From assembly GCF_013373065.1 (NCBI RefSeq), contig NZ_JABXIN010000011.1, positions 62,001-126,000 on the forward strand: a stretch of DNA of 64,000 bases, in the 5' to 3' direction. Within the stretch, counting starts at the first letter, position 1. The number at the start of each line of letters is the position of its first letter. Both the position numbers and the translations under genes were made by a program. A model generated the notes under the pieces. The model did no database searches. It saw only the letters and a program-made list of their open reading frames with translations, and was not told where the DNA came from. This DNA is from Algoriphagus sp. Its GTDB lineage: Bacteria; Bacteroidota; Bacteroidia; Cytophagales; Cyclobacteriaceae. This document shows, piece by piece, positions 1-64,000 of the stretch.

Positions 1-2
1 TA

Positions 3-371
3 GTTGTTCGGGGTCAAAATCTTATTATGAATCTAAATAATTCCCCGATCGTGGTTTTAGCTTTTCCTATTCAAGACGGACTTATGTGGGATGGAAACCG
101 TTTTCGCGATGCTGTTCGGGATGATTTTCAGATCGAGCTAGAAACCCCAATTTCTTCAGAAAATGTAAGGCTGAAAGTGATTCAAGAAGAAGCTGATGAT
201 CTAATCACCTTCCGTGACAAGCGGTATGATGTATTTGAAGAAAATGTGGGTTTGATTGAACGTTATTACGAAGTATTAACCTATTGTTCAAGAAATGATT
301 GTTTGGGAGATCAATTGATAGATTCCGGGAAATTTGTACATATGAGATTAATACGATCGGGAAATGAATAA
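3..371 (+). CDS. C-terminal part of a putative lipoprotein/secreted protein (5' end outside window)
   Basis: The frame is open to the left window edge, so I treat this as the 3' end of a longer gene; the ATG at 27 is the only in-window methionine candidate near the edge and would give 114 residues. The visible part has no signal peptide. Its end reads as a run of beta-strand-like segments with the motifs DGLMWDGN near the start and YCSRNDCLGDQ..DSG near the end. From memory this layout (a W-x-GN motif, then a pair of cysteines in a DC-x-G turn before the stop) occurs at the C-terminus of uncharacterised Bacteroidota lipoproteins of about 200 residues, but I cannot name the family. Its stop overlaps the start of the next gene (ATGAATAA), which suggests translational coupling with the subtilase. 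Confidence 0.6.
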   Translation, partial: VVRGQNLIMNLNNSPIVVLAFPIQDGLMWDGNRFRDAVRDDFQIELETPISSENVRLKVIQEEADDLITFRDKRYDVFEENVGLIERYYEVLTYCSRNDCLGDQLIDSGKFVHMRLIRSGNE

Positions 372-2025
372 ATTCTACCTTACTTTTTTATTGTTTTTTT
401 TATTTTGCAGCCATCTGGTGTTGGCTCAGGACCGATATGCGGTTTTTTATAAAAATAAAGCAGGAACAGAATTTAGCTTAGATAAGCCGGAGGATTTTTT
501 AACTCAAAAAGCACTTCAACGCCGAATCAGGGAAGGTATATCTATAGACAGTACCGATTTGCCAGTTTCTCCAAAATATATTCAGGAAGTTGAAAAGCAT
601 ACAGACTACCTATTGTATCATTCCAAATGGATGAATGCCTCTTTGATTGTTGCCGATTTGGAGACGATTTCCATTCTTGAGCAATTGCCATTTGTAGATC
701 ATATAGAAAAAGTAGCAAAGGGATTTATTCCTAGACCCAATGATCGGATGCAATCTCAGGGTTATGAAACCAAGATTCGAAAATTTTTACCCCTCGATAA
801 TGCACCTGCTCGAACCTTGGCTAATGAAGAGTTGCCCACGGACTTTCAGAATTCACTACTCGGAATTGACAAAATGCATGAAGAAGGTTTCAAAGGAGAG
901 GGAATAATTATTGCGGTGTTTGATGTGGGATTTCCTGGAGTCAACACGATTAATGCTTTTTCACATTTGATAAGAAATGGTCAAATTATCGATCAGAAGG
1001 ATTTTGTGAGACCATGGAGTTCCAATGTTTTTACTGATCATCCTCATGGAACCAATGTATTGTCTCTTATTGGCGCTTATGAGGAAGGAACCTTTGTTTC
1101 CGGCGCACCGAATGCCGAGTATTTTTTGGCGATCACAGAAGAATTAGCTACTGAATACCAAATTGAAGAATACAACTGGCTCCGGGCAGCCGAATATGCT
1201 GATTCTATAGGCGTGGATATCATCAATAGTTCCGTGGGATATTTTGATTTTGATGATCCTTCTATGAATTATTCATTTGGGGAATTGGACGGACAAACAA
1301 CCATCATTACCCAAGCGGCAAATCTTGCATCAGCCAAAGGGATATTGGTTATAAGTAGCGTGGGAAATTATGGGCCAAATGAGCCAAGCTTAACAGCTCC
1401 TTCTGACTCTCCTGATGTTTTGGCCATTGGTTCGGTGAACCAAGATTTAACAGTTGTAAATTCAAGTTCCCGTGGCCCAACGGGAGATGGAAGATTAAAA
1501 CCTGATCTGGTTGCATTTGGGAATGGACTCCCCATAATCCGAATTAATGGTAATGTTGGACTAGGATATGGAACATCCTTTACAGCTCCGCAAGTTGCAG
1601 CCTTGGCTGCTGGTCTTTGGCAAGCAAAACCCGAGTGGACTCGAGAAGAATTAATCGATGAATTGCTAAGAAGTGCTACGCAATTTGATAACCCTGATAA
1701 CACCTTTGGGTACGGGATTCCCGATTTCTACAAAGCTTATTTTGGAGAAATCTTGAGTGTGGAGGAAAAAACAGAAGAACAACCATGGAATGTTTACCCT
1801 AATCCGCTTATTGGAAATGAATTAAAAATAAATTTTGGATCGGGATTAAAGTCTAATTTTACATTGATTGATCTAAGCGGAAGAGTTATTCGAACGAAAG
1901 AATTGGAACGATTTAACAATAAAAACCCCTTTGAAATTTCTTTGGAAGGGATTCCTTCAGGCTTATATTTGATTCAGCTTCAGGATCAAGTTGAATTAAA
2001 GTATCGCAAACTAATTCGCCATTAA
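364..2025 (+). CDS. Subtilisin-like S8 serine peptidase with T9SS C-terminal sorting domain
   Basis: Secreted endopeptidase of 553 residues. The signal peptide is about residues 1-21 (ends VLAQ). Residues 22-160 form a propeptide-like region. The catalytic triad is visible: Asp187 (AVFDVGF), His228 (HPHGTN) and Ser405 (GTSFTAPQ), with the oxyanion Asn in SSVGNYG. The last ~80 residues start with WNVYPNP and end in a strand rich in L/I/K, the usual form of the Por secretion (type IX) C-terminal domain, so the protein probably crosses the outer membrane by T9SS. It overlaps the upstream gene by 8 bases. The exact substrate is unknown. Confidence 0.93.
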   Translation: MNKFYLTFLLFFLFCSHLVLAQDRYAVFYKNKAGTEFSLDKPEDFLTQKALQRRIREGISIDSTDLPVSPKYIQEVEKHTDYLLYHSKWMNASLIVADLETISILEQLPFVDHIEKVAKGFIPRPNDRMQSQGYETKIRKFLPLDNAPARTLANEELPTDFQNSLLGIDKMHEEGFKGEGIIIAVFDVGFPGVNTINAFSHLIRNGQIIDQKDFVRPWSSNVFTDHPHGTNVLSLIGAYEEGTFVSGAPNAEYFLAITEELATEYQIEEYNWLRAAEYADSIGVDIINSSVGYFDFDDPSMNYSFGELDGQTTIITQAANLASAKGILVISSVGNYGPNEPSLTAPSDSPDVLAIGSVNQDLTVVNSSSRGPTGDGRLKPDLVAFGNGLPIIRINGNVGLGYGTSFTAPQVAALAAGLWQAKPEWTREELIDELLRSATQFDNPDNTFGYGIPDFYKAYFGEILSVEEKTEEQPWNVYPNPLIGNELKINFGSGLKSNFTLIDLSGRVIRTKELERFNNKNPFEISLEGIPSGLYLIQLQDQVELKYRKLIRH

Positions 2026-2066
2026 CTTATCAGAATTTTCATCCAATATTTTTGAATTTAAAAAAC

Positions 2067-2717
2067 ATGTCCATCCAAGTAGCTCCTTCTATTCTTGCCG
2101 CAGATTTTGCAAACCTTCAATCTGAAGTTGAAATGCTGAATCGTTCAGAGGCTGATTACATTCATGTGGACATTATGGATGGAGTATTCGTTCCCAATAT
2201 TTCATTTGGTATTCCAGTTACCGAAGCTATTTACAGACATTCCAAAAAGCCTTTGGATGTTCATTTGATGGTGGTAAACCCTGACCTGTATTTGGAGGCT
2301 TTTCGAAATGCAGGTGCTTCTGTCATTTCAGTTCATTTGGAAGCTTGTTCTCATTTGCATCGTAGCCTGCAAACAATCAGATCTCTAGGTGCAAAAACGG
2401 GAGTGACCTTGAATCCACATACGCCTGTTTCAGGATTAGGAGATATTATTCAGGATATAGATATTGTTTGCCTCATGTCTGTTAATCCTGGATTTGGTGG
2501 TCAGAAATTCATTGAAAATACCTACCATAAGATTGCCAGGTTAAAAGACCTTATTTTGTCAAAAGGGTCAAAAACTCTAATCGAAGTAGATGGAGGGGTA
2601 AACCTTGAAAATGCGCCTCGATTAAAGGAAATGGGGGCTGATATTTTGGTGGCGGGAAGTTTTGTTTTTAATTCTATGGATCCGGTTAAAACCATCGCTG
2701 ATTTAAAAGCCATCTGA
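2067..2717 (+). CDS. rpe: Ribulose-phosphate 3-epimerase
   Basis: Interconverts D-ribulose 5-phosphate and D-xylulose 5-phosphate in the cytosolic pentose phosphate pathway. The TIM-barrel signatures are visible: APSILAADF at the start, HVDIMDGVFVPN with the metal/catalytic Asp, VHLMV, MSVNPGFGGQ and EVDGGV near the end. I chose the ATG at 2067, giving 216 residues, the usual length; a TTG 15 bases upstream (2052) would add five residues with no family support. It stands alone on the + strand, 41 bases after the subtilase. Confidence 0.97.
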   Translation: MSIQVAPSILAADFANLQSEVEMLNRSEADYIHVDIMDGVFVPNISFGIPVTEAIYRHSKKPLDVHLMVVNPDLYLEAFRNAGASVISVHLEACSHLHRSLQTIRSLGAKTGVTLNPHTPVSGLGDIIQDIDIVCLMSVNPGFGGQKFIENTYHKIARLKDLILSKGSKTLIEVDGGVNLENAPRLKEMGADILVAGSFVFNSMDPVKTIADLKAI

Positions 2718-2769
2718 ATTTCAACCTTCTACCGCTTGTCATAAAATTTCCAAAATAAGCCTGAAATTC

Positions 2770-2799
2770 TTGATTTTTTAGCGTGGGTTCTATTTTTTG
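2770..2799 (+). promoter_or_regulatory. Putative Bacteroidota-type promoter (-33 TTG, -7 TAttTTTTG)
   Basis: TTG at 2770-2772 is followed after 18 bases by TATTTTTTG (2791-2799), close to the Bacteroidota TTTG...TAnnTTTG promoter pattern. It lies about 30 bases before the ATG of the secreted protein at 2830. Pattern match by eye only. Confidence 0.35.
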
Positions 2800-2829
2800 C
2801 AATCTTGTAAGGAACCAAACAAACTAATC

Positions 2830-3348
2830 ATGATGAAAAAACTATTGCTCTCCGCCTTCTTTTTATCCTTTTTTGGGATGATTTCTTATGCTCAAGAAGC
2901 TACAGAAGGACCAGTTACCGATGAAGAATTGACTCAATATGCTACTGTAGAAGTAATGACTTCTCAGTATGTAGAACAAAAAACAGAGGAACTTCGAAAT
3001 ATGATTCTTAATAACGAGGTAATTGACGGAGGTGCTAGATATAATGAAATCAAAGCGGCTTGGGGAGATGATGCAAAAATGACAGAAGCAAATGTTACTG
3101 AAGAGGAAAAAACGGCTTACCAGGCTATTTTGGACTTTCAAGGAGGTCTTCAGCAAAGTGTTGTTGATTATAAAACTGGCTTGATTACAGATAGCGATGT
3201 GATTTCTGTTTCTGTTTATAACAAAGTGTTAGGCGCTTTGAAGGAAGATCCTTCTATGAAAGAGAAGCTTGATAATCTAATTGCAGAATTGAAAGAGAAT
3301 GCCCAAGAAGACGGAGAGTCTGAAACTATTTCTGAAGACGGAAAATAA
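2830..3348 (+). CDS. Small secreted acidic alpha-helical protein, unknown function
   Basis: 172 residues. I chose the ATG pair at 2830/2833 (MMKKLLL...) because it starts a clean signal peptide ending ISYAQ; a TTG at 2797 would put 11 polar residues in front of it. The mature part starts after EATEGPVTDEELTQYA and is rich in Glu/Asp/Lys with heptad-like helices and no cysteine. The 'TDEEL..YA' beginning resembles periplasmic DUF4168-type proteins, but I would not assign it on that alone. The gene is monocistronic, with a strong terminator immediately after it and a promoter-like sequence before it. Confidence 0.75.
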   Translation: MMKKLLLSAFFLSFFGMISYAQEATEGPVTDEELTQYATVEVMTSQYVEQKTEELRNMILNNEVIDGGARYNEIKAAWGDDAKMTEANVTEEEKTAYQAILDFQGGLQQSVVDYKTGLITDSDVISVSVYNKVLGALKEDPSMKEKLDNLIAELKENAQEDGESETISEDGK

Positions 3349-3370
3349 GCTGACGAAATTTTAGATTATA

Positions 3371-3395
3371 AAGCCTCCAATCGGAGGCTTTTTTT
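3371..3395 (+). terminator. Rho-independent terminator
   Basis: Perfect 8-bp stem AAGCCTCC/GGAGGCTT with a 4-base loop AATC, followed by a run of T. It lies 23 bases after the stop of the small secreted protein. Confidence 0.85.
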
Positions 3396-3435
3396 ATATT
3401 TCCACACTAATTAAACTTCAATTCCGTTTTAAGAA

Positions 3436-4452
3436 ATGATGATTTTCAAGAGACTTTTCCTTCTAACCTTTTCCTTTTGTATAGTTTCAACGTCTTTTTC
3501 ACAAGAGGAAGATATTTTTGGGATTACCCGAAAGGCAAAGAATCCAAAAAGTGAATCTTCTATCGGAAATGCATATCGGAATATTTTGGAGCAGTTTTCT
3601 TTAGAAGTTTCTACAGGAGCTGGATATCAGGAATTCCGAACCAACTTTTTCTCACCCAATCCTGATTTATACCCTTTGTTTCAATATCAAAATTTTGACG
3701 AACCATTAGATATTTCTGAAGAGAATCCATTGACCATGAAAGGAGGGGACTGGGTTTTCCCTTTGTTTAATGCAGGTGTACGGATCAATTTATTTAATAT
3801 TCTAACCATTGGAGGTGGGTATGGAATTGAATCCGGAAACATAAGCCCGATGCGTGGAGGAAACTTTGAGTTTCCTTTCGAAGGAGCTTCTTATCAAGCG
3901 AGTAAATTTTACGGGACTTTGGGCTTGATTCTTTGGGATTCTAGTAAACGTGCTAAATACTTGCAATGGAGATATAGGCGCTATGCTTCTGCAAACTTGT
4001 ATATGCAGTCTGAACTCCGGCAGCGTGTCCGGCAAATTTATCCTTGGAGGGTAATTTTGGAAGCCGAATATGGAAATTTGACGCTTAAAAAATTTGTTGA
4101 TCCGGCTTTAACTCAAAACGGTTCCTATACCCCTAGACTGGCTGTTGCGGATCCTTATTTGGGTTTTGGATTACGGCTTGAGCGAGATTTTTCTGAGTAC
4201 ACCAAGTTGTTTTTAAAAGGAAATGTGGATTTACGTTCCTTTACCTATTCTGCATCGGACTTTTCTGAATTTCAGGAGCTTGACCAACGCTTGTATTCAA
4301 TGCAATTGGGACTTGCTATTCGAATTCCAGGAACAAAGCGCTGTAAAATCCAAGGATGCGGGGTTGTCATGAAGCACATGCACAATGGAATCGAATATCG
4401 AGGCAGTTCGATTTTCAAGCTTCAGGACCGAAAGATTGGACAGTGGTATTGA
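3436..4452 (+). CDS. Outer-membrane beta-barrel protein with Cys/His-containing tail
   Basis: 338 residues. The signal peptide (MMIFKRLFLL...TSFSQ) is followed by EEDIFGITRKAK and then alternating amphipathic strands with many Tyr, Phe and Gly (LEVSTGAGYQEF, FNAGVRINLF, LTIGGGYGIE, YLGFGLRLERDF), typical of a surface or periplasm-facing barrel. After the last strand (LGLAIRIPGT) comes a 35-residue polar tail with Cys-x4-Cys, MKHMHNG and YRGSSIF. I know of similar tails in uncharacterised Bacteroidota proteins, but no function. It sits between the small secreted protein and gyrA and has its own intergenic gaps of about 90 bases on each side. Confidence 0.75.
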   Translation: MMIFKRLFLLTFSFCIVSTSFSQEEDIFGITRKAKNPKSESSIGNAYRNILEQFSLEVSTGAGYQEFRTNFFSPNPDLYPLFQYQNFDEPLDISEENPLTMKGGDWVFPLFNAGVRINLFNILTIGGGYGIESGNISPMRGGNFEFPFEGASYQASKFYGTLGLILWDSSKRAKYLQWRYRRYASANLYMQSELRQRVRQIYPWRVILEAEYGNLTLKKFVDPALTQNGSYTPRLAVADPYLGFGLRLERDFSEYTKLFLKGNVDLRSFTYSASDFSEFQELDQRLYSMQLGLAIRIPGTKRCKIQGCGVVMKHMHNGIEYRGSSIFKLQDRKIGQWY

Positions 4453-4547
4453 TTCAGATTTAGTGCCGAGACTTTACATTTCTCTTTTCAAAAGCAGGGC
4501 CTTTTTACTATCTTGCGACCTTAAACTACCCTGTGAAATAGCTTTAT

Positions 4548-7079
4548 ATGGCCCAAGGAGAAAACGAGAATATTATTCCTATTAACATTGAGGAGGAAAT
4601 GCGTGGAGCCTACATCGATTATTCGATGTCGGTTATTGTTTCAAGAGCACTTCCGGATGTCCGAGATGGACTAAAGCCCGTACACCGAAGAATCCTTTAT
4701 GGAATGCAGGAGTTGGGTGTTTTGCATAATAAACCTTATAAAAAATCAGCCAGAATTGTCGGTGAAGTATTGGGTAAATATCACCCACATGGTGACTCCG
4801 CTGTTTACGACACCATGGTTAGAATGGCCCAGCCTTGGTCTCTTCGCTATCAGTTAGTTGACGGACAGGGTAACTTTGGATCCATTGATGGTGACAATCC
4901 GGCTGCCATGCGTTATACAGAAGCTAGGCTGAAGCGGATTGCGGAGGAGTTATTGGTAGACATCAATAAAGATACGGTTGATTTTCAATTTAACTTTGAT
5001 GACTCCTTAAAGGAACCCGTTGTTTTACCGGCTAAAGTTCCGGCTTTATTGCTAAATGGTGCCTCAGGCATTGCAGTGGGTATGGCCACAAATATGGCAC
5101 CTCACAATATAACTGAAGTCATCAATGGTATTGTTGCATACATTGACAACAGGGATATCACAATTCCTGAGTTGATGGAGCACATAACAGCTCCGGATTT
5201 TCCTACTGGTGGTATTATTTATGGTTACAACGGAGTCAAAGCAGCCTTTGAAACAGGACGAGGTCGAATCGTAGTAAGAGGGAAAGCCCATATAGAAACT
5301 AAGGATAATGGGAATAAGGAGATGATCGTTATCACCGAAATCCCATACATGGTCAATAAGGCAAGCATGGTCGAAAAGACTGCTTCCCTGATCAATGAGA
5401 AGAAAATTGATGGGATTGCAGCCATTCGAGATGAATCTGACCGTTCGGGAATGCGGATTGTTTATGAGCTGAAGCGAGATGCGATATCTAATGTAGTCCT
5501 TAATAACCTTTATAAGCATACTCAGCTACAGACCTCATTCTCAGTAAATAACGTAGCGCTTGTTAAAGGAAGACCTCAAACATTAAATTTAAAGGATCTT
5601 ATTCTGCATTATGTCAATCATCGGCATGAAGTAGTTGTTCGCAGAACTCAATATGAATTAAAAGAAGCTGAAAAGCGTGCACACATCCTTCAAGGTTATT
5701 TGATTGCATTGGATAATCTTGATGAAGTTATTGAGTTGATAAGAAATTCTGCTGATCCTGAAACTGCAAGAAACGGTTTGATCGAGCGATTTGAGTTATC
5801 CGAAATTCAGGCACGAGCTATTTTGGATATGCGATTGCAGCGATTGACCGGAATGGAGCGGGAGAAAATCGTGCAGGAATACAAGGAGATTATGGCTTTG
5901 ATTGAAGAGCTGAAGGAAATCCTTGCCAATGAAGACAAGCGGATGGATATCATCAAAACCGAGCTTTTGGAAATGAAGGAACGGTATGGGGATGATCGCC
6001 GCACAGAAATCGAGCATAACGCGGAGGACTTCAGCTATGAGGATATGATTCCGAACGAGGAAGTCATTATCACTGTTTCCCATCAAGGTTATGTAAAGCG
6101 AACTGCTTTAACAGAATATAGAACACAGGGCCGTGGAGGAGTAGGCTCGAGAGGAGTAAGCACCAAAGAGGATGATTTTACCGAATATTTATTCACTGCC
6201 TCTACTCATAATTACCTGTTGATTTTTACTGATCAAGGTAAATTATTCTGGTTGAAGACTTATGCCATTCCAGAAGGTAGTAAGACTTCCAAGGGAAGAC
6301 CTATCCAAAACCTCATCAATATTGCATCTGATGATAAAATCAGAGCAATTATCCAGGTGAATGATTTGAATGATGAAGATTACATCAATAATCATTTCCT
6401 GGTAATGGTTACTAAGAATGGAATTATCAAAAAGACCACTCTAGAACAGTATAGTAGACCTCGATCCAACGGGATTATTGCTTTGAATATTCGGGAGGAT
6501 GATCAGTTGGTAAATGTTGATATGACCAATGGTGACCAGCACATTGTAATTGCTGCTAAATCAGGTCGTGCGATTCATTTTCATGAGTCTGCTGTTCGTC
6601 CAATGGGTCGTACAGCAACAGGTGTTAAGGCCATAACCTTAAATAATGTGAATGACTATGTCGTTGGCATGGTATGTGCCTCTGAAGAAAATGCAACCTT
6701 GTTGGTGGTGTCTGAAAAAGGGTATGGAAAACGTTCCTACTTGGAAGAGTATCGAATTACTAATCGGGGTGGAAAAGGAGTAAAAGCCATGAACACTACG
6801 GATAAAACAGGTTCTTTGGTAGCGATCAAAGAAGTCGTCGATTCAGATGACTTGATGATTATAAATAAGTCAGGCATTACGATTCGGATTTCTGTTTCCG
6901 ACCTGAGAATTATGGGAAGAGCAACTCAAGGAGTTAGACTGATCAAAATCTCAGAAGGAGATGAAATTTCTTCAGTAGAAAAAATCTCCGTTGAAGAGGA
7001 AGAAGAAAATCCAGAATCTTCACAAATTGCGGAAAATAATGCGGAGGGGGATGAAAACGCCTCTGATAATCAAGAATAA
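4548..7079 (+). CDS. gyrA: DNA gyrase subunit A
   Basis: 843 residues. Breakage-reunion subunit that introduces negative supercoils together with GyrB. The start [20 protein letters not shown] is canonical. The active-site tyrosine is Tyr123 (MRYTEAR). The quinolone-resistance region has the sensitive-type residues Ser84 and Asp88 ([10 protein letters not shown]). The GyrA-box-like sequence [10 protein letters not shown] is at about residues 526-535, separating this from ParC, and six beta-pinwheel blades follow. The C-terminal tail is strongly acidic ([10 protein letters not shown]...). The partner gyrB is not in the window. The TPR gene at 7107 follows after 27 bases and may be co-transcribed. 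Confidence 0.97.
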
Positions 7080-7106
7080 TCAACCTTAATAAGATAAACG
7101 CTAATA

Positions 7107-8315
7107 ATGAAAAAGCTAATTCTATCAATGGTCTTGGTTGGTGCGACAACCTTAGCCTTTGGACAAAAAAAAGTAGTTAGATCTGCTGAGAAAAACCTCA
7201 AAAGTGGAGATTATGCTACTGCCCTTAGTGAAATCGAAGCTGCATTGCAAGATCCAGAGACTGGGTCTGATCCTGAAACCACACTATTGAAGGCTCAGAT
7301 TTATTTGGGAATGTTTTCTTCAGATTCTTCCAATACCATGGAGACCCTAGAAAAAGGAAATTCTTCATTCGACACCTTCATGGAAGCTTTCAAAATGGGT
7401 GGAGAAGATAAAGAAAATGGCGTTGGAAAGGATATCTGGGAGGAAGATATCCCAGGTGCTCCTGATAACTTGAGACCTAACTCTATTAACAAATTGAAAA
7501 ATGTGTCTTTTGACAAAGCCATTGCTCAGTATAATGTAGACGATTTTGAAATGGCATATGAGTTTTTCAACTTGGCCGGAATGGTAGACCCAAAGGATAC
7601 AACTATCCATTACAACGCTGGTTTCTTGGCTAATGATCTGGGAAGATTTGAAGATGCTAAGAAACATTTCATGACTTTGTTGGATGTTCCTGGATATAAT
7701 AAGTTGAATGCTTATTACTTCCTAGTGCAGATTCTTTCTACGGAGCAAAAGAACCCAGAAGGTGCTTATGATATCGTAATGAGAGCTAAAGAAGAATATC
7801 CTTCTGATAAAGTATTGGCAGAGTATGAAATTCAATTGTTACTTCAGTTGAATAAGATGGATGAAGCAATGGCCCAAATTAAAGAGGCTTTGGCAAATGA
7901 TCCTGAAAACACTTCCTTGCTATTGAGATCAGGTTATTTGAAAGAGCAATCTGGTGATATAGACGGTGCTTTGGCGGACTACAAAAAATCTGTCGAAATC
8001 GATCCGAATTTCTATGAAGGAAACTATTATACTGCCGCGCTTTTGATTGAAAGAGCTCGTGAGGTTTTGAGTGAGTTGAACAGTCTTTCTGATGAAGAGT
8101 GGGAGAAAAGATCTCAGTCCATGGGTGAAGAGGCAAATGGATACTATGCAGATGCTGTAAAGTATTTTGAAAAAGCTCTTGAAATTCGCCCTGACGATAC
8201 AGGAATCATGGAGATTCTTTATCAGATTCACACCCGTTTGAAAAATGATGCAGAAGCTGAGAAATACAATAAAAAACTAATTGAACTTCTTGGTCCAAAT
8301 TGGATGGATCGTTAA
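7107..8315 (+). CDS. Exported tetratricopeptide repeat protein
   Basis: 402 residues with a signal peptide ending TLAFGQ at about residue 20. The remainder consists of TPR-like helix pairs; the clearest are near residues 130-165 (AYEFFNLAGMVDPKDTTIHYNAG), 255-300 (ALANDPENTSLLLRSGYL, GALADYKKSVEIDPN) and 345-385 (DAVKYFEKALEIRPDD). It is probably a periplasmic scaffold. It follows gyrA closely, but a functional link is not implied. A strong terminator follows. Confidence 0.85.
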   Translation: MKKLILSMVLVGATTLAFGQKKVVRSAEKNLKSGDYATALSEIEAALQDPETGSDPETTLLKAQIYLGMFSSDSSNTMETLEKGNSSFDTFMEAFKMGGEDKENGVGKDIWEEDIPGAPDNLRPNSINKLKNVSFDKAIAQYNVDDFEMAYEFFNLAGMVDPKDTTIHYNAGFLANDLGRFEDAKKHFMTLLDVPGYNKLNAYYFLVQILSTEQKNPEGAYDIVMRAKEEYPSDKVLAEYEIQLLLQLNKMDEAMAQIKEALANDPENTSLLLRSGYLKEQSGDIDGALADYKKSVEIDPNFYEGNYYTAALLIERAREVLSELNSLSDEEWEKRSQSMGEEANGYYADAVKYFEKALEIRPDDTGIMEILYQIHTRLKNDAEAEKYNKKLIELLGPNWMDR

Positions 8316-8334
8316 GATCATATTTGAAGATATA

Positions 8335-8360
8335 AAAGCTGCCGAAAGGCAGCTTTTTTT
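8335..8360 (+). terminator. Rho-independent terminator
   Basis: 9-bp stem AAAGCTGCC/GGCAGCTTT around a GAAA tetraloop, followed by T residues; 20 bases after the TPR gene. Confidence 0.88.
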
Positions 8361-8463
8361 ATTTAAGGAATTAATTTTTCATTTAGGTAAGCAGAATAAT
8401 TGCCTAAATACCAGAAAATGAATTCCTTTACTTTGTTATTTCCAAGCGTGATTGTTTAAAATC

Positions 8464-9576
8464 ATGAAGAAAGCAAGCCATATTTTTACTTTCTGCCTTA
8501 TTCTTTTTTTGTCCTTTGGTCAAGCTTTTTGCCAAAAGGAATACAGGAAGGTTGTGGAGTTTTCTTTAGAATCGGGGCCCTTAATTAGCAATGGTCAACC
8601 TTGGGCTGATCAAATCAAAAACCTTGTTTCCTATCATGCGGTAGACCTGCGCTTTGGTTGGCGAATGAATCCAAATTCTTTCTATAGTCAGCTTTACCGA
8701 TATCCGGTTTTTGGAGTAGGTATCTCCACCACTCTTCCTTATCAATCAGAAATAGGAAGGCCTCAAGGGGTATATTGGTTTTTTGATATTCCTTTCAAAG
8801 TTTTTGAGGAGGATAAAAAGTTGAATTTTTCGTATTTCGGACACCTTGGTCTAGGGTTTAATCTCAACCCCTATGATTCCATTGAGAATCCTTTGAATAG
8901 ATATATAGGATCAGAATTAAATAGTTACATCCATTTTGGTTTGAAAGCAAACTATTCCCTTTCCAAGCAAATGAAGATTTTTTCAATGATTGGATTAAAA
9001 CATTTTTCAAATGGATCTACCAAGAAACCTAATGCAGGAATCAACCTTTTACCGGTGTCTGTTGGGTTGAGATATAATTTTGATAAAGGAGACACCAAAA
9101 CAATTCAAATTACTGAAAATCCAAAAGCTTGGGAAACGGGATATTGGAATACTGCTCTTTATTTGGGTAAAAAGAATTATGAGGTAGGGGGAGCTTCTTA
9201 TTTCAGAGGAGGGGCAGGAATAAGTTACTTATGGGATAAATCCTATAAATATCGTTATGGAGTTGGAATGGATGTGTTTTTTGCTCCGGGACTTACTGAT
9301 CGTTCGGATATATCTCAGGCAACCCTTTGGGACCAATTAAGTATAGCCGCAGTTGGAGCTTGGGAATGGAAGCTTACCGAACGGTTATTTGTACCAATAG
9401 GGTTGGGCTTTTACTTGCACCGGAATCCTGAGAATCAGGAATTCACGTGGTTTTATGAACGAGTTGGTCTCCGATATCATTTGACACAACAATTTTATAG
9501 TGGTATTCAAATCAAAGCTCATAAACTTAAGGCTGATTTTTTTGAATTTACAGTTGGGTATTCTTTCAGAAAGTAA
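8464..9576 (+). CDS. PagL-like acyloxyacyl hydrolase (lipid A deacylase family) in the outer membrane
   Basis: 370 residues from the ATG at 8464 (a TTG at 8452 would add MFKI before the signal peptide). The signal peptide ends QAFCQ. It is an outer-membrane barrel with the PagL-type block LKHFSNGSTKKPNAGIN, where His180 and Ser182 fit the catalytic His-x-Ser of lipid A 3-O-deacylases, followed by the strand VSVGLRYNF. At 370 residues it is twice the size of Pseudomonas PagL; the C-terminal half (from about 230) is another set of barrel-like strands, as often seen in Bacteroidota members. It probably trims a lipid A acyl chain, although the substrate is inferred. Confidence 0.8.
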   Translation: MKKASHIFTFCLILFLSFGQAFCQKEYRKVVEFSLESGPLISNGQPWADQIKNLVSYHAVDLRFGWRMNPNSFYSQLYRYPVFGVGISTTLPYQSEIGRPQGVYWFFDIPFKVFEEDKKLNFSYFGHLGLGFNLNPYDSIENPLNRYIGSELNSYIHFGLKANYSLSKQMKIFSMIGLKHFSNGSTKKPNAGINLLPVSVGLRYNFDKGDTKTIQITENPKAWETGYWNTALYLGKKNYEVGGASYFRGGAGISYLWDKSYKYRYGVGMDVFFAPGLTDRSDISQATLWDQLSIAAVGAWEWKLTERLFVPIGLGFYLHRNPENQEFTWFYERVGLRYHLTQQFYSGIQIKAHKLKADFFEFTVGYSFRK

Positions 9577-9673
9577 TGGTGGAGTTCAGGATAGAATGAT
9601 TCCACTGATCAAAAATTATTTTTTATTGCCAGGGCCTCATGTTAGTTTGCTTCTTGGTTGAAAAGCCTACTTT

Positions 9674-12133
9674 ATGAATAAAAGCCAACTATTCTTTCCA
9701 ATGATTTTAACCCTATGCTTGGGGTTTTATTCGTCGATCTTTGCACAATCGCTTCCGTCTTCTTCTTTATTTCATGAACTTCTGAAGTTGCGGGAGACGA
9801 ATCGCGTCTTGTATGTAGCAGCTCATCCTGATGATGAAAATACGCGATTGATAGCCTATCTAGCTAATGAAACGAAGGCTCAAGTGGCCTATTTGAGCTT
9901 AACTCGTGGAGATGGGGGACAGAATCTAATCGGGCCAGAATTGGGCATTGGACTTGGTCAAATTCGAACCCAAGAACTTTTAAAAGCAAGAGAGACTGAT
10001 GGCGGTAGACAGTTCTTTACTCGAGCAAAAGATTTTGGGTACAGTAAAAATCCGAGCGAAACCCTTCAGAATTGGGACAAAGAGACGATTCTTTCAGATG
10101 TGGTATGGGTGGTACGGAACTTCCGTCCCGACATTATAATAACTCGATTTAATACCATTCCAGGAGTTACACATGGACATCATACAACGTCAGCCATTTT
10201 AGCAGAGGAGGCCTTTTCTTTAGCCGGAGACCCCAACGCTTTTCCTGAACAATTAGCTTTTGTAGACCCTTGGAGTCCAAAGCGGATTTTTTGGAATGCC
10301 TATAATTTCCGTGGAGAGTTTGAACCTGAAGAAGACCAAATCTATTTTGAATTTCCTTCAGGAGATTTCAATCCTATATTAGGTGAATCTTATAGTCAGA
10401 TCGCTGCGGATAGTAGAACTATGCATAAGTCGCAAGGTTTTGGGTCGACAGCAGGAATCGGAAATGCATCGGATCATATTCAGTTCATAAAAGGAGAGAT
10501 GTTTGATCAGTCTCCTTTTGATGGGGTGCCGAGTCGTTGGGAGATTTCAGACTCTGGTGAAAAAGCCAAAGCACTTATCGATGCCTTGATAGATGAGTTC
10601 GATTTTAAAGATCCTGCGGCCAATCTTTCCTCCTTATTGGATATTAAGAATAGCATTGATCAGCTTCCCAATGAATTGGTGTGGGTCCAAGAGAAAAAGG
10701 CCCATGTCAATAAGTTGATTTTGGATGTCATGGGAGTTGAGATTGAGTTTAATACCGGTCAGGAAACTGTTTTTCCAGGAGCAACCTTACAAGGAGAGTT
10801 AGTTGTAAATAATCCTTCCATCGCTCCTTTAACCATTGAAAAAGTTGAAGCTTTTGATATTGAACATTTGGAAGCTCCCGCATCCTGTTTAGATAATGAT
10901 CCGTTCCGAAAATCAATTTCTATTTCACTTCCAGAGGAGTTTCCATATTCACAGCCTTATTGGTTGTTAGGGGATGTGGAAAGCCCTATGTATTCAATTT
11001 CAGATCAGGAGTTAATTGGCAAGCCATTTAATGACCCAAGTCTATTCCTGGACTTATCGTTGGATGTAAACGGTGCCAAAATTGATTTTCAAGTTCCCCT
11101 TTATCACAAATTCAATGACCCTGTAGATGGTGAAGTTAAGCAACCTGTAGCAGTGGTTCCTTCTGTGGATCTTGAGCTTTCAAAACAAGTTGTTTTTGGA
11201 GTTGGAGAAAAAAGACCTCAACTCACGGTTTGGGTCAATTTCCGAGATAGAATTGAAGATGGAGTTTTGTATTTCGATGGATTGGATATCGATGAATTCA
11301 GGATTTTAGAATCTGAAGATTTGCCGGGACAAAAACGGAGGCGTTACAAGGTTGAGTTTTTTTCGGATGAAATAGGCAAACGCAAAACAAAAGCCATTTA
11401 TAAGACCAACTCTGGCATCTTTGATTTAATTACTAATCGTATTAGTTATAAACACATCCCGCATCTTACCTACTTTACATCCGCCACAATTGACTGGATA
11501 CAGGAAGATTGGAAGGTTTCTAGAAAACCAATCGGATACATTCCAGGTGCTGGAGATGAAATTCCTGAAGTATTAGAATCTCTAGGGTATCCTGTTACAG
11601 TAATTGGAGACGGTGATTATGATTTAACTTATTTGTCTCAATTTCAGGCTATTATTGTTGGAATACGAGCATACAATACTCAAGAAGAATTGGCATCGAA
11701 CCAGCAAGCTTTAATGGGCTATGTCAGAGCAGGTGGGAATTTGATTGTCCAGTACAATACAACTGCAAGATTATTGACCAACCAATTAGGACCTTATCCA
11801 TTTTCAATTACCCGAAATCGGGTCTCTGTGGAGAATGCGCCTGTTACGGCTGATTTCAAGCGTCCACTACTTTCTTCTCCAAATCAAATGAATGCTCAGG
11901 ATTTTGATGGGTGGGTTCAGGAAAGAGGACTCTATTTTGCGGGAGATTTGGACCCTGCTTATATGACCCCTTTGGTTATGAATGATCCCGGTGAAGATCC
12001 TACCAACGGCTCTTTGATTCATGCTCGTTATGGAGAAGGGAATTTTATTTATACGGGTCTTTCATTCTTTAGACAATTGCCGGCAGGAGTTCCAGGAGCA
12101 GTGAAATTATTTATTAACCTAATCGAACAATAG
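9674..12133 (+). CDS. Secreted PIG-L (LmbE-like) family deacetylase with C-terminal amidotransferase-like domain
   Basis: 819 residues with a signal peptide ending SIFAQ. The N-terminal domain is a PIG-L/LmbE zinc deacetylase: AAHPDDE with His51, Asp53 and Asp54, and a second zinc motif HGHH at 167-170. The middle part (about 300-580) is beta-sandwich-like. The C-terminal part (about 610-819) contains YDLTYLSQFQAIIVGIRAYN and GGNLIVQYNTT, like the class I glutamine-amidotransferase/ThuA fold without an obvious catalytic Cys. The family removes acetyl groups from N-acetylated sugars; here a periplasmic role on an amino-sugar is likely. A tiny membrane peptide and a sodium symporter follow in the same operon, suggesting that the product is imported. 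Confidence 0.88.
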   Translation: MNKSQLFFPMILTLCLGFYSSIFAQSLPSSSLFHELLKLRETNRVLYVAAHPDDENTRLIAYLANETKAQVAYLSLTRGDGGQNLIGPELGIGLGQIRTQELLKARETDGGRQFFTRAKDFGYSKNPSETLQNWDKETILSDVVWVVRNFRPDIIITRFNTIPGVTHGHHTTSAILAEEAFSLAGDPNAFPEQLAFVDPWSPKRIFWNAYNFRGEFEPEEDQIYFEFPSGDFNPILGESYSQIAADSRTMHKSQGFGSTAGIGNASDHIQFIKGEMFDQSPFDGVPSRWEISDSGEKAKALIDALIDEFDFKDPAANLSSLLDIKNSIDQLPNELVWVQEKKAHVNKLILDVMGVEIEFNTGQETVFPGATLQGELVVNNPSIAPLTIEKVEAFDIEHLEAPASCLDNDPFRKSISISLPEEFPYSQPYWLLGDVESPMYSISDQELIGKPFNDPSLFLDLSLDVNGAKIDFQVPLYHKFNDPVDGEVKQPVAVVPSVDLELSKQVVFGVGEKRPQLTVWVNFRDRIEDGVLYFDGLDIDEFRILESEDLPGQKRRRYKVEFFSDEIGKRKTKAIYKTNSGIFDLITNRISYKHIPHLTYFTSATIDWIQEDWKVSRKPIGYIPGAGDEIPEVLESLGYPVTVIGDGDYDLTYLSQFQAIIVGIRAYNTQEELASNQQALMGYVRAGGNLIVQYNTTARLLTNQLGPYPFSITRNRVSVENAPVTADFKRPLLSSPNQMNAQDFDGWVQERGLYFAGDLDPAYMTPLVMNDPGEDPTNGSLIHARYGEGNFIYTGLSFFRQLPAGVPGAVKLFINLIEQ

Positions 12134-12141
12134 GCAACAAG

Positions 12142-12246
12142 ATGGAAGAAAAACCCTTGAAGTGGAACCGTCTTTATTGGGCTTTGATGATAAGTCTGAT
12201 TGTATTGATTGGCTTATTTTACCTCTTGATGACTAGTTATTCATGA
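12142..12246 (+). CDS. Small single-helix membrane protein (34 aa) upstream of symporter
   Basis: Short frame ATG 12142 to TGA 12246 encoding MEEKPLKWNRLYW followed by a hydrophobic stretch (ALMISLIVLIGLFYLLM) and TSYS. It starts 8 bases after the PIG-L stop, and its TGA overlaps the symporter ATG (ATGA at 12243-12246), the classic arrangement of a translated, coupled gene. A positively charged N-terminus plus one helix implies N-in topology. Small proteins of this sort commonly precede SSS-type transporters, where they may be an accessory subunit; that role is inference. Confidence 0.75.
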   Translation: MEEKPLKWNRLYWALMISLIVLIGLFYLLMTSYS

Positions 12247-13949
12247 GCATACTGGATTGGATCGTTTTGTTTGGGACTTTAGGTGCAATCGCTGCCTATG
12301 GTATGTATCAAACCCGGGGACAAAAAAATCTTGACTCCTATTTGCGGGGAAGAAATTCTATGAATTGGTGGACCATAGGACTTTCCATCATGGCTACACA
12401 GGCTTCCGCCATTACTTTTTTGAGTACACCCGGTCAGGCATATGAAAGTGGAATGGGATTTATTCAATTCTATTTTGGCTTACCCTTAGCGATGATCATT
12501 ATCTCCGTAGCCTTTATACCCATATATTATCGATTAAAGGTATACACTGCGTATGAATATTTGGAAAGCCGATTTGATTTAAAGACCAGAACCTTAGCGG
12601 CTTTATTGTTTATTATTCAACGTGGGCTTGCAGCTGGTATTACTATTTATGCTCCTGCCATTATTCTTTCGACACTCTTGGGATGGAATTTGACTTGGAC
12701 GGTTGTTTTCATTGGAGCCGTCGTGATTCTATACACTGTTTCAGGAGGTACTGCTGCAGTATCCATTACCCAAAAACAGCAAATGGCTGTCATGATGGGA
12801 GGGATGATATTAGCAGGAATCATCGTAGTTCAATTGCTGCCGGTTTCCTTTGGAGATGCTCTGCATATTGCAGGGAAGATGGAGAAATTAAATTTGGTTG
12901 ATTTTGAATTTGACCCTTCAGATCGTTACAATGTCTGGTCAGGGATGACAGCAGCAGTATTTCTGTTTTTATCCTATTTTGGAACAGATCAAAGTCAAGT
13001 ACAGCGTTACCTTTCCGGCCAGACATTAAGTCAGAGTAGGATGGGTTTGATTATGAATGGCTTTTTAAAAGTCCCTATGCAGTTTATAATTCTGTTCATT
13101 GGGGTGATGGTTTTTGTTTTTTACCAATTTTATCAACCACCTGTAGTATTCAACACTGTTCAAATAGAGAAACTTCAACAAAGTAATCTCGCTTCAGAAT
13201 TTGAGGAACTACAATCTAATTTTGGTGAGAACTTTGAAAAAAGTAAGCAAGCCTATCAGGACTTGATTGTGGCAATTGATGCCGAAGATTCCGAAAAAGA
13301 ATCCCAGATTAAGGCTGGAATCTTCCAATTAAAGGCGGAACAGGAAAAAATTCGGGAAGAGGTGAAAGAACTTATTGTCCGAAATGATCCAGTGGCTGAA
13401 ACGAGGGATACGGATTATGTTTTCATGCGTTTTGTAATGGATCATTTGCCGACAGGGATTGTGGGGCTGTTGTTTGCGGTAATCTTCTCCGCTGCGATGT
13501 CTTCCAGTGCTTCTGAGCTTAATTCTTTGGGATCCACAACCACTATTGATTTGTATAAACGATCCATAAGACCGCAGGAAAAGGACCATCATTATGTGTT
13601 GTCTTCAAAATTGTTTACAGCATTTTGGGGTGGTTCGGCGATAATATTCGCGCTCTACGCATCCTTATTCGAAAACCTGATCCAAGCGGTAAACCTTTTG
13701 GGATCTCTTTTTTATGGGACAATCCTAGGAATTTTCTTGGTGGGTTTCTTTATGAAATGGATCAAAGGATCGGCTGTTTTTCTCGGTGCTTTACTTTCCC
13801 AGTTATTGATTTTGCTAGTTCACTTTAAAAATGGAGAGGGCGTTGGTGGATTTTCCTGGGACATTGGTTTCCTTTGGTATAATGCGATTGGCTGCCTCTC
13901 AGTGATGCTTTTTGCAGCAATTATTCAACTTTTCAAAAAGAGCTCTTAA
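12243..13949 (+). CDS. Sodium:solute symporter (SSS family)
   Basis: 568 residues, about 13 membrane helices. SSS hallmarks: GRNSMNWWTIGLSIMATQASAITFLSTPG near the start, SGGTAAVSITQKQQM, and YFGTDQSQVQRYLSG (SSS signature). Residues ~300-395 form a long charged, coiled-coil-like insert between helices (EKLQQ..EFEELQ...KAEQEKIREEV), followed by MSSSASELNSLGSTTTIDLYK. It probably imports a sugar or amino-sugar with Na+; the substrate cannot be read from sequence, but the operon with a PIG-L deacetylase suggests a glycan product. It is convergent with the DUF2911 gene. Confidence 0.93.
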   Translation: MSILDWIVLFGTLGAIAAYGMYQTRGQKNLDSYLRGRNSMNWWTIGLSIMATQASAITFLSTPGQAYESGMGFIQFYFGLPLAMIIISVAFIPIYYRLKVYTAYEYLESRFDLKTRTLAALLFIIQRGLAAGITIYAPAIILSTLLGWNLTWTVVFIGAVVILYTVSGGTAAVSITQKQQMAVMMGGMILAGIIVVQLLPVSFGDALHIAGKMEKLNLVDFEFDPSDRYNVWSGMTAAVFLFLSYFGTDQSQVQRYLSGQTLSQSRMGLIMNGFLKVPMQFIILFIGVMVFVFYQFYQPPVVFNTVQIEKLQQSNLASEFEELQSNFGENFEKSKQAYQDLIVAIDAEDSEKESQIKAGIFQLKAEQEKIREEVKELIVRNDPVAETRDTDYVFMRFVMDHLPTGIVGLLFAVIFSAAMSSSASELNSLGSTTTIDLYKRSIRPQEKDHHYVLSSKLFTAFWGGSAIIFALYASLFENLIQAVNLLGSLFYGTILGIFLVGFFMKWIKGSAVFLGALLSQLLILLVHFKNGEGVGGFSWDIGFLWYNAIGCLSVMLFAAIIQLFKKSS

Positions 13950-13957
13950 ATAAAAAT

Positions 13958-14076
13958 AAGGCTATCTCATAATATCATCTAGTTCTTCAGAACTGGCTTA
14001 GTCTTGATTTTATGAAAACTTGCTACCAGAATTTTAGATGGTAGTTTGTTTCATCGACCGATTATGAGATAGCCTT
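13958..14076. repeat. 119-bp element bounded by perfect 16-bp inverted repeats (MITE-like or bidirectional terminator)
   Basis: AAGGCTATCTCATAAT at 13958-13973 is the exact reverse complement of ATTATGAGATAGCCTT at 14061-14076. Between them are two further hairpins: AGTTCT/AGAACT (13981-13994) and CTACCA/TGGTAG (14023-14044). It fills the gap between two convergent genes. Terminal repeats starting GGCT(A/G)TCTCATA resemble insertion-sequence ends that I know from other bacteria, and a MITE is plausible, but I see no clear target-site duplication. A long bidirectional terminator is the alternative. Confidence 0.6.
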
Positions 14077-14085
14077 TTGGGAAAA

Positions 14086-14934
14086 TTATTTGAGGGATTT
14101 GATCAATCGCTCATTTAATCCTACGTAATCAGGGTTTTTTGCTTCTTCAGCCATTTTCATGGATTGCTGAGCAGATTCGATTGCTTCTGCATTTTTGCCC
14201 AAGGCAGCTTCAATTTTTGCCCGAAGGTGCATGGTCCAGTATTTTGGATCAGAATCAGTAGACGTTTTGATCCATTCATAAGCTTGATTCAGGTCCTTTT
14301 GCGAAGTGAAATAATAGTTAGCCGCAGCATAGAGCAAACTTGGGTCTTTGGTGTTGGTATCAATTACCATCTCTTTGATTTGGGACATTACGACAGGATC
14401 TACCTCGGTAGATATTCTGACATCTACCCTTGTGTTTTCCCATTTCAAAGAAAGGTCGGCTCCATTATCAGTCATGTTATTAAAGCTGATCTCAAAAGTT
14501 TCGTATTTGCGACTTAACTTTTTGGGCTCAACCTGAAATCTCAGCAAATCGTCATCAGCACTATAGCCAATAGATCCCCAAAGTTGGGTGTTTTTTGAAA
14601 GGACGATTGTCCAAGTAGTTTTGCCTGGGATGGAATAAAGCGCATACTTTCCGGCAGGTACTTTGTTGCCTTCCAGCATGACTTCTGTTGAAAATTCCAA
14701 GGTTGTGGCTGCATTTGCGCCGGTTCTCCAAACTTGACCATATGGAACCAACTCCCCGAAAATCTTTCTGCCTCTCGTGCTTGGACGAGAATAGTCAACG
14801 GTTACATCGGTTAAGCCGATCTTTTGGGAAATTTTGGCGGAAGGAGATGCTTGTGGCATTTGAAGCTGCTGGCTGAATGAAAATCCAGCCCAGCTCATGA
14901 ATGCAATCAAAAGGATAAATTTTAGCTTATTCAT
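14086..14934 (-). CDS. DUF2911 domain-containing secreted protein
   Basis: 282 residues with a signal peptide ending GFSFSQ. The DUF2911 core runs from about 25 to 180: PSAKISQKIGLTDVTVDYSRP, GRKIFGELVPYGQVWRTGANAAT, and KYALYSIPGKTTWTIVLSK. Residues 195-280 form a short TPR-like helical tail (LLYAAANYYFTSQ.. KNAEAIESAQQSMK). The family is common and uncharacterised in Bacteroidota, presumably periplasmic. It is transcribed on its own towards the inverted-repeat element. Confidence 0.9.
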   Translation of the reverse strand: MNKLKFILLIAFMSWAGFSFSQQLQMPQASPSAKISQKIGLTDVTVDYSRPSTRGRKIFGELVPYGQVWRTGANAATTLEFSTEVMLEGNKVPAGKYALYSIPGKTTWTIVLSKNTQLWGSIGYSADDDLLRFQVEPKKLSRKYETFEISFNNMTDNGADLSLKWENTRVDVRISTEVDPVVMSQIKEMVIDTNTKDPSLLYAAANYYFTSQKDLNQAYEWIKTSTDSDPKYWTMHLRAKIEAALGKNAEAIESAQQSMKMAEEAKNPDYVGLNERLIKSLK

Positions 14935-15063
14935 GTAAATTGGATGTTTAATGACTTTGAATTTGTACCAAATTTAAGAGGTAATTGTTTCTTTTTTTGA
15001 TTAATGGATATATCCTTTTTTCCATAGGCCTATTCTTGATGATGCTTTTCTGAAATTTGTAAT

Positions 15064-15984
15064 ATGAGTTTGGTTATTATAAGCCCTGGGAGAAATCCAG
15101 AACCTTGGATTAATGCTTTAAAAAAGTCAGATCCCAATTTGGAAATAGAAGTTTTTCCGGATGTGAAAAACCCTGAAAAGATAGAGTTTGCTTTGCTTTG
15201 GCAGCACCCCGAGGGAGTTCTATCTGAATATCCCAATTTGAAACTGGCAAGTTCCATGGGTGCTGGAGTGGATCATATCTTGAGTGATTCCACTATTGCT
15301 GAAAATTTACCCATTGTTCGAATTGTAGACGATCGTCTCACTTGGTCTATGACCAATTATGTGGTGATGGGAGTTTTGAATTTCCACAGACAAATCCAGC
15401 GCTACCAAGCGGATAAAAAGCGGAAAGTATGGGATATGTCCAATCCAGAGATTCCAGTTAGTATTGGTGTGATGGGGACAGGAGCTTTGGGGTTTGATGT
15501 TTTGGAAAAATTGAATTTTATGGGATTTCCAGTTTTCGGCTTAGGCTTTTCTGAAAAGTCAGATTTTCCTTTTCCTTATTTTTCAAAAGAACACATGGAA
15601 GAATTCCTTCAAAAGGTTAATGTAATTGTGTGTCTTTTGCCATTGACCCCAGATACTGAAAACATTCTCAATCTGGAGTTATTCGAAAAATGTAATCCTG
15701 GAACCTATTTGATTAATGTGGCACGAGGTAGACATCTAGTTGAAGAAGATTTGCCAGTGGCTATTGAAAAAGCCTATCTTTCAGGTGCTTTTTTAGATGT
15801 GTATCGGGAAGAACCCTTACCGGGGAATCATCCGTTTTGGGAAAATGAAGCGATTACTATGACTCCACATATTGCGAGTGTAACCAATCCGGATGCTGCT
15901 GCGCCTCAGGTCATTGAAAATATTCGTAGAATTCAATGTAACGAACCTTTGCTTAATCCCGTCAATCGTAAAAGAGGTTACTAA
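15064..15984 (+). CDS. D-2-hydroxyacid dehydrogenase (glyoxylate/hydroxypyruvate reductase A-like)
   Basis: 306 residues. NAD(P)-dependent reduction of 2-keto acids such as glyoxylate or hydroxypyruvate. A GhrA-type short N-terminal part (ALLWQHPEG, ASSMGAGVDH) is followed by the Rossmann core GVMGTGALGFDVLEKL, the catalytic Arg region VDDRLTWSM, INVARGRHLVEEDL with the Arg/Glu, and the catalytic His in TPHIASVTNP. The length agrees with GhrA (~310). The universal stress protein starts 3 bases after the stop, so the two are probably one transcript. The exact physiological substrate is uncertain. Confidence 0.9.
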   Translation: MSLVIISPGRNPEPWINALKKSDPNLEIEVFPDVKNPEKIEFALLWQHPEGVLSEYPNLKLASSMGAGVDHILSDSTIAENLPIVRIVDDRLTWSMTNYVVMGVLNFHRQIQRYQADKKRKVWDMSNPEIPVSIGVMGTGALGFDVLEKLNFMGFPVFGLGFSEKSDFPFPYFSKEHMEEFLQKVNVIVCLLPLTPDTENILNLELFEKCNPGTYLINVARGRHLVEEDLPVAIEKAYLSGAFLDVYREEPLPGNHPFWENEAITMTPHIASVTNPDAAAPQVIENIRRIQCNEPLLNPVNRKRGY

Positions 15985-15987
15985 TTC

Positions 15988-16830
15988 ATGAACTTACCTA
16001 ATATCATTCTTTGCCCAACTGATTTTTCCGAATGTTCACTCAATGCGATTGAATATGCTTCCCGAATTGGAGAGCGTTATGGATCAACCCTGATTTTAAT
16101 TCATGTGGCTAATCGGGATGATTATTTTAAGTTGAATCCTTTGAGTACGGAAACTGATTATCAACTTTCATTTCTAAAAGAAAAGTTGAGAAATCTTCAG
16201 GAAACCGTTCAGAATGAATCTGTTCCAAAGGGATTGAAAGGGTGCCAAGTGATGATCTGTGAAGGGGATATTGTGAAAGAACTTTTAAAAGCTTGTGAGG
16301 AAACCAAAGCCCAGCTTCTGGTGATGGGAACCGAAGGGATGAATGAATTACGAAAGAATATCATTGGGAGTAGGACGAGCCAAATTGTGGACAAATCCAA
16401 GGTGGATGTATTGGTTGTTCCGCGGAAGGTTTTCTACAAAAAGCCTAGAAAGTTGGTTTTTGGAACGGATTACAGGGAGGAGGATAAGTTAGCGATTCAA
16501 AAAATCGTCGAATTTGCAAAGTTTTTTGATGCAGAAATTGACATTGTTCATGCTTCAGAGGGGAAAAATAAACTAGAAAAAGCCCTTCATCAGCTCTTGA
16601 TTCAGGAATTGGAACCTTTTGTGAAATATGAACGGATCAACTTTGTGCTGAAAACTTTCAGGGATGATTTAGCCCTGGGCTTGGAAAATTATTTACAATC
16701 AGCTAAAGGCGATATGCTTATTACACTTAGTAAGCAACGGGACTTTTTTCACAAAATTTTCACCAAAAGCGTTTCCAAAAAGATGTCCTATTTCATTACT
16801 AAACCGCTTTGGGTAATTAAGAATTTTTAG
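15988..16830 (+). CDS. Universal stress protein with two UspA domains
   Basis: 280 residues, two tandem Usp folds. The first is clear: IILCPTDFSECSLNAIEYA at the start and VMGTEGMNELRKNIIGSRTSQIVDKSKVDVLVVP (the G-x2-G-x9-G(S/T) ATP-binding pattern in the form GTEGMNEL...GSRT). The second (about 150-280) begins KLVFGTDYREEDKLAIQ and has a poorer nucleotide motif. Cytosolic stress-related ATP-binding or regulatory protein. Its end overlaps the convergent TPR gene by 14 bases. Confidence 0.9.
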   Translation: MNLPNIILCPTDFSECSLNAIEYASRIGERYGSTLILIHVANRDDYFKLNPLSTETDYQLSFLKEKLRNLQETVQNESVPKGLKGCQVMICEGDIVKELLKACEETKAQLLVMGTEGMNELRKNIIGSRTSQIVDKSKVDVLVVPRKVFYKKPRKLVFGTDYREEDKLAIQKIVEFAKFFDAEIDIVHASEGKNKLEKALHQLLIQELEPFVKYERINFVLKTFRDDLALGLENYLQSAKGDMLITLSKQRDFFHKIFTKSVSKKMSYFITKPLWVIKNF

Positions 16831-17518
16831 GCCCTCCAAATGGTTTTTTAAGAAATTGAATAAATTCCTTTCGAGTAGTAGCATCCTTGAAAACCCCCTT
16901 TAGTGTTCTGAAAAAGAATTCAAAGGAAAGAGAGTTTGGCTGTTTATTTTCAATCTTAGGAAGGGGAGTGGGGGCTTCCGTTTGGGGAGCTTTTGTTTCT
17001 TTTGTTTCGGGTGCATTGTAGCCAACCAATTCATCTGCTTTCTCAAAGCTCTTTTTTGACTTTTGTTTGTACCCTAATTTTTCCTCAACCAGCCCTTTGT
17101 TATTGTAGGCGACAGCATCTTCGGGGTCGAGTTCGATCGCTTTTTCATAATCCTCAATGGCTCCCTGAAGGTCTCCGATGCGATCTTTGAAAAAAGCTCT
17201 ACTGCTGTATCGATAGGGGTTGTTTGGGTCTAAATTTGCGGCACGGTCAAATTCAGCCAATGCTTCCTCATTCCGATTTAAAAGATGTAAAACCACAGCT
17301 CTGTCAGCTATGAAGTCTGTATTGTAAGGTTCAAGGGCGATGATTTGATCAAAATCTTCTAAGGCATTCTCGGTTTTTCCCATTCGAGAAAGAATACGGC
17401 CCCGATAGAGGAAGTAACTACTTTGGCTTTGGTCGTTTTTTATCAATTGGTTGAAAATGACTAGTGCATCCTCAAATTTTCCTGATTTATAATATTCAAT
17501 ACCTAGTTGAAAGCTCAT
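16817..17518 (-). CDS. Tetratricopeptide repeat protein
   Basis: 233 residues, no signal peptide. At least four consecutive TPRs: LGIEYYKSGKFEDALVIFNQ, GRILSRMGKTENALEDFDQI, AVVLHLLNRNEEALAEFDRA, RAFFKDRIGDLQGAIEDYEKAIELDPED and AYNNKGLVEEKLGYK. A low-complexity linker (KETKAPQTEAPTPLPK) precedes a short basic C-terminus. Presumably a cytosolic scaffold; no partner is evident. Its start is divergent from holA, sharing a 115-base promoter region. Confidence 0.85.
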   Translation of the reverse strand: MSFQLGIEYYKSGKFEDALVIFNQLIKNDQSQSSYFLYRGRILSRMGKTENALEDFDQIIALEPYNTDFIADRAVVLHLLNRNEEALAEFDRAANLDPNNPYRYSSRAFFKDRIGDLQGAIEDYEKAIELDPEDAVAYNNKGLVEEKLGYKQKSKKSFEKADELVGYNAPETKETKAPQTEAPTPLPKIENKQPNSLSFEFFFRTLKGVFKDATTRKEFIQFLKKPFGGPKNS

Positions 17519-17582
17519 GACATGATTTTAGAATAAATACAAAGTTAAGGCATGAATAGTTTTTCAAATAATCAAATTGCTT

Positions 17583-17614
17583 TTGGAGGCTTTTCAAGTG
17601 TCCTGTTATCTTTA
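17583..17614 (+). promoter_or_regulatory. Putative promoter for holA cluster (TTG-N21-TATCTTTA)
   Basis: TTG at 17583-17585 and TATCTTTA at 17607-17614 with 21 bases between them match the Bacteroidota -33/-7 pattern in all but the last base. It lies 19 bases before the holA ATG and would drive the long + strand cluster. Confidence 0.45.
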
Positions 17615-17633
17615 AGCTTCAAACCGCTGATTT

Positions 17634-18656
17634 ATGCCGAAGAATCCCAATGATGTCATCAAAGATTTGAAAGCCGGGAAATTTTCCCCAGTGTATTTTT
17701 TAGAAGGAGAGGAGCCTTATTACATCGATTTGATTACAAAAATCATTGAAGAAACGGCTATCCCTGAGCATGAGCGAAGCTTTAATCAATTGGCAATTTA
17801 TGGAAAGGATGCCAACATGGGGATTGTTCTCAATAATGCCCGAAAGTTTCCTATGATGGCTGAGCGGCAATTGGTAGTAATCAAAGAGGCCCAAAGTCTT
17901 CCTGATTGGGGGAATGATGGAGTGTCTGAATTATTGGTTAAGTATCTTGAGAGCCCGCTTCCAAGTACCATTTTGGTTTTTGCTTACAAATACAAAAAGA
18001 TTGATGGCAAAACACTTTTGGGGAAAGCGCTAAATAAACATGCGGTTTATGTCCGTTCTGAAAAAGTTGCGGATTACAAAATGAGGGAGTGGGTAGAAGC
18101 CTACATCAAGGAGACAGGCCATCAGATTGATGCCAAAGCAGCTACCTTATTGGCTGATTCCATTGGGAATAATTTGGAGGTGATGACGAATGAGATCAGT
18201 AAAATGCTGATCAATTTTAAAGAACCTACTCAGATTACAACGGATCATATTTCAAAGTATGTTGGTATCAATAAAGATTACAACAACTTTGAGTTATTAA
18301 AGGCGATTGGATATCGGAATGCATACAAGGCAAATCAAATCATCCAGTATTTTTCTCAAAACCCAAAAAATCATCCGATTATTCCGCTTTTCTCGCTGAT
18401 CTATTTTTATTTCAGACAGTTAATTTTGATTCATGAGCATAAAGCTCAAACCGCTGACCAAGTGGCCAGCGTTTTAAAAATGAACCCTTTCATAGCCAGA
18501 GAATATTTGGCTGTATCCAGAAATTATAATTTGGGCAAGATAATTGAGGTGTTTAAACACATTCGGGAGGCAGATCTTCGTTACAAAGGAGTAGGATCCG
18601 GAAGTATGACAGATGCTGAAATCCTCCGGGATCTTGTGTATAAGATTTTACACTGA
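17634..18656 (+). CDS. holA: DNA polymerase III subunit delta
   Basis: 340 residues. The clamp-loader wrench that opens the beta sliding clamp. The N-terminus is PVYFLEGEEPYYIDLITKIIE, followed by ARKFPMMAERQLVVIKEAQSL (the clamp-binding region) and the C-terminal helical collar domain with KANQIIQYFSQNPKNHPIIPLFSLIYFYFRQL. The length matches the HolA family (~340). First gene of a + strand run; the TPR gene starts 16 bases after its stop. Confidence 0.93.
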   Translation: MPKNPNDVIKDLKAGKFSPVYFLEGEEPYYIDLITKIIEETAIPEHERSFNQLAIYGKDANMGIVLNNARKFPMMAERQLVVIKEAQSLPDWGNDGVSELLVKYLESPLPSTILVFAYKYKKIDGKTLLGKALNKHAVYVRSEKVADYKMREWVEAYIKETGHQIDAKAATLLADSIGNNLEVMTNEISKMLINFKEPTQITTDHISKYVGINKDYNNFELLKAIGYRNAYKANQIIQYFSQNPKNHPIIPLFSLIYFYFRQLILIHEHKAQTADQVASVLKMNPFIAREYLAVSRNYNLGKIIEVFKHIREADLRYKGVGSGSMTDAEILRDLVYKILH

Positions 18657-18672
18657 ACCTCAATTACCAACT

Positions 18673-21660
18673 ATGCGATACTACCTAGTGCTAGTGGCTA
18701 GTCTGGGTTTGACTTGGCAAGCTGCTGCTCAGTCTTCACTCTATCAGACCAGTTCACAGCGTTTGTTGGATGATCAGGCATCCTTTTTTCAAAAACAGCT
18801 TTTTTCTGCCTCCCTTTTGGAATCTCAAAAGGTAGATGCGGAAGGATTTTCTTCCGATCAGCTTCGATTTGGGAAGTTAAAAGCCGCTCAATCTGCCCTA
18901 GAACTAGAAAGTCCTGATGGGGTAGGGCTAATGAAATCCTACATTTTGGAAAACAGAGACCACCCTTCGGTAAACGATGCTGGACTTTATTTAGGAGATC
19001 ACTTTTTCTACAAGCGTAATTATAAGGAAGCAGCGGATGGATATAGCTTGGTGAATGCTGACAATCTATCTCCGGAAAGCCAGGCTGACGTTCTTTTCAA
19101 GCAAGGCTATTCTTATTTCAAACTGGATCAATATGATTCCGCAGCCATTTATTTTGATCAGGCAAAGATTTTAGGACAGGCTGTAAGTTATGATGCCTAT
19201 TATTACAGTGGATATATTGCCATGGAGTCCGGGAATTCATCTAAGGCTATTAATGATTTAGAAAAAGCTTCCCATTCCGCTTTCTATGCACTCAAAGTGC
19301 CTTATTTATTAGCGTCGCTTTATTATCAGGAAGGACGATATTCGGATCTGATTTCCTATGGTGAGAGCCAACTTGCCTCTGCTGGGAATTTGGAGCGAAA
19401 AGAAATGATTCATCTCTACTTGGCAGAGGCTTACTATGTGGAAAAAGATTTTGCCAAGGCTGCAGAAAATTATGATGCTTTCATTAATTCCAGAAAAGGT
19501 GAGCTTAGTCCAGAACAGGTTTTTAAAGGAGGGGTTGCTCAATTTGAGATTGAAAATTACCAGCGAGCAACAGATTATTTAAAAGTATCAGCTTCCGCTT
19601 CCAGTGAGATGGGACAGGCTTCATCGTATTATTTGGGGCATGCTTATCTCAAATTGGAAAATTATCAGTTTGCAAGTACTTCTTTTCAATCCGCATCTAA
19701 TGCAGATTTTAATCCCCAAATCAAAGAAGAGTCTTTATTCAATTTTGCAAAGTCAAACCTTCAAAAAGGAAGTTTCCAGGCTGGAATTTCAGGCTTGGAC
19801 CAATACCTAAATGAATATCCTAATGGAGAGTATCGCTCAGAAGCAGAAACACTGCTTTCAGAAGCCTTAATAAATACCAGTGATTATTTGCGCGCCATAG
19901 AGCAAATGGATCGGATTCAAAACAAATCTCCTCGAATCCGGGAAGCCTATCAGCGGGTGGCGTATTACCAAGCAATGGTTTATTTCCGAGATAAGCGCTA
20001 TCCTGGTGCAATTGTATATCTGGATAAGTCCCTTGAATATCCTGTAAACCGAGATTTGGTTTTGGAGGCTCATTTCTGGAAAGGCGAGATTTATTCTGCA
20101 AGTGGAGAATTGGATCAGGCGATTCAATCTTACCAAAAAGCATTGCAGTTAGGAAGAACGACTTCAAGCGCTTATCTCAGTAAAAGTTTGTATGGACTAG
20201 GGTATGCTTACTTTAATTCCAAAAATTATCGGGAAGCAGAGTTTCAATTTAAAACTTATACAGACCGTCTTCGAAATAGGGATGACAAAGAAAATTACGA
20301 TGATGCATTGCTTCGATTAGGTGATTGCTATTATGTTCAAAAACGCTTTTCTGAATCAGAAGCTACTTTTCAACAAGCAATTTCTGAACGAAACACCGGA
20401 ATTGATTATGCTTATTTCCGATTAGGGGTGGTTCAAAACTTTCAATCAAAAAATTCGGAAGCACTTCGCAATCTCGATCAGTTAATTGCCAATTATCCCA
20501 ATTCATTATATCTCGAAGATGCTTTGTTCCAGCGTGGTCAAATTTTAATGGAGGAGCTTCGGTATAGCGATGCCACCTTTGCTTTTTCGGATTTGATTTC
20601 TCGAAGACCCAATAGTCCGTTTGTGCCTTTTGCTCTAGAGGGAAGAGCCGTAGCGAATTTTTCACTTCAAAATTACAATGAATCCATTCGTGATTATCAA
20701 TCCATTTTGAATGAGCATCCCAATTCTTCAAATTCTGAAACAGCCCTGAAGGGTCTGCAAGAATCTTTGGCTTTACAGGGAAGAGCTGGTGAATTTTCGG
20801 CTTATTTAGACAAATACAAGCAAGCTAATCCTGATGGAGGATCTGTTCAGTCTTTGGAATTTGAATCCGCAAAAAGTTTGTATTTCGAACGGAATTTCAC
20901 GCAAGCTGCAAGAGCATTTGAGAATTACTTGAAAAGTTATCCTGAATCGGGTCAAAAAACCGATGCACTCTATTACATGGGAGATGCCTATTTACAAGCC
21001 GGAGATTCAGATAAAGCCTTGGCAAGTTTCCTTCAATTGGAAAAGGAACCGGCATCTCCACAACGATTACGTGCGATGCAAAAGATTGGAGAAATCCAAT
21101 TGGATAAAGGAAATTATGATGCTGCAATTCCCTATTTGGAACTGGCGGTAAGCAATGCCAGAAGTAAGGTTGAAGAGGCAGAAGCGCTAATGGGCTTATT
21201 GAAAGCCTATAACGAAACCAAACGATATCGAGAAGTCATTGCAACCGCAGAAAAGCTAGAGGCGCAGGATGGGATTTTACCTGAATCGACGCCAACCGCT
21301 CTACTTGGAAAAGCGAAAGCCCAAATGGCACTAAATCAAGATCAAGCTGCAGAGGTCACCTTATCGGTATTAGTAGATGAATATAAAACCTTAGAAGGGG
21401 CGGAGGGATTGTATTTGTTGGCAAAATCCTATCAGGATAAGGGTCAAATTGAACAATCCAATGAGAGCATTTTCGAAATGTCAGGGCCATTTGCCGACTT
21501 TGATTTTTGGTATGGACAAATGTTTTTGCTTCTAGCTGAGAACTACGAAAAACTAGGGGAGGATTTCCAAGCTAAAGCGACATTGGAATCCATCGTGGAA
21601 AATGCCACGAATGAAGAGATAAGAAAGATTGCTCTAGAAAAACTCCAAAAACTGAATTAA
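18673..21660 (+). CDS. Large exported tetratricopeptide repeat protein
   Basis: 995 residues from the ATG at 18673, which starts a signal peptide (MRYYLVLVASLGL...AAAQ); an upstream in-frame ATG at 18613 lies inside holA and would bury the signal. Nearly the whole protein is TPR/Sel1-like helix pairs, about two dozen, such as DVLFKQGYSYFKLDQYDSAA, GYAYFNSKNYREAEFQF and RLGVVQNFQSKNSEALRNL. It is probably a periplasmic scaffold like YbgF/BamD-type proteins but far longer. It stands just before a barrel protein and an ExbB-ExbD-TonB set, 3 bases from the barrel gene, so it probably acts with them at the envelope. Confidence 0.9.
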   Translation: MRYYLVLVASLGLTWQAAAQSSLYQTSSQRLLDDQASFFQKQLFSASLLESQKVDAEGFSSDQLRFGKLKAAQSALELESPDGVGLMKSYILENRDHPSVNDAGLYLGDHFFYKRNYKEAADGYSLVNADNLSPESQADVLFKQGYSYFKLDQYDSAAIYFDQAKILGQAVSYDAYYYSGYIAMESGNSSKAINDLEKASHSAFYALKVPYLLASLYYQEGRYSDLISYGESQLASAGNLERKEMIHLYLAEAYYVEKDFAKAAENYDAFINSRKGELSPEQVFKGGVAQFEIENYQRATDYLKVSASASSEMGQASSYYLGHAYLKLENYQFASTSFQSASNADFNPQIKEESLFNFAKSNLQKGSFQAGISGLDQYLNEYPNGEYRSEAETLLSEALINTSDYLRAIEQMDRIQNKSPRIREAYQRVAYYQAMVYFRDKRYPGAIVYLDKSLEYPVNRDLVLEAHFWKGEIYSASGELDQAIQSYQKALQLGRTTSSAYLSKSLYGLGYAYFNSKNYREAEFQFKTYTDRLRNRDDKENYDDALLRLGDCYYVQKRFSESEATFQQAISERNTGIDYAYFRLGVVQNFQSKNSEALRNLDQLIANYPNSLYLEDALFQRGQILMEELRYSDATFAFSDLISRRPNSPFVPFALEGRAVANFSLQNYNESIRDYQSILNEHPNSSNSETALKGLQESLALQGRAGEFSAYLDKYKQANPDGGSVQSLEFESAKSLYFERNFTQAARAFENYLKSYPESGQKTDALYYMGDAYLQAGDSDKALASFLQLEKEPASPQRLRAMQKIGEIQLDKGNYDAAIPYLELAVSNARSKVEEAEALMGLLKAYNETKRYREVIATAEKLEAQDGILPESTPTALLGKAKAQMALNQDQAAEVTLSVLVDEYKTLEGAEGLYLLAKSYQDKGQIEQSNESIFEMSGPFADFDFWYGQMFLLLAENYEKLGEDFQAKATLESIVENATNEEIRKIALEKLQKLN

Positions 21661-21663
21661 GCC

Positions 21664-23343
21664 ATGAGAAAAACATATTTAGTATTTGCAGTTGTTTTTT
21701 CCTTGTTTTCAGGCGATCTATTTGGGCAGATTCAATCTCGAGGAGAGGTTCAGGATCAGGAGTTTGTCATTCGAAAAGACCGCGTTTTGACCTTGCCTGT
21801 TCAACCAAGGATTTTTGAAAAGCTTCCTGTGTTGCCACAACCAAAAGGACTGAGCGATTTTAACTATCAGGTCAAGTTTTATGAATTAGATCTTCCTCCG
21901 GTTGCGCTGGAAGTAGAGCCTGCTCAGAAAGTATATCGAAGAGACTACAAGGATTTGTTTCCTGGATTTTTAAGGCTAGGATATGGGAATTTTGCCAGTC
22001 CGCTTCTTGAAGCTCGTTTTATGGCTACAGAAGTCTACGATTGGAATTATAGTTTGAATCTCAAGCATCAAAGTTTCGGAAAAGGACCTGTCTTTGACGA
22101 GGAGTCCAAAGAATCCCATGCCCAATTAGGAGGAATGGTTAGTTATTTTCTTGATCAGGCTGAAGTCTTTGGTGGCTTAAATTGGAATCAAGATTCTTAT
22201 TCATTTTATGGAATCGACACTTCTATTTTGAGTAATCCCAATTTGGATTTTGCTGGAATTCAGGGTAATGTTTTGAGTACGATTAATGTTTCTGCAGGTA
22301 TTCGGGATATTGAGAAATTGGGTCCCGTTTCCTATGAGGGTAAGCTTCATTTCAAGAATTTCAAAGACAGTTACTTGGCTCAGGAAAATGAAATTGGGCT
22401 ACAGGCAAAGGGGAAATTTAGACCGATGGATGACTTGACTGCTGCTGTCCAAGTGGCTTATTTTCATACAAACCCTTCCGATGAAGGATATGATCTAACC
22501 CGAACGTACTTTGCAATCAGACCTTTAGTCAAATATCAATTGGCTGATTTTAATGTCTCAGCCGGATTGAATATAGTTTCGGAAAATGATTCTATCCAAG
22601 GTAAATCGAGTGATTTTCGAATTTTCCCGGTACTAAAAGCATCCTATCAATTTGCAGAAGAGTTTGGTTTTTATGGGGAGTTTTCTGGTGATGTCCAACG
22701 CAAAACTTACTATGATTTTGTGATGGAAAATCCATTTCTAGGCCCCTCAGCCCAACTTTTGAATACAATAAATAACTATAAGATTACCGGTGGAGTAGAA
22801 GGAACACTCCAAAGTAATTTCTATTATCGAGCGGGAATTGATGTGAGTCGCTATAATCAAATGCACTTTTTTGTAAATGCTGCAGACACTTCCCGTTTCC
22901 AATTGGTGTATGATGATAAGGTGTCGGTGTTCAATATCAATGCTGAATTGGGATTAAAAATCAATGATCTATATCAAGTTTCCTCTCAATTGAATCTGTA
23001 TCAATACGATATGAATCTTCAGGAAGAGGCTTGGCATCGACCTACTTGGCAAGTGGGAATCAACAATCAATTTACTCCCATGGAAAGCCTATTGGTTCAA
23101 GCTAACTTGAATTTTATGGGAGGGATCAAAGCCCGTCAAGTTGATGCCAATACGGAGCAGGGATTTAGATCCTTTAATCTAAAAACAATCGCAGATTTGC
23201 AATTGAAGGCTGATTATCAGATTTCTGACCGAATCGGAATTTTTGTTGAAGGGAATAATCTGCTCAATGGTCAAAATGTTAGGTGGTTGAATTATCCGGT
23301 TCGAGGTGTACAATTGATCGGAGGAGCTTGGCTTAAATTTTAA
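21664..23343 (+). CDS. Outer-membrane beta-barrel protein (TonB-dependent-receptor-like)
   Basis: 559 residues with a signal peptide ending GDLFGQ. After a linker (KVYRRDYKDLFPGFLRLGYGNFASPL) the rest is amphipathic strands, ending in ...NYPVRGVQLIGGAWLKF with a terminal aromatic residue, as usual for outer-membrane insertion. The strands resemble the barrel part of TonB-dependent receptors, but I see no plug domain or TonB box and the length is short for one. Located between the TPR giant and the SPOR/ExbBD/TonB genes. Confidence 0.78.
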   Translation: MRKTYLVFAVVFSLFSGDLFGQIQSRGEVQDQEFVIRKDRVLTLPVQPRIFEKLPVLPQPKGLSDFNYQVKFYELDLPPVALEVEPAQKVYRRDYKDLFPGFLRLGYGNFASPLLEARFMATEVYDWNYSLNLKHQSFGKGPVFDEESKESHAQLGGMVSYFLDQAEVFGGLNWNQDSYSFYGIDTSILSNPNLDFAGIQGNVLSTINVSAGIRDIEKLGPVSYEGKLHFKNFKDSYLAQENEIGLQAKGKFRPMDDLTAAVQVAYFHTNPSDEGYDLTRTYFAIRPLVKYQLADFNVSAGLNIVSENDSIQGKSSDFRIFPVLKASYQFAEEFGFYGEFSGDVQRKTYYDFVMENPFLGPSAQLLNTINNYKITGGVEGTLQSNFYYRAGIDVSRYNQMHFFVNAADTSRFQLVYDDKVSVFNINAELGLKINDLYQVSSQLNLYQYDMNLQEEAWHRPTWQVGINNQFTPMESLLVQANLNFMGGIKARQVDANTEQGFRSFNLKTIADLQLKADYQISDRIGIFVEGNNLLNGQNVRWLNYPVRGVQLIGGAWLKF

Positions 23344-23405
23344 TTTTGGTTTGGCTTTCCCTTCAAATCGATTAGTTTCGTAACAAGCTATTTTTCAGAA
23401 TCGCT

Positions 23406-24290
23406 GTGGAGAAAAAACAAAGTAAATCTTGGACCGATCCGAAGGATTTTGGTTTACCATACGTTGAGATTAAAACCTTGAAAGAGCAGGAGGAGGTCCA
23501 ACGACAGGAGCCTGTTGAAAATCCCGAGGTATCTTCTGATTCCCCTTTGGAAGCTTCTGAATTGCGCAAAAAAATAAAGGCTCAAATCCCTGCTAAGCCT
23601 GTTGAATCAAATGCGATAGTTGAAGAAGAAACTGTTCCTGAAGCTATTGCTGAATCCAATTCAAGTCAAGACCAAAGATCCAAGGAACCTGTCTCTAAAC
23701 CCGCTGAGCCAGTTATTGAAAAGAAAAATCCTTCCAGCTGGATAGTCTATGTAGTTATCATAGCGATACTTCTAGTCTCAGCAGTTGTTTGGCAATTGAT
23801 GAAAGATGAACCGAAGCCACAGGCTACTCCAATAGCTTCCGTTGAGACCGAAGAAAAAGAGTCCACTCCTATAATTGAAGAAGTGGAAGAAGAACCAGAA
23901 ATAAATACTGAAAATAGTTCTGCAGAAACTGCTGAAAATCAGGACTCTGTAGCGAATATTCCTCAAGTACAAAATCCAACAGTTCCCACAACTGAAACTG
24001 GTACAACAATTGATCGTAATGAAGCGAATTCTTTGATCCGAATTGATTCAAAAGAAGAACGAGCTCGCTATTTCATTGTGGTCGGAAGTTTACCCTCTGA
24101 ACGGTTGGCAATTCGAAAGTCTGCCGACTACAGGGATCGTGTTTCGGAGCTTTATTTGATTTTGCCATACGAAGATTCCCCTAATTATCGTTTGGCTATT
24201 GGGAGATTTAATTCCTTCTCTCAGGCAAATCAAGCCCTTTCGGAAATCAAAGATGATTATTCCGAAGCATTGTGGATTTTGAAATATTAA
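23406..24290 (+). CDS. Inner-membrane SPOR-domain protein
   Basis: 294 residues from a GTG start at 23406; there is no ATG until after the membrane helix, so GTG is needed. Order: a cytosolic acidic part (1-110), one helix at about 112-132 (SSWIVYVVIIAILLVSAVVW), a long periplasmic acidic linker (PIIEEVEEEPEIN...), and a C-terminal SPOR-like domain beginning YFIVVGSLPSERLAIRKSADYR and ending YSEALWILKY. SPOR domains bind denuded septal peptidoglycan. It precedes exbB by one base. Confidence 0.85.
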   Translation: MEKKQSKSWTDPKDFGLPYVEIKTLKEQEEVQRQEPVENPEVSSDSPLEASELRKKIKAQIPAKPVESNAIVEEETVPEAIAESNSSQDQRSKEPVSKPAEPVIEKKNPSSWIVYVVIIAILLVSAVVWQLMKDEPKPQATPIASVETEEKESTPIIEEVEEEPEINTENSSAETAENQDSVANIPQVQNPTVPTTETGTTIDRNEANSLIRIDSKEERARYFIVVGSLPSERLAIRKSADYRDRVSELYLILPYEDSPNYRLAIGRFNSFSQANQALSEIKDDYSEALWILKY

Positions 24291-24291
24291 T

Positions 24292-24981
24292 ATGATTTTA
24301 CTACAAACTCTCTCAACAGACACGCTTTCTGCAGCGGATAGTCTGGGAATGAATGGTGGCGCCCAGGAAATAGGTTTGCTGGATTTGTTGATTAAAGGCG
24401 GATATATGATGATCCCCCTTTACTTACTCTTTATCCTGGCAATCTACATTTTTGTGGAGCGATTGATGACACTCAAAAAAGCTTCAAAAACGCCCGTACA
24501 TTTATTGGATCAGGTGAAAGTCTTGGTTTCCAGTGGGCAAGTTGAAAAAGCCAAAATGCTTTGTGCCGATGAAAAAACTCCGATAGCCAATATGATCGCA
24601 AAAGGGATTGAGCGAATTGGATCTCCTTTGAAAAATATTGAAGTATCAATTGAAAATGTGGGCAAAATCGAGATTTACAAACTTGAGAAAAATTTGAGTT
24701 TGTTGGCAACGGTCTCAGGTGCTGCTCCTATGATTGGTTTTTTAGGTACCGTCGCAGGGATGATACAGGCTTTTATAGCAATTGCGCAAGAAGAGGGAAT
24801 GGTTTCGCCGAAACTTCTATCGGAAGGGATTTATGAAGCGATGATTACGACTGCAACTGGCTTGGTGGTAGGTATTTTGGCTTACTTGGGATATAATTAT
24901 TTGGTTACTCAAGTATCAAAATTGGTTCATCGAATGGAATATGCTTCGATTGAATTTATTGAACTTCTTCAAGAAAAATAA
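24292..24981 (+). CDS. exbB: ExbB/TolQ/MotA family proton-channel protein
   Basis: 229 residues. Forms, with ExbD, the proton-driven motor that energises TonB-like proteins. Three membrane helices: about 30-50 (GGYMMIPLYLLFILAIYIFVE), 136-156 (TVSGAAPMIGFLGTVAGMIQAF) and 180-200 (ATGLVVGILAYLGY). The conserved GxLGTVxGM motif is seen. It begins one base after the SPOR gene and ends two bases before exbD, a tight operon. Confidence 0.92.
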   Translation: MILLQTLSTDTLSAADSLGMNGGAQEIGLLDLLIKGGYMMIPLYLLFILAIYIFVERLMTLKKASKTPVHLLDQVKVLVSSGQVEKAKMLCADEKTPIANMIAKGIERIGSPLKNIEVSIENVGKIEIYKLEKNLSLLATVSGAAPMIGFLGTVAGMIQAFIAIAQEEGMVSPKLLSEGIYEAMITTATGLVVGILAYLGYNYLVTQVSKLVHRMEYASIEFIELLQEK

Positions 24982-24983
24982 TC

Positions 24984-25373
24984 ATGGCACTCCAGTCCAA
25001 ACATAAAGTAGATTCAGCTTTTAGCATGTCCTCCATGACGGACATCATTTTCTTATTGCTGATTTTCTTCATGCTTACATCTTCCTTTATTACTCCTTCA
25101 GGTTTGCCAGTGAATCTTCCTTCTAGTGAGACCTCGGATATTGCTATGCAGGAAGTGACGGTATCTGTGACCAAAGATCTTCGCTATGCTGTAAATGACA
25201 GGGTGGTTAGTAGGGAACAAATAAAGTCCGAGTTGACAACATTATTGAAGGATAAAAAGGGACAGGTTGTTCTTCATATTGATAAGGAAGTTCCTGTTGA
25301 ATATTTAGTTGAAATAGGAGGGATAGCAGCGGGATTGGAGGCGAATGTTTCCATTGCCACAAAACCATATTAG
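24984..25373 (+). CDS. exbD: ExbD/TolR family biopolymer transport protein
   Basis: 129 residues: short cytosolic N-terminus, one helix, periplasmic domain. The proton-path Asp is at position 20 in SSMTDIIFLLLIFFM, and the periplasmic part ends VEIGGIAAGLEANVSIATKP. Partner of the ExbB just upstream. Confidence 0.93.
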   Translation: MALQSKHKVDSAFSMSSMTDIIFLLLIFFMLTSSFITPSGLPVNLPSSETSDIAMQEVTVSVTKDLRYAVNDRVVSREQIKSELTTLLKDKKGQVVLHIDKEVPVEYLVEIGGIAAGLEANVSIATKPY

Positions 25374-25374
25374 G

Positions 25375-26331
25375 ATGGAGTATTGGAATGCAGATAAAGT
25401 AGAGAGTCAAAATAAAAAGCGAGCAGGTATCATCACTCTGATCCTGAATATCTTGCTTTTGATTGCAATCTATTTTATTGTCGTTTGGAAACAACCCATT
25501 CCACCGCTTCCTACATTCGGTTTGGAGCTAAATCTTGGATTTACTCCTACAGGTTCGGGAAATACCAATAGTCCGAATCCGCCCTCAGAAAACCCAACTC
25601 CTGTAGTGGAAGCGGCGGCACCAGGCGAAATTGCGACGGAAGCTACTCCAGAAGCTACCCCAAATCCTTCACCCAAATCTACTCAAGCACAGCCCAAGTC
25701 AAATCCACAGCCAGCGGCCAATCAAGCTGTTTCGAAAAATCCTTCACCGATCAAAGGGGAAGAAAAGGCCAGTGAATCTGTCAAAAAGCCTGAGCCTAAA
25801 CCTTTAGAAACAGCGAAAACTGTAACTGCACCTGCAGAATCAAAAGCTGAGGAAACTGTTCAAAAAGCTCCTGAGCAACCAAAAATTAATGAGCGGGCCT
25901 TGATGGGGGCGGGGGGTACTAAGGGAAAAAGTACCCAAGCCACTTCAGGCGGTGCGCAAGGGGATTCGAATCAAAAAGGAGATTCAGGAGATCCAAAAGG
26001 GACGGTGGATGGACGAGCAATCATGGGACAAGGAAGTGGTCAAGGAACGAATTCTGGATCCGGTTATAGTTTGGATTTAGCAGGATGGGATTTTGCTGCC
26101 CGTCCCAATATCAATGACCGGGTTTCTTCTCGAAATGGTCGAATTGTTTTTAAAATCACCGTGGATGACTCGGGTCGAGTAGTACAAGCTGTCCCATTGG
26201 AATACAATGTTTCCAATGAAGTATTGGCCTATTATCGTCAAGTCGTCAATCAAGTTTCATTTAAGCGCCAAGGAGGTCCTGTTGCTGATTTTTCTACGGG
26301 AAAAATTACCTTCATTATCAAGGTAGATTAA
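25375..26331 (+). CDS. TonB-like energy transducer
   Basis: 318 residues from the ATG at 25375, which follows the exbD stop by one base; a longer in-frame ATG at 25345 overlaps exbD. One N-terminal helix (about 17-38, GIITLILNILLLIAIYFIVV), a long Pro/Ala/Glu/Lys-rich spanning linker, and a C-terminal domain with FAARPNINDRVSSRNGRIVFKITVDDSGRV..AVPLEYN, like TonB C-terminal/TolA-type folds. It would transmit the ExbB/D motor force to an outer-membrane partner, possibly the barrel protein at 21664. Confidence 0.85.
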   Translation: MEYWNADKVESQNKKRAGIITLILNILLLIAIYFIVVWKQPIPPLPTFGLELNLGFTPTGSGNTNSPNPPSENPTPVVEAAAPGEIATEATPEATPNPSPKSTQAQPKSNPQPAANQAVSKNPSPIKGEEKASESVKKPEPKPLETAKTVTAPAESKAEETVQKAPEQPKINERALMGAGGTKGKSTQATSGGAQGDSNQKGDSGDPKGTVDGRAIMGQGSGQGTNSGSGYSLDLAGWDFAARPNINDRVSSRNGRIVFKITVDDSGRVVQAVPLEYNVSNEVLAYYRQVVNQVSFKRQGGPVADFSTGKITFIIKVD

Positions 26332-26332
26332 T

Positions 26333-27628
26333 ATGACGTATCAAGAAACGCTTGATTTCCTTTATCAAGCCCTTCCCATGTTTCAGCGCGTTGGGGCTTC
26401 TGCATTCAAAAAAGATCTTTCCAATACGATTGCCTTATGTAATCAGCTTGGAAATCCTCAAGAAAAATTTAAATCCGTCCATGTTGCTGGAACGAATGGG
26501 AAGGGAAGCTCCTCTCATTCTTTGGCTGCAGTTTTTCAAGAGGCTGGATATAAAACGGGTTTGTATACCTCACCTCACCTAAAGTCCTTTACCGAACGGA
26601 TTAGAATAAATGGAATCGAAATTCCACAGGAAGAGGTCATTCTATTTGTGGAAGAGAACAAATCGTTTTTAGAAGAGCTCAAGCCTAGTTTTTTTGAAAT
26701 GACCGTGGGGATGGCCTTTTGGTTTTTTGCTAAGGAGAAAGTTGATATTGCCATTATTGAAGTGGGAATGGGGGGGCGGTTGGATAGTACCAATGTGATC
26801 CATCCTGAGCTGTGTTTGATTACGAATATTGGTTGGGACCATATGCAGTATTTGGGCGATACTCTCCCTAAAATTGCTGCAGAAAAGGCAGGTATCATTA
26901 AAGAAAACACTCCCGTGGTCATTAGCCAGACACAAGATGAATGCAAGAGAGTTTTTATTGAATTAGCTGCTGAAAAGCATGCTCCAATTGTGTTTGCAGA
27001 TGAATTTTGGAAGGTGGATCAAGTAAATAAAAATGAAAACCTAACTTCCACGGTAACTTATCAGATTACACACGAGGAGGAGACCTTTAAGTTGGAATTT
27101 GGTTTATTAGGGGATTATCAAAAAGGAAACATCCCCGGGATTTTAGAAGCTATTCATCAGCTTCAGCAAATGGGCTGGAAAATTTCAAAAGATGACATCG
27201 AAAGGGGACTAAGCCAACAGACATCTTTAACGGGATTGAAAGGGAGGTGGCAAGTCCTTGGAACTTCACCGCTTATCATCGCAGATACCGGGCATAATGA
27301 ACCCGGAATTCAAGCAATCCTAAAGCAACTGGAGAAATATTCCTATGATCAATTGTGGATGGTTTTAGGAATGGTAAATGATAAAGATGTCTCAAAAATT
27401 TTAGCTCTTTTGCCTCAAAAAGCAAAGTATATCTTTTGTGAAGCAAAAATTCCTCGAGCTCTTTCGGCAGCAGAGCTAGCTGAAAAAGCAGGAAAATTTG
27501 GTCTGTATGGAGAAATTATTCCTTCCATTCCAAATGCGATCAATTGTGCTCGAAAAAATGCGCAATCCAATGACCTGATTTTTATTGGAGGCAGTACTTT
27601 TGTGGTCGCAGAAATCGAGGAACTATAA
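26333..27628 (+). CDS. folC: Bifunctional folylpolyglutamate synthase/dihydrofolate synthase
   Basis: 431 residues. Adds glutamate to folates and forms dihydrofolate from dihydropteroate. A P-loop-like motif HVAGTNGKGSSSHSLA is near residue 45, followed by TGLYTSPHL, EVGMGGRLDSTN, NIGWDHMQYLG and the C-terminal Mur-ligase-like GTSPLIIADTGHNEPG, IFCEAKIPRALSAAEL. Length is typical. Starts 1 base after the tonB stop and abuts trmB. Confidence 0.96.
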   Translation: MTYQETLDFLYQALPMFQRVGASAFKKDLSNTIALCNQLGNPQEKFKSVHVAGTNGKGSSSHSLAAVFQEAGYKTGLYTSPHLKSFTERIRINGIEIPQEEVILFVEENKSFLEELKPSFFEMTVGMAFWFFAKEKVDIAIIEVGMGGRLDSTNVIHPELCLITNIGWDHMQYLGDTLPKIAAEKAGIIKENTPVVISQTQDECKRVFIELAAEKHAPIVFADEFWKVDQVNKNENLTSTVTYQITHEEETFKLEFGLLGDYQKGNIPGILEAIHQLQQMGWKISKDDIERGLSQQTSLTGLKGRWQVLGTSPLIIADTGHNEPGIQAILKQLEKYSYDQLWMVLGMVNDKDVSKILALLPQKAKYIFCEAKIPRALSAAELAEKAGKFGLYGEIIPSIPNAINCARKNAQSNDLIFIGGSTFVVAEIEEL

Positions 27629-28288
27629 ATGAGCAGAAAGAAATTAGTTCGCTTCAAGGCGAATGAGGAAAACCCTAATGTAATTCAAGCAGGAAAACCA
27701 ATTTTTGAGGAAATAAAAGGAAATTGGAAGAATGGACAATTTTTGAATGAATACCCTTTGGTAGTTGAGTTGGCTTGTGGAAGGGGTGAATTTACGGTAG
27801 GGTTGGCTCGGGTATTTCCGGAACAAAATTTTATTGGAGTCGATATTAAAGGTAGTCGAATTTGGAAGGGAAGTTCAACAGCTACTGCTGAAGGCCTTCA
27901 AAATGTTGCTTTTCTCAGAACTCAAATTCAGCAACTTGATAAATTTTTTGCCCCGGGTGAAATAGATGAACTTTGGATTACCTTTCCAGACCCATTTCCA
28001 AGAGATGGTGATGAGAAACGACGCTTGACCTCTCCTCGGTTTTTGGATATGTACAAGCCATTATTAAAAGAGGGGGGTATAGTTCATTTCAAAACCGATA
28101 ATACGGGATTGTTTGATTATACTTTGGAACTCGTCAAGTCAAGAAATGATATCGAATTGATAGGGTTCACCCATGATTTTTACCAAAGCGAATGGAAGGA
28201 CGATCATTTTGGGATCAAAACCCGTTATGAGAAAATCTTTACCGAAAAGGGTGAAAAGATTAAATATCTAAAATTTCGATTTATTTGA
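27629..28288 (+). CDS. trmB: tRNA (guanine-N7-)-methyltransferase
   Basis: 219 residues. Methylates G46 of tRNA. SAM motif VELACGRGEFTVGLA near residue 47, NFIGVDIKGSRIWKG, the substrate/catalytic block WITFPDPFPRDGDEKRRL, and GGIVHFKTDNTGLFDY. It begins immediately at the folC stop (TAA ATG) and its end overlaps the convergent dehydrogenase by 8 bases. Confidence 0.95.
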   Translation: MSRKKLVRFKANEENPNVIQAGKPIFEEIKGNWKNGQFLNEYPLVVELACGRGEFTVGLARVFPEQNFIGVDIKGSRIWKGSSTATAEGLQNVAFLRTQIQQLDKFFAPGEIDELWITFPDPFPRDGDEKRRLTSPRFLDMYKPLLKEGGIVHFKTDNTGLFDYTLELVKSRNDIELIGFTHDFYQSEWKDDHFGIKTRYEKIFTEKGEKIKYLKFRFI

Positions 28289-29156
28289 TGAAATCAGCTG
28301 CTTTATAAGCAGGGTTAGGGTAGGTATAAAACCCTTCTCCTGATTTTTCACCTAATTTCCCTGCGTCTAGATACTCTTTCAATAAAGCTGCAAATGCTTG
28401 TGAAGCTGAGTCCTTTCGGGTTTTGGTGACGTGCCAGGCCGTATCCAGTCCGATGGAATCTAAGATCCCGAAGGGTCCCATCGGCATGTGAAAGTTGACC
28501 ATCCAAGAACGATCAATATCCTCGACGCTGCCTACTTCCCCGGTCAAAAGTTTTCCTGCTGCTCCAATCAATGCCAATAACATGGTATTGAAAATATATC
28601 CAGGATTCTCTTTTTTAACCAATACAGGTACTTGATTGAGTGATCTTCCTAATTGCTCTAAAATGGGAATTAAAGCGGGATCAGTTTCAGGATTGGGCAT
28701 GATATCTACTACCCTCGAATAAAAAACATCATGAAAATGAAAGGCGCAGAATTTTTTTGGTCTTCCGGACTCTTCTGCAAACATCGAGGGAAGTAAGTAG
28801 GAGGTATTGGTGGTGAAAATAGTTTTTTCAGGGGCTATTTCACTAATTTGCTTCCATACTTTCTTTTTTAATTCCACATCTTCGGTGACACTTTCATTGA
28901 CAAAATCCGCATCTTGGATAGCCTTTTTCGGATCTGTGGTAAAATAAATCCTTGCTAGAATTTTCTCCTGAGGTTCTTTCAGAAGTTGCCCTTTTTCGAG
29001 TTGATGAAGGATTTTCTTCATCGTTTTGAAACCGAAATCAAGCGCCTTTTCCTGAATATCATAAACGGAAACCTGGTAACCTGAAATAGCCGCTTGAAGT
29101 GCAACTCGGGAGCCGAGGGTTCCTGAACCCAAAATGCATATCTTGTGAATGTTCAT
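28281..29156 (-). CDS. 3-hydroxyacyl-CoA dehydrogenase (NAD)
   Basis: 291 residues. Oxidises (S)-3-hydroxyacyl-CoA to 3-oxoacyl-CoA in beta-oxidation. N-terminal NAD fold ICILGSGTLGSRVALQAAISGYQVSVYDI, the catalytic His/Glu region FCAFHFHDVFYSRVVDIMP, and the C-terminal helical substrate domain (MGPFGILDSIGLDTAWH, GEKSGEGFYTYP). Compared with HBD the motif is altered to GxGTLG. It is the last gene of the - strand module, 2 bases after the kinase-like gene, and thus likely co-transcribed with it. Confidence 0.9.
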   Translation of the reverse strand: MNIHKICILGSGTLGSRVALQAAISGYQVSVYDIQEKALDFGFKTMKKILHQLEKGQLLKEPQEKILARIYFTTDPKKAIQDADFVNESVTEDVELKKKVWKQISEIAPEKTIFTTNTSYLLPSMFAEESGRPKKFCAFHFHDVFYSRVVDIMPNPETDPALIPILEQLGRSLNQVPVLVKKENPGYIFNTMLLALIGAAGKLLTGEVGSVEDIDRSWMVNFHMPMGPFGILDSIGLDTAWHVTKTRKDSASQAFAALLKEYLDAGKLGEKSGEGFYTYPNPAYKAADFIK

Positions 29157-29158
29157 AC

Positions 29159-30187
29159 TTAAATTTTTTCAGATAGAATACTTTTTTCAGCTTTCATCGC
29201 TGCTGCTTTCACAACTTCAATCAAGGCCCCAAATTTGGGATCATTGGTCTGCCCCAATTTGAATCGTTTGTAAATCTGTTGCGCAATTACAGCTACCTTG
29301 AAAAGCCCAAAAACATAGTAAAACAAGATGTTTTGGAGATCAAGATTGGAATGTTTTGAATAATATTCAATCACCTCCTGCCTTGTAAAATTTCCTGGTA
29401 GGTGAGTCAGATTGAACATTTTCAGAATTTCGGGATCGTCTGCTTGTGCCCAGTAGGCTAAACTGGTGCCCAAGTCCATTAAGGGATCTCCAACTGTGGC
29501 CATTTCCCAATCCAATACTGCTTTGATTTCAGCTAAATCATCTGATTTCAAAACAAGGTTATCATACTTGAAATCATTGTGAATGAAGCCCTTGTTTTCT
29601 TTTGCCGGAATATTTTCCAATAGCCATTTCGCTGATTTTTCCATTGCTGGAATCTGATCCGTTTGAGCCCGTTGATACCGCTCTGTCCATCCGGAGACTT
29701 GCCGTTGAACATATCCCTCTGGTTTTCCCAAAAGTCCCAAGCCTGATTTTTCTAAATCCAACTGATGGAGCTCCAGTAAACAGTCAATTGATCTTTTGGA
29801 TAACAATTGAAAGGTTTCTCCTGTGGGAATGATGCCGGAAGAAGGGAGTCGGTTTCGAAGGATGGTTCCTTCTACAAATTCCATGATAAAAAAAGGCGCA
29901 CCTAGAATATCGTCTTCTTTATAAAAAAGTATTGGCTTAGGGGACTTTGTATAGGAGGCTCGTCGAAGTGCTTCCAATACTTTGCTTTCTCTCCCCATAT
30001 CGTGTGCAGTACTTATTTTATATCCGAAAGGAGGTCTTCGAAGAGCAAATTTCTCAGATGGCGTTTTAATGAGATAGGTAAGATTTGAAAAACCTCCTGA
30101 TAGAGGGCGGATTTCAATCTCCTGAGAATCTAGATCTAACTTATTTCCCAGAAAGGACTTTAATAGTTCAAAATCAATTTCCTTCAT
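29159..30187 (-). CDS. APH-fold phosphotransferase, ACAD10/11 N-domain/LvaA-like acyl kinase
   Basis: 342 residues. The aminoglycoside-phosphotransferase-like catalytic loop is intact: His203-Asn-Asp205-Phe-Lys-Tyr-Asp-Asn210 (HNDFKYDN), with Asp226-Trp-Glu (LDWEMATVGDPLMDLG) as the DFG-like metal site, and an N-lobe GGFSNLTYL with RRPPFG. In human ACAD10/11 and in Pseudomonas LvaA, kinases with this exact 'DWE.aT.GDPL.DL' block phosphorylate 4-hydroxyacyl-CoA. The ACAD gene upstream overlaps it by 4 bases. Antibiotic resistance is much less likely in this context. Confidence 0.85.
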   Translation of the reverse strand: MKEIDFELLKSFLGNKLDLDSQEIEIRPLSGGFSNLTYLIKTPSEKFALRRPPFGYKISTAHDMGRESKVLEALRRASYTKSPKPILFYKEDDILGAPFFIMEFVEGTILRNRLPSSGIIPTGETFQLLSKRSIDCLLELHQLDLEKSGLGLLGKPEGYVQRQVSGWTERYQRAQTDQIPAMEKSAKWLLENIPAKENKGFIHNDFKYDNLVLKSDDLAEIKAVLDWEMATVGDPLMDLGTSLAYWAQADDPEILKMFNLTHLPGNFTRQEVIEYYSKHSNLDLQNILFYYVFGLFKVAVIAQQIYKRFKLGQTNDPKFGALIEVVKAAAMKAEKSILSEKI

Positions 30188-31392
30188 GATCTTGAAAAGT
30201 TTTTCAGAATAGATTTGGCTAGGGAGGCTTTGTGAACCTCGTCCGGTCCATCATAGATTCGTGCTCCACGTTCGTGTCTATACCAAAAGGATAAGAGAGT
30301 ATCATCGGTTACCCCCAAAGCTCCATGTACTTGAATGGCTCGATCAATGACTTTCATCAAGACATCCGCAACAAAAAACTTGATTGTGGAAATTTCTTCT
30401 TTGACGGCTTTGGAACCATGAATTTGCATTCGTGAGGCGACATCCAAGACCATCAAACGACTAGCATTGATTTCTGCTCGGCTTTCTGCAATCCAATTTT
30501 GAACACTCTGCTTTTCTGCTAAAGGTTTTCCAGGGTAAAGTTCTCGACTAATGGCTCGTTTGCACATCAATTGGAAGACGCGTTCACAGATTCCAATCCA
30601 CCGCATACAATGATGAATACGTCCTGGACCTAAACGTTCCTGGGCTAGTGCAAACCCTTGTCCTTCTTCTCCAATCAAATGATCCCTGGGAACCCTGCAA
30701 TTAGTGAATCTAACTTCAGCATGCGATAGGTAATCTTCGCCTTCTTCTCCCATGATGGGGATATTTCGAATCAGTGAGAATCCGGGATTATCCAGTGGTA
30801 CCAATATCATACTAGCTCGCTTGTAAGGAGACTCAGCTTCTGGATTGGTAACCGCCATTACAATTGTGAAGGTAGCTCCATCTGCAGCAGTGGTAAACCA
30901 TTTATGGCCGTTAATGACGTATTCATCTCCCTCTAGTTTTGCAGTCGTACTTAGGATCACTGGATTGCTTCCTGCATTGTCGGGTTCTGTCATCGCAAAG
31001 CAACTTCGGATTTTACCTTCTTGGAGAGGTTTTAGAAATTTTTCCTTTTGCCATTCAGAACCGAATAGTTCAAGTAGTTCCATGTTCCCGATATCCGGAG
31101 CCTGACAGTTAAAAACGTAGTGGCCAATCGGACTTTGTCCAAGGATTTCAGACACTTTGGCAAAATCTTCCAAGCTAAGACCCAAACCTCCAGATTCCTT
31201 AGATAGGTGAGGTCCAAAAAGTCCAAGTTCTTTTGCTTTTATTCGTAATCCTTGGAGTGTAGGAAGGTGTTTTCGAAAAGGGCCTTGTACAACCTTAAGG
31301 TCTATTGGGAAAAGTTCTTGCTCAACGAATCCTCTGTATTTTTCAAGAAGATCCTCTAGATTTTGTTTTGGTAAATTTTGAGAATGACTCAT
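30184..31392 (-). CDS. Acyl-CoA dehydrogenase, ACAD10/11-type
   Basis: 402 residues. FAD acyl-CoA dehydrogenase fold with SCFAMTEPDNAGSNP and GHKWFTTAADGATF flavin/substrate segments and C-terminal RAIQVHGALGV. Instead of the usual catalytic YEGT it reads IYDGPDEVH with Asp381, the pattern I know from ACAD10/11 and LvaC, which act on 4-phosphohydroxyacyl-CoA. Together with the downstream kinase it mirrors the two halves of ACAD11 as separate genes. The overlap ATGA at 30184-30187 shows translational coupling; the SDR gene lies 5 bases upstream. Confidence 0.9.
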   Translation of the reverse strand: MSHSQNLPKQNLEDLLEKYRGFVEQELFPIDLKVVQGPFRKHLPTLQGLRIKAKELGLFGPHLSKESGGLGLSLEDFAKVSEILGQSPIGHYVFNCQAPDIGNMELLELFGSEWQKEKFLKPLQEGKIRSCFAMTEPDNAGSNPVILSTTAKLEGDEYVINGHKWFTTAADGATFTIVMAVTNPEAESPYKRASMILVPLDNPGFSLIRNIPIMGEEGEDYLSHAEVRFTNCRVPRDHLIGEEGQGFALAQERLGPGRIHHCMRWIGICERVFQLMCKRAISRELYPGKPLAEKQSVQNWIAESRAEINASRLMVLDVASRMQIHGSKAVKEEISTIKFFVADVLMKVIDRAIQVHGALGVTDDTLLSFWYRHERGARIYDGPDEVHKASLAKSILKNFSRS

Positions 31393-31397
31393 TGTTA

Positions 31398-32165
31398 TTA
31401 AATCGTAAATCCTCCATCAGCTGTAAATACTGCCCCTGTGGTATAGCTCGAAGCATTAGTTGCTAGAAAAAGGGCCATGGCCCCAATTTCTTCTGAAGTA
31501 CCCGCCCGTTTAATGGATAATTGCTGCAAAACCATGTTCATGATTTTATCATTACTCCAAAGCGCTTCGGAAAATTTGGTTTGGATTAAACCTGGGCAGA
31601 TGGCATTTACTCGAATTCCAGCACTTCCCCATTCTTTGGCGTAAACCTTGGTGAGGGAAATTAAGGCCGCTTTACTTACGGAATAAATTCCCAAACCGGC
31701 TTCCGGAGAAATCCCTCCTATAGAACTAATGTTGATAACGGATGCATTCGATGATTTTCGAAGATGAGGATAGCAAAGCCTGGATAATTCAAATGGGGCT
31801 TTGACATTTACATCCATTATTTTATCAAAAGCTTCCAAACTTGTTTCATGAACAGGTCCAAAAACCGGGTTGGAAGCTGCGTTATTCACAAGAATATCTA
31901 TTTGCCCATATTTCTCAATCGTTTGGTCAACCAGGTTAGGAAGTTCTTCCATATTTCCGACATTACATGCGATTCCTGTCGCTTCGTACCCCTTGGATTT
32001 GAGTTGATTGGCCATTTCATCCAAGGTATCTTGCTTCCTGCTACTGATGACAACTTTAGCTCCTGCGGCAGCAAATATTTCGGCAATGCTAAACCCGATT
32101 CCTTTGCTGGCTCCTGTGATGAGCGCTACCTTGCCATCAAGGGAAAAAATCCTATATAAATCCAT
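31398..32165 (-). CDS. Short-chain dehydrogenase/reductase (SDR)
   Basis: 255 residues. Classical SDR: cofactor loop TGASKGIG at residues 17-24, NNAAS at 94-98, catalytic Ser in INISSIGG, and Tyr161-x3-Lys165 (YSVSK). The C-terminus is SYTTGAVFTADGGF. It would oxidise or reduce a hydroxyacyl substrate with NAD(P); as the first gene of the four-gene unit it may supply or remove the 3-/4-hydroxy group. LvaD in the levulinate operon is also an SDR. The substrate remains open (3-oxoacyl reductase is possible). Confidence 0.9.
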   Translation of the reverse strand: MDLYRIFSLDGKVALITGASKGIGFSIAEIFAAAGAKVVISSRKQDTLDEMANQLKSKGYEATGIACNVGNMEELPNLVDQTIEKYGQIDILVNNAASNPVFGPVHETSLEAFDKIMDVNVKAPFELSRLCYPHLRKSSNASVINISSIGGISPEAGLGIYSVSKAALISLTKVYAKEWGSAGIRVNAICPGLIQTKFSEALWSNDKIMNMVLQQLSIKRAGTSEEIGAMALFLATNASSYTTGAVFTADGGFTI

Positions 32166-32274
32166 AAATCCTTCTTTGTTTTTCTTTTCAAGATATAAAA
32201 AAAATGACCTCTAGTAAGGCCAGTAGCCGAATATATCCCTAGTTTTATTGAAAATAAATCCTTACCTGAATTAT

Positions 32275-33243
32275 ATGAAAGAGATCATTTTTGAAAAAAC
32301 CGGAAAGCCATTGGAGGTTCTTGAATTACGTGAATCTGAAATCCCTACACCCAAAGAAAATGAAGTTTTGATTCGTGTAACTGCCCGAAATATCAATCCT
32401 TCAGATTTGATGTTTATTCAAGGGATGTACGGTATTACGCCCAAGCTTCCTAGTAGTGCAGGTTTTGAAGGATCTGGGATCATTGAAAAAGGGGACGTAT
32501 CGGGAAGATTTGCTAAGGGGATGCGTGTCATGTTTACAGCGATTGGCACTTGGAGGGAGTACGTTGCTGTTCCTGCAGGAGGGGTCATTCCTGTTCCCCA
32601 AAATATGCCTGATGAAATTGCATGTCAGGCCTTTGTAAATCCAATGACAGCCTATGGAATGTTAGAAAAATCCGGGCTTCAAGAAAATGATTGGCTTCTC
32701 ATTACAGCAGGAGCTTCTGCTTTTGGAAAGTTTGCCCTACAACTTGCAAAAGAAAAGGGAATAAAGGTCGCAGCTACTGTGCGTCATGATGACCAAAAAG
32801 CTCTTTTGGAAAGTCTTGGGGCAGATTTGGTGATTAATTCTGAAAAAGAAAAAATTCAAAAACTGATTCCCGAGCTGACAGGAGGAGGGGTTCATGTTGT
32901 TTTTGATGCAGTTTCAGGTCTGTTGGGAGCTAAGGCATTAAGTTGCCTTCGAACCAATGGGAAAATGATGGTTTTTGGTGCATTGAGTTTGGAAAATATG
33001 CCAGTTAATAGTGGTTTGCTGATTTTTAAAAACCTTACCCTAGAAGGATTTTGGCTTAGTACTTGGATTGATAGCTTGGATCATAAGGCCCGAATCGAAG
33101 CTTTTGGAAAGGTCTTTCATTTTCTAGTTAGTGAGAGTTCTCAAGTAGACATTGCGGGAAAGTATCCTCTAGAGGAATTTAAAAAAGCGATTGAAGCCTA
33201 TGAAACACCTGGGCGAAATGGCAAAATTTTATTGATGAGTTAA
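32275..33243 (+). CDS. Zinc-free MDR family NAD(P)H oxidoreductase (quinone or trans-2-enoyl reductase-like)
   Basis: 322 residues from the ATG at 32275; a TTG at 32248 precedes it but adds nothing. GroES-like N-terminus (EVLIRVTARNINPSDLMFIQG, PSSAGFEGSGIIEKG) and Rossmann part LLITAGASAFGKFALQLAKEKGIKVAATVR with the typical GA.aFG loop, then AVSGLLGAKALSCL. The structural-zinc cysteines are missing, as in quinone reductases and mitochondrial-type enoyl-CoA/ACP reductases. Divergent from the SDR module, so it may share its 109-base promoter region. Confidence 0.85.
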   Translation: MKEIIFEKTGKPLEVLELRESEIPTPKENEVLIRVTARNINPSDLMFIQGMYGITPKLPSSAGFEGSGIIEKGDVSGRFAKGMRVMFTAIGTWREYVAVPAGGVIPVPQNMPDEIACQAFVNPMTAYGMLEKSGLQENDWLLITAGASAFGKFALQLAKEKGIKVAATVRHDDQKALLESLGADLVINSEKEKIQKLIPELTGGGVHVVFDAVSGLLGAKALSCLRTNGKMMVFGALSLENMPVNSGLLIFKNLTLEGFWLSTWIDSLDHKARIEAFGKVFHFLVSESSQVDIAGKYPLEEFKKAIEAYETPGRNGKILLMS

Positions 33244-33327
33244 TTTCTGGGAATTTCCCATGCTTTGCCAGCCATATTAGCCATCTTTGTAGCCTGAAAT
33301 CAATTTTCGATATTAAAAGAAGTACGA

Positions 33328-33750
33328 ATGAATTGGGAAAAGCTGGACCAAGAATTAACTGAGATTGTAGAGAAACGGATCCAACTTGCGGAAATGGATT
33401 ATAGTCATGAAGATTATGACGATCTAGAAGAAGAACTTCATGATTTGGAGGATGATTTCAATGCTGATTATGAGGAGGTTTTGGAAAATGAATTGGAAAA
33501 AATCTATAGCTTCTTGAAATCGGATACGGACATCTTACTTCCTACCGCATATATCGCAAATAATTACAGGCCTCTTCAAGCAGATGCTAAAGGAATCGTG
33601 AGCTATGAAGTGGTGGGGCATGAAGGTGTACCCATTGAATCCGATCAGTTTGATAGGCAGGATGTGCGACTTGTTCTGATTCCTAATCCTGCTCGTTTTG
33701 TAATGTTAATCAATGGACGTCCTCTGAAAGACCTTTGGAGAAGTAGATAA
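33328..33750 (+). CDS. Small acidic protein, unknown function
   Basis: 140 residues with no signal peptide. The first half is a highly acidic helix-turn-helix-like coiled coil (DYSHEDYDDLEEELHDLEDDFNADYEEVLENELEKI), the second half is globular with YIANNYRP, GIVSYEVVGHEGVPIE and LVLIPNPARFVMLINGRPLKDLW. I do not recognise the family. Cytosolic; monocistronic between the MDR gene and a strong bidirectional terminator. Confidence 0.8.
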   Translation: MNWEKLDQELTEIVEKRIQLAEMDYSHEDYDDLEEELHDLEDDFNADYEEVLENELEKIYSFLKSDTDILLPTAYIANNYRPLQADAKGIVSYEVVGHEGVPIESDQFDRQDVRLVLIPNPARFVMLINGRPLKDLWRSR

Positions 33751-33752
33751 TC

Positions 33753-33790
33753 AAAACAGCCCGATTGAATTTTCAATCGGGCTGTTTTTT
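33753..33790. terminator. Bidirectional Rho-independent terminator
   Basis: 17-bp perfect stem AAAACAGCCCGATTGAA/TTCAATCGGGCTGTTTT with a 2-base loop, flanked by A and T runs. It sits between convergent genes (33750 and 33797), so it can terminate both. Confidence 0.92.
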
Positions 33791-33796
33791 TATGCT

Positions 33797-34963
33797 CTAA
33801 TTTTCTTCTTGAAGAATTAGAATCCTGCTTTTCGCATGCTCATTTTCAGGGTTCAGTTCCAATGATCTTTTATAGCCCAAGATGGCGTTTGTAGTATCTT
33901 CTACTGCTTCATAAGCTTCTCCAAGGCTGTCAAAGGCATTAAATGATCCCGGAAAATTTTGAGTATTGAGCAAGAAAAAATCCAATCCCTTCATTTTCTC
34001 ATTCTCATCATTACTCCGGATAAAGGCATATCCGACTTGATTTACCAAAGTCTCAGGTGGATTAACTTTATATCCGAGCCGATCCGAAATTCCTTGAAAA
34101 TGTCCGTTGAGCTGATCGATGGTTTTTATTTCTCTAAAGGAAATTCCATATCCTTCATAAATAGTCGTAATTCCCTGTAAAAAAGCGATAGGAGGGACCG
34201 ATGCATGACTTTCATTTTCAAAATAGTCTAAGCGAGCCCGTAGTGTTCCCTCATAGAGCCGATTTAAGGATTCATAAAACCGAACATGTCTGTCACGATT
34301 TGTAAGGTTTTGTTTTCCCCAGTTTGCTGTTGCAAAATAGATATAGCGTTGAAAAGTTTGGGGAGAAATACTTTCTAATTTTTGATCCATGGTTTGGGCA
34401 TCCCAGGTACCAAAACTCGGGTCTATTGCTAAAAATGAATTGAATAACGTGTTTTCTTTTAAATATGCGTGTGTAGCCAAAAGTCCACCCAATGAGTGTC
34501 CATATAATATTCGATAAGGTTCAGTTCTATACTTTTTATCGATCTCGGGAATTAATTCTTTCTCTAAAAAAGAAAGAAAACGATCACCTCCGCCTGTATT
34601 ATTTTCTCTTACGGTGATAATTTTATCGGGTGTAAAATCCCTTCTACGATCCACATTTTGAATTCCTACGACAATCATCTCGGGAATCTTCAAGCTCCGG
34701 TTGCGATCTGCGCTGTGATATTGGACCATTCCCGCGATGAAGTTGAAATGAATATTTCCGTCTAGGAGTATCAACACCGGGTAAGTTTTATAATCAGATG
34801 CATTATTAGAATAGGATTCCGGTAAACTCACCCAATATGTCCGCTCTTCATTCAAGACCTCTGAATAGATATTGTGTTTTTCCCCAATTACGATCTCTTC
34901 TTGACTATAAGCCAGAAAGCTTAATTGAGCTAAAAAAATTAAAGTCAGGAAATATTTTCTCAT
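33797..34963 (-). CDS. Secreted alpha/beta-hydrolase (esterase D-like) with TPR tail
   Basis: 388 residues with a signal peptide ending LAYSQ. Esterase-fold core: LLDGNIHFNF, VVGIQNVDRRRDFTP, and nucleophile Ser157 in LYGHSLGG; ASVPP with HAS supplies the likely catalytic His (NESHASV). Residues ~310-388 form TPR-like helices (AFDSLGEAYEAVEDTTNAILGYKRSLELNPEN). It resembles the enterochelin-esterase/esterase D group of Bacteroidota secreted enzymes, but the substrate is unknown. Single gene. Confidence 0.88.
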   Translation of the reverse strand: MRKYFLTLIFLAQLSFLAYSQEEIVIGEKHNIYSEVLNEERTYWVSLPESYSNNASDYKTYPVLILLDGNIHFNFIAGMVQYHSADRNRSLKIPEMIVVGIQNVDRRRDFTPDKIITVRENNTGGGDRFLSFLEKELIPEIDKKYRTEPYRILYGHSLGGLLATHAYLKENTLFNSFLAIDPSFGTWDAQTMDQKLESISPQTFQRYIYFATANWGKQNLTNRDRHVRFYESLNRLYEGTLRARLDYFENESHASVPPIAFLQGITTIYEGYGISFREIKTIDQLNGHFQGISDRLGYKVNPPETLVNQVGYAFIRSNDENEKMKGLDFFLLNTQNFPGSFNAFDSLGEAYEAVEDTTNAILGYKRSLELNPENEHAKSRILILQEEN

Positions 34964-35108
34964 GATAGTTGGGGTGAATAATTGATGGGTTTAATCTACT
35001 TTAATATCAAAAGAAGATTAATTTAAAATTTAGTTAAGCAATATTAAAAGAATTCATTTACTCACCAGTTTTGGTAAATGCAATAACTCTTTAGTGTCTA
35101 GAATTTTT

Positions 35109-36083
35109 TTATCTAAAACCTAGATTTTCTCGAACTCGGTCAAGGATTTTATCTCCTTCAACTTTAGCTTTTGCTTCTCCTTCTGCCAGTTTTGCTTCGA
35201 TTTCTTTGGGATGACTCATAAAAAAGTCAAAAGCAGCCCTTTCTTTTTGAAATTTCTGAAGGATCAATTCAAACAATTCTTTCTTGGCGTGCCCATAACC
35301 ATAATTTCCACCAAGATAGTTTTGTCTCATTTGAGAAATTTGGTCCGGATTAGCCAAAAGGCTGAAAATCTGGAATACAGTACACGTATCAGGATCCTTG
35401 GGTTCTTCGAGGGGAGTGCTATCTGTTATGATTTGATTGATATTTTTCTTCAGTTGTTTTTCAGGTAGAAAAATGTCAATCGTATTTTGATAGGACTTAC
35501 TCATTTTCTGTCCATCGGTGCCAGGAATCGTTTTCACTGCTTCCGCTATTCGAGCTTCTGGCAAGGTGAAAATTTCTTCTTCTACAATCCGGTTGAATGC
35601 TGCGGCAATGTCTCTGGTCATTTCCAAGTGCTGCATTTGATCTTTCCCCACTGGTACCAAATCAGCCGAATAAAGGAGGATATCAGCTGCCATTAATACG
35701 GGATAAGTAAATAATCCAGCATTGACATCTGCCAAACGATCAGCTTTATCCTTAAAGCTATGGGCATTAGCAAGCATAGGAAATGGTGTAAAACAATTCA
35801 AATACCAAGTCAATTCGGTGACTTCTGGTCTCCGGGATTGTCGGTAAAAAACTGTTTTATTGATATCTAAACCAAAAGCCAACCAAGCAGCAGCCACAGC
35901 AAGGGTATTTTGCTTTCGAAGTTCCCCATCTTTAGTCGATGTTAAGGAATGAAAGTCTGCAATAAAAATGAAGGATTCCTCAGCATTTTGTGCTGCTAAT
36001 TCAATAGCGGGTATTATAGCACCCAAAATATTACCCAAATGTGGTCTTCCACTACTTTGAATTCCTGTCAGTACTCTTGCCAT
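35109..36083 (-). CDS. trpS: Tryptophan--tRNA ligase
   Basis: 324 residues. Charges tRNA-Trp. Class I signatures: PHLGN at 14-18 (HIGH-like), KMSKS at 193-197, with GKDQMQHLEMTRDIA and the TrpRS block NAGLFTYPVLMAADILLY. Length typical. Divergent from the DUF1573 gene with a 70-base gap. Confidence 0.97.
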   Translation of the reverse strand: MARVLTGIQSSGRPHLGNILGAIIPAIELAAQNAEESFIFIADFHSLTSTKDGELRKQNTLAVAAAWLAFGLDINKTVFYRQSRRPEVTELTWYLNCFTPFPMLANAHSFKDKADRLADVNAGLFTYPVLMAADILLYSADLVPVGKDQMQHLEMTRDIAAAFNRIVEEEIFTLPEARIAEAVKTIPGTDGQKMSKSYQNTIDIFLPEKQLKKNINQIITDSTPLEEPKDPDTCTVFQIFSLLANPDQISQMRQNYLGGNYGYGHAKKELFELILQKFQKERAAFDFFMSHPKEIEAKLAEGEAKAKVEGDKILDRVRENLGFR

Positions 36084-36153
36084 TGGTTTAATTTTGGCGC
36101 AAAATACGTAAAAGAGCCTATAAATCGTTTGGATTTATACGTTATTTGCCCTT

Positions 36154-37245
36154 ATGAAACGAATTCCTGTTGTATTGATTTTTCTGATTTTACTGGTGTT
36201 TTCTATCCAACCTCTTGCTGCTCAGGAGACTATCCCGTCACGACTGGTTTGGAAAGTGAATAAAGTAGACCTAGGTACTATTTTAGAGGAAGAGGGTGAC
36301 CAATTAGCTGTTTTTGAATTCACACATTCTTTGGATTCTGGGGTATGGATAGAAAAGGTTTGGACGGATTGTGGCTGCACCACGGCTGAATATTCTCGGG
36401 ATACCCTTGTGGCAGGGGAATCGGGGATGCTTCAAGTTGTTTTCGATCCTACTTCTGCTGTTGGAGATTTTTCTCGTATGGTAGTGGTAAAGGGAAATCT
36501 TCAAGGAATGCAGGACACACTTTTTATTGAAGGGAAATCCATTCCTTTGCCTACCAACCCTGTGATCGATTACCCATTTGTAAATGGGAGTATTGGCTTT
36601 CGATTGGAAAAAATCAATATGGGTGATGTATTTACCAATGAACCTAGCAAGCGAACCATAGAGTTTTTTAATTTTTCAGAATCAATCTTGTATGCTGATA
36701 GTTTGGAATATATCGGACCAGCCTATATACGGGTTCGTCAAGTTGAAGATTCCATTTTGAACGCAAAACGTGGCTTGTTGGAAATAAGCTATTTAGGTTC
36801 TGGAAAGGATGATTTAGGTTTTTTTGAAGACCCCATCCAACTGAAATGGTCTGATTCTTTGTGGGTGAATGCGGAGGTGATTGCCAATGTTTTTGAGTTT
36901 TATCCTAACCTTTCAAAAGACAAATTAGGGTTAGTCCCTTCTCTTAGAATTTCTCCTACAGAAATCGACTTAAAAGAAATAAGTGCTGATCAAATTCAAG
37001 AGGTGAGTTATACTTTTACCAATCGAGGAAGAGAGGTCTTAGAGATCAAAAAAGTTCAGGGAAATTGTGAATGCTTAACATTAACCCTTCCCAAGAAAGA
37101 GCTTGGTCCGGGTGAAAGTATGGATCTAATCGTACAATTTGATCCTTCGGGAAGACAAGGAATTGATCAGCGGAATATTTACATTTTCTCAAATGATCCA
37201 CTGAATTCAATTCAGTCGGTCATCCTTAAATCTCGTATCAAATAA
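36154..37245 (+). CDS. DUF1573 domain-containing exported protein
   Basis: 363 residues with a signal peptide ending PLAAQ. Two DUF1573-like Ig-fold repeats: residues ~28-125 (FEFTHSLDS..., TDCGCTTAEYSRDTLVAGESG, VVFDPTSAVGDF) and ~265-360 (SYTFTNRGREVLEIKKVQGNCECLTLTLP, LGPGESMDLIVQFDPSGRQG), each with the CxC dyad. A related but degenerate block sits between (FNFSESILYADSLEYIGPA). Periplasmic or surface beta-sandwich of unknown role, common in Bacteroidota. Confidence 0.9.
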   Translation: MKRIPVVLIFLILLVFSIQPLAAQETIPSRLVWKVNKVDLGTILEEEGDQLAVFEFTHSLDSGVWIEKVWTDCGCTTAEYSRDTLVAGESGMLQVVFDPTSAVGDFSRMVVVKGNLQGMQDTLFIEGKSIPLPTNPVIDYPFVNGSIGFRLEKINMGDVFTNEPSKRTIEFFNFSESILYADSLEYIGPAYIRVRQVEDSILNAKRGLLEISYLGSGKDDLGFFEDPIQLKWSDSLWVNAEVIANVFEFYPNLSKDKLGLVPSLRISPTEIDLKEISADQIQEVSYTFTNRGREVLEIKKVQGNCECLTLTLPKKELGPGESMDLIVQFDPSGRQGIDQRNIYIFSNDPLNSIQSVILKSRIK

Positions 37246-37290
37246 TTTTGCATTTTTAGGTTTTGTTATTTTATTGATAACTAGCCAATT

Positions 37291-40200
37291 ATGCAACTCA
37301 TGAAACGCGCCTATTTTTCATTTCTTTTATTGCTCGTTTGTGGGCTCTTGGCTTTCCTTCCAAATTCAGATTCAGAATTTCGGGTAAATCCATATCTCCA
37401 AGTCTTTGGTAATGGTGACTATCAAATAACCTTTTGGTCTACAGGCACTTCGACTGCAGAATTTATACTGATAGATGAAAATCAAAGCCCTATTTTAACT
37501 GAAAATCTGAATGGAGAGGTAGTTCCTGAAATCTACTATACGCAAGTTGAGAAAACTGAAAACATCAACGGTTTGACTCAAGGAAGTTGGCTTTTTCCTG
37601 ACGACACTTTCAAGTTTAAAATCGTACTAAGCGATTTGAAGCGGGACGCTGCCTATTCTTATCAGGTTAAGCTTGGAAATGAAACTTTTAAAAGTGGATT
37701 TACAACTGCACCTGATAAGAATAATTGGTCTTCAATCAGATTTATAGCTCTTTCAGATAGCGAAACAGAACCCTTAGGACGAGTCACTCGGAGAGCATGG
37801 TATCCTGCATCAATTAATTCTAGACCCGCCTCATTTTTCCAACCCTGGAAAGCGAAATTTGGGACTACCCTTGATCAAGGCTTTGAAATTTCCAATTATT
37901 CACTAACGGAAAAAGAAGGTTATGAATATAATCTTAGAGTAGTCAATGAACGGCTTCCCGATTTCATGTTGATGCCTGGGGACCTTGTCCAAGGAAGTGG
38001 ATATCAACCCGCTTGGGATGAGTTTTGGAGACATAATGCTGGAGAATACGATCAAGGCCTTTCAAAGTACCCCCTGATTCCGGCTTTAGGTAATTGGGAA
38101 AACTTTGGAGCCAAAAATGGTGGATATGGTACAAATGAGCGGGGTGAGTTTCTTCCTAAACTCGGGAGGGAGCGATTTCACGCTTATTTTGAAACCCCTT
38201 CAAATGACCCCCTCCAAAAACATCGGCAAAGTTATTATCGCGTGGATTATGGGCCAATTACGGTTTTGACCCTTGATTCATCTAATGGAACGCCAGATCA
38301 AAAGCGCTCTGATTTTCCTGCGGATCAAAAGCTCAAGAATCAGGAATTAACTGCCTTAGGAACAGATACTCAAGAGAACTATACACTTTCCCAATACCAA
38401 GCTGCAGGAGGAAATGATTTAAGTGGGTTTGGTCAGGGTACTCCGCAATATGAATGGTTGGTTTCCAATTTACAGGATGCTCAAGAAAGTAAACAGCTAG
38501 TTTTTGTCCAATTCCACCATATTCCTTATAGCTCAGGGGAACATGGTGTGCCTATTAATCATGAATTGGCTACTGGACAAGGGGGGATTCCGATGCGGGT
38601 TTTAAACCCAATTTTTGAAGAATATGGGGTGATTGCAGTATTTGCTGGTCATGACGAACTCTTTGAGCGATCCTTTGTCGATGAAAATCAAGATGGAAGC
38701 GGTGTTCTGTATTATGATGTTGGAGTTGCTGGTGATGGTATGAGGGGTGAAAAACGGAATTACCTTAAGAATCCTTTGGAATTGCTGAATTACAATTCCT
38801 TTAAAAAATGGACTGCTGATCAGAACGAGCCTGAACAGTGGGTTGAATCAGGCGGTAATCCAGTTTTATCCGATGGAGGAAAGCATTATGGGCATTTGGA
38901 AGTGAATGTCCAAAAGGTTTCAGAGAATGGAAAAGAATATGCTAAAATTGATTTTAGCCCCGTTTATATTTTTCCGGTCTTGGATCAGAATTACAATCTG
39001 CAATCTGTCGAACGTAGGGTGTACAATGACGAGGTTTCTTTGAAAGTTTTGCTTGCTGAAGAAAAGTTTGAACCAGTACTGAAAGAAAATGTCAAACTTT
39101 TTCTGGATAAAGATGGAAAGGCTTCTTTGAGTCCTGAAAAAGTTTTGGTTGAAGTTCCTGATGAAGATTTTTCTTTTGAATATTCTTCGGGTGAACAACT
39201 TGATTGTAGTGATTTGGGTGAACAAGAATTAATTGTGACATCCACCCGTAAATCCGATGGAGAAATATTTAAAGATACCACAAGCTTAAGTGTAATAGAT
39301 ACAATTGCTCCTTCATTAGAATACAAATCTGTGGTATATGAATTTGATCTAACAAAAGGAGAACTGTTTTTTGATGTGGAAGACTTCATGGTTTCTCCTC
39401 CAACTGATAATTGCAATAGCGAGTCAATAGAAGTGAAGTTGGACAAAGAATCAATTTCCTGTTCAGATTTAGATTCAGGTTCAGAAAACATTTCCATTGA
39501 GCTAGTTCTTACAGTCTCTGATGCTTCTGGAAATTCAAAAACGTACACTACCTCTGCCCTTGTAAATCTTGTAGAATCCCAGAAAGTAAGTCTTTCACCT
39601 ATAGGAAAGCTATATGAAGGTAGAAGTGTTGAACTGAAATTAGGGGAGGAGTTGGATTTCCAAGTGGTTGAATGGAGAAAAGGAACCAACCTAATTGAAG
39701 GAGAAAAAGGAAAGTTTATTTTGGTAGATTCTCCAGGTCAATATTTAGCAATTCTTGTTTTGGAAAATGGATGTTGGGTTGCTTCGGAGTCCATCTTGCT
39801 CGAATTGGAAGATTTACCTTTTCCAAGTGTGAAGGAATCTATTCAACTTAATTTAAACGCTGAAGGAATTGCTGTTTTAGATTATGAATCGGTTTTTGAA
39901 AGTTGGCCATTTGATAGTTCTGGATTGAATTTGGAGCTCTCAAAAACCCAATTTACCTGTTCTGACTTGGGAGAAAATATGGTCCAAATGATCATTTCTG
40001 ATGGAAATGGTACACAGTGGTCTTTTGATGTGGCTGTTTTGGTAGAGGATAAGGAAGGGCCAATGTTGGAAGTTCAGGATATTGAAATAGACTTAGATGT
40101 CAATTTGGGAAGTAAGTCAATTTCTACAGATGATTTGATTCTGAATTTGAGTGACAATTGTTCTGTCAAGGAAGTAAGTCTTAGCAAAGAAGAATTTACA

Positions 40201-41034
40201 TGCGAGGATATTGGAAAAGAAATTCCAGTGATTCTTCGCGCAATCGATCCATCTGGAAATGTTACAGAAGTGCAGGCTCTTGTAACTGTTAATAGATTTG
40301 AACAAACTCAAGTTACATTGACTGGGAATTTGGAGTTCTGTGAAGGGGAAGAATCCTCCCTTTCTGTTCAGGCATCAGGGGATTTTGAGGTAATTAGTTG
40401 GCTCAGAAATGGAAGTCCAATTCCGAATCAAAATGCTTCCAGTTTAGCATTGTCTGAAAGTGGAATTTATCAAGCCGTCATCAGGTATCAAGGAGGTTGC
40501 ATATCTGAGTCGGATGTGGTTGAAGTTAAGGTAAATCAGCTTCCAAAAGGTGAAATTGAAGTAAATGGAGATATTTTAATCGCTCCTGCCGGAGTGTTTG
40601 AATATCAATGGTACCGAAATGGAGAAATCATTCCAAATGCTACCGAATCTTCCTATCAAGTCAATTTAATGGGAGAGTATTCGGTTTTTTTAACAAATCA
40701 AGCGGGATGTACTGCTTTTATCGAGCCTGTGACATTAACAATAGCAGGTTTGGGAAGTAGACCGACCTTTGAAATTAAAACTATCCAGATATATCCCAAC
40801 CCGGCTAGTGAAACAGTAAAACTGGAGTTTCCAGATGATACTTCTCTGGAAGCAAATAACCTAACGATATATGGACCCGACGGTAAAAATCTTACTTCTC
40901 TGGTTCGAATCCTTAATTGGGGGGTAGGCAAGGCCGAATTGGAGATTAATTTATTGCCAGCTGGCCTATATTGGGTTCAACTTCCAAATGAAAACCAAAC
41001 GATTTACCAAGGAAAGTTGATAAAGGCTCACTGA
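37291..41034 (+). CDS. Giant T9SS-secreted purple-acid-phosphatase-like protein with Ig/HYR repeats
   Basis: 1247 residues. A signal sequence (MKRAYFSFLLLLVCGLLA) leads into a fibronectin-like PAP N-domain (FRVNPYLQVF...YQITFWSTGTSTAEF) and a metallophosphoesterase fold (~150-520). The metal motifs are changed: SDSE (Asp156, Glu158), GDLV (Asp231), GNWE (Asn268, Trp269 instead of the catalytic His), FHH (His409/410) and GHDE (His454, Glu456 instead of His). About three HYR/Ig-like repeats with CSDLG-type cysteines follow (640-1160), and a C-terminal domain IQIYPNPASETVKLEF marks T9SS export. Probably a cell-surface phosphoesterase or a binding relative. Confidence 0.85.
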   Translation: MQLMKRAYFSFLLLLVCGLLAFLPNSDSEFRVNPYLQVFGNGDYQITFWSTGTSTAEFILIDENQSPILTENLNGEVVPEIYYTQVEKTENINGLTQGSWLFPDDTFKFKIVLSDLKRDAAYSYQVKLGNETFKSGFTTAPDKNNWSSIRFIALSDSETEPLGRVTRRAWYPASINSRPASFFQPWKAKFGTTLDQGFEISNYSLTEKEGYEYNLRVVNERLPDFMLMPGDLVQGSGYQPAWDEFWRHNAGEYDQGLSKYPLIPALGNWENFGAKNGGYGTNERGEFLPKLGRERFHAYFETPSNDPLQKHRQSYYRVDYGPITVLTLDSSNGTPDQKRSDFPADQKLKNQELTALGTDTQENYTLSQYQAAGGNDLSGFGQGTPQYEWLVSNLQDAQESKQLVFVQFHHIPYSSGEHGVPINHELATGQGGIPMRVLNPIFEEYGVIAVFAGHDELFERSFVDENQDGSGVLYYDVGVAGDGMRGEKRNYLKNPLELLNYNSFKKWTADQNEPEQWVESGGNPVLSDGGKHYGHLEVNVQKVSENGKEYAKIDFSPVYIFPVLDQNYNLQSVERRVYNDEVSLKVLLAEEKFEPVLKENVKLFLDKDGKASLSPEKVLVEVPDEDFSFEYSSGEQLDCSDLGEQELIVTSTRKSDGEIFKDTTSLSVIDTIAPSLEYKSVVYEFDLTKGELFFDVEDFMVSPPTDNCNSESIEVKLDKESISCSDLDSGSENISIELVLTVSDASGNSKTYTTSALVNLVESQKVSLSPIGKLYEGRSVELKLGEELDFQVVEWRKGTNLIEGEKGKFILVDSPGQYLAILVLENGCWVASESILLELEDLPFPSVKESIQLNLNAEGIAVLDYESVFESWPFDSSGLNLELSKTQFTCSDLGENMVQMIISDGNGTQWSFDVAVLVEDKEGPMLEVQDIEIDLDVNLGSKSISTDDLILNLSDNCSVKEVSLSKEEFTCEDIGKEIPVILRAIDPSGNVTEVQALVTVNRFEQTQVTLTGNLEFCEGEESSLSVQASGDFEVISWLRNGSPIPNQNASSLALSESGIYQAVIRYQGGCISESDVVEVKVNQLPKGEIEVNGDILIAPAGVFEYQWYRNGEIIPNATESSYQVNLMGEYSVFLTNQAGCTAFIEPVTLTIAGLGSRPTFEIKTIQIYPNPASETVKLEFPDDTSLEANNLTIYGPDGKNLTSLVRILNWGVGKAELEINLLPAGLYWVQLPNENQTIYQGKLIKAH

Positions 41035-41060
41035 GAATGATTTTAGGAATTTAAGGCAAT

Positions 41061-41096
41061 AAAAAAGGTTCATGATATTTTTCATGAACCTTTTTT
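41061..41096. terminator. Bidirectional Rho-independent terminator
   Basis: 15-bp stem AAAAAAGGTTCATGA/TCATGAACCTTTTTT with a 6-base loop; A and T runs on both sides serve both the giant + strand gene and the convergent gcdH gene. Confidence 0.9.
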
Positions 41097-41114
41097 ATCA
41101 CCGTCTCTCTTTTT

Positions 41115-42320
41115 CTATTTGAATGCAGGAATACCCGTGATTTCATTTCCCAAAATCAGCAAATGAATATCATGGGTGCCTTCGTAAGTAATTACGGATT
41201 CTAAGTTCATCATATGACGCATGATAGGATACTCTCCGGTAATTCCCATTCCACCGTGGATTTGACGAGCTTCTCGGGCAATAGTTAAGGCCATTTCAAC
41301 ATTGTTTCGTTTGGCCATGGAAATGTGGACTGTCTTTGCTTTTCCTTCATTCATCATTTTACCAACCTTCCAGGCGAGCAATTGTGCTTTTGTGATTTCA
41401 GTTAGCATTTCGGAAAGTTTCTTCTGCACCAACTGAAAGCTAGCAATCGGCTTGTCAAATTGGATTCGTTCTGCTGCATATTTACGTGCTGATTCATAGC
41501 AATCCATTGCTGCACCGATCACTCCCCAAGCTATTCCATAGCGAGCAGAATCCAAGCACATCAAAGGAGCACCCAAACCGGACTTTCCTGGAAGGAGGTT
41601 TTCTTTTGGGACCTTGACATTATCAAATACCAATTCACCGGTACATGAAGCTCGTAAAGACCATTTGTTGTGAGTCTCAGGGGTAGAAAAGCCTTCCATG
41701 CCACGCTCGACAATCAGGCCGTGAATTCTGCCTTCCTCATTTTTGGCCCATACTACGGCAATATCAGCTTTTGGGGAATTGGAAATCCACATTTTAGCAC
41801 CGTTCAATAAGTAGTGATCCCCCATGTCTTTGAAGTTGGTGACCATACCGGAAGGATTTGAACCGTGGTCAGGTTCGGTTAAGCCAAAGCATCCAAGCAT
41901 TTCACCGGAGGCTAATTTTGGAAGGTATTTTTTGCGTTGTTCTTCAGAACCAAATTTATAAATCGGGTACATAACCAAAGAACCTTGCACTGAAGCTGTT
42001 GAGCGCATACCAGAATCTCCTCGCTCAATCTCTTGCATGATGAGGCCATAAGAAATGTAATCCAATCCACCTCCTCCATATTCTTCGGGGATTTGTGGAC
42101 CGAATGCTCCCACTTCACCAAATTTTTTCACAATGGATTCAGGGAAATATGCGTTTTGTGCCCAAGATTCGATGTATGGGGATATTTCTTTTTTCACAAA
42201 GTCACGAATGGTACTTCGAATCAATAGGTGCTCCTCCGTCATTAGATCATCAATATTTAAAAAATCTACTCCCTCAAATGTATCCTGCTTTAGCGATTTT
42301 TGGATTTCTACAGCCTGCAT
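41115..42320 (-). CDS. gcdH: Glutaryl-CoA dehydrogenase
   Basis: 401 residues. FAD enzyme that oxidatively decarboxylates glutaryl-CoA to crotonyl-CoA in lysine/tryptophan breakdown. The GCDH-specific substrate pair Arg106-Ser107 is present (SGMRSTASVQGSLVM), as are LGCFGLTEPDHGSNPSGM, KRNNVEMALTIAR and the catalytic Glu380 in ITYEGTHDIH. From memory it aligns with human GCDH over nearly its whole length. It is divergent from the tryptophan dioxygenase gene, sharing a 116-base promoter region, which suggests a common tryptophan catabolism role. Confidence 0.92.
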   Translation of the reverse strand: MQAVEIQKSLKQDTFEGVDFLNIDDLMTEEHLLIRSTIRDFVKKEISPYIESWAQNAYFPESIVKKFGEVGAFGPQIPEEYGGGGLDYISYGLIMQEIERGDSGMRSTASVQGSLVMYPIYKFGSEEQRKKYLPKLASGEMLGCFGLTEPDHGSNPSGMVTNFKDMGDHYLLNGAKMWISNSPKADIAVVWAKNEEGRIHGLIVERGMEGFSTPETHNKWSLRASCTGELVFDNVKVPKENLLPGKSGLGAPLMCLDSARYGIAWGVIGAAMDCYESARKYAAERIQFDKPIASFQLVQKKLSEMLTEITKAQLLAWKVGKMMNEGKAKTVHISMAKRNNVEMALTIAREARQIHGGMGITGEYPIMRHMMNLESVITYEGTHDIHLLILGNEITGIPAFK

Positions 42321-42436
42321 GTGTTTTTTTGGTTTATTGAATTGAATCAGTGATTTTTGTTGCTAACAAATCCCAGCACCTTTCGAAATAAATAGATCGG
42401 GGGGTAAAAAACTATCATTTTTGATAAAATTTAGAG

Positions 42437-43396
42437 ATGGAAAACCCCCAATTTGACCCCCGGATTCTTGAGAAAATTAAGCAGCTTGAAGAAAAGTTTA
42501 AAGCCTCTGGTCAAGACATGTTGTCTTATCTGGAAGGGCTTTTATATGCCGATTACTTAACCTATTGGGAGTATATCAATTTGGATGTATTGCTTTCCCT
42601 TCAACAGCCCAAAACAAGCTTTAAGGACGAAAGGATTTTTATCATCTATCATCAAATTACCGAACTCTATTTCAAATTGATAATTTCTGAGATGGAGCAG
42701 ATTTCGGATGAAGAACCACTTTCAGAGGACTTTTTCAAGACCCGATTGGGACGAATTCTAATGTATTTCGATCATTTGATCAGTTCTTTTGCGATGATGT
42801 GGAAAGGAATGGAGCGAGAGCAATTTTTGAAATTCCGTATGTCTTTGTTGCCATCCTCAGGATTTCAAAGTGCACAGTATCGGGAAATAGAACTAATGGC
42901 CACAGATGCCTATCATTTAGTTACTCTGAATGATCGAAAAGACTTTGATTACCATTCTCCTGCTGATGATATTTTCGAGCATTTGTATTGGCAGCGCGGT
43001 GCAATTGAGTTGGCTTCAGGTCAAAAAACTTTAACCCTCAAAAACTTCAATTTGAAATACGGAAAGAGATTGAAGGAATTGATTGATGGATATAGACGTA
43101 AAAATATCTGGCGACGATATATGGAACTGGAAAATCCATCCGAAGAATTGACCGAATTGATGAAGCAATTTGATCTGAAGGCGAATGTTTTTTGGCCTTT
43201 GGCGCATTACAAATCTGCGGTGCGCTACCTTCAACGTGATCCGGTTGATATTGCGGCTACAGGCGGAACCAACTGGCAGAAGTACTTACCTCCACGTTTT
43301 CAGAAAGTAATTTTCTTTCCTGAGCTTTGGACGGAAAAGGAACAAGAAGAATGGGGCAAAGGCTGGGTCGTAAAGGAAATTTTTGGTGAAGAATAA
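42437..43396 (+). CDS. kynA: Tryptophan 2,3-dioxygenase family protein
   Basis: 319 residues. Heme dioxygenase that opens the indole ring to N-formylkynurenine. TDO block: YADYLTYWEYINLDVLLSLQQPK, IIYHQITELYFKLIISEME, FRMSLLPSSGFQSAQYREIE, the likely proximal heme ligand His257 (AHYKSAVRYL) and the ATGGTNWQKYLPP loop. Typical TDO length is 280-300; this is slightly longer at the C-terminus (FPELWTEKEQEEWGKGW). Divergent from gcdH and convergent with the M19-like gene. The remaining kynurenine genes are not in the window. Confidence 0.88.
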   Translation: MENPQFDPRILEKIKQLEEKFKASGQDMLSYLEGLLYADYLTYWEYINLDVLLSLQQPKTSFKDERIFIIYHQITELYFKLIISEMEQISDEEPLSEDFFKTRLGRILMYFDHLISSFAMMWKGMEREQFLKFRMSLLPSSGFQSAQYREIELMATDAYHLVTLNDRKDFDYHSPADDIFEHLYWQRGAIELASGQKTLTLKNFNLKYGKRLKELIDGYRRKNIWRRYMELENPSEELTELMKQFDLKANVFWPLAHYKSAVRYLQRDPVDIAATGGTNWQKYLPPRFQKVIFFPELWTEKEQEEWGKGWVVKEIFGEE

Positions 43397-43414
43397 GGAG
43401 TGTTCCCAATGCAA

Positions 43415-45022
43415 TTATTTTGGGTAATTCTCTTTTACAAAATCTGATGCATTGTTAAAACAAAAATCTTCCACTGCTTTTTGTACCTCTTCGTGTGAAT
43501 TCAGATGAGCTAAGTGGGCCTTTCCACCATCCAATCTTGCCCTTTCTATTTCAGCTATTAGTTGATTACTAAATGAATTAAATTCCAGTGCAGTAGGGAA
43601 GGGGTCTATTGGATCAATGAGCCCTTCAAAATCTGTCCCAATGGTAATGGATTTCCAGATTTGCCCTTTTTCAGACTCAGATAAATTGGGATTGGTATAC
43701 GCACTATTGAGTACTGCCTCAATATTTTCCCAAATAAGCTGAATTCCATTGCGTTTGGAATTGTTTTTCAAATCATCCTTGGTAATCCCAAGGATTCGTT
43801 GATCAAAGGACAGACCAAACATTCCTTTGGTTTTAACAATCAGTTCGATATCCTCATCACACATATTGATATTCCAGGCATTGAATTTCCCGCTAGGATC
43901 GGTGTAATCGTCTTTTTCTTTTTCCTGCAACTCAATATGCTGATCAAGTGTAGCAATTCCGGAATAACCACAATGGGAAGCGATTACTGGAATACGATCC
44001 CCTTTTTCAAGACATTTTCTGATTAAGTTATAATACTCCTTTCGGGATCGAGCGCTCATGTGCTTTACATCAATCAAAATTCGGTAGCCGAGTGAATCAT
44101 CTCGGTTTAAGTCCCGATCCAGAGCCAGTAATTCCTTAAGTATTCTTCTTCCGTCATTATTAAATCCTGCATTCATCCGTTTGGACTGGTCCATCAGAAT
44201 TTTACCCATTCCTGGGATGGAATGAGCATGACCGCAAAGATGATTGTCAAAATGGTGGGCAAAGGTGATAAAGAAGATTGGTGCCTCCCAGTTCTGTTTG
44301 ATTTCCTGTACACGATCGGAAATTTCCTCGATGGACTGTACTCGATCCGTTCCCAAAGCATGAGCGCCTTCAATCGTTAAAATCATCGTGATTTCTGAAT
44401 CATCTTCTATCGATTGATTTAATTCCGATTTGTTTTTGGGGACGCGGTAACAGGCATCTTTGGCCTGATAGGAGCGGGGATGCTGGCTGGCAAATTTTCG
44501 AGCCAAACGTTCTTCTCGGAGAAATGCTTTGGGAACGTGAATTTCATTTTTTCGAATCCGCTTGCCGGAATCCATCAAGACAAAATCCCGCTCTCGCTGT
44601 AAAGATTCCCAGTAATCGTAATCTTCAGATTGGAAATAATCCACGACTTTGTCCGGGATTCGCATATAAGCTGTTTGTAATAAATCCCTTCGAAGGCCCT
44701 TGGACCCCAAGATGGCTGATGTCAAAAAACGAAACCATTTGTCTTTTCCGATTTTTGGGTCTATCCCTTGGACAAATTGTCTTTCGAGGGGATATAAAGA
44801 ATTAAAGGTTAGTCTGAGATTGGAGTTCCAGCATTTTACCAAATCAATTTGGCTATAGCTCGCGCCCATTTTTCCCATTTGGTGATTTCGATGATTAGAA
44901 GCTATGACCGTCCAGGGGCTAAACTCTTCTTTCCTTCGAAATTTTTTTTCCTTCTCCTGCATGTGGAAATGAGCTCGCATATGATTGTGACAATGCAAGT
45001 CAGAAAATTTGCGCTTTCCCAT
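43415..45022 (-). CDS. Membrane-dipeptidase-like (M19) amidohydrolase without signal peptide
   Basis: 535 residues, longer than typical M19 proteins (350-400). Renal-dipeptidase-like metal set: DLHCH (His10 and His12, the second replacing the usual Asp), Glu218 in TIEGAHALG, FITFAHHFDN (256-260), His321 in IDVKHMS, His350 in IASHCGYSG and Asp in IGTDFEGL near the C-terminus. Residues 20-205 are a large insert with no clear domain. No signal peptide, unlike most M19 enzymes, so the site of action is probably cytosolic. It lies 2 bases after the alpha/beta hydrolase gene in one transcript; substrate unknown. Confidence 0.8.
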   Translation of the reverse strand: MGKRKFSDLHCHNHMRAHFHMQEKEKKFRRKEEFSPWTVIASNHRNHQMGKMGASYSQIDLVKCWNSNLRLTFNSLYPLERQFVQGIDPKIGKDKWFRFLTSAILGSKGLRRDLLQTAYMRIPDKVVDYFQSEDYDYWESLQRERDFVLMDSGKRIRKNEIHVPKAFLREERLARKFASQHPRSYQAKDACYRVPKNKSELNQSIEDDSEITMILTIEGAHALGTDRVQSIEEISDRVQEIKQNWEAPIFFITFAHHFDNHLCGHAHSIPGMGKILMDQSKRMNAGFNNDGRRILKELLALDRDLNRDDSLGYRILIDVKHMSARSRKEYYNLIRKCLEKGDRIPVIASHCGYSGIATLDQHIELQEKEKDDYTDPSGKFNAWNINMCDEDIELIVKTKGMFGLSFDQRILGITKDDLKNNSKRNGIQLIWENIEAVLNSAYTNPNLSESEKGQIWKSITIGTDFEGLIDPIDPFPTALEFNSFSNQLIAEIERARLDGGKAHLAHLNSHEEVQKAVEDFCFNNASDFVKENYPK

Positions 45023-45024
45023 AA

Positions 45025-46095
45025 TTACATGCTAAAAATTGAATTACCACCTTTCATGACTTCAATGATATCATCCACAACCGTTGGGGAATTGTAGTAA
45101 TACCAATGATGAACTGTGTCGTTTAAAATACCTTTATCATCCTCGATATCGGTCACATTGCATTGGTAGATATCATCAGCCAAACTCACGGAGTTTTTAG
45201 CTCCCCATCTTCCCAAGCGATTAAAGGCATTTTTGGTTAATTCGGAGATTCCAAGCGCTTGGTCTTTGTTGTGATAATAAACATGTACTCGCTCTCCGAA
45301 ATCAATCAATCGATAAAGTGGGTTGGGTCGCTCTAAGGCATAGTAATCGATATCTGCACCTACAAGGAGTATTTCACCGAAAATGGAGTTGATTTCTAAG
45401 CCAACATCCTGAACGCCTTTGACCATATTCTCCAATACTCGATTCCCCATACTATGACACATGAGATGGATTTTTTGGTCACAGAGTGGCTTTCGTTCTT
45501 CGACAAATTTCTTTTTGAAAAATTCTCGTAATGAAGCCATGGATCTTGCCAAAGCAAAACCAGACTGCATGGCATCATAAGCATCCGATCGATATTTAAG
45601 CAATTTCTTTTTGGCAGGCCAAGTGAATAATACCAAATGCTTGATGGTAGAATCCTCTGGCTCCACGTATTTTCTATGGAGTTCACAAAGGGTTTGCATG
45701 GCAGTCTCCAAATCGGATTTAAAGCCATGTACAAAAACCATAATGTCTTCTGATATTCTGATATGATCTCCACCTGGGGTCTTTTTGCTGGCTTTTATTC
45801 CTGACTCATAAAGCTCATTGAATATGTGTGTAGATGGGAATTTAGCCTTATTGACATCCTTGTCATCCGCATAGTTGGCAAGAAGGGCTTCATCTACCTC
45901 AGGGATGATTTGAATGGAAAAGTCTTGGAGCTTTTTGGCTTTTTTAGGTTCAAAACTTACGGTTCCATAGCGGAGATTATGACGAGCTTCCTCATCGCCA
46001 TCTTTTCGCATGAATTCCGTTTCATTCACAGATATGTAGTTTTTACTTTTTCTGGAAGTGACTTCCCTGTTAGTAATGATGTAGTGGGTAACCAT
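45025..46095 (-). CDS. DUF900-like alpha/beta hydrolase
   Basis: 356 residues, no signal peptide. The first ~115 residues are a separate polar part (VSFEPKKAKKLQDFSIQIIPEV). The core then shows VFVHGFKSDLETAM (oxyanion region, His123-Gly124), HLVLFTWPAK and nucleophile Ser215 in LMCHSMGNRVLENM. Asp near VGADIDYYALER and a late His (VHHWYY) could complete a triad. The CHSMGN and HGF forms resemble DUF900-type esterases. First gene of a two-gene operon with the M19-like enzyme; the two might act on one substrate. Confidence 0.8.
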   Translation of the reverse strand: MVTHYIITNREVTSRKSKNYISVNETEFMRKDGDEEARHNLRYGTVSFEPKKAKKLQDFSIQIIPEVDEALLANYADDKDVNKAKFPSTHIFNELYESGIKASKKTPGGDHIRISEDIMVFVHGFKSDLETAMQTLCELHRKYVEPEDSTIKHLVLFTWPAKKKLLKYRSDAYDAMQSGFALARSMASLREFFKKKFVEERKPLCDQKIHLMCHSMGNRVLENMVKGVQDVGLEINSIFGEILLVGADIDYYALERPNPLYRLIDFGERVHVYYHNKDQALGISELTKNAFNRLGRWGAKNSVSLADDIYQCNVTDIEDDKGILNDTVHHWYYYNSPTVVDDIIEVMKGGNSIFSM

Positions 46096-46257
46096 GATGA
46101 AAGAGATTTTAAGGGTTAAAAATGATTCAATTTTCAGTTGCTCTTGAATGGACTGAAATAAAAATCCTACTTAATTTTAAAAATAATTGCCTGATTTACA
46201 AATGTTTTGACTTCAGATGTATTTGCAGTTATGGCAACTCATCAAGCAAAAAAGAAA

Positions 46258-46284
46258 AAGGCCTTGGGTTTTACCAAGGCCTTT
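46258..46284 (-). terminator. Rho-independent terminator (- strand)
   Basis: 11-bp stem AAAGGCCTTGG/CCAAGGCCTTT with a 6-base loop, followed on the - strand by TTTCTTTTTT, 5 bases after the ggt stop. Confidence 0.85.
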
Positions 46285-46289
46285 AATGT

Positions 46290-48002
46290 TTAAAATCCGG
46301 CTGCTTCATTTTCCCTTCTAGGGTCAGCTCCACCTTCCAACTTTCCATCTGGTAACACCATTATGGCATCCACAGAACCGATAATTGGCGTGCGTCCTTC
46401 GTTGATGAGATAATTCTTAGCGGTTAAGATTTTTAATAAGGTACTGTCAAGGGAATTTTCCTCAAATAAAATTTGATCTGGTAGCCATTGATGGTGAAAA
46501 CGAGGAGCTTCCACTGCCTCTTGCATGGTCATATCAAATTCATAGGCATTCAGAATTGTTTGCGCAACGGCTGTAATAATGGTAGAACCTCCTGGTGTCC
46601 CAACGATCATCCAAAGTTTTCCGTCTCGTTCCACCAATGTAGGAGTCATAGAGCTCAACATTCTTTTTCCAGGAGCAATGCTGTTGGCTTCAGCACCAAT
46701 TAGTCCAAACATATTTGGTACTCCAGCTTTGCTACTAAAGTCATCCATTTCATTATTCATAAAAAAGCCCAATTCATCCAAATAGACTTTTGACCCATAG
46801 GCACCATTTAAGGTAGTGGTAACAGCAAGCGCATTTCCTTCTGTATCCATAATGGAGTAATGGGTTGTCTCCATACTTTCAGCAAAAAGCACTGACCCTT
46901 CTGAAATGTCGGAGGAAAGGGTAGCTTTTTCAGGATCAAAGCTTTCCATTCGACTTCTCAAATATTCATCATCCAACAGCTCCGTAATAGGAATCTCCAC
47001 AAAGTCTGGATCTCCCAAATAATAATTCCGATCGGCATAGGCCCTTCGCATAGCTTCTGTTAAAACCTGAACATAGTCAGCCGAATTATGCCCCATACTT
47101 TTCAGATCAAAGGGTTCAATCATTTTCAAAATCTGACCAATAGTTACACCCCCCGAACTTGGCGGTGCCATGGAGATAATCCGAAGTTCTTTAAAGTCAA
47201 AAACGATCGGTTCACGCCAAGCGGCCTCATAAGCAGCAAGATCTTCTTCTGTTATGATTCCCCCCATTCTTTGCATATGATCTACGAGAATTTTGGCGGT
47301 TTCACCCTTATAAAATTCATCTCGGCCATTGTTGGCAATTCGTTCTAGGGTTTCAGCCAAAGCAATATTTTTGATCGTGTCGCCAGCATTCCATTCTTTT
47401 CCAAAGAATGTATCATCTCCATTAACTTCTCTAACAACATCTCGAATCCCCTGAAGTCTGCCGGCTTGTTGGGTGCTCACCACAAATCCATTTCTTGCCA
47501 AATCAATTACTGGCTGTAAAATATCCTTTGGCTCGAGTTTTCCGAATTTGGCCTGGGCTTCAAAAATTCCTGCTATGGTTCCCGGTACTCCAGAAGCCAA
47601 AGCTCCTTTTGTACTTAACCCTGGAATTACCTCTCCATTCTCATCCAAATACATATCTCTATCGGCGGCAAGTGGAGCTTTTTCCCGGTAATCAATGGAT
47701 CCTATATCTCCATTTGCCATTCGGTAAACGGCAAAGCCTCCACCACCCAAGTTTCCAGCAAAAGGAAAAGTGACAGCGAGTGCCATTTCAGTGGCCATCA
47801 TTGCGTCGAAGGCATTTCCTCCTTTTTGCATGATTTCTACACCTATTCTTGAAGCTTCTCCACGGGCTGAGACAACCATCGCATTCTCAGCTATTAAACC
47901 TCTTTTTTGTTCTTTATATTCATTTGGTGTTTTGCAGGAAAATACCAGAAAGGGGATGCTCAATAGAAGAGCAGCAAAGCGGATGTAGGCGGTTCTATTC
48001 AT
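46290..48002 (-). CDS. ggt: Gamma-glutamyltransferase lipoprotein
   Basis: 570 residues. Cleaves gamma-glutamyl bonds (glutathione and gamma-glutamyl peptides) in the periplasm or at the outer membrane. Lipobox FLVFSC with Cys23, heavy-subunit start EKRGLIAENAMVVSARGEASRIGVEIM, and the autoprocessing site METTHYSIMD, where Thr379 becomes the N-terminal nucleophile of the small subunit; GTPGGSTIITAV is the oxyanion loop. It overlaps the S9 peptidase gene by 8 bases, suggesting coupled translation of two peptide-degrading enzymes. Confidence 0.95.
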   Translation of the reverse strand: MNRTAYIRFAALLLSIPFLVFSCKTPNEYKEQKRGLIAENAMVVSARGEASRIGVEIMQKGGNAFDAMMATEMALAVTFPFAGNLGGGGFAVYRMANGDIGSIDYREKAPLAADRDMYLDENGEVIPGLSTKGALASGVPGTIAGIFEAQAKFGKLEPKDILQPVIDLARNGFVVSTQQAGRLQGIRDVVREVNGDDTFFGKEWNAGDTIKNIALAETLERIANNGRDEFYKGETAKILVDHMQRMGGIITEEDLAAYEAAWREPIVFDFKELRIISMAPPSSGGVTIGQILKMIEPFDLKSMGHNSADYVQVLTEAMRRAYADRNYYLGDPDFVEIPITELLDDEYLRSRMESFDPEKATLSSDISEGSVLFAESMETTHYSIMDTEGNALAVTTTLNGAYGSKVYLDELGFFMNNEMDDFSSKAGVPNMFGLIGAEANSIAPGKRMLSSMTPTLVERDGKLWMIVGTPGGSTIITAVAQTILNAYEFDMTMQEAVEAPRFHHQWLPDQILFEENSLDSTLLKILTAKNYLINEGRTPIIGSVDAIMVLPDGKLEGGADPRRENEAAGF

Positions 48003-50373
48003 TCAATAAAGTGCTGTTGAAGAGTTTAAGGATACGCTTATATTCATCTGTCCAGGAACTGGGTTCTACAAATCCGTGGTCTTCCACCGGATAAATAGCC
48101 ATTTCCCAATTATCTTTTTCCAATTCAATCAATCGTTGCGAAAGACGAACAACATCCTGAAAATGCACATTAACGTCCAACATTCCATGGGCCATTAGTA
48201 AATTTCCTTTCAGGCCTTCTGCAAAATAAATAGGAGAGGATCTTCGGTAGGCAATCGGATCTTCTTCAGGAGTATTCAATATGTTGGATGTGTAGCCGTG
48301 ATTGTAATGTGCCCAATCTGTTACTGATCGAAGTGCTGCTCCTGATTTGAAAACTTCAGGCTCGGTAAATAATGCCATCAGGGTGATAAATCCCCCATAA
48401 CTTCCACCATATATTCCTATTCTTTCGGAATCAATTCCATAGGCTTCTACCAAATGCTTTGCGCCATCTACTTGGTCAGAAAGGTCTTTTCCGCCCATAT
48501 GTCGATAAATTCCAGTTCGCCAATCCCGACCATATCCGGCAGAAGCTCGGTAATCAATATCTAAAACGGTATATCCTAAATCGGCCAAAAGGTTATGAAA
48601 CATGTACTCACGGAAATAACTGCTCCACCATTTGTGGACGTTTTGTAGGTAGCCTGCACCATGGACAAAAATGACCGCCGCTCCATTTTTCTTGGAGGGT
48701 TCAGGTTCGTAAATTCTTGCAGGTACTTTGGCTCCATCACGTGCTGTGAATCGGATAATTTCCGGATCTCGCCAGTTGTAGAATTTAAATTCTTCGCTTT
48801 GACCATCGGTTAGTTTGCTAGGTTTTGCACCTACCTTGTTTTCCTGCAAGTAAAGCTCCGCTGGTGAATTACTGTATGAATGAAGGATTGCAAGAAATTT
48901 TTCGTCTGGAGATAAAGTCACCTGATTGTTTCCTGTCATATCGGTGAGTTTTTCCATTTTTCCACCATGAACAGGCATTCTGTAGAAATGCCTTTCTCCT
49001 GGATCTACCTCCGATGTGGTCAAGTACCAATAGGTTCCATCTTTTGAAAGAAAAGGATCAAAAACCTCAAATTCTCCTTTGGTTAATGCTTTCTTAGTTT
49101 GCTTTTCTATATCATATAGGTAAAGGTGGGAATAGCCACTTTCTTCAGATTGGAAATAGATGTGCTTGTTATCGGGAAGCCATCCCAGCGTTCCTCCGGA
49201 AAAGGTCCAACCAATACCTGGACCTGCTATCCAGGCTTCATCACGCTGTCTATCCAAGGTTGTTAATTCTCCAGTTTCCAGATCAACTAGTGTAATCCAT
49301 CGATCCTTATTATCTAAAGAGCGGGCTTGAACAATGGCTTTTGATCCATCTGGTGAAAACACGGGTCCAAATAAAGCTAAGTCTCGATCTTTTTGAGGCC
49401 ATTCTTTATCAGGATAGTCTTTGACATAATCGGGAAGATCTGTTAACCCTGGAAGGGAAGACGTATTGATGAAATAGACGGTATCTCTTTCCAAATTGTA
49501 AATCCCGATTTCGGATGTAGTTGGGTTTGTTCCAACTTTTGGGCGTGCATTCAAATCTTCCGTGTAGCCTGAGGCATCTACATAATTTGGAACTTTGGTG
49601 TTTTTATTGTTTGCTGTTTTATAAAATGTAAACGTAGAGAATTTCCCATCTGGGGAAAGTTGAAGGTTGGATGGATTTTTTCCTTCTGTGTAAAAGGTAA
49701 ATTCTTCTTCTGGTTCTAGCTGAGTTCCTTCTCTATAAGCTTGGCTTTGATTTCGTTTTTCTTCTCGTTGGCGGACAACTTCCAAAAGTTTGAGATTTTC
49801 CTCCTCTAAGAATGGCTTTGATTTGTCGGAATTTGAATCTCTCTTTTCGGGTCTTCCCGGTTTATTTCCTGTTGAAATATTTGTAACCCGCTCTAAAGCT
49901 CCTGTTTGGAGATGAAAGGTGTAGATATTCTGTTCGCTGACAAAATAGATCAGGTTTTCATCGGCCATGAAAGTTGGATTGCTGACCCTAGCATGCCAGT
50001 TTAGGATTTCTTTTTGTTCTCCACTCGGAAAACTTTCCAAATAGATCCGATCATTCGGCATTAAAAATAGTCTCTTGCTTTTGTCTTTATTGTATGCAGC
50101 CTGATTTCGACGCATAGCCCGTTCCTCTCTCCAATCCACCTTGCTGTATTCCGTAAGTTTATTTAGTTGGATTTGGTAAAGGGAATCGGAAGGATTTCCT
50201 TCTGGATTGTAATCAAAATAGATGGTTTGACTATCGTCACTCCATCGGATATCCGAAGGGAAATAGCCTATCCAATTGGGATCCCGCATGATATACTCTA
50301 CGCTTAGTGTGCTTTGAGCATAAAGGAAACCTTGGACTAAAATCAAAAGTCCTATCAGTGAAAATTTACGCAT
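47995..50373 (-). CDS. S9 family prolyl oligopeptidase / DPP IV-like peptidase
   Basis: 792 residues with a signal peptide ending FLYAQ. An N-terminal beta-propeller (WSDDSQTIYFDYNPEG... many S-P-D-G blades) precedes the alpha/beta-hydrolase catalytic part: VIFVHGAGYLQNVH, RASAGYGRDWRTGIY, nucleophile Ser658 in IGIYGGSYGGFITLM, and the charge-relay Asp/His in LLMAHGMLDVNVHFQ and PVEDHGFVE. It removes dipeptides or cleaves after proline in small peptides in the periplasm. Between the Hpt gene (11 bases upstream) and ggt (8-base overlap). Confidence 0.93.
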   Translation of the reverse strand: MRKFSLIGLLILVQGFLYAQSTLSVEYIMRDPNWIGYFPSDIRWSDDSQTIYFDYNPEGNPSDSLYQIQLNKLTEYSKVDWREERAMRRNQAAYNKDKSKRLFLMPNDRIYLESFPSGEQKEILNWHARVSNPTFMADENLIYFVSEQNIYTFHLQTGALERVTNISTGNKPGRPEKRDSNSDKSKPFLEEENLKLLEVVRQREEKRNQSQAYREGTQLEPEEEFTFYTEGKNPSNLQLSPDGKFSTFTFYKTANNKNTKVPNYVDASGYTEDLNARPKVGTNPTTSEIGIYNLERDTVYFINTSSLPGLTDLPDYVKDYPDKEWPQKDRDLALFGPVFSPDGSKAIVQARSLDNKDRWITLVDLETGELTTLDRQRDEAWIAGPGIGWTFSGGTLGWLPDNKHIYFQSEESGYSHLYLYDIEKQTKKALTKGEFEVFDPFLSKDGTYWYLTTSEVDPGERHFYRMPVHGGKMEKLTDMTGNNQVTLSPDEKFLAILHSYSNSPAELYLQENKVGAKPSKLTDGQSEEFKFYNWRDPEIIRFTARDGAKVPARIYEPEPSKKNGAAVIFVHGAGYLQNVHKWWSSYFREYMFHNLLADLGYTVLDIDYRASAGYGRDWRTGIYRHMGGKDLSDQVDGAKHLVEAYGIDSERIGIYGGSYGGFITLMALFTEPEVFKSGAALRSVTDWAHYNHGYTSNILNTPEEDPIAYRRSSPIYFAEGLKGNLLMAHGMLDVNVHFQDVVRLSQRLIELEKDNWEMAIYPVEDHGFVEPSSWTDEYKRILKLFNSTLLNE

Positions 50374-50384
50374 GAAGTATGGTT

Positions 50385-50723
50385 TTATTTGCTTTTAGTT
50401 TCCAGAAAATCGCCAAGCTCTTGTTTGATTCCTTCTAAATGAGCTTGAAGTGTCTCATTCAAAGCTTGGGAAGATTCTAGGTTTTCCTCAATATCTTCCA
50501 GAAGTTTTCTGGTCTTTACTGCCCCAATATAGCTCATGGATGGTTTGGCCTTATGACATCTTTTTTTAATGGTCAAAAAGTCATTTTCTTGATAGTATTG
50601 GGGGAGTTCTTGAAGGTCTTTTATATTCGTGTCCAGTATAATTTGGATCATTTCACGAATCATATCAGGATCATCTTCTCCAAAATATTGGTAAATGGAA
50701 GACTCACTAATGAATTGATACAT
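50385..50723 (-). CDS. Orphan Hpt-domain phosphotransfer protein
   Basis: 112 residues of a single Hpt four-helix bundle. Phosphoacceptor His57 lies in KKRCHKAKPSMSYIGAVK, the usual (A/C)HxxKxS..(I/L)GA form. Such proteins carry phosphoryl groups between a hybrid kinase and a response regulator. No kinase or regulator is next to it; instead it precedes the S9 peptidase by 11 bases. Cytosolic. Confidence 0.88.
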   Translation of the reverse strand: MYQFISESSIYQYFGEDDPDMIREMIQIILDTNIKDLQELPQYYQENDFLTIKKRCHKAKPSMSYIGAVKTRKLLEDIEENLESSQALNETLQAHLEGIKQELGDFLETKSK

Positions 50724-50891
50724 ATTGCTGGTGAAAAAGCCGAAAACGAGTAATTACCCTTGAAAGAGTTTTCTAAAATTATAAACAATTTTCAAAAAGC
50801 ATTATTTCTATAATGAAAGAATTGGACTCAGGGAATCTTCTTTTTCCTAATTGGGTTTAATTTTGTTTTCTATCTAAGCTTCGTCACCTTT

Positions 50892-51038
50892 ATGAGCAAG
50901 GGAAAAAAAATATTCTTGATCCTTTTCTTCATTTTCATGGCTATTATGCTTTGGATTGGCTATGATATTTCTCAAAAAACAACCTTCCCTGGTTCAAAAG
51001 GGAATTTAAAAGAACGGATCTCTACCGGACAAGAATAA
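50892..51038 (+). CDS. Small single-helix membrane protein (48 aa)
   Basis: ATG 50892 to TAA 51038, encoding MSKGKK followed by IFLILFFIFMAIMLWIGYDI and a polar tail (SQKTTFPGSKGN...TGQE). Positive N-terminus plus helix implies N-in orientation. It stops one base before the DUF2452 ATG. The tight spacing on the same strand supports translation. No family assigned. Confidence 0.7.
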   Translation: MSKGKKIFLILFFIFMAIMLWIGYDISQKTTFPGSKGNLKERISTGQE

Positions 51039-51039
51039 A

Positions 51040-51498
51040 ATGAGCGGTAAGAAAATAAATATAGAAGAGCTTGATTTGGAGCGTATGAAGGAAAAAGTTT
51101 CTGAAAATCCGGCAACTTTACCTTATGCGCATCATTCGGGGAGTGCAATCATCAAACCTGAGGATCAAGGGAAAATCACAGGGCGTGCTGTGGCTGCCAT
51201 GCATTCACAGACGGATATGCAAATGGCACAGATTTATCAGCAGATGAAATTGCTGGCTGAGCAGGCTGAAAAGATCAAAGCCCGAGTTGAAGTTTCTGAA
51301 CGGATTTATCAAGCCGCAATCGGATTTGAACCCCTGATTAATCACGTCTACTTTTTATATCAAAAAGCTGATGGAACAGATTTTTTGAGTTTAATCGCCC
51401 CAGAAGAATGGGGAAGAAAAAAAGATTGGGCAAATTTTGTAGCGGAAGTAAGGCTGTTGGCTGATCATACTTGGGAAATCATTCGCGAAAACGTCTGA
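51040..51498 (+). CDS. DUF2452 family protein
   Basis: 152 residues, cytosolic. DUF2452 signature: NPATLPYAHHSGSAIIKPEDQGKI, coiled region (MQMAQIYQQMKLLAEQAEKIKARVEVSERIYQAA), GFEPLINHVYFLYQK and LSLIAPEEWG. Function of the family is unknown. It follows the 48-residue membrane protein and precedes a protein of unknown family by 3 bases. Confidence 0.88.
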   Translation: MSGKKINIEELDLERMKEKVSENPATLPYAHHSGSAIIKPEDQGKITGRAVAAMHSQTDMQMAQIYQQMKLLAEQAEKIKARVEVSERIYQAAIGFEPLINHVYFLYQKADGTDFLSLIAPEEWGRKKDWANFVAEVRLLADHTWEIIRENV

Positions 51499-51501
51499 TT
51501 C

Positions 51502-52146
51502 ATGATGCATTTGATGACCCGCCAGCTTGACTTGATTCTGAAAGATGGAGGTGCCGGTTACGAAGCGGAGTTTGAGCTGCCGGTTGTTTCTCATTATTTG
51601 GATGAAAAAGGAAAAAGCTTTTTAACTGAGATATTTTCTGATTTAGGAGGAGAGGGTTCAATTCCGCTTTTTGAAAAAATAAAGCTGGATTTTCGAATCA
51701 ATCGTCAATTAATCCTCTGGGATACCGAGGTACATTTCAATCGGTATAGACTTGCTTCTCTTCGGTCTGAACTCTACTCTGAGTTTAATTTTTCTTTTGT
51801 AGATTCTTACAAAAGACTTTGCAGAACGTACGAAAAAGATGCTATTAAGGCAGGTTTACAAGTAAGGGTTTGGAATGGTCCCCCTTTTGCAGAACGCCTT
51901 TTTGGAAAGGCCAATGAGCCAGGAGATTTCTCCGGGAATGGAGCTGCAGGTTGGAAGTTGCAAGCCTACAATGACAGCCAAATAGATTTATTGACTCGGA
52001 TTCATGGATACAAAATAATACGACTTTGTCCCTATGAAACACTAATGATTGGGGGATCTTTAAAACGTTTAGATCAAGTTCTAATAAATCCTAAAGAAGA
52101 ACAACGGGAAATGATTTTCAATTGGTTAATGAGAAAAATTCAATGA
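51502..52146 (+). CDS. Conserved hypothetical protein
   Basis: 214 residues; starts at 51502, 51505 or 51514 are possible (MMHLM). I cannot place it in a family. It has no signal peptide or clear membrane segment. The visible features are a basic central stretch (DSYKRLCRTYEKDAIKAG), WNGPPFAERLFGKAN and a C-terminal LIGG-like strand (CPYETLMIGGSLKR) that could be an alpha/beta fold. Its stop overlaps the next ATG (ATGA at 52143-52146), so it is coupled to the membrane LytTR gene. Confidence 0.65.
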   Translation: MMHLMTRQLDLILKDGGAGYEAEFELPVVSHYLDEKGKSFLTEIFSDLGGEGSIPLFEKIKLDFRINRQLILWDTEVHFNRYRLASLRSELYSEFNFSFVDSYKRLCRTYEKDAIKAGLQVRVWNGPPFAERLFGKANEPGDFSGNGAAGWKLQAYNDSQIDLLTRIHGYKIIRLCPYETLMIGGSLKRLDQVLINPKEEQREMIFNWLMRKIQ

Positions 52147-52898
52147 AGATCTCCTATAAATCCATAAGAGTTTTCTATGTGCTCTTTTTGGGGCTTCTTA
52201 TCTTTTATATTCTATATGTTTTTGAAGCATTTAGGATAGACCAGGGAATATCTTATTCGGGACATGATTTTTTGACCCGTTCTATATTATTTGGGTTTGT
52301 AAACCTGATCGTTTTTTTCGGAATTGAATTTGGCTTGTCCAAGAAAATACAAGCTAAAAACCTTCTTCAAAAAATAGCCTGGATATTCACACAAATTCTA
52401 ATCGGAGGGACTTCTATTTTTCTATTGTTTAATTACTTCTGGGATTGGCAGGAATGGACTTTAAATGCTTACGTTCTGATGATTATGGAATATTTTTCCA
52501 TAATGATTATTCCGGTTGTACTCTTTCAATTTTTGATAAAGGATAGATTTACACTAAGTATACAAAAACCTGAAGTCTTGATTTTTCAGTCTGAGAATGG
52601 TAAAGATGGAATTCAAATAAAACCTGAATTTTTTTTGTTCATCAGATCAGATAAAAACTATCTGGAGATTTACTTTTTAGAAGGAGAAAATGTGAAAACG
52701 CATTTGATTCGAAATCGACTGAAAGTTATTGAAGACAGCTATGAGAATTCACCTTTTTTGACTCGTTGTCATCGGAGTTACTTGGTTAACCCTATTCAAA
52801 TAGATAAAATCTTCAAAAACAAAGGAAAATCGGAAATACATATTCAAAACCATATCATTCCGATTTCAGATTCTTTTCTTGGGAATTTCATGAATTAA
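52143..52898 (+). CDS. Membrane-anchored LytTR DNA-binding regulator
   Basis: 251 residues from the ATG at 52143, which overlaps the previous stop; a TTG at 52122 would add seven residues inside the previous gene. Four predicted helices at about 8-28, 45-64, 75-100 and 105-132 precede a LytTR domain from about 155 (FFLFIRSDKNYLEIYF, RNRLKVIEDSYENSPFLTRCHRSYLVNPIQIDKIF). There is no receiver domain and no partner histidine kinase nearby, so the membrane part may itself sense the signal. Distinctly AT-rich. Confidence 0.85.
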   Translation: MKISYKSIRVFYVLFLGLLIFYILYVFEAFRIDQGISYSGHDFLTRSILFGFVNLIVFFGIEFGLSKKIQAKNLLQKIAWIFTQILIGGTSIFLLFNYFWDWQEWTLNAYVLMIMEYFSIMIIPVVLFQFLIKDRFTLSIQKPEVLIFQSENGKDGIQIKPEFFLFIRSDKNYLEIYFLEGENVKTHLIRNRLKVIEDSYENSPFLTRCHRSYLVNPIQIDKIFKNKGKSEIHIQNHIIPISDSFLGNFMN

Positions 52899-52960
52899 TT
52901 TCATTCAGTTGGAATTCATCCCACATATCTGATTTTCGTCCCAAAACCTGTTTTTCAGAC

Positions 52961-52990
52961 TTGATTTATAGATTATTCTCATTTGATTTG
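52961..52990 (+). promoter_or_regulatory. Putative promoter (TTG-N19-TTGATTTG)
   Basis: TTG at 52961-52963 and TTGATTTG at 52983-52990 with 19 bases between them; the -7 box differs from TAnnTTTG at its second base. Sits 16 bases before the ATG at 53007. Confidence 0.4.
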
Positions 52991-53006
52991 AGCAAACGAA
53001 TCAAAA

Positions 53007-54149
53007 ATGATGAACGTAATAATCTTAATTCTTTTGGGATTGAACCTTCTCCAAGTTCATGTAAATGACTCTTTAAATTTATCTATTCAAGATTATTCGG
53101 AAATCGAAAAATTAATCGATGATGAATATAAAAAAGGGAATTTTAGTGGAAGTCTTGTTATAGGAAATACGGAAGGTGTTCTTTTTCAAAAGCATGCTGG
53201 AATTGCAAATAGAGTTTGGAATGTCCCAGTTGAATCGACAACTCGATTTGATATAGCGTCGATCAATAAATCTTTTATCGCAGCATTGATTTTGAAAGCT
53301 GTTGAGGAAAAAAAGTTGGGCCTTGATACTAAGCTTGTAGACTTTTTGGAAGATGTTTCCTACTCTGGAACTTTTCACTCATCTATTACAATCCATCATA
53401 TGTTGAGCCATACCTCAGGTATTCCAGACTATGATGGGGTTTCTGATTCTTTAAAAGAAGAAGGTTTTCTAAGACTAAAACGACAGCATTTTGATCCAGT
53501 ATCCTACATTGATTTCATTAGTCAGCTACCTCCTGTTTTTAATCCTGGCGAGGGATTTTATTATAGCAATTTCAGCTACCATCTTTTGGCCATAATTCTC
53601 GAAAGAATTTATGACATGCCTTTTGATAACCTTTTGAAGGAAAAAATTACTATTCCATACGGGATGGCTCAAACGTTTTCTACTACGAATAATGAACAGG
53701 TTTTTCCTCGGCTCGCAGAAGCTTATAATTATGATGAGGGAAAGATGGAATGGTACAGGAACGGATTTATTGATTTGACATTAGGAAGAAGAATTTTTTC
53801 TACAGCGGGTGATCTTTTTAGATGGGGTCAAATCACAGCGAACAATGAATTACTAGATGTGGGTCTTTATAAATTAATGACAACCAATCACTTGAAATCC
53901 ATTACTGATGAAATTTCTTATGGCTATGGTTGGGTAGTTTTTCAGCCTGGAGATCACTTCCGGATGGGTGATTTGGGGATTGATATGCCGTATTTAATTC
54001 ATGGAGGAAATACAGAAGGATACCGATCAATGCTGATCATTTTGGATGGAGGAAAGCACATTTTAGCTATGACCACCAATTCTGGAAGTCGGTCAAATGA
54101 AATGGAATTAAGCAAACGAATTATTCAATTATTGATAGAAAAGAAATGA
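53007..54149 (+). CDS. Beta-lactamase-fold serine hydrolase (class C-like / EstB type)
   Basis: 380 residues with an N-terminal signal sequence (MMNVIILILLGLNLL). Ser85-x-x-Lys88 (SINKS), Tyr186-Ser-Asn (YYSNFSYHLL) and a C-terminal HGG (LIHGGNTEGYRSM) make up the standard catalytic set of the serine beta-lactamase/D-aminopeptidase group. Periplasmic or extracellular peptidase, esterase or transpeptidase-like activity is possible; resistance is not implied. Its stop overlaps the following gene by 4 bases. Confidence 0.9.
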   Translation: MMNVIILILLGLNLLQVHVNDSLNLSIQDYSEIEKLIDDEYKKGNFSGSLVIGNTEGVLFQKHAGIANRVWNVPVESTTRFDIASINKSFIAALILKAVEEKKLGLDTKLVDFLEDVSYSGTFHSSITIHHMLSHTSGIPDYDGVSDSLKEEGFLRLKRQHFDPVSYIDFISQLPPVFNPGEGFYYSNFSYHLLAIILERIYDMPFDNLLKEKITIPYGMAQTFSTTNNEQVFPRLAEAYNYDEGKMEWYRNGFIDLTLGRRIFSTAGDLFRWGQITANNELLDVGLYKLMTTNHLKSITDEISYGYGWVVFQPGDHFRMGDLGIDMPYLIHGGNTEGYRSMLIILDGGKHILAMTTNSGSRSNEMELSKRIIQLLIEKK

Positions 54150-54874
54150 TAAATCAAATTCTAAAACTTTCGCTTTTTCTGGTTTTATGTATCGGGAATG
54201 TCTCGTTTTCACTCGGCCAAAACTTGGTTGGACTGTGGGAGTTCGAGCATGTCAGGGTAGGGGATCAAGAGCTTACGCCGATTGCGCGGTGGACAGAAAT
54301 AACAGAAGATGGGACTTATTATTCTGGAAATGGCTGGTCGCGTCATTCCGAAGGAACCTGGAGTTTTGATGCTTCCACCAACGAATTTCTGCCTGTAGAC
54401 CGATATGGGCCAGAGGACCCTTCAGGACCATTTAAAGTCGTTTTTGAGAGTAATGATAAAATGATTTGGACCCGTATGGAGGAAGGGGAAAATGTGGTGG
54501 TCTCCATAAAAAGAATTGAAAAAAAGCCTACAGCTCATTGGGATTTAGTAGTTGGTTTGTGGGAATTATCGGATGTAGCTGATAAGGGAGGATCTGAAAC
54601 AGAGCAGCAGAATTTCTATGTAAATAGTTTTCTTTATTTCGGATGGGATCGAAGATATAGGCAAATGTCTACCGAAGAAGGGAGGCAAACGGGTTATTGG
54701 CATGCACATGCCCATCGTCCAGAGGTCACCCTACTAAGTCATAATCCAAATAAACCCGTAGAAAGCTGGAAAATTCTGTTTAGAGGTGAAGATGAACTTG
54801 AATTAGAAGGTGTTTCTGATAGTAACAAAGGAGTTAAAATTGTTTTCCAACGAAAGAAACAATTCCCTGGTTAA
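54146..54874 (+). CDS. Secreted protein with two lipocalin-like repeats
   Basis: 242 residues, signal peptide ending FSLGQ. Two repeats, each beginning GLWE: residues ~27-130 (LVGLWEFEHVRVGD, TYYSGNGWSRHSEGTWSFD) and ~136-240 (VVGLWELSDVADKGG, RQTGYWHAHAHRPEVTLLS), suggesting an internal duplication of a small beta-barrel. Coupled by ATGA overlap to the serine hydrolase, so probably exported with it. Function unknown. Confidence 0.75.
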   Translation: MINQILKLSLFLVLCIGNVSFSLGQNLVGLWEFEHVRVGDQELTPIARWTEITEDGTYYSGNGWSRHSEGTWSFDASTNEFLPVDRYGPEDPSGPFKVVFESNDKMIWTRMEEGENVVVSIKRIEKKPTAHWDLVVGLWELSDVADKGGSETEQQNFYVNSFLYFGWDRRYRQMSTEEGRQTGYWHAHAHRPEVTLLSHNPNKPVESWKILFRGEDELELEGVSDSNKGVKIVFQRKKQFPG

Positions 54875-54875
54875 A

Positions 54876-54907
54876 AAAACACCCCTTCAATTTTGAAGGG
54901 GTGTTTT
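54876..54907. terminator. Bidirectional Rho-independent terminator
   Basis: 15-bp stem AAAACACCCCTTCAA/TTGAAGGGGTGTTTT with a 2-base loop, between convergent genes. Confidence 0.9.
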
Positions 54908-54937
54908 GTTTTAGTGTGGTGAGTGATTGGACTTTTT

Positions 54938-55555
54938 CTAAGCAAAAAGCCCAAACATTTCCCGCTCGATTTTTTCAACAATGAAGGAAAAATCCTCTGG
55001 TCTTTCTACAAAGTCCAAATCATTGACATCTATGATCAGTAATTTTCCTTCTTTATACCCTGCAATCCAATCCTCATAATGTTGATTGAGGTTTTTTAGG
55101 TAGTCAATTCGCATGGCAGTTTCATAAGTTCTGCCACGTTTTTCAATCTGCCCTACCAGCTTGGGAATGTCAGCCTTCAGATAAATCAACAAATCCGGAG
55201 CATTGACGTGTTGAATCATGGAGTCGAATAGGCTCCTGTAGTTCCAATAATCTCGTTCAGTTAATAACTTACTCTTATAAAGGTTTGCAGCGAAAATATA
55301 GGCGTCTTCATAAATCGTGCGGTCCTGAATAGTATTCTCCTTGCTTTCCTGAATCTTCCGGATTTGATTGTAGCGGGAGTTAAGAAAATATACTTGAAGG
55401 TGAAAGGCCCATCGCTTCATGTCTTCATAAAAATCGGGGAGGTAAGGATTATTGTCCACCGCTTCAAACTCAGCTTTCCAACCGTAATGTTTGGCAAGCT
55501 TTTCTGTAAGCGTAGTTTTCCCACTTCCGATATTTCCGGATACTGCTAAATGCAT
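54938..55555 (-). CDS. Deoxynucleoside kinase
   Basis: 205 residues. Phosphorylates deoxynucleosides in the salvage pathway. P-loop GNIGSGKTTL near the start, EAVDNNPYLPDFYED, the ERS/DRS-like catalytic motif IQDRTIYEDAYIFA, and LIYLKADIPKLVGQIEKRGRTYE (lid). dGK/dAK-like; substrate preference cannot be read from this. It is followed upstream by hbd with a 16-base gap, same strand. Confidence 0.92.
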   Translation of the reverse strand: MHLAVSGNIGSGKTTLTEKLAKHYGWKAEFEAVDNNPYLPDFYEDMKRWAFHLQVYFLNSRYNQIRKIQESKENTIQDRTIYEDAYIFAANLYKSKLLTERDYWNYRSLFDSMIQHVNAPDLLIYLKADIPKLVGQIEKRGRTYETAMRIDYLKNLNQHYEDWIAGYKEGKLLIIDVNDLDFVERPEDFSFIVEKIEREMFGLFA

Positions 55556-55571
55556 ACTTATTAACTTCTAT

Positions 55572-56462
55572 TTATTTGATGAATCTTGGTGAAACCACCA
55601 ATTCCTTGCTCCCTGGGTTGTATTTGTAAAATCCTTCTCCTGTTTTTACACCTTTGTACCCTGCTTCAACCATATTGATCAGCAAAGGACATGGGGCGTA
55701 TTTTGGGTTACCGAAGCCATCATGGAGCACTCTTAATATGGAAAGACAAACATCCAATCCAATGAAATCTGCCAATTGTAGTGGGCCCATCGGATGTGCC
55801 ATTCCCAATTTCATCACGGTGTCGATTTCTTCCACACCAGCTACACCTTCATACAAACTGTAAATGGCCTCATTGATCATTGGCATCAAAATTCGATTGG
55901 CGACAAATCCAGGGTAGTCATTTACCTCAACAGGAACTTTGCCCAAATCTTTTGATAATTCCATGATCGTTTTTGTGACTTCATCTGAAGTTGCATAACC
56001 ACGGATGACCTCTACCAACTTCATCACAGGAACCGGGTTCATGAAGTGCATCCCAATTACTTGAGCCGGACGCTTTGTAGCTGCTGCGATTTTTGTAATG
56101 GATATGGAAGAGGTATTGGTAGCAAGAATGGCAGCAGGTGGAGTCAATTCATCCAACTGACGGAAAAGGTCCAATTTGATGGCCATGTTTTCGGTAGCTG
56201 CTTCCACAACCAAATCGGCAGTCTGAACGCCTGCATTTAAATCGGTGAAGGTTTGGATTCGGGCCAAAGCAGCTTCTTTTTCACTTTCAGAAATGACACC
56301 TTTGGAAACCTGTCGATCCAAGTTTTTGCCTATCGTAGCCAAAGCCTTTTGCAAAAACTCTTCTTTAAGATCAACCAAAGATACTTTATATCCTCGCTGT
56401 GCAAACACATGGGCAATGCCATTTCCCATGGTTCCAGAACCGATTACTGTAATATTTTTCAT
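55572..56462 (-). CDS. hbd: 3-hydroxybutyryl-CoA dehydrogenase
   Basis: 296 residues. NAD(P)-dependent oxidation of 3-hydroxybutyryl-CoA. TVIGSGTMGNGIAHVFAQRGYKV (dinucleotide), VVEAATENM, catalytic His in VIGMHFMNPVPVMKLVEV, and MGPLQLADFIGLDVCL, GEGFYKYNPG. Very close to clostridial-type Hbd. A second, more divergent 3-hydroxyacyl dehydrogenase exists at 28281. May complete the crotonyl-CoA route begun by GcdH, though the two loci are 13 kb apart. Confidence 0.95.
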   Translation of the reverse strand: MKNITVIGSGTMGNGIAHVFAQRGYKVSLVDLKEEFLQKALATIGKNLDRQVSKGVISESEKEAALARIQTFTDLNAGVQTADLVVEAATENMAIKLDLFRQLDELTPPAAILATNTSSISITKIAAATKRPAQVIGMHFMNPVPVMKLVEVIRGYATSDEVTKTIMELSKDLGKVPVEVNDYPGFVANRILMPMINEAIYSLYEGVAGVEEIDTVMKLGMAHPMGPLQLADFIGLDVCLSILRVLHDGFGNPKYAPCPLLINMVEAGYKGVKTGEGFYKYNPGSKELVVSPRFIK

Positions 56463-56616
56463 AAAAGAAAGTTGTTTAAAATGATTTATTTGGGTTTAAT
56501 ATTCTTTCCTAATTAGAGTTTCAAAACTACCCCTGAAAAGGAGTTTTTCCAATTTTTAACTGGAGCATCTCTGACTTTGTTTGTCTCAAATTTCGGAGAG
56601 TGGATGAATTATCCCT

Positions 56617-56624
56617 TACCTTTG
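56617..56624 (+). promoter_or_regulatory. Exact TAnnTTTG -7 box immediately before a start codon
   Basis: TACCTTTG ends 4 bases before the ATG at 56629, so transcription would begin at or near the A of the start codon (leaderless-type). A weak TTC (56592-56594) stands in place of a -33 TTG. Confidence 0.4.
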
Positions 56625-56628
56625 GGAT

Positions 56629-57462
56629 ATGGAAGAACTCGGTCAAATTAGTTTACTACCCATCAATAGGTTTACAGACTTTGGGGCTTATCTGGCTACT
56701 AAATCCGGTGAGGAAGTTTTATTACCTAAGCGTTATCTGACTGGAACTGAGCGTGAAGGTGATGTCCTTTCCGTTTTTATTTACACAGATAGTGAAGATC
56801 GGCCTGTCGCTGTTACAGATACTCCAAAGGCTATTTTAGATCAGTGGGCAGTGCTTGAAGTAAAAGAAGTAACACCTATTGGTGCTTTTTTGGATTGGGG
56901 ATTACCGAAAGATCTTTTTGTCCCTAAAGCAGAAATGGGGAAGTCCATGCAAGTCGGCCAAAAGTATCTAGTAAAGGTTTGTATGGATTACCGAACCAAC
57001 CGATTGATTGGATCCGGCAAATACCGAGATTTCTTTTATCCCGCGCCAAAAGACTATGAGCCTGGAAATGAAGTTGAGGGATTGATTTTTGAAAAAACAG
57101 ATTTGGGCTACAAGGTTTTACTTGAAGATCGCTATGAAGGTTTGATTTATGCCAATGAGGTTTTTCAACCAATTAAGATTGGAGAGCGAAAGCATCTGTT
57201 TGTGAAAAAAAGAAGAGATGATGGGAAAATAGATTTACAACTTTTACCCACCGGGCGAGCCAAATATGAAGAAGGAGCAGAGAAGATTCTTGAAATTTTG
57301 AACGAAAAAGGCTTTTTGCCTTTACATGATAAATCTGATCCTGAGGAGATCAAGGCCATGCTCGGAATGAGTAAAAAACACTTTAAGCAGTGTATTGGCC
57401 AACTTTACAAAGCTCGCGAAATACAGATATTGGATGATGGAATACACCTTTCCAAAAAATAG
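56629..57462 (+). CDS. CvfB-like S1 RNA-binding protein
   Basis: 277 residues. Three tandem OB/S1-like domains followed by a winged-helix: ISLLPINRFTDFGAYLATKSGEEVLLPKRYL, EVKEVTPIGAFLDWGLPKDLFVPKAEM, and GLIFEKTDLGYKVLLEDRYEGLIYANEVFQP; the C-terminus (about 210-277, KEMLGMSKKHFKQCIGQLYKAREIQILDDGIHL) is the wHTH. CvfB homologues bind RNA and affect virulence-gene expression in Staphylococcus; the target here is unknown. Confidence 0.9.
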   Translation: MEELGQISLLPINRFTDFGAYLATKSGEEVLLPKRYLTGTEREGDVLSVFIYTDSEDRPVAVTDTPKAILDQWAVLEVKEVTPIGAFLDWGLPKDLFVPKAEMGKSMQVGQKYLVKVCMDYRTNRLIGSGKYRDFFYPAPKDYEPGNEVEGLIFEKTDLGYKVLLEDRYEGLIYANEVFQPIKIGERKHLFVKKRRDDGKIDLQLLPTGRAKYEEGAEKILEILNEKGFLPLHDKSDPEEIKAMLGMSKKHFKQCIGQLYKAREIQILDDGIHLSKK

Positions 57463-57495
57463 ATTAGGAGTTTACTATTGATCCAAAGTTCTAAA

Positions 57496-57984
57496 ATGGA
57501 TTTAGAAAGTTTCAAAAAAGAAAGTCAATCTGACTTCCCCGGAAACAAAAAATTGCGGGATAGGCTAAAGCGCTTAAAGCCTAAAGAGTTGGATCAAAAA
57601 TTCGAAGAATACCATGAGGAGGTGTTTGAAAATTTGGATTGTTTGGATTGCGCAAATTGCTGTAAAACCACAAGTCCGATTTTCTTGCTAACAGATATCG
57701 ATCGTTTAGCCAGAGTTTTTAAGCTAAAGCAGGCTGTTTTTATTGAAGAATATTTGGAACGCGATGAGGAGGGAGATTACGTGCTAAAATCCTCGCCTTG
57801 TCCTTTCTTGGGATTGGATAATAAATGTTTGGTTTATGAGGATCGACCGAAAGCTTGTCGAGAATACCCTCATACCAATCGGAAAAATATAAGAGGGATT
57901 CTTAACTTGACCCTGAAAAACACATTGGTCTGTCCGGCGGTACACAAAATTTTCCGCCAGTTAGACAAAGAATATAGGAAGTAA
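57496..57984 (+). CDS. YkgJ-family cysteine cluster protein
   Basis: 162 residues from the ATG at 57496 (a TTG at 57478 is the alternative). Cys-rich metal cluster: CLDCANCC (CxxCxxCC), then CPFL and KCLVYEDRPKACREYPH, the usual YkgJ set, probably binding Fe-S or zinc. Cytosolic; function of the family is poorly known. It follows the S1 protein by 33 bases. Confidence 0.9.
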   Translation: MDLESFKKESQSDFPGNKKLRDRLKRLKPKELDQKFEEYHEEVFENLDCLDCANCCKTTSPIFLLTDIDRLARVFKLKQAVFIEEYLERDEEGDYVLKSSPCPFLGLDNKCLVYEDRPKACREYPHTNRKNIRGILNLTLKNTLVCPAVHKIFRQLDKEYRK

Positions 57985-58004
57985 GCCGAATTTTTGGCTT
58001 TTTT
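57983..58004 (+). terminator. Weak Rho-independent terminator
   Basis: 5-bp stem AAGCC/GGCTT with an 8-base loop and a following T4 run, overlapping the YkgJ stop codon. Confidence 0.4.
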
Positions 58005-58029
58005 GAGAATCAAACCTATAAATAACTCT

Positions 58030-58962
58030 ATGGAACAAGCGGAAACACACTTTTTGGGAGTGGATGTGGGCGGAACCCATTTGAAGATTGGATTAGTTAA
58101 TAAAAACGGTGAAATCCTTGATTTTGAGAAGGAAGACACAACTCCTTTTCGTGATCACCCGAAGGGTTTTGGCTACGCATTTACCGAAGGTCTTTCAAAA
58201 TATCTTCGAAAATATCCCCAAGTTGAGAAAATTGGAATTGGGCTTCCGGGCTTGATTTCTAAGGATCGGACCACTCCACTTGAAATCCCTGCAATTCCTA
58301 GCTTAAATAATTTTAACCTAAAAGAAATTCTGGAGGCTAGTTATCCTGACAAAGATTTTTTCTTGGAAAATGATGCTGCTGCTGCAGCTATTGGAGAGTT
58401 CTATTTTGGAAAAGACGATCCATCTGATAATTTCCTTTTTATTACCCTAGGTACTGGAATTGGAAGTGCCTTGGTTTTAGACGGGAATGTCTTCAAAGGT
58501 TCTAGAGGAAATGCTATGGAAATGGGACATATGCTTTCCAAAGGAAGTGCTAGGCTAGAAACCTTGATTGGAAGAAAGGGGATTCTGGATATTTTGGAGC
58601 GCATGATTGCTGCTTTTCCAGATAAGGCAGGTAGGTTACAAGGGGCAACCTTGGGTGCTCATTTGCTTGTCGAAACAGCTCGGGAAGGAAATCCAGTTTC
58701 CTTGATGGTTTTCGAAGAGGTAGGAGAAATTTTAGGCCAGGCAATTGTATCCACCGTGAGAATTCTGGACGTAACAGAAGTTTATTTTGGTGGTGGAATA
58801 TCTGCCGGTTTGGAATTTATGATGCCAGCATTGGAGCGTACCATTCGTCAGTACCTTACCAATTACTACAACAAAGACTTGAAATTGAAGAAAGCAACAC
58901 TAGAAAATGATGCTGGAACACTTGGAGCGGCTGCGCTCTGTTTTATGGGTTCAGGTCTGTAA
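58030..58962 (+). CDS. ROK family sugar kinase
   Basis: 310 residues from the ATG at 58030 (a TTG at 57994 is the upstream option). ATP-binding FLGVDVGGTHLKIGLV, catalytic Asp in LENDAAAAAIGE, GTGIGSALVLDGNVFKGSRG and GGGISAG. The expected ROK zinc-binding Cys-rich loop (CxCGxxGC) is not present after the GHM motif (GHMLSKGSARLETLIG). It could be a glucokinase or similar sugar kinase; substrate not determinable. Its last 20 bases overlap the convergent lipoprotein gene. Confidence 0.88.
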   Translation: MEQAETHFLGVDVGGTHLKIGLVNKNGEILDFEKEDTTPFRDHPKGFGYAFTEGLSKYLRKYPQVEKIGIGLPGLISKDRTTPLEIPAIPSLNNFNLKEILEASYPDKDFFLENDAAAAAIGEFYFGKDDPSDNFLFITLGTGIGSALVLDGNVFKGSRGNAMEMGHMLSKGSARLETLIGRKGILDILERMIAAFPDKAGRLQGATLGAHLLVETAREGNPVSLMVFEEVGEILGQAIVSTVRILDVTEVYFGGGISAGLEFMMPALERTIRQYLTNYYNKDLKLKKATLENDAGTLGAAALCFMGSGL

Positions 58963-59344
58963 TTGTTACTTCAGAAACTTTGGATAATGCATTCATTCGG
59001 AAAAGAACCTTTAGGGGTTCTTTTTCGCTTTCTACCCCTTCACAATCTGAGCTTGGTTCCAAGTAGTAGAAAAAGAAGCTTTGGCTTTTGTCTACTAATT
59101 CCACTCGATCCGGCCTTCCGAAAGTTTTAATCAAAGCCTGATTGCTAGCTCCCAAAAAGTTATTTTTAATTTTTTCAAGCTCATCTAAGTCTTGAAGCCG
59201 AAGGCCCTTGCAGCCATCTCGATCAGCCTTCCAATTTTCTAAATTGACAGCACCTGCATCCAATTTTGAATCACAGGCAAAAAGGAGTAAGGAAAGAATT
59301 CCTAAAATGAGGAATTGCGAAAGTTGGTTTCGAAGTTTTTTCAT
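58943..59344 (-). CDS. Small lipoprotein (SmpA/OmlA-like fold possible)
   Basis: 133 residues from the ATG at 59344, which places a lipobox LLLFACDSK with Cys24 after a basic start (MKKLRN); the longer start at 59368 would add eight residues. The mature part has DLDELEKIKNNFLGASNQALIKTFGRPDRVE, a helix-turn typical of BamE/SmpA-like small domains, then SFFFYYLEP. Function unknown. Confidence 0.75.
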   Translation of the reverse strand: MKKLRNQLSQFLILGILSLLLFACDSKLDAGAVNLENWKADRDGCKGLRLQDLDELEKIKNNFLGASNQALIKTFGRPDRVELVDKSQSFFFYYLEPSSDCEGVESEKEPLKVLFRMNALSKVSEVTITDLNP

Positions 59345-59482
59345 TCTAATGGCAAAGGTAATGTCCATTTTTTTGACATCAAGTCGAATTTGAAATCGAG
59401 TACTTTTTATTTGATCAAATTTGTTTCGTTAAAATTCTGATTTGACTTAGGGTAAAAGGAATTTGAAAACGAAGGACAGTAT

Positions 59483-59503
59483 TTGAGACAATATTTGTCA
59501 CAA
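59483..59503. promoter_or_regulatory. Imperfect palindrome upstream of topoisomerase IV operon (possible operator)
   Basis: TTGaGACAATATTTGTCaCAA: a 5-bp arm pair GACAA/TTGTC around TAT, extended to TTG...CAA. The first half repeats at 59475-59485 (GACAGTATTTG). Lies about 70 bases before the ATG at 59572. Regulator unknown. Confidence 0.35.
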
Positions 59504-59571
59504 TCCTAAACCCGATAAATCACATTCTGTTTGGCCAAATCCTGTATATTAGCGCAACTAAATTCAAGCAT

Positions 59572-60069
59572 ATGTATTATCGATTTGGGAAAGCTTTCTA
59601 TTTCCTGAGCATCTTGTTTTTCCTCTTTTTCTTATTGTATTTCTACTCGGCTCTTCCTGAGCAAGTTTCACTACGCCCTTCGTCTGAAGGAGAAGAAACC
59701 TTCCGTTGGAGTAGGGGTAATTTCTTCTATGGAATGGTTGCGCTTTTTGTTTTATTTAATGCCATCGCTCTACTTCCTCCAAAAATGTTGGAAACTAAAA
59801 CTTCCATGAAACTGCATCGGATTTTCCCAAAAGGTGATCCCTTTAGAGATTATATTTTGACTTGGTTTTATTCCTTTGGAGGAATTTTAAATTTAAGTTT
59901 GGGTATGATGGTCTTTTACACTCATTCCATCAATAATCAGCAAGAAATAGGCTCCGATCAGTTCAGTTTCTTCTTTTATTTAATCCCAATTCTCCTTGCA
60001 GTTTGGGTCCTCGCACTTTTTTTGCTATTTGTTGGAAAAACCAAGCAACTCCAAAATCAATCTGAGTAA
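59572..60069 (+). CDS. Four-helix membrane protein upstream of parE
   Basis: 165 residues with four predicted helices at about 7-27, 50-68, 93-115 and 130-153 (last: [20 protein letters not shown]). No signal peptide cleavage evident. It stops 5 bases before parE, so it is probably transcribed with the topoisomerase IV genes. No family assigned; no obvious role in supercoiling. Confidence 0.7.
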
Positions 60070-60074
60070 AAGTA

Positions 60075-61976
60075 ATGGCAAACAATCCTGTAAATTACAC
60101 AGAAGACAGTATTAAATCCCTTGACTGGCGCGAGCATATTCGCTTACGTCCTGGTATGTACATTGGGAAATTAGGAGATGGAAGTGCCCAAGATGATGGG
60201 ATTTATGTCCTTGTAAAAGAGGTTGTAGACAATTCCATTGACGAACACATGATGGGATATGGCAGGACCATCGATATAAAGATTTCCGAGCATCGGGTGG
60301 AAGTGCGGGATTATGGAAGAGGAATTCCTTTGGGTAAAGTCATTGATTGTGTTTCTAAAATCAATACTGGAGGAAAGTATGATTCCGGAGCCTTTCAAAA
60401 GTCTGTGGGTTTAAATGGAGTTGGTACCAAAGCTGTAAACGCACTTTCGGAGTATTTCAAAGTGCAATCCTTTCGGGATGGGGAAAGCAAGGTGGCTGAG
60501 TTTGAAAAAGGGGTTTTGATTCAGGATAAAAAGATTGAAAAAACATCCGAGCGAAACGGAACGAAAGTAATTTTTTCACCTGATTCTACCGTTTTCAAAA
60601 ACTACCATTTCATTCCAGAATACCTTGAAAATCAAATCTGGAATTATGCTTACCTCAATGCTGGTTTAACAATCAATTACAATGGCAAGAAGTATTTTTC
60701 CGACAAAGGCTTGTATGACTTGCTTTCCAATAAAGTAGATGAAGAGTCTATCCGATACCCTATTATTCATTTGAAAGGGAATGATATCGAAATGGCTTTG
60801 ACTCACTCCAATCAGTATGGTGAGGAATATTATTCCTTCGTAAATGGTCAATTCACTACTCAAGGAGGTACACACTTAGCTGCTTTCCGTGAAGCCATAG
60901 TCAAAACTGTTAGAGAATTTTACAAAAAAGATTTTGATGCTTCTGATATTCGTCAGAGCGTTGTTGGAGCTATAGCTGTAAGAGTTCAGGAGCCAGTCTT
61001 TGAATCTCAAACAAAAACCAAGCTTGGTTCTCAAAATGTAGGCCCTGAAGGTCCAACCCTTCGAACTTTCGTCAATGATTTTGTTAAGACTGAACTGGAT
61101 AATTACCTGCATAAGAATCCAGCAACTGCAGATGCACTCTTAAAAAGAATTCTTCAGTCTGAGCGGGAGCGTAAGGAAATTTCCGGAATCAAGAAATTAG
61201 CGAATGAACGAGCTAAAAAGGCTAATCTCCACAATAAAAAATTAAGAGATTGTCGAGTTCATTACGATGATAACAAGGCAGATGAAGATTTGAAAAACAA
61301 TACCATGCTCTTCATCACGGAAGGTGACTCTGCCTCGGGCTCCATTACCAAATCCCGTGATGTACAGACCCAAGCGGTTTTTTCACTGCGTGGTAAGCCG
61401 TTGAATTGTTATGGAATGACCAAAAAGGTGGTCTATGAAAATGAAGAATTTAACCTTCTTCAGCATGCTTTGAATATTGAGGACGGGATAGAGGGTCTTC
61501 GGTATAGAAAGATTGTTATTGCGACTGATGCTGATGTGGATGGAATGCACATTCGTCTTTTGATTATGACCTATTTCTTACAGTTTTTTCCGGACTTGGT
61601 GAAAAATGGTCATTTATTTATTCTGGATACTCCTCTCTTCCGAGTTCGAAATAAAAAGGAGACCATCTACTGTTATTCGGATGAAGAGCGGCAACGAGCG
61701 ATTCATAAGCTTGGAAACAAGCCAGAGATTACCCGATTCAAAGGGTTAGGAGAGATTTCTCCAGAGGAGTTTGGCAAATTTATCGGAGAAGACATTCGCT
61801 TGGAGCCAATTATCCTTAGAAAAGACACCAAGATTGCTGACTTGCTTGGATTCTACATGGGTAAAAATACTCCAGACCGTCAAAACTTTATCATTAAAAA
61901 CCTGAAGGTCGAAAAGGACTTGGCTTTGGATGATCCAAAGAATGAGCCTGAGGCTGAAGAGGAAGAAGCTGCATAA
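60075..61976 (+). CDS. parE: DNA topoisomerase IV subunit B
   Basis: 633 residues. ATPase subunit that decatenates chromosomes with ParC. GHKL ATPase motifs: [16 protein letters not shown] and [37 protein letters not shown] and DADVDGMHI. The partner gene parC follows after 71 bases, which favours ParE over GyrB (GyrB is often longer and next to gyrA, elsewhere here). C-terminal tail acidic ([10 protein letters not shown]). Confidence 0.93.
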
Positions 61977-62047
61977 GTTTTATTATGCCTTGAATTTGCG
62001 GTATAAGGGTGTTTTCATTGGTTAAAGCTTAAGAAAAAACTGTCAAA

Positions 62048-64000
62048 ATGAGTGACAACGAAAATATAATCAATCCCGGAGACGAGAACCTGCACGATTC
62101 GGTTCCTGTGACGGGGATGTATAAAGACTGGTTCTTGGATTATGCTTCCTATGTAATTTTGGAGCGAGCAGTTCCGGCAATTGAAGATGGGTTGAAGCCA
62201 GTTCAGAGAAGAATTTTGCATGCCATGAAGGAAATGGACGATGGCAGATTCAACAAAGTGGCTAATATCATCGGTCAATCCATGCAATACCATCCCCATG
62301 GAGATGCTTCAATTGGTGATGCCATTGTCAATTTGGGACAAAAGGATTTATTGATTGAGACGCAGGGTAACTGGGGTGATATCCGAACAGGTGATTCAGC
62401 TGCCGCTGCTCGTTATATTGAAGCTCGCCTTTCTAAGTTTGCGCTTGAGGTTGTTTTTAATCCGCAAACGACTGATTGGCAACTTTCTTACGATGGTCGA
62501 AAACGAGAACCAGTTACGCTGCCTGTAAAATTCCCGCTTTTGCTTGCCCAAGGGGTAGAGGGGATTGCAGTTGGGCTTTCGACGAAAATCCTTCCTCATA
62601 ATTTCTGTGAACTCATTGAAGGCTCCATTGAAATTCTAAAAGGGAATAAAACCAATATACTTCCTGATTTCCTTACTGGGGGCTTGGCTGATTTTAGTGA
62701 ATACAATGGAGGTCTGAGAGGTGGGAAAGTAAAGGTTCGTGCGAGAATTGAAGAGGAGGATACCAAGATTTTGGTTATCAAAGAAATACCTTATGGGACA
62801 ACTACCGATTCTCTTATTGATTCGATTTTGAAAGCCAATGATAAAGGCAAAATCAAAATCAAGAAAGTTGTAGATAATACGGCAAAGAATGTTGAAATAC
62901 AGGTTCATTTGGCCTCTGGTGTTTCACCGGATGTAACCATTGATGCGCTTTATGCATTTACGGATTGTGAGGTTTCTATCTCACCAAATGCCTGCGTGAT
63001 CATCAATGAGAAACCGGTATTCCTTTCTGTCAATGACATTCTAGAATACAATACCAAGCAAACCAAAAAGCTCCTTAAGCAGGAATTAGAGATCCGAAAA
63101 GGGGAGTTAATGGAGAAGCTTTTGTTTTCTTCCTTAGAAAAAATCTTTATTGAGAATCGAATCTATAGAGACATTGAAGAATGTACGACTTGGGAAGAAG
63201 TTCTTCAGGCCATTGACAAAGGATTGGATCCTTATAAACCTGATTTTTATAGAGAGATTACCCAGGATGACTTGGTTCGTTTGACGGAAATCAAGATCAA
63301 GCGGATTTCCAAGTATGACTCTTTCAAAGCTGATGAATTGATGCGTCGATTGGAAGAAGAACTGAAGGAAGTAAATTACAATCTTCGACATCTTACTGAA
63401 TACTCCATTAAGTATTATGAAAGGCTTTTGGAGAAATATGGTAAAGGACGAGAGCGAAAAACTGAGATTCGTGCTTTTGATACCATTCAAGCTACTGTTG
63501 TAGCTGCTAACAATGCAAAGTTGTATGTAAACCGAAAAGATGGTTTTGTTGGCTTTGGTCTTAAGAAGGACGAGTTTGTTTGTGATTGTTCTGATTTGGA
63601 TGACATCATTGCGATCCGGAAAGATGGGAAAATGATGGTGTCTAAGATCCAGGATAAGCTTTTCATGGGGAAAGACATTCTTCATGTAGGTATTTTCCGA
63701 AAGAATGATGACCGCCTGACTTTTAATTTGATTTATCTGGATGGAGCCAGTGGTCGTGCAATGGTCAAGCGCTTCCAACCTGGAGGTGTTACTCGGGATC
63801 GTGAGTATGATCTCACCAAAGGCACGAAAGGGTCTAAAGTTTTGTATTTGACTGCCAATCCTAACGGAGAAGCTGAAATTGTAACGGTTTATCTCACACA
63901 AGGAGCGAAGGCTAGGGTGAAAGTTTTTGATTTTGATTTTGCCACCTTGGATATCAAAGGACGGGGTGCTGGAGGAAATATTTTGACTAAGTATCCTGTA
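62048..64000 (+). CDS. parC: DNA topoisomerase IV subunit A, 3' end beyond window
   Basis: At least 651 residues from the ATG at 62048; the frame stays open to the window edge. The start is MSDNENIINPGDENLHDSVP, then GMYKDWFLDYASYVILERAVPAIEDGLKPVQRRILHAM. The active-site tyrosine is Tyr123 (ARYIEAR). Winged-helix and coiled-coil tower (RLEEELKEVNYNLRHL) are seen, and no GyrA box in the visible part. Sits directly after parE, as usual in Bacteroidota. Confidence 0.94.
   Translation, partial: MSDNENIINPGDENLHDSVPVTGMYKDWFLDYASYVILERAVPAIEDGLKPVQRRILHAMKEMDDGRFNKVANIIGQSMQYHPHGDASIGDAIVNLGQKDLLIETQGNWGDIRTGDSAAAARYIEARLSKFALEVVFNPQTTDWQLSYDGRKREPVTLPVKFPLLLAQGVEGIAVGLSTKILPHNFCELIEGSIEILKGNKTNILPDFLTGGLADFSEYNGGLRGGKVKVRARIEEEDTKILVIKEIPYGTTTDSLIDSILKANDKGKIKIKKVVDNTAKNVEIQVHLASGVSPDVTIDALYAFTDCEVSISPNACVIINEKPVFLSVNDILEYNTKQTKKLLKQELEIRKGELMEKLLFSSLEKIFIENRIYRDIEECTTWEEVLQAIDKGLDPYKPDFYREITQDDLVRLTEIKIKRISKYDSFKADELMRRLEEELKEVNYNLRHLTEYSIKYYERLLEKYGKGRERKTEIRAFDTIQATVVAANNAKLYVNRKDGFVGFGLKKDEFVCDCSDLDDIIAIRKDGKMMVSKIQDKLFMGKDILHVGIFRKNDDRLTFNLIYLDGASGRAMVKRFQPGGVTRDREYDLTKGTKGSKVLYLTANPNGEAEIVTVYLTQGAKARVKVFDFDFATLDIKGRGAGGNILTKYPV

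Follow-up and report, generated by a model that had tools for sequence, protein, structure and literature searches.

A four-gene module on the reverse strand

The window, by which we mean the whole 64,000-nucleotide stretch of Algoriphagus sp. DNA that was analysed, carries four adjacent genes encoding an SDR, an acyl-CoA dehydrogenase (ACAD), an APH-fold kinase and a member of the 3-hydroxyacyl-CoA-dehydrogenase superfamily (HCD). Open reading frame coordinates place the SDR and ACAD genes 5 bp apart, the ACAD and kinase genes in a 4-bp overlap, and the kinase and HCD genes 2 bp apart. Together with Pfam matches far above cut-off (adh_short_C2, E 2e-67; Acyl-CoA_dh_1, 5e-35; APH, 3e-42; 3HCDH_N, 5e-42), these coordinates confirm the gene order and spacing claimed in an earlier note on this DNA, whose motifs HNDFKYDN, DWE and DGPDEVH are likewise all present in the kinase and the ACAD. 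The features are as follows.

31398..32165, reverse strand: SDR, 255 aa, DHRS4-type, first gene of the module; candidate 4-oxoacyl-CoA reductase (LvaD role)
30184..31392, reverse strand: ACAD, 402 aa, of the LvaC/ACAD10/11 kind; candidate for the phosphate-eliminating step
29159..30187, reverse strand: APH-fold kinase, 342 aa; candidate 4-hydroxyacyl-CoA kinase (LvaA role)
28281..29156, reverse strand: HCD, 291 aa, 3-hydroxyacyl-CoA-dehydrogenase superfamily, diketoreductase/NF006143 branch
30601..30636, reverse strand: ACAD residues 253-264, RLGPGRIHHCMR, with the counterparts of mouse ACAD11 R626, R631, H634 and R637
30232..30252, reverse strand: ACAD residues 381-387, DGPDEVH, with the putative catalytic Asp (mouse D753)
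29558..29581, reverse strand: kinase catalytic loop HNDFKYDN, residues 203-210
28695..28739, reverse strand: HCD residues 140-154, HFHDVFYSRVVDIMP, with Asp at the position of the catalytic Glu and one residue deleted
32166..32247, no strand assigned: divergent intergenic region, 82 bp, sequence read

Transcription of the module likely starts in the divergent intergenic region, where a promoter scan returned consensus matches about as often as in shuffled sequences. At the opposite end, trmB is convergent to the HCD gene and overlaps it by 8 bp.

All four genes recur in 25 of 26 further loci of the same genus (L013-L036, L042 and L043), which argues that the arrangement does not reflect chance. 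In the exception, L036 of genome G001, the kinase is cut by the contig end and no SDR lies upstream of the ACAD; a close HCD was not found in that genome. The same-genus loci of 14 kb all show the four genes in the window's order (15/15).

The ACAD and its partner kinase

Best relatives, active-site residues and fold ranking all support the earlier assignment of the ACAD and kinase to the LvaA/LvaC-ACAD10/11 kind. The ACAD scores 278-285 bits against its best relatives, ACAD11 (284 bits; 38-40% identity) and 4hr3, and 154 bits against the best ordinary ACAD. A fold search with its predicted model (pLDDT 90.5) likewise ranks 4hr3 and ACAD11 at the top (E 3e-33 to 3e-30), followed by an ordinary ACAD at 2e-24. 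Five mouse ACAD11 residues, R626, R631, H634, R637 and D753, have roles described in PMC12440821. Their equivalents are kept in the window ACAD, in 15/15 rows from the genus and 25/25 from the phylum, and in all 80 ACADs from named genomes, a set gathered partly by the pattern DG[PA]DEVH. None of the genome's five other ACADs has the full set; R631 alone is retained in them, and the four special residues are absent. The putative phosphate-holding residues R253, H261 and R264 (the HCMR motif and an upstream Arg), as well as the catalytic Asp (D381) in place of Glu, occur in 41/41 window, genus and phylum rows. The replacement of the usual YEGT by DGPDEVH, which the earlier note had pointed out, is indeed present, but it is only one among several diagnostic residues.

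Clustering with ordinary ACADs, which that note had named as grounds for abandoning the assignment, is not what the tree revealed. The LvaC-ACAD10/11 kind is split at 100% SH-aLRT from six ordinary ACADs, namely the genome's five others and a butyryl-CoA dehydrogenase, three of these outgroup rows being long branches. In this tree, a quick one, the window ACAD falls outside the ACAD11 clade (100%), in a clade of its own (98%) that joins it at 93% and spans Bacteroidota, Chloroflexota, Myxococcota and others. Although it lies outside the ACAD11 clade, we predict by analogy that it works like ACAD11. Among the open-access publications retrieved, assays were found for mouse and human ACAD10/11 and for P. 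putida and B. pseudomallei proteins, and none for a known member of the window's ACAD clade.

The kinase has the APH catalytic loop, the DWE motif and the CoA-contact arginines as modelled for ACAD11. Its residues R66, R162, D205 and N210 match mouse R86, R176, D220 and N225, and this set plus the DWE Asp is complete in all but one of 69 rows (L163, on a very long branch, is the exception) and in none of the genome's three other APHs. The kinase scores 285 bits against 9o56, an entry for which no paper was found in the open-access literature searched.

Within 395 genomes of the phylum, ACAD and kinase occur in an identical set of 27, with no exception; chance would give this with a probability of about 10^-41.7 if kinship is ignored. 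The same identity holds within the genus (25 of 36 genomes). The two genes lie within about 3 kb of each other in 21 of the 27 and apart in 6, and one order-level genome (G052, in 720 contigs) has a kinase match without an ACAD match. The tree of the kinases does not match that of the ACADs. No strict co-divergence was found: the kinases next to four ACAD11-clade ACADs (L084, L086-L088) group with one whose neighbouring ACAD is of the window clade (L120). In the same tree, where very long branches split up the outgroup, 9o56 groups with kinases of Bacillaceae. These groupings across the ACAD clades rather suggest that both clades use the same kinase product.

The SDR and HCD partners

The best solved relatives of the SDR are three DHRS4 entries (196, 190 and 181 bits), followed by gluconate 5-dehydrogenase (180 bits), and the protein also exceeds the cut-off of the broad NCBIfam subfamily "glucose 1-dehydrogenase". 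One clade of the SDR tree comprises the window SDR, most sampled ACAD-adjacent SDRs and DHRS4; this grouping has 98% support and excludes the genome's seven other SDRs and 1vl8, the outgroup sample being small and the root unsure. Beyond the genus, a DHRS4-type SDR directly precedes the ACAD in 10 of 25 loci and lies four genes away in an eleventh, and all seven plasmid SDR relatives fetched stand at most three genes from an ACAD with all five residues. This linkage and the tree clade strengthen the earlier proposal of an LvaD-like 4-oxo reductase, in which LvaD is likened by description rather than by sequence. LvaD reduces levulinyl-CoA with NADH or NADPH (PMC6692424).

The HCD scores 328.8 bits against NF006143 (cut-off 312), a model named 3-hydroxyacyl-CoA dehydrogenase. 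Its best solved relative is the diketoreductase 4dyd (199 bits, 38% identity), presumably from Acinetobacter. Of the His-Glu pair that is catalytic in classical L-3-hydroxyacyl-CoA dehydrogenase, the His is kept, and the Glu is replaced by Asp with a one-residue deletion. This change, which sets the HCD apart from 4dyd and the NF006143 dehydrogenases, is found in 26/26 module-type HCDs and in none of five fetched plasmid relatives. The HCD is also kept in 5 of the 11 genus genomes that have neither ACAD nor kinase, where it occupies the same locus, alone in G009, G019 and G021 and with the SDR in G017 and G028. As very long branches root the tree of the HCDs, the pair may have been either lost or gained within the genus. 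The earlier description of this protein as the module's own 3-hydroxyacyl-CoA dehydrogenase is not supported in that form, and such a neighbour is no peculiarity of Bacteroidota, as six fetched proteobacterial plasmid clusters also contain one.

Retention without the ACAD-kinase pair indicates that SDR and HCD act beyond the pathway proposed below. The HCD might even form, together with the SDR, an independent unit for secondary alcohols or oxo acids that has only the operon in common with the other two genes, with the HCD acting on a hydroxy or oxo fatty acid rather than on 3-hydroxyacyl-CoA. We regard this as a serious contender, though we lean slightly against it. The same-locus HCDs that lack the pair, the diketoreductase as nearest solved relative and the invariant Asp and deletion are all consistent with it, as is the presence of an oleate hydratase, adjacent or one gene away, beside two of the five plasmid HCD relatives fetched. 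The HCD nevertheless follows the kinase in every genus locus of 14 kb and exceeds the NF006143 cut-off, and a PF06100 search showed that this genome lacks a full-length oleate hydratase, so that this enzyme was rejected as a source of 4-hydroxy acids here. PF06100 matches occurred in 26 of 58 relatives, 8 of them above the cut-off of 23, including the genome itself, whose 24.0-bit match lies in a frame of 502 aa and covers no more than model positions 2-73 of 495. The whole model was matched only by G043, from another family.

A proposed route for 4-oxygenated acyl-CoAs

In make-up, the four genes resemble a free-standing form of the enzymes with which animals and Pseudomonas break down 4-hydroxy acids. 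By analogy, the module probably brings 4-oxygenated acyl-CoAs, on which ordinary beta-oxidation stalls, into catabolism as an entry unit, and would convert 4-oxoacyl-CoA through 4-hydroxy and 4-phospho intermediates to 2-enoyl-CoA. Underlying this proposal are the observed gene anatomy, family membership, residue conservation and co-occurrence; its first three steps are modelled on characterised relatives, ACAD10/11 and bacterial proteins (PMC12440821; PMC11342911). The SDR would reduce 4-oxoacyl-CoA to 4-hydroxyacyl-CoA with NAD(P)H, and the kinase would phosphorylate the 4-hydroxyl with ATP. Asp381 of the ACAD and FAD would then take the alpha and beta hydrogens, the phosphate would leave, held by Arg253, His261 and Arg264, and the hydride would be returned; the product would be a simple 2-enoyl-CoA, and FAD would undergo no net reduction. 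Hydration by an enoyl-CoA hydratase encoded elsewhere, or by the ACAD, would be followed by oxidation, perhaps by the HCD, and thiolysis; the genome encodes thiolases, crotonases and acyl-CoA ligases. The assignment of this fourth step to the HCD and the substrate chain length are the weakest parts. Acids derived from lactones or from lipid peroxidation, which the earlier note proposed, are candidate substrates. Points against the pathway include the incongruent trees, the 6 of 27 genomes with ACAD and kinase apart, the lone kinase of G052, the lack of LvaB in the window, the non-universal SDR linkage, the filing of the SDR as "glucose 1-dehydrogenase", the retention of HCD and SDR without the pair, and the lack of a published assay among those found for the ACAD clade.

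The same chemistry might instead serve another alcohol, for example a CoA ester resembling a steroid or terpenoid, with a hydroxyl at a tertiary or side-chain position that the kinase would activate and a phosphate that the ACAD would then eliminate. After 3dxp, the nearest structural neighbours of the kinase model (pLDDT 93.2) are 9fsg and 9ft5, 25-hydroxysteroid kinases by their entry titles, and a related ACAD-kinase cluster lies near a cytochrome P450 on a Sphingobium plasmid. We consider this unlikely, as the 25-hydroxysteroid kinase matches at 53 bits, far below the ACAD11 kinase (153 bits) or 9o56, and the CoA-contact arginines are retained. That an ordinary acyl-CoA dehydrogenase stands beside an unrelated small-molecule kinase, as the generic automatic names of such pairs ("acyl-CoA dehydrogenase family protein", "phosphotransferase family protein") might imply, is highly improbable given the residues, tree, fold ranking and co-occurrence.

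The entry-unit reading places the module beside two characterised systems. Mammalian ACAD11 and ACAD10 likewise pair a kinase with an ACAD of the same predicted fold, and every residue taken from Rashan et al., five in the ACAD and four in the kinase, is conserved in the module. In the module, however, these are two separate proteins in reversed order (ACAD, then kinase), the ACAD belongs to another clade, and the operon adds the DHRS4-type SDR and the HCD. The P. putida lva operon also has separate kinase, ACAD and SDR genes (LvaA, LvaC and LvaD), to which we liken the module by description rather than sequence in proposing the same three roles; the module differs in having no LvaB-like or LvaE-like gene and in its atypical HCD. 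LvaB, which we take to belong to the DUF6285 family, had no counterpart in the window by tblastn with a DUF6285-annotated Thermus protein. In published work, lvaB is needed for P. putida growth on levulinate, and lvaABCD homologues are reported from Alpha-, Beta- and Gammaproteobacteria by a paper citing Rand et al.

A third comparison, by description, reaches into plants. Arabidopsis IBR3 is an APH-ACAD fusion. In published work, IBR3 is described as ACAD-like and IBR1 (SDRa) groups with human DHRS4, a peroxisomal reductase. The plant enzymes act on indole-3-butyric acid, a compound that has no 4-hydroxyl; the ibr1, ibr3 and ibr10 mutants are described as resistant to it, and not as general beta-oxidation mutants. 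DHRS4, the mammalian peroxisomal carbonyl reductase nearest to the SDR, is reported to act on retinoids, steroids, bile acids and aromatic carbonyls. DHRS4 and ACAD11 both appear in tables of peroxisomal proteins (PMC11673421), beyond which no link between them was found in the open-access literature searched. There, among the matches listed, only a yeast genome paper names IBR3 together with ACAD10/11, in a gene list, and "phosphotransferase" is absent from the IBR papers found. PMC12440821 mentions none of IBR3, Arabidopsis, DHRS4, SDR and LvaD, and PMC11342911 none of IBR3, Arabidopsis, DHRS4 and LvaD.

Speculatively, and with more doubt than confidence, we suggest a conserved trio extending from bacteria to eukaryotic organelles, consisting of a DHRS4-type reductase, a 4-hydroxyacyl-CoA kinase and a phosphate-eliminating ACAD, in which DHRS4 (with ACAD11 in animals) and IBR1 (with IBR3 in plants) would be 4-oxoacyl-CoA reductases feeding the kinase-ACAD enzymes. 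Since the SDR has relatives among peroxisomal enzymes, one human and one from plants, the operon would be a convenient system in which to examine the function of both. The frequent presence of the SDR makes this partner a candidate reductase feeding ACAD11 in animals and gives IBR1/IBR3 a concrete chemical hypothesis. The automatic names "aminoglycoside phosphotransferase" and "acyl-CoA dehydrogenase" hide the ACAD clade, the SDR partner and the HCD subfamily, which, with Asp at its catalytic site, represents a new enzyme to assay. With its chemistry drawn from relatives, the ACAD clade would extend the breakdown of 4-hydroxy acids to many groups other than mammals and Pseudomonas; if the trio is real, the orphan biochemistry that IBR1/IBR3 carry out in auxin-precursor metabolism and the question of which natural substrate DHRS4 has would become a single problem.

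Gene order and co-occurrence

The gene cluster claimed by the earlier note is present, encoded by four closely spaced genes:

28281-32165, minus strand: tightly packed four-gene module of a short-chain reductase (SDR, 255 aa), an acyl-CoA dehydrogenase-family protein (ACAD, 402 aa), an APH-fold kinase (342 aa) and a 3-hydroxyacyl-CoA-dehydrogenase-like protein (HCD, 291 aa)

The order SDR-ACAD-kinase-HCD is retained in all 15 genus loci of 14 kb, and by gene content all four genes occur in 25 of the 26 shorter genus loci. The exception, G001 (an assembly of 510 contigs), lacks both an SDR before the ACAD and a close HCD; the genome bearing the window comprises 3.65 Mb in 38 contigs. The same order recurs in Aquiflexum, Lunatibacter and one Cyclobacteriaceae MAG, while a MAG labelled Flavobacteriaceae (L112) has an SDR-family gene followed by ACAD, kinase and HCD, and genome G201 has ACAD-kinase-HCD without the SDR. 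Outside the genus, a DHRS4-type SDR directly precedes the ACAD in 10 of 25 loci (one visible in the shorter locus only) and lies four genes away in an eleventh.

The ACAD and kinase were found in the same 27 of 395 phylum genomes (cut-offs of E 1e-60 and 1e-40, respectively); within the genus their genomes likewise coincide exactly, 25 of 36 with the window's own included (kinase cut-off E 1e-30). Ignoring kinship, such overlap would arise by chance with a probability of about 10^-41.7 in the phylum sample and 10^-8.8 in the genus. Among 22 order-level genomes, five hold the ACAD and six the kinase, G052 having a kinase match alone. By their coordinates, the two genes lie within about 3 kb of each other in 21 of the 27 phylum genomes and apart in six. 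Both are absent from 11 genus genomes, five of which still carry a close HCD at the corresponding position (L216-L220, from G028, G017, G021, G019 and G009), accompanied by the SDR in G017 and G028 and without it in G009, G019 and G021. The ACAD and kinase have thus been gained or lost as a pair.

Residues and phylogeny of the ACAD and kinase

Among solved structures, the ACAD matches mouse ACAD11 (285 bits), human ACAD11 (280) and 4hr3 (278) best, compared with 154 bits for the best ordinary ACAD, a butyryl-CoA dehydrogenase. Its closest named relatives, in a listing that may omit records very near the window, are all from Cyclobacteriaceae (the MAG, 71% identity; Lunatibacter, 70%; Aquiflexum, 68%), which is therefore the probable family of the host. 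In the available text of Rashan et al. (PMC12440821), mouse ACAD11 residues R626, R631, H634, R637 and D753 are assigned to catalysis and binding; these align with R253, R258, H261, R264 and D381 of the window ACAD. The window protein (1/1) has all five, as do the rows from the genus (15/15), the phylum (25/25) and the named genomes (80/80); because the search patterns behind the named set included DG[PA]DEVH, the Asp is partly selected there. The R631 equivalent is a general ACAD residue; the remaining four are special, and none of them occurs in any of the genome's five other ACADs, which are 27-30% identical to the window protein. The predicted ACAD model (pLDDT 90.5) places 4hr3 and ACAD11 first in a fold ranking.

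An 82-row tree was built by a quick method with SH-aLRT support from the window ACAD, 7 of the 15 genus rows, 25 phylum rows, 40 of the 80 named rows, five further ACADs encoded in the genome and four PDB entries. Proteins of the LvaC-ACAD10/11 kind (LvaC from the Pseudomonas putida lva operon, ACAD10/11 from mammals) separate from ordinary ACADs at 100%. Within this kind, one clade (100%) contains ACAD11, 4hr3, Bacillaceae, Pseudomonadota, other rows and six of the 25 phylum rows. A second (98%) unites the window and genus proteins with the remaining 19 phylum rows and with proteins from Chloroflexota, Myxococcota, Planctomycetota, Thermodesulfobacteriota and others, so the window ACAD resembles ACAD11 yet is not of its clade. 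The two join at 93%, under the starred level, with seven rows outside, mainly Actinomycetota.

The closest solved relatives of the kinase are 9o56 (285 bits), the ACAD11 kinase domain (153) and 3dxp (136). Mouse ACAD11 residues R86, R176, D220 and N225 correspond to its R66, R162, D205 and N210, and these four with the Asp of the DWE motif are complete in 68 of 69 rows and in none of the genome's three other APHs. The rows were drawn from fetched loci at >150 bits (code-numbered genomes, minus eight genus loci) or >80 bits (named genomes), and also include four kinases distant from their ACAD and two PDB entries. For the kinase model (pLDDT 93.2), the nearest fold is 3dxp, followed by 25-hydroxysteroid kinase entries and Rv3168. 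The residue alignments thus uphold the earlier assignments of the ACAD as LvaC/ACAD11-like and of the kinase as LvaA/ACAD11-like, and the tree, run as the set check on whether this ACAD groups with ordinary ones, places it apart from them.

The flanking SDR and HCD

IBR3 of plants carries an APH domain. In published work, mutation of ibr1, ibr3 or ibr10 confers IBA resistance, and such mutants are not defective in beta-oxidation generally; plant SDRa/IBR1 groups with DHRS4, a reductase of peroxisomes that depends on NADP(H), and ACAD11 is likewise peroxisomal. The window SDR matches three DHRS4 entries best among solved structures (196, 190 and 181 bits); gluconate 5-dehydrogenase follows at 180, so the margin for DHRS4 is small. 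Its NCBIfam score lies above the threshold for 'glucose 1-dehydrogenase', a broad subfamily. A 61-row tree took neighbours within three genes of such ACADs and with >100 bits to the window SDR, less similar neighbours being excluded beforehand; ten loci, namely L078, L081 and eight from the genus, were omitted. It yielded a clade of 42 rows (98%) that holds the window SDR, both DHRS4 rows and two SDRs from loci without the ACAD. This clade takes in 22/22 SDRs beside ACADs of the window clade, 11/21 beside those of the ACAD11 clade and 4/5 beside unassigned ones. Neither 1vl8 nor any of the seven further SDRs sampled from the genome falls within it; the root is unsure. Nine of the 11 neighbour SDRs outside it are second SDRs of clusters with another SDR inside; the other two are the adjacent SDRs of Bacillaceae loci L160 and L161. 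Among plasmid relatives (seven annotated records from seven genera, out of 25 listed and 57 matched), an ACAD bearing all five residues lies within three genes of the SDR in 7/7, and a kinase is also within the stretch in 4/7.

The HCD exceeds the NF006143 cut-off, yet its best solved relative is the diketoreductase 4dyd (199 bits), with 3-hydroxybutyryl-CoA dehydrogenases at 178 bits and less. Its catalytic stretch retains His and Asn, but has Asp in place of Glu and a one-residue deletion; all 26 of 26 proteins of the module type share this pattern, among them the five from loci without the ACAD. Glu occupies that position in the genome's paralogue, 4dyd, 9fbd and five plasmid relatives 35-40% identical (sampled from 25 listed and 48 matched). 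The earlier label of 3-hydroxyacyl-CoA dehydrogenase is therefore not supported as given.

Two of the five plasmid relatives, in Leuconostoc (L227) and Agrobacterium (L229), adjoin or stand one gene from an oleate hydratase, making this diketoreductase-type enzyme a candidate hydroxy fatty acid dehydrogenase. A Dyp-type peroxidase and catalase lie near it in L226 and L229. The window's genome has a PF06100 match just above its cut-off (24.0 against 23 bits), but this spans only model positions 2-73 of 495 and is not a full-length oleate hydratase.

Neighbouring genes and the proposed route

Beside the module lie two divergent genes, retained there in most genus loci, and a hairpin:

32248-33750, plus strand: gene for a PIG3-like NADPH:quinone oxidoreductase (MDR), with a 140-aa gene that matches no Pfam family
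33753-33788, plus strand: strong terminator-like hairpin of 16 pairs, 3′ of the 140-aa gene

MDR genes are also near such ACADs in L231, L271 and L275, with same-cluster members in L084, L086 and L087; the MDR may serve this metabolism by reducing enals or enones. Some genus members (L095, L097, L104, L216, L217, L220) carry after the HCD a gene of family c21, possibly a regulator, the L216 copy having 7TM sensor, histidine kinase and receiver domains. In one Bacteroidota family (L078, L081, L105), a second ACAD sits between ACAD and kinase, with an AidB N-terminal domain in L105. In both L081 and L105, genes for an enoyl-CoA hydratase and an amidase lie upstream of the SDR gene. A Sphingobium conjugative plasmid (L231, NZ_CP020539.1) clusters ACAD, kinase and 3-hydroxyacyl-CoA dehydrogenase with ferredoxin and cytochrome P450, where P450 hydroxylation followed by phosphate elimination is possible. 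On contig 27 of the window's genome (L267:4466-11059), an ADP-ribosylglycohydrolase and second APH-fold kinase are divergent from an AMP-binding ligase, an arginine deiminase and an ordinary ACAD that lacks the special residues.

By analogy with LvaD/LvaA/LvaC and ACAD10/11, as described in the available text of PMC12440821, PMC11342911 and PMC6692424, we infer that the window proteins would convert 4-oxoacyl-CoA via 4-hydroxyacyl-CoA and 4-phosphoacyl-CoA to 2-enoyl-CoA, with levulinate, gamma-lactones or oxidised lipids as candidate sources of the substrate. Because the kinase of ACAD10 prefers the R form (PMC11342911), the SDR may also set stereochemistry. Elsewhere the genome encodes thiolases (two strong matches), crotonases (three, plus a match in an 812-aa frame that is FadB-like judging by its size) and AMP-binding proteins (five matches above the cut-off); contig 18 carries an ACAD, a thiolase, the 812-aa frame and a ligase inside 8 kb. 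No gene resembling LvaB, the partner in the lva operon, was found in the window.

The SDR-ACAD-kinase-HCD operon is genuine and conserved and belongs to the LvaA/LvaC-ACAD10/11 kind, distinguished by an ACAD clade for which no assay was found in the available portions of the literature searched, by its DHRS4-type reductase and by its unusual HCD. Given the five loci that lack the ACAD and kinase, the HCD, or the SDR-HCD pair, must have a use of its own.
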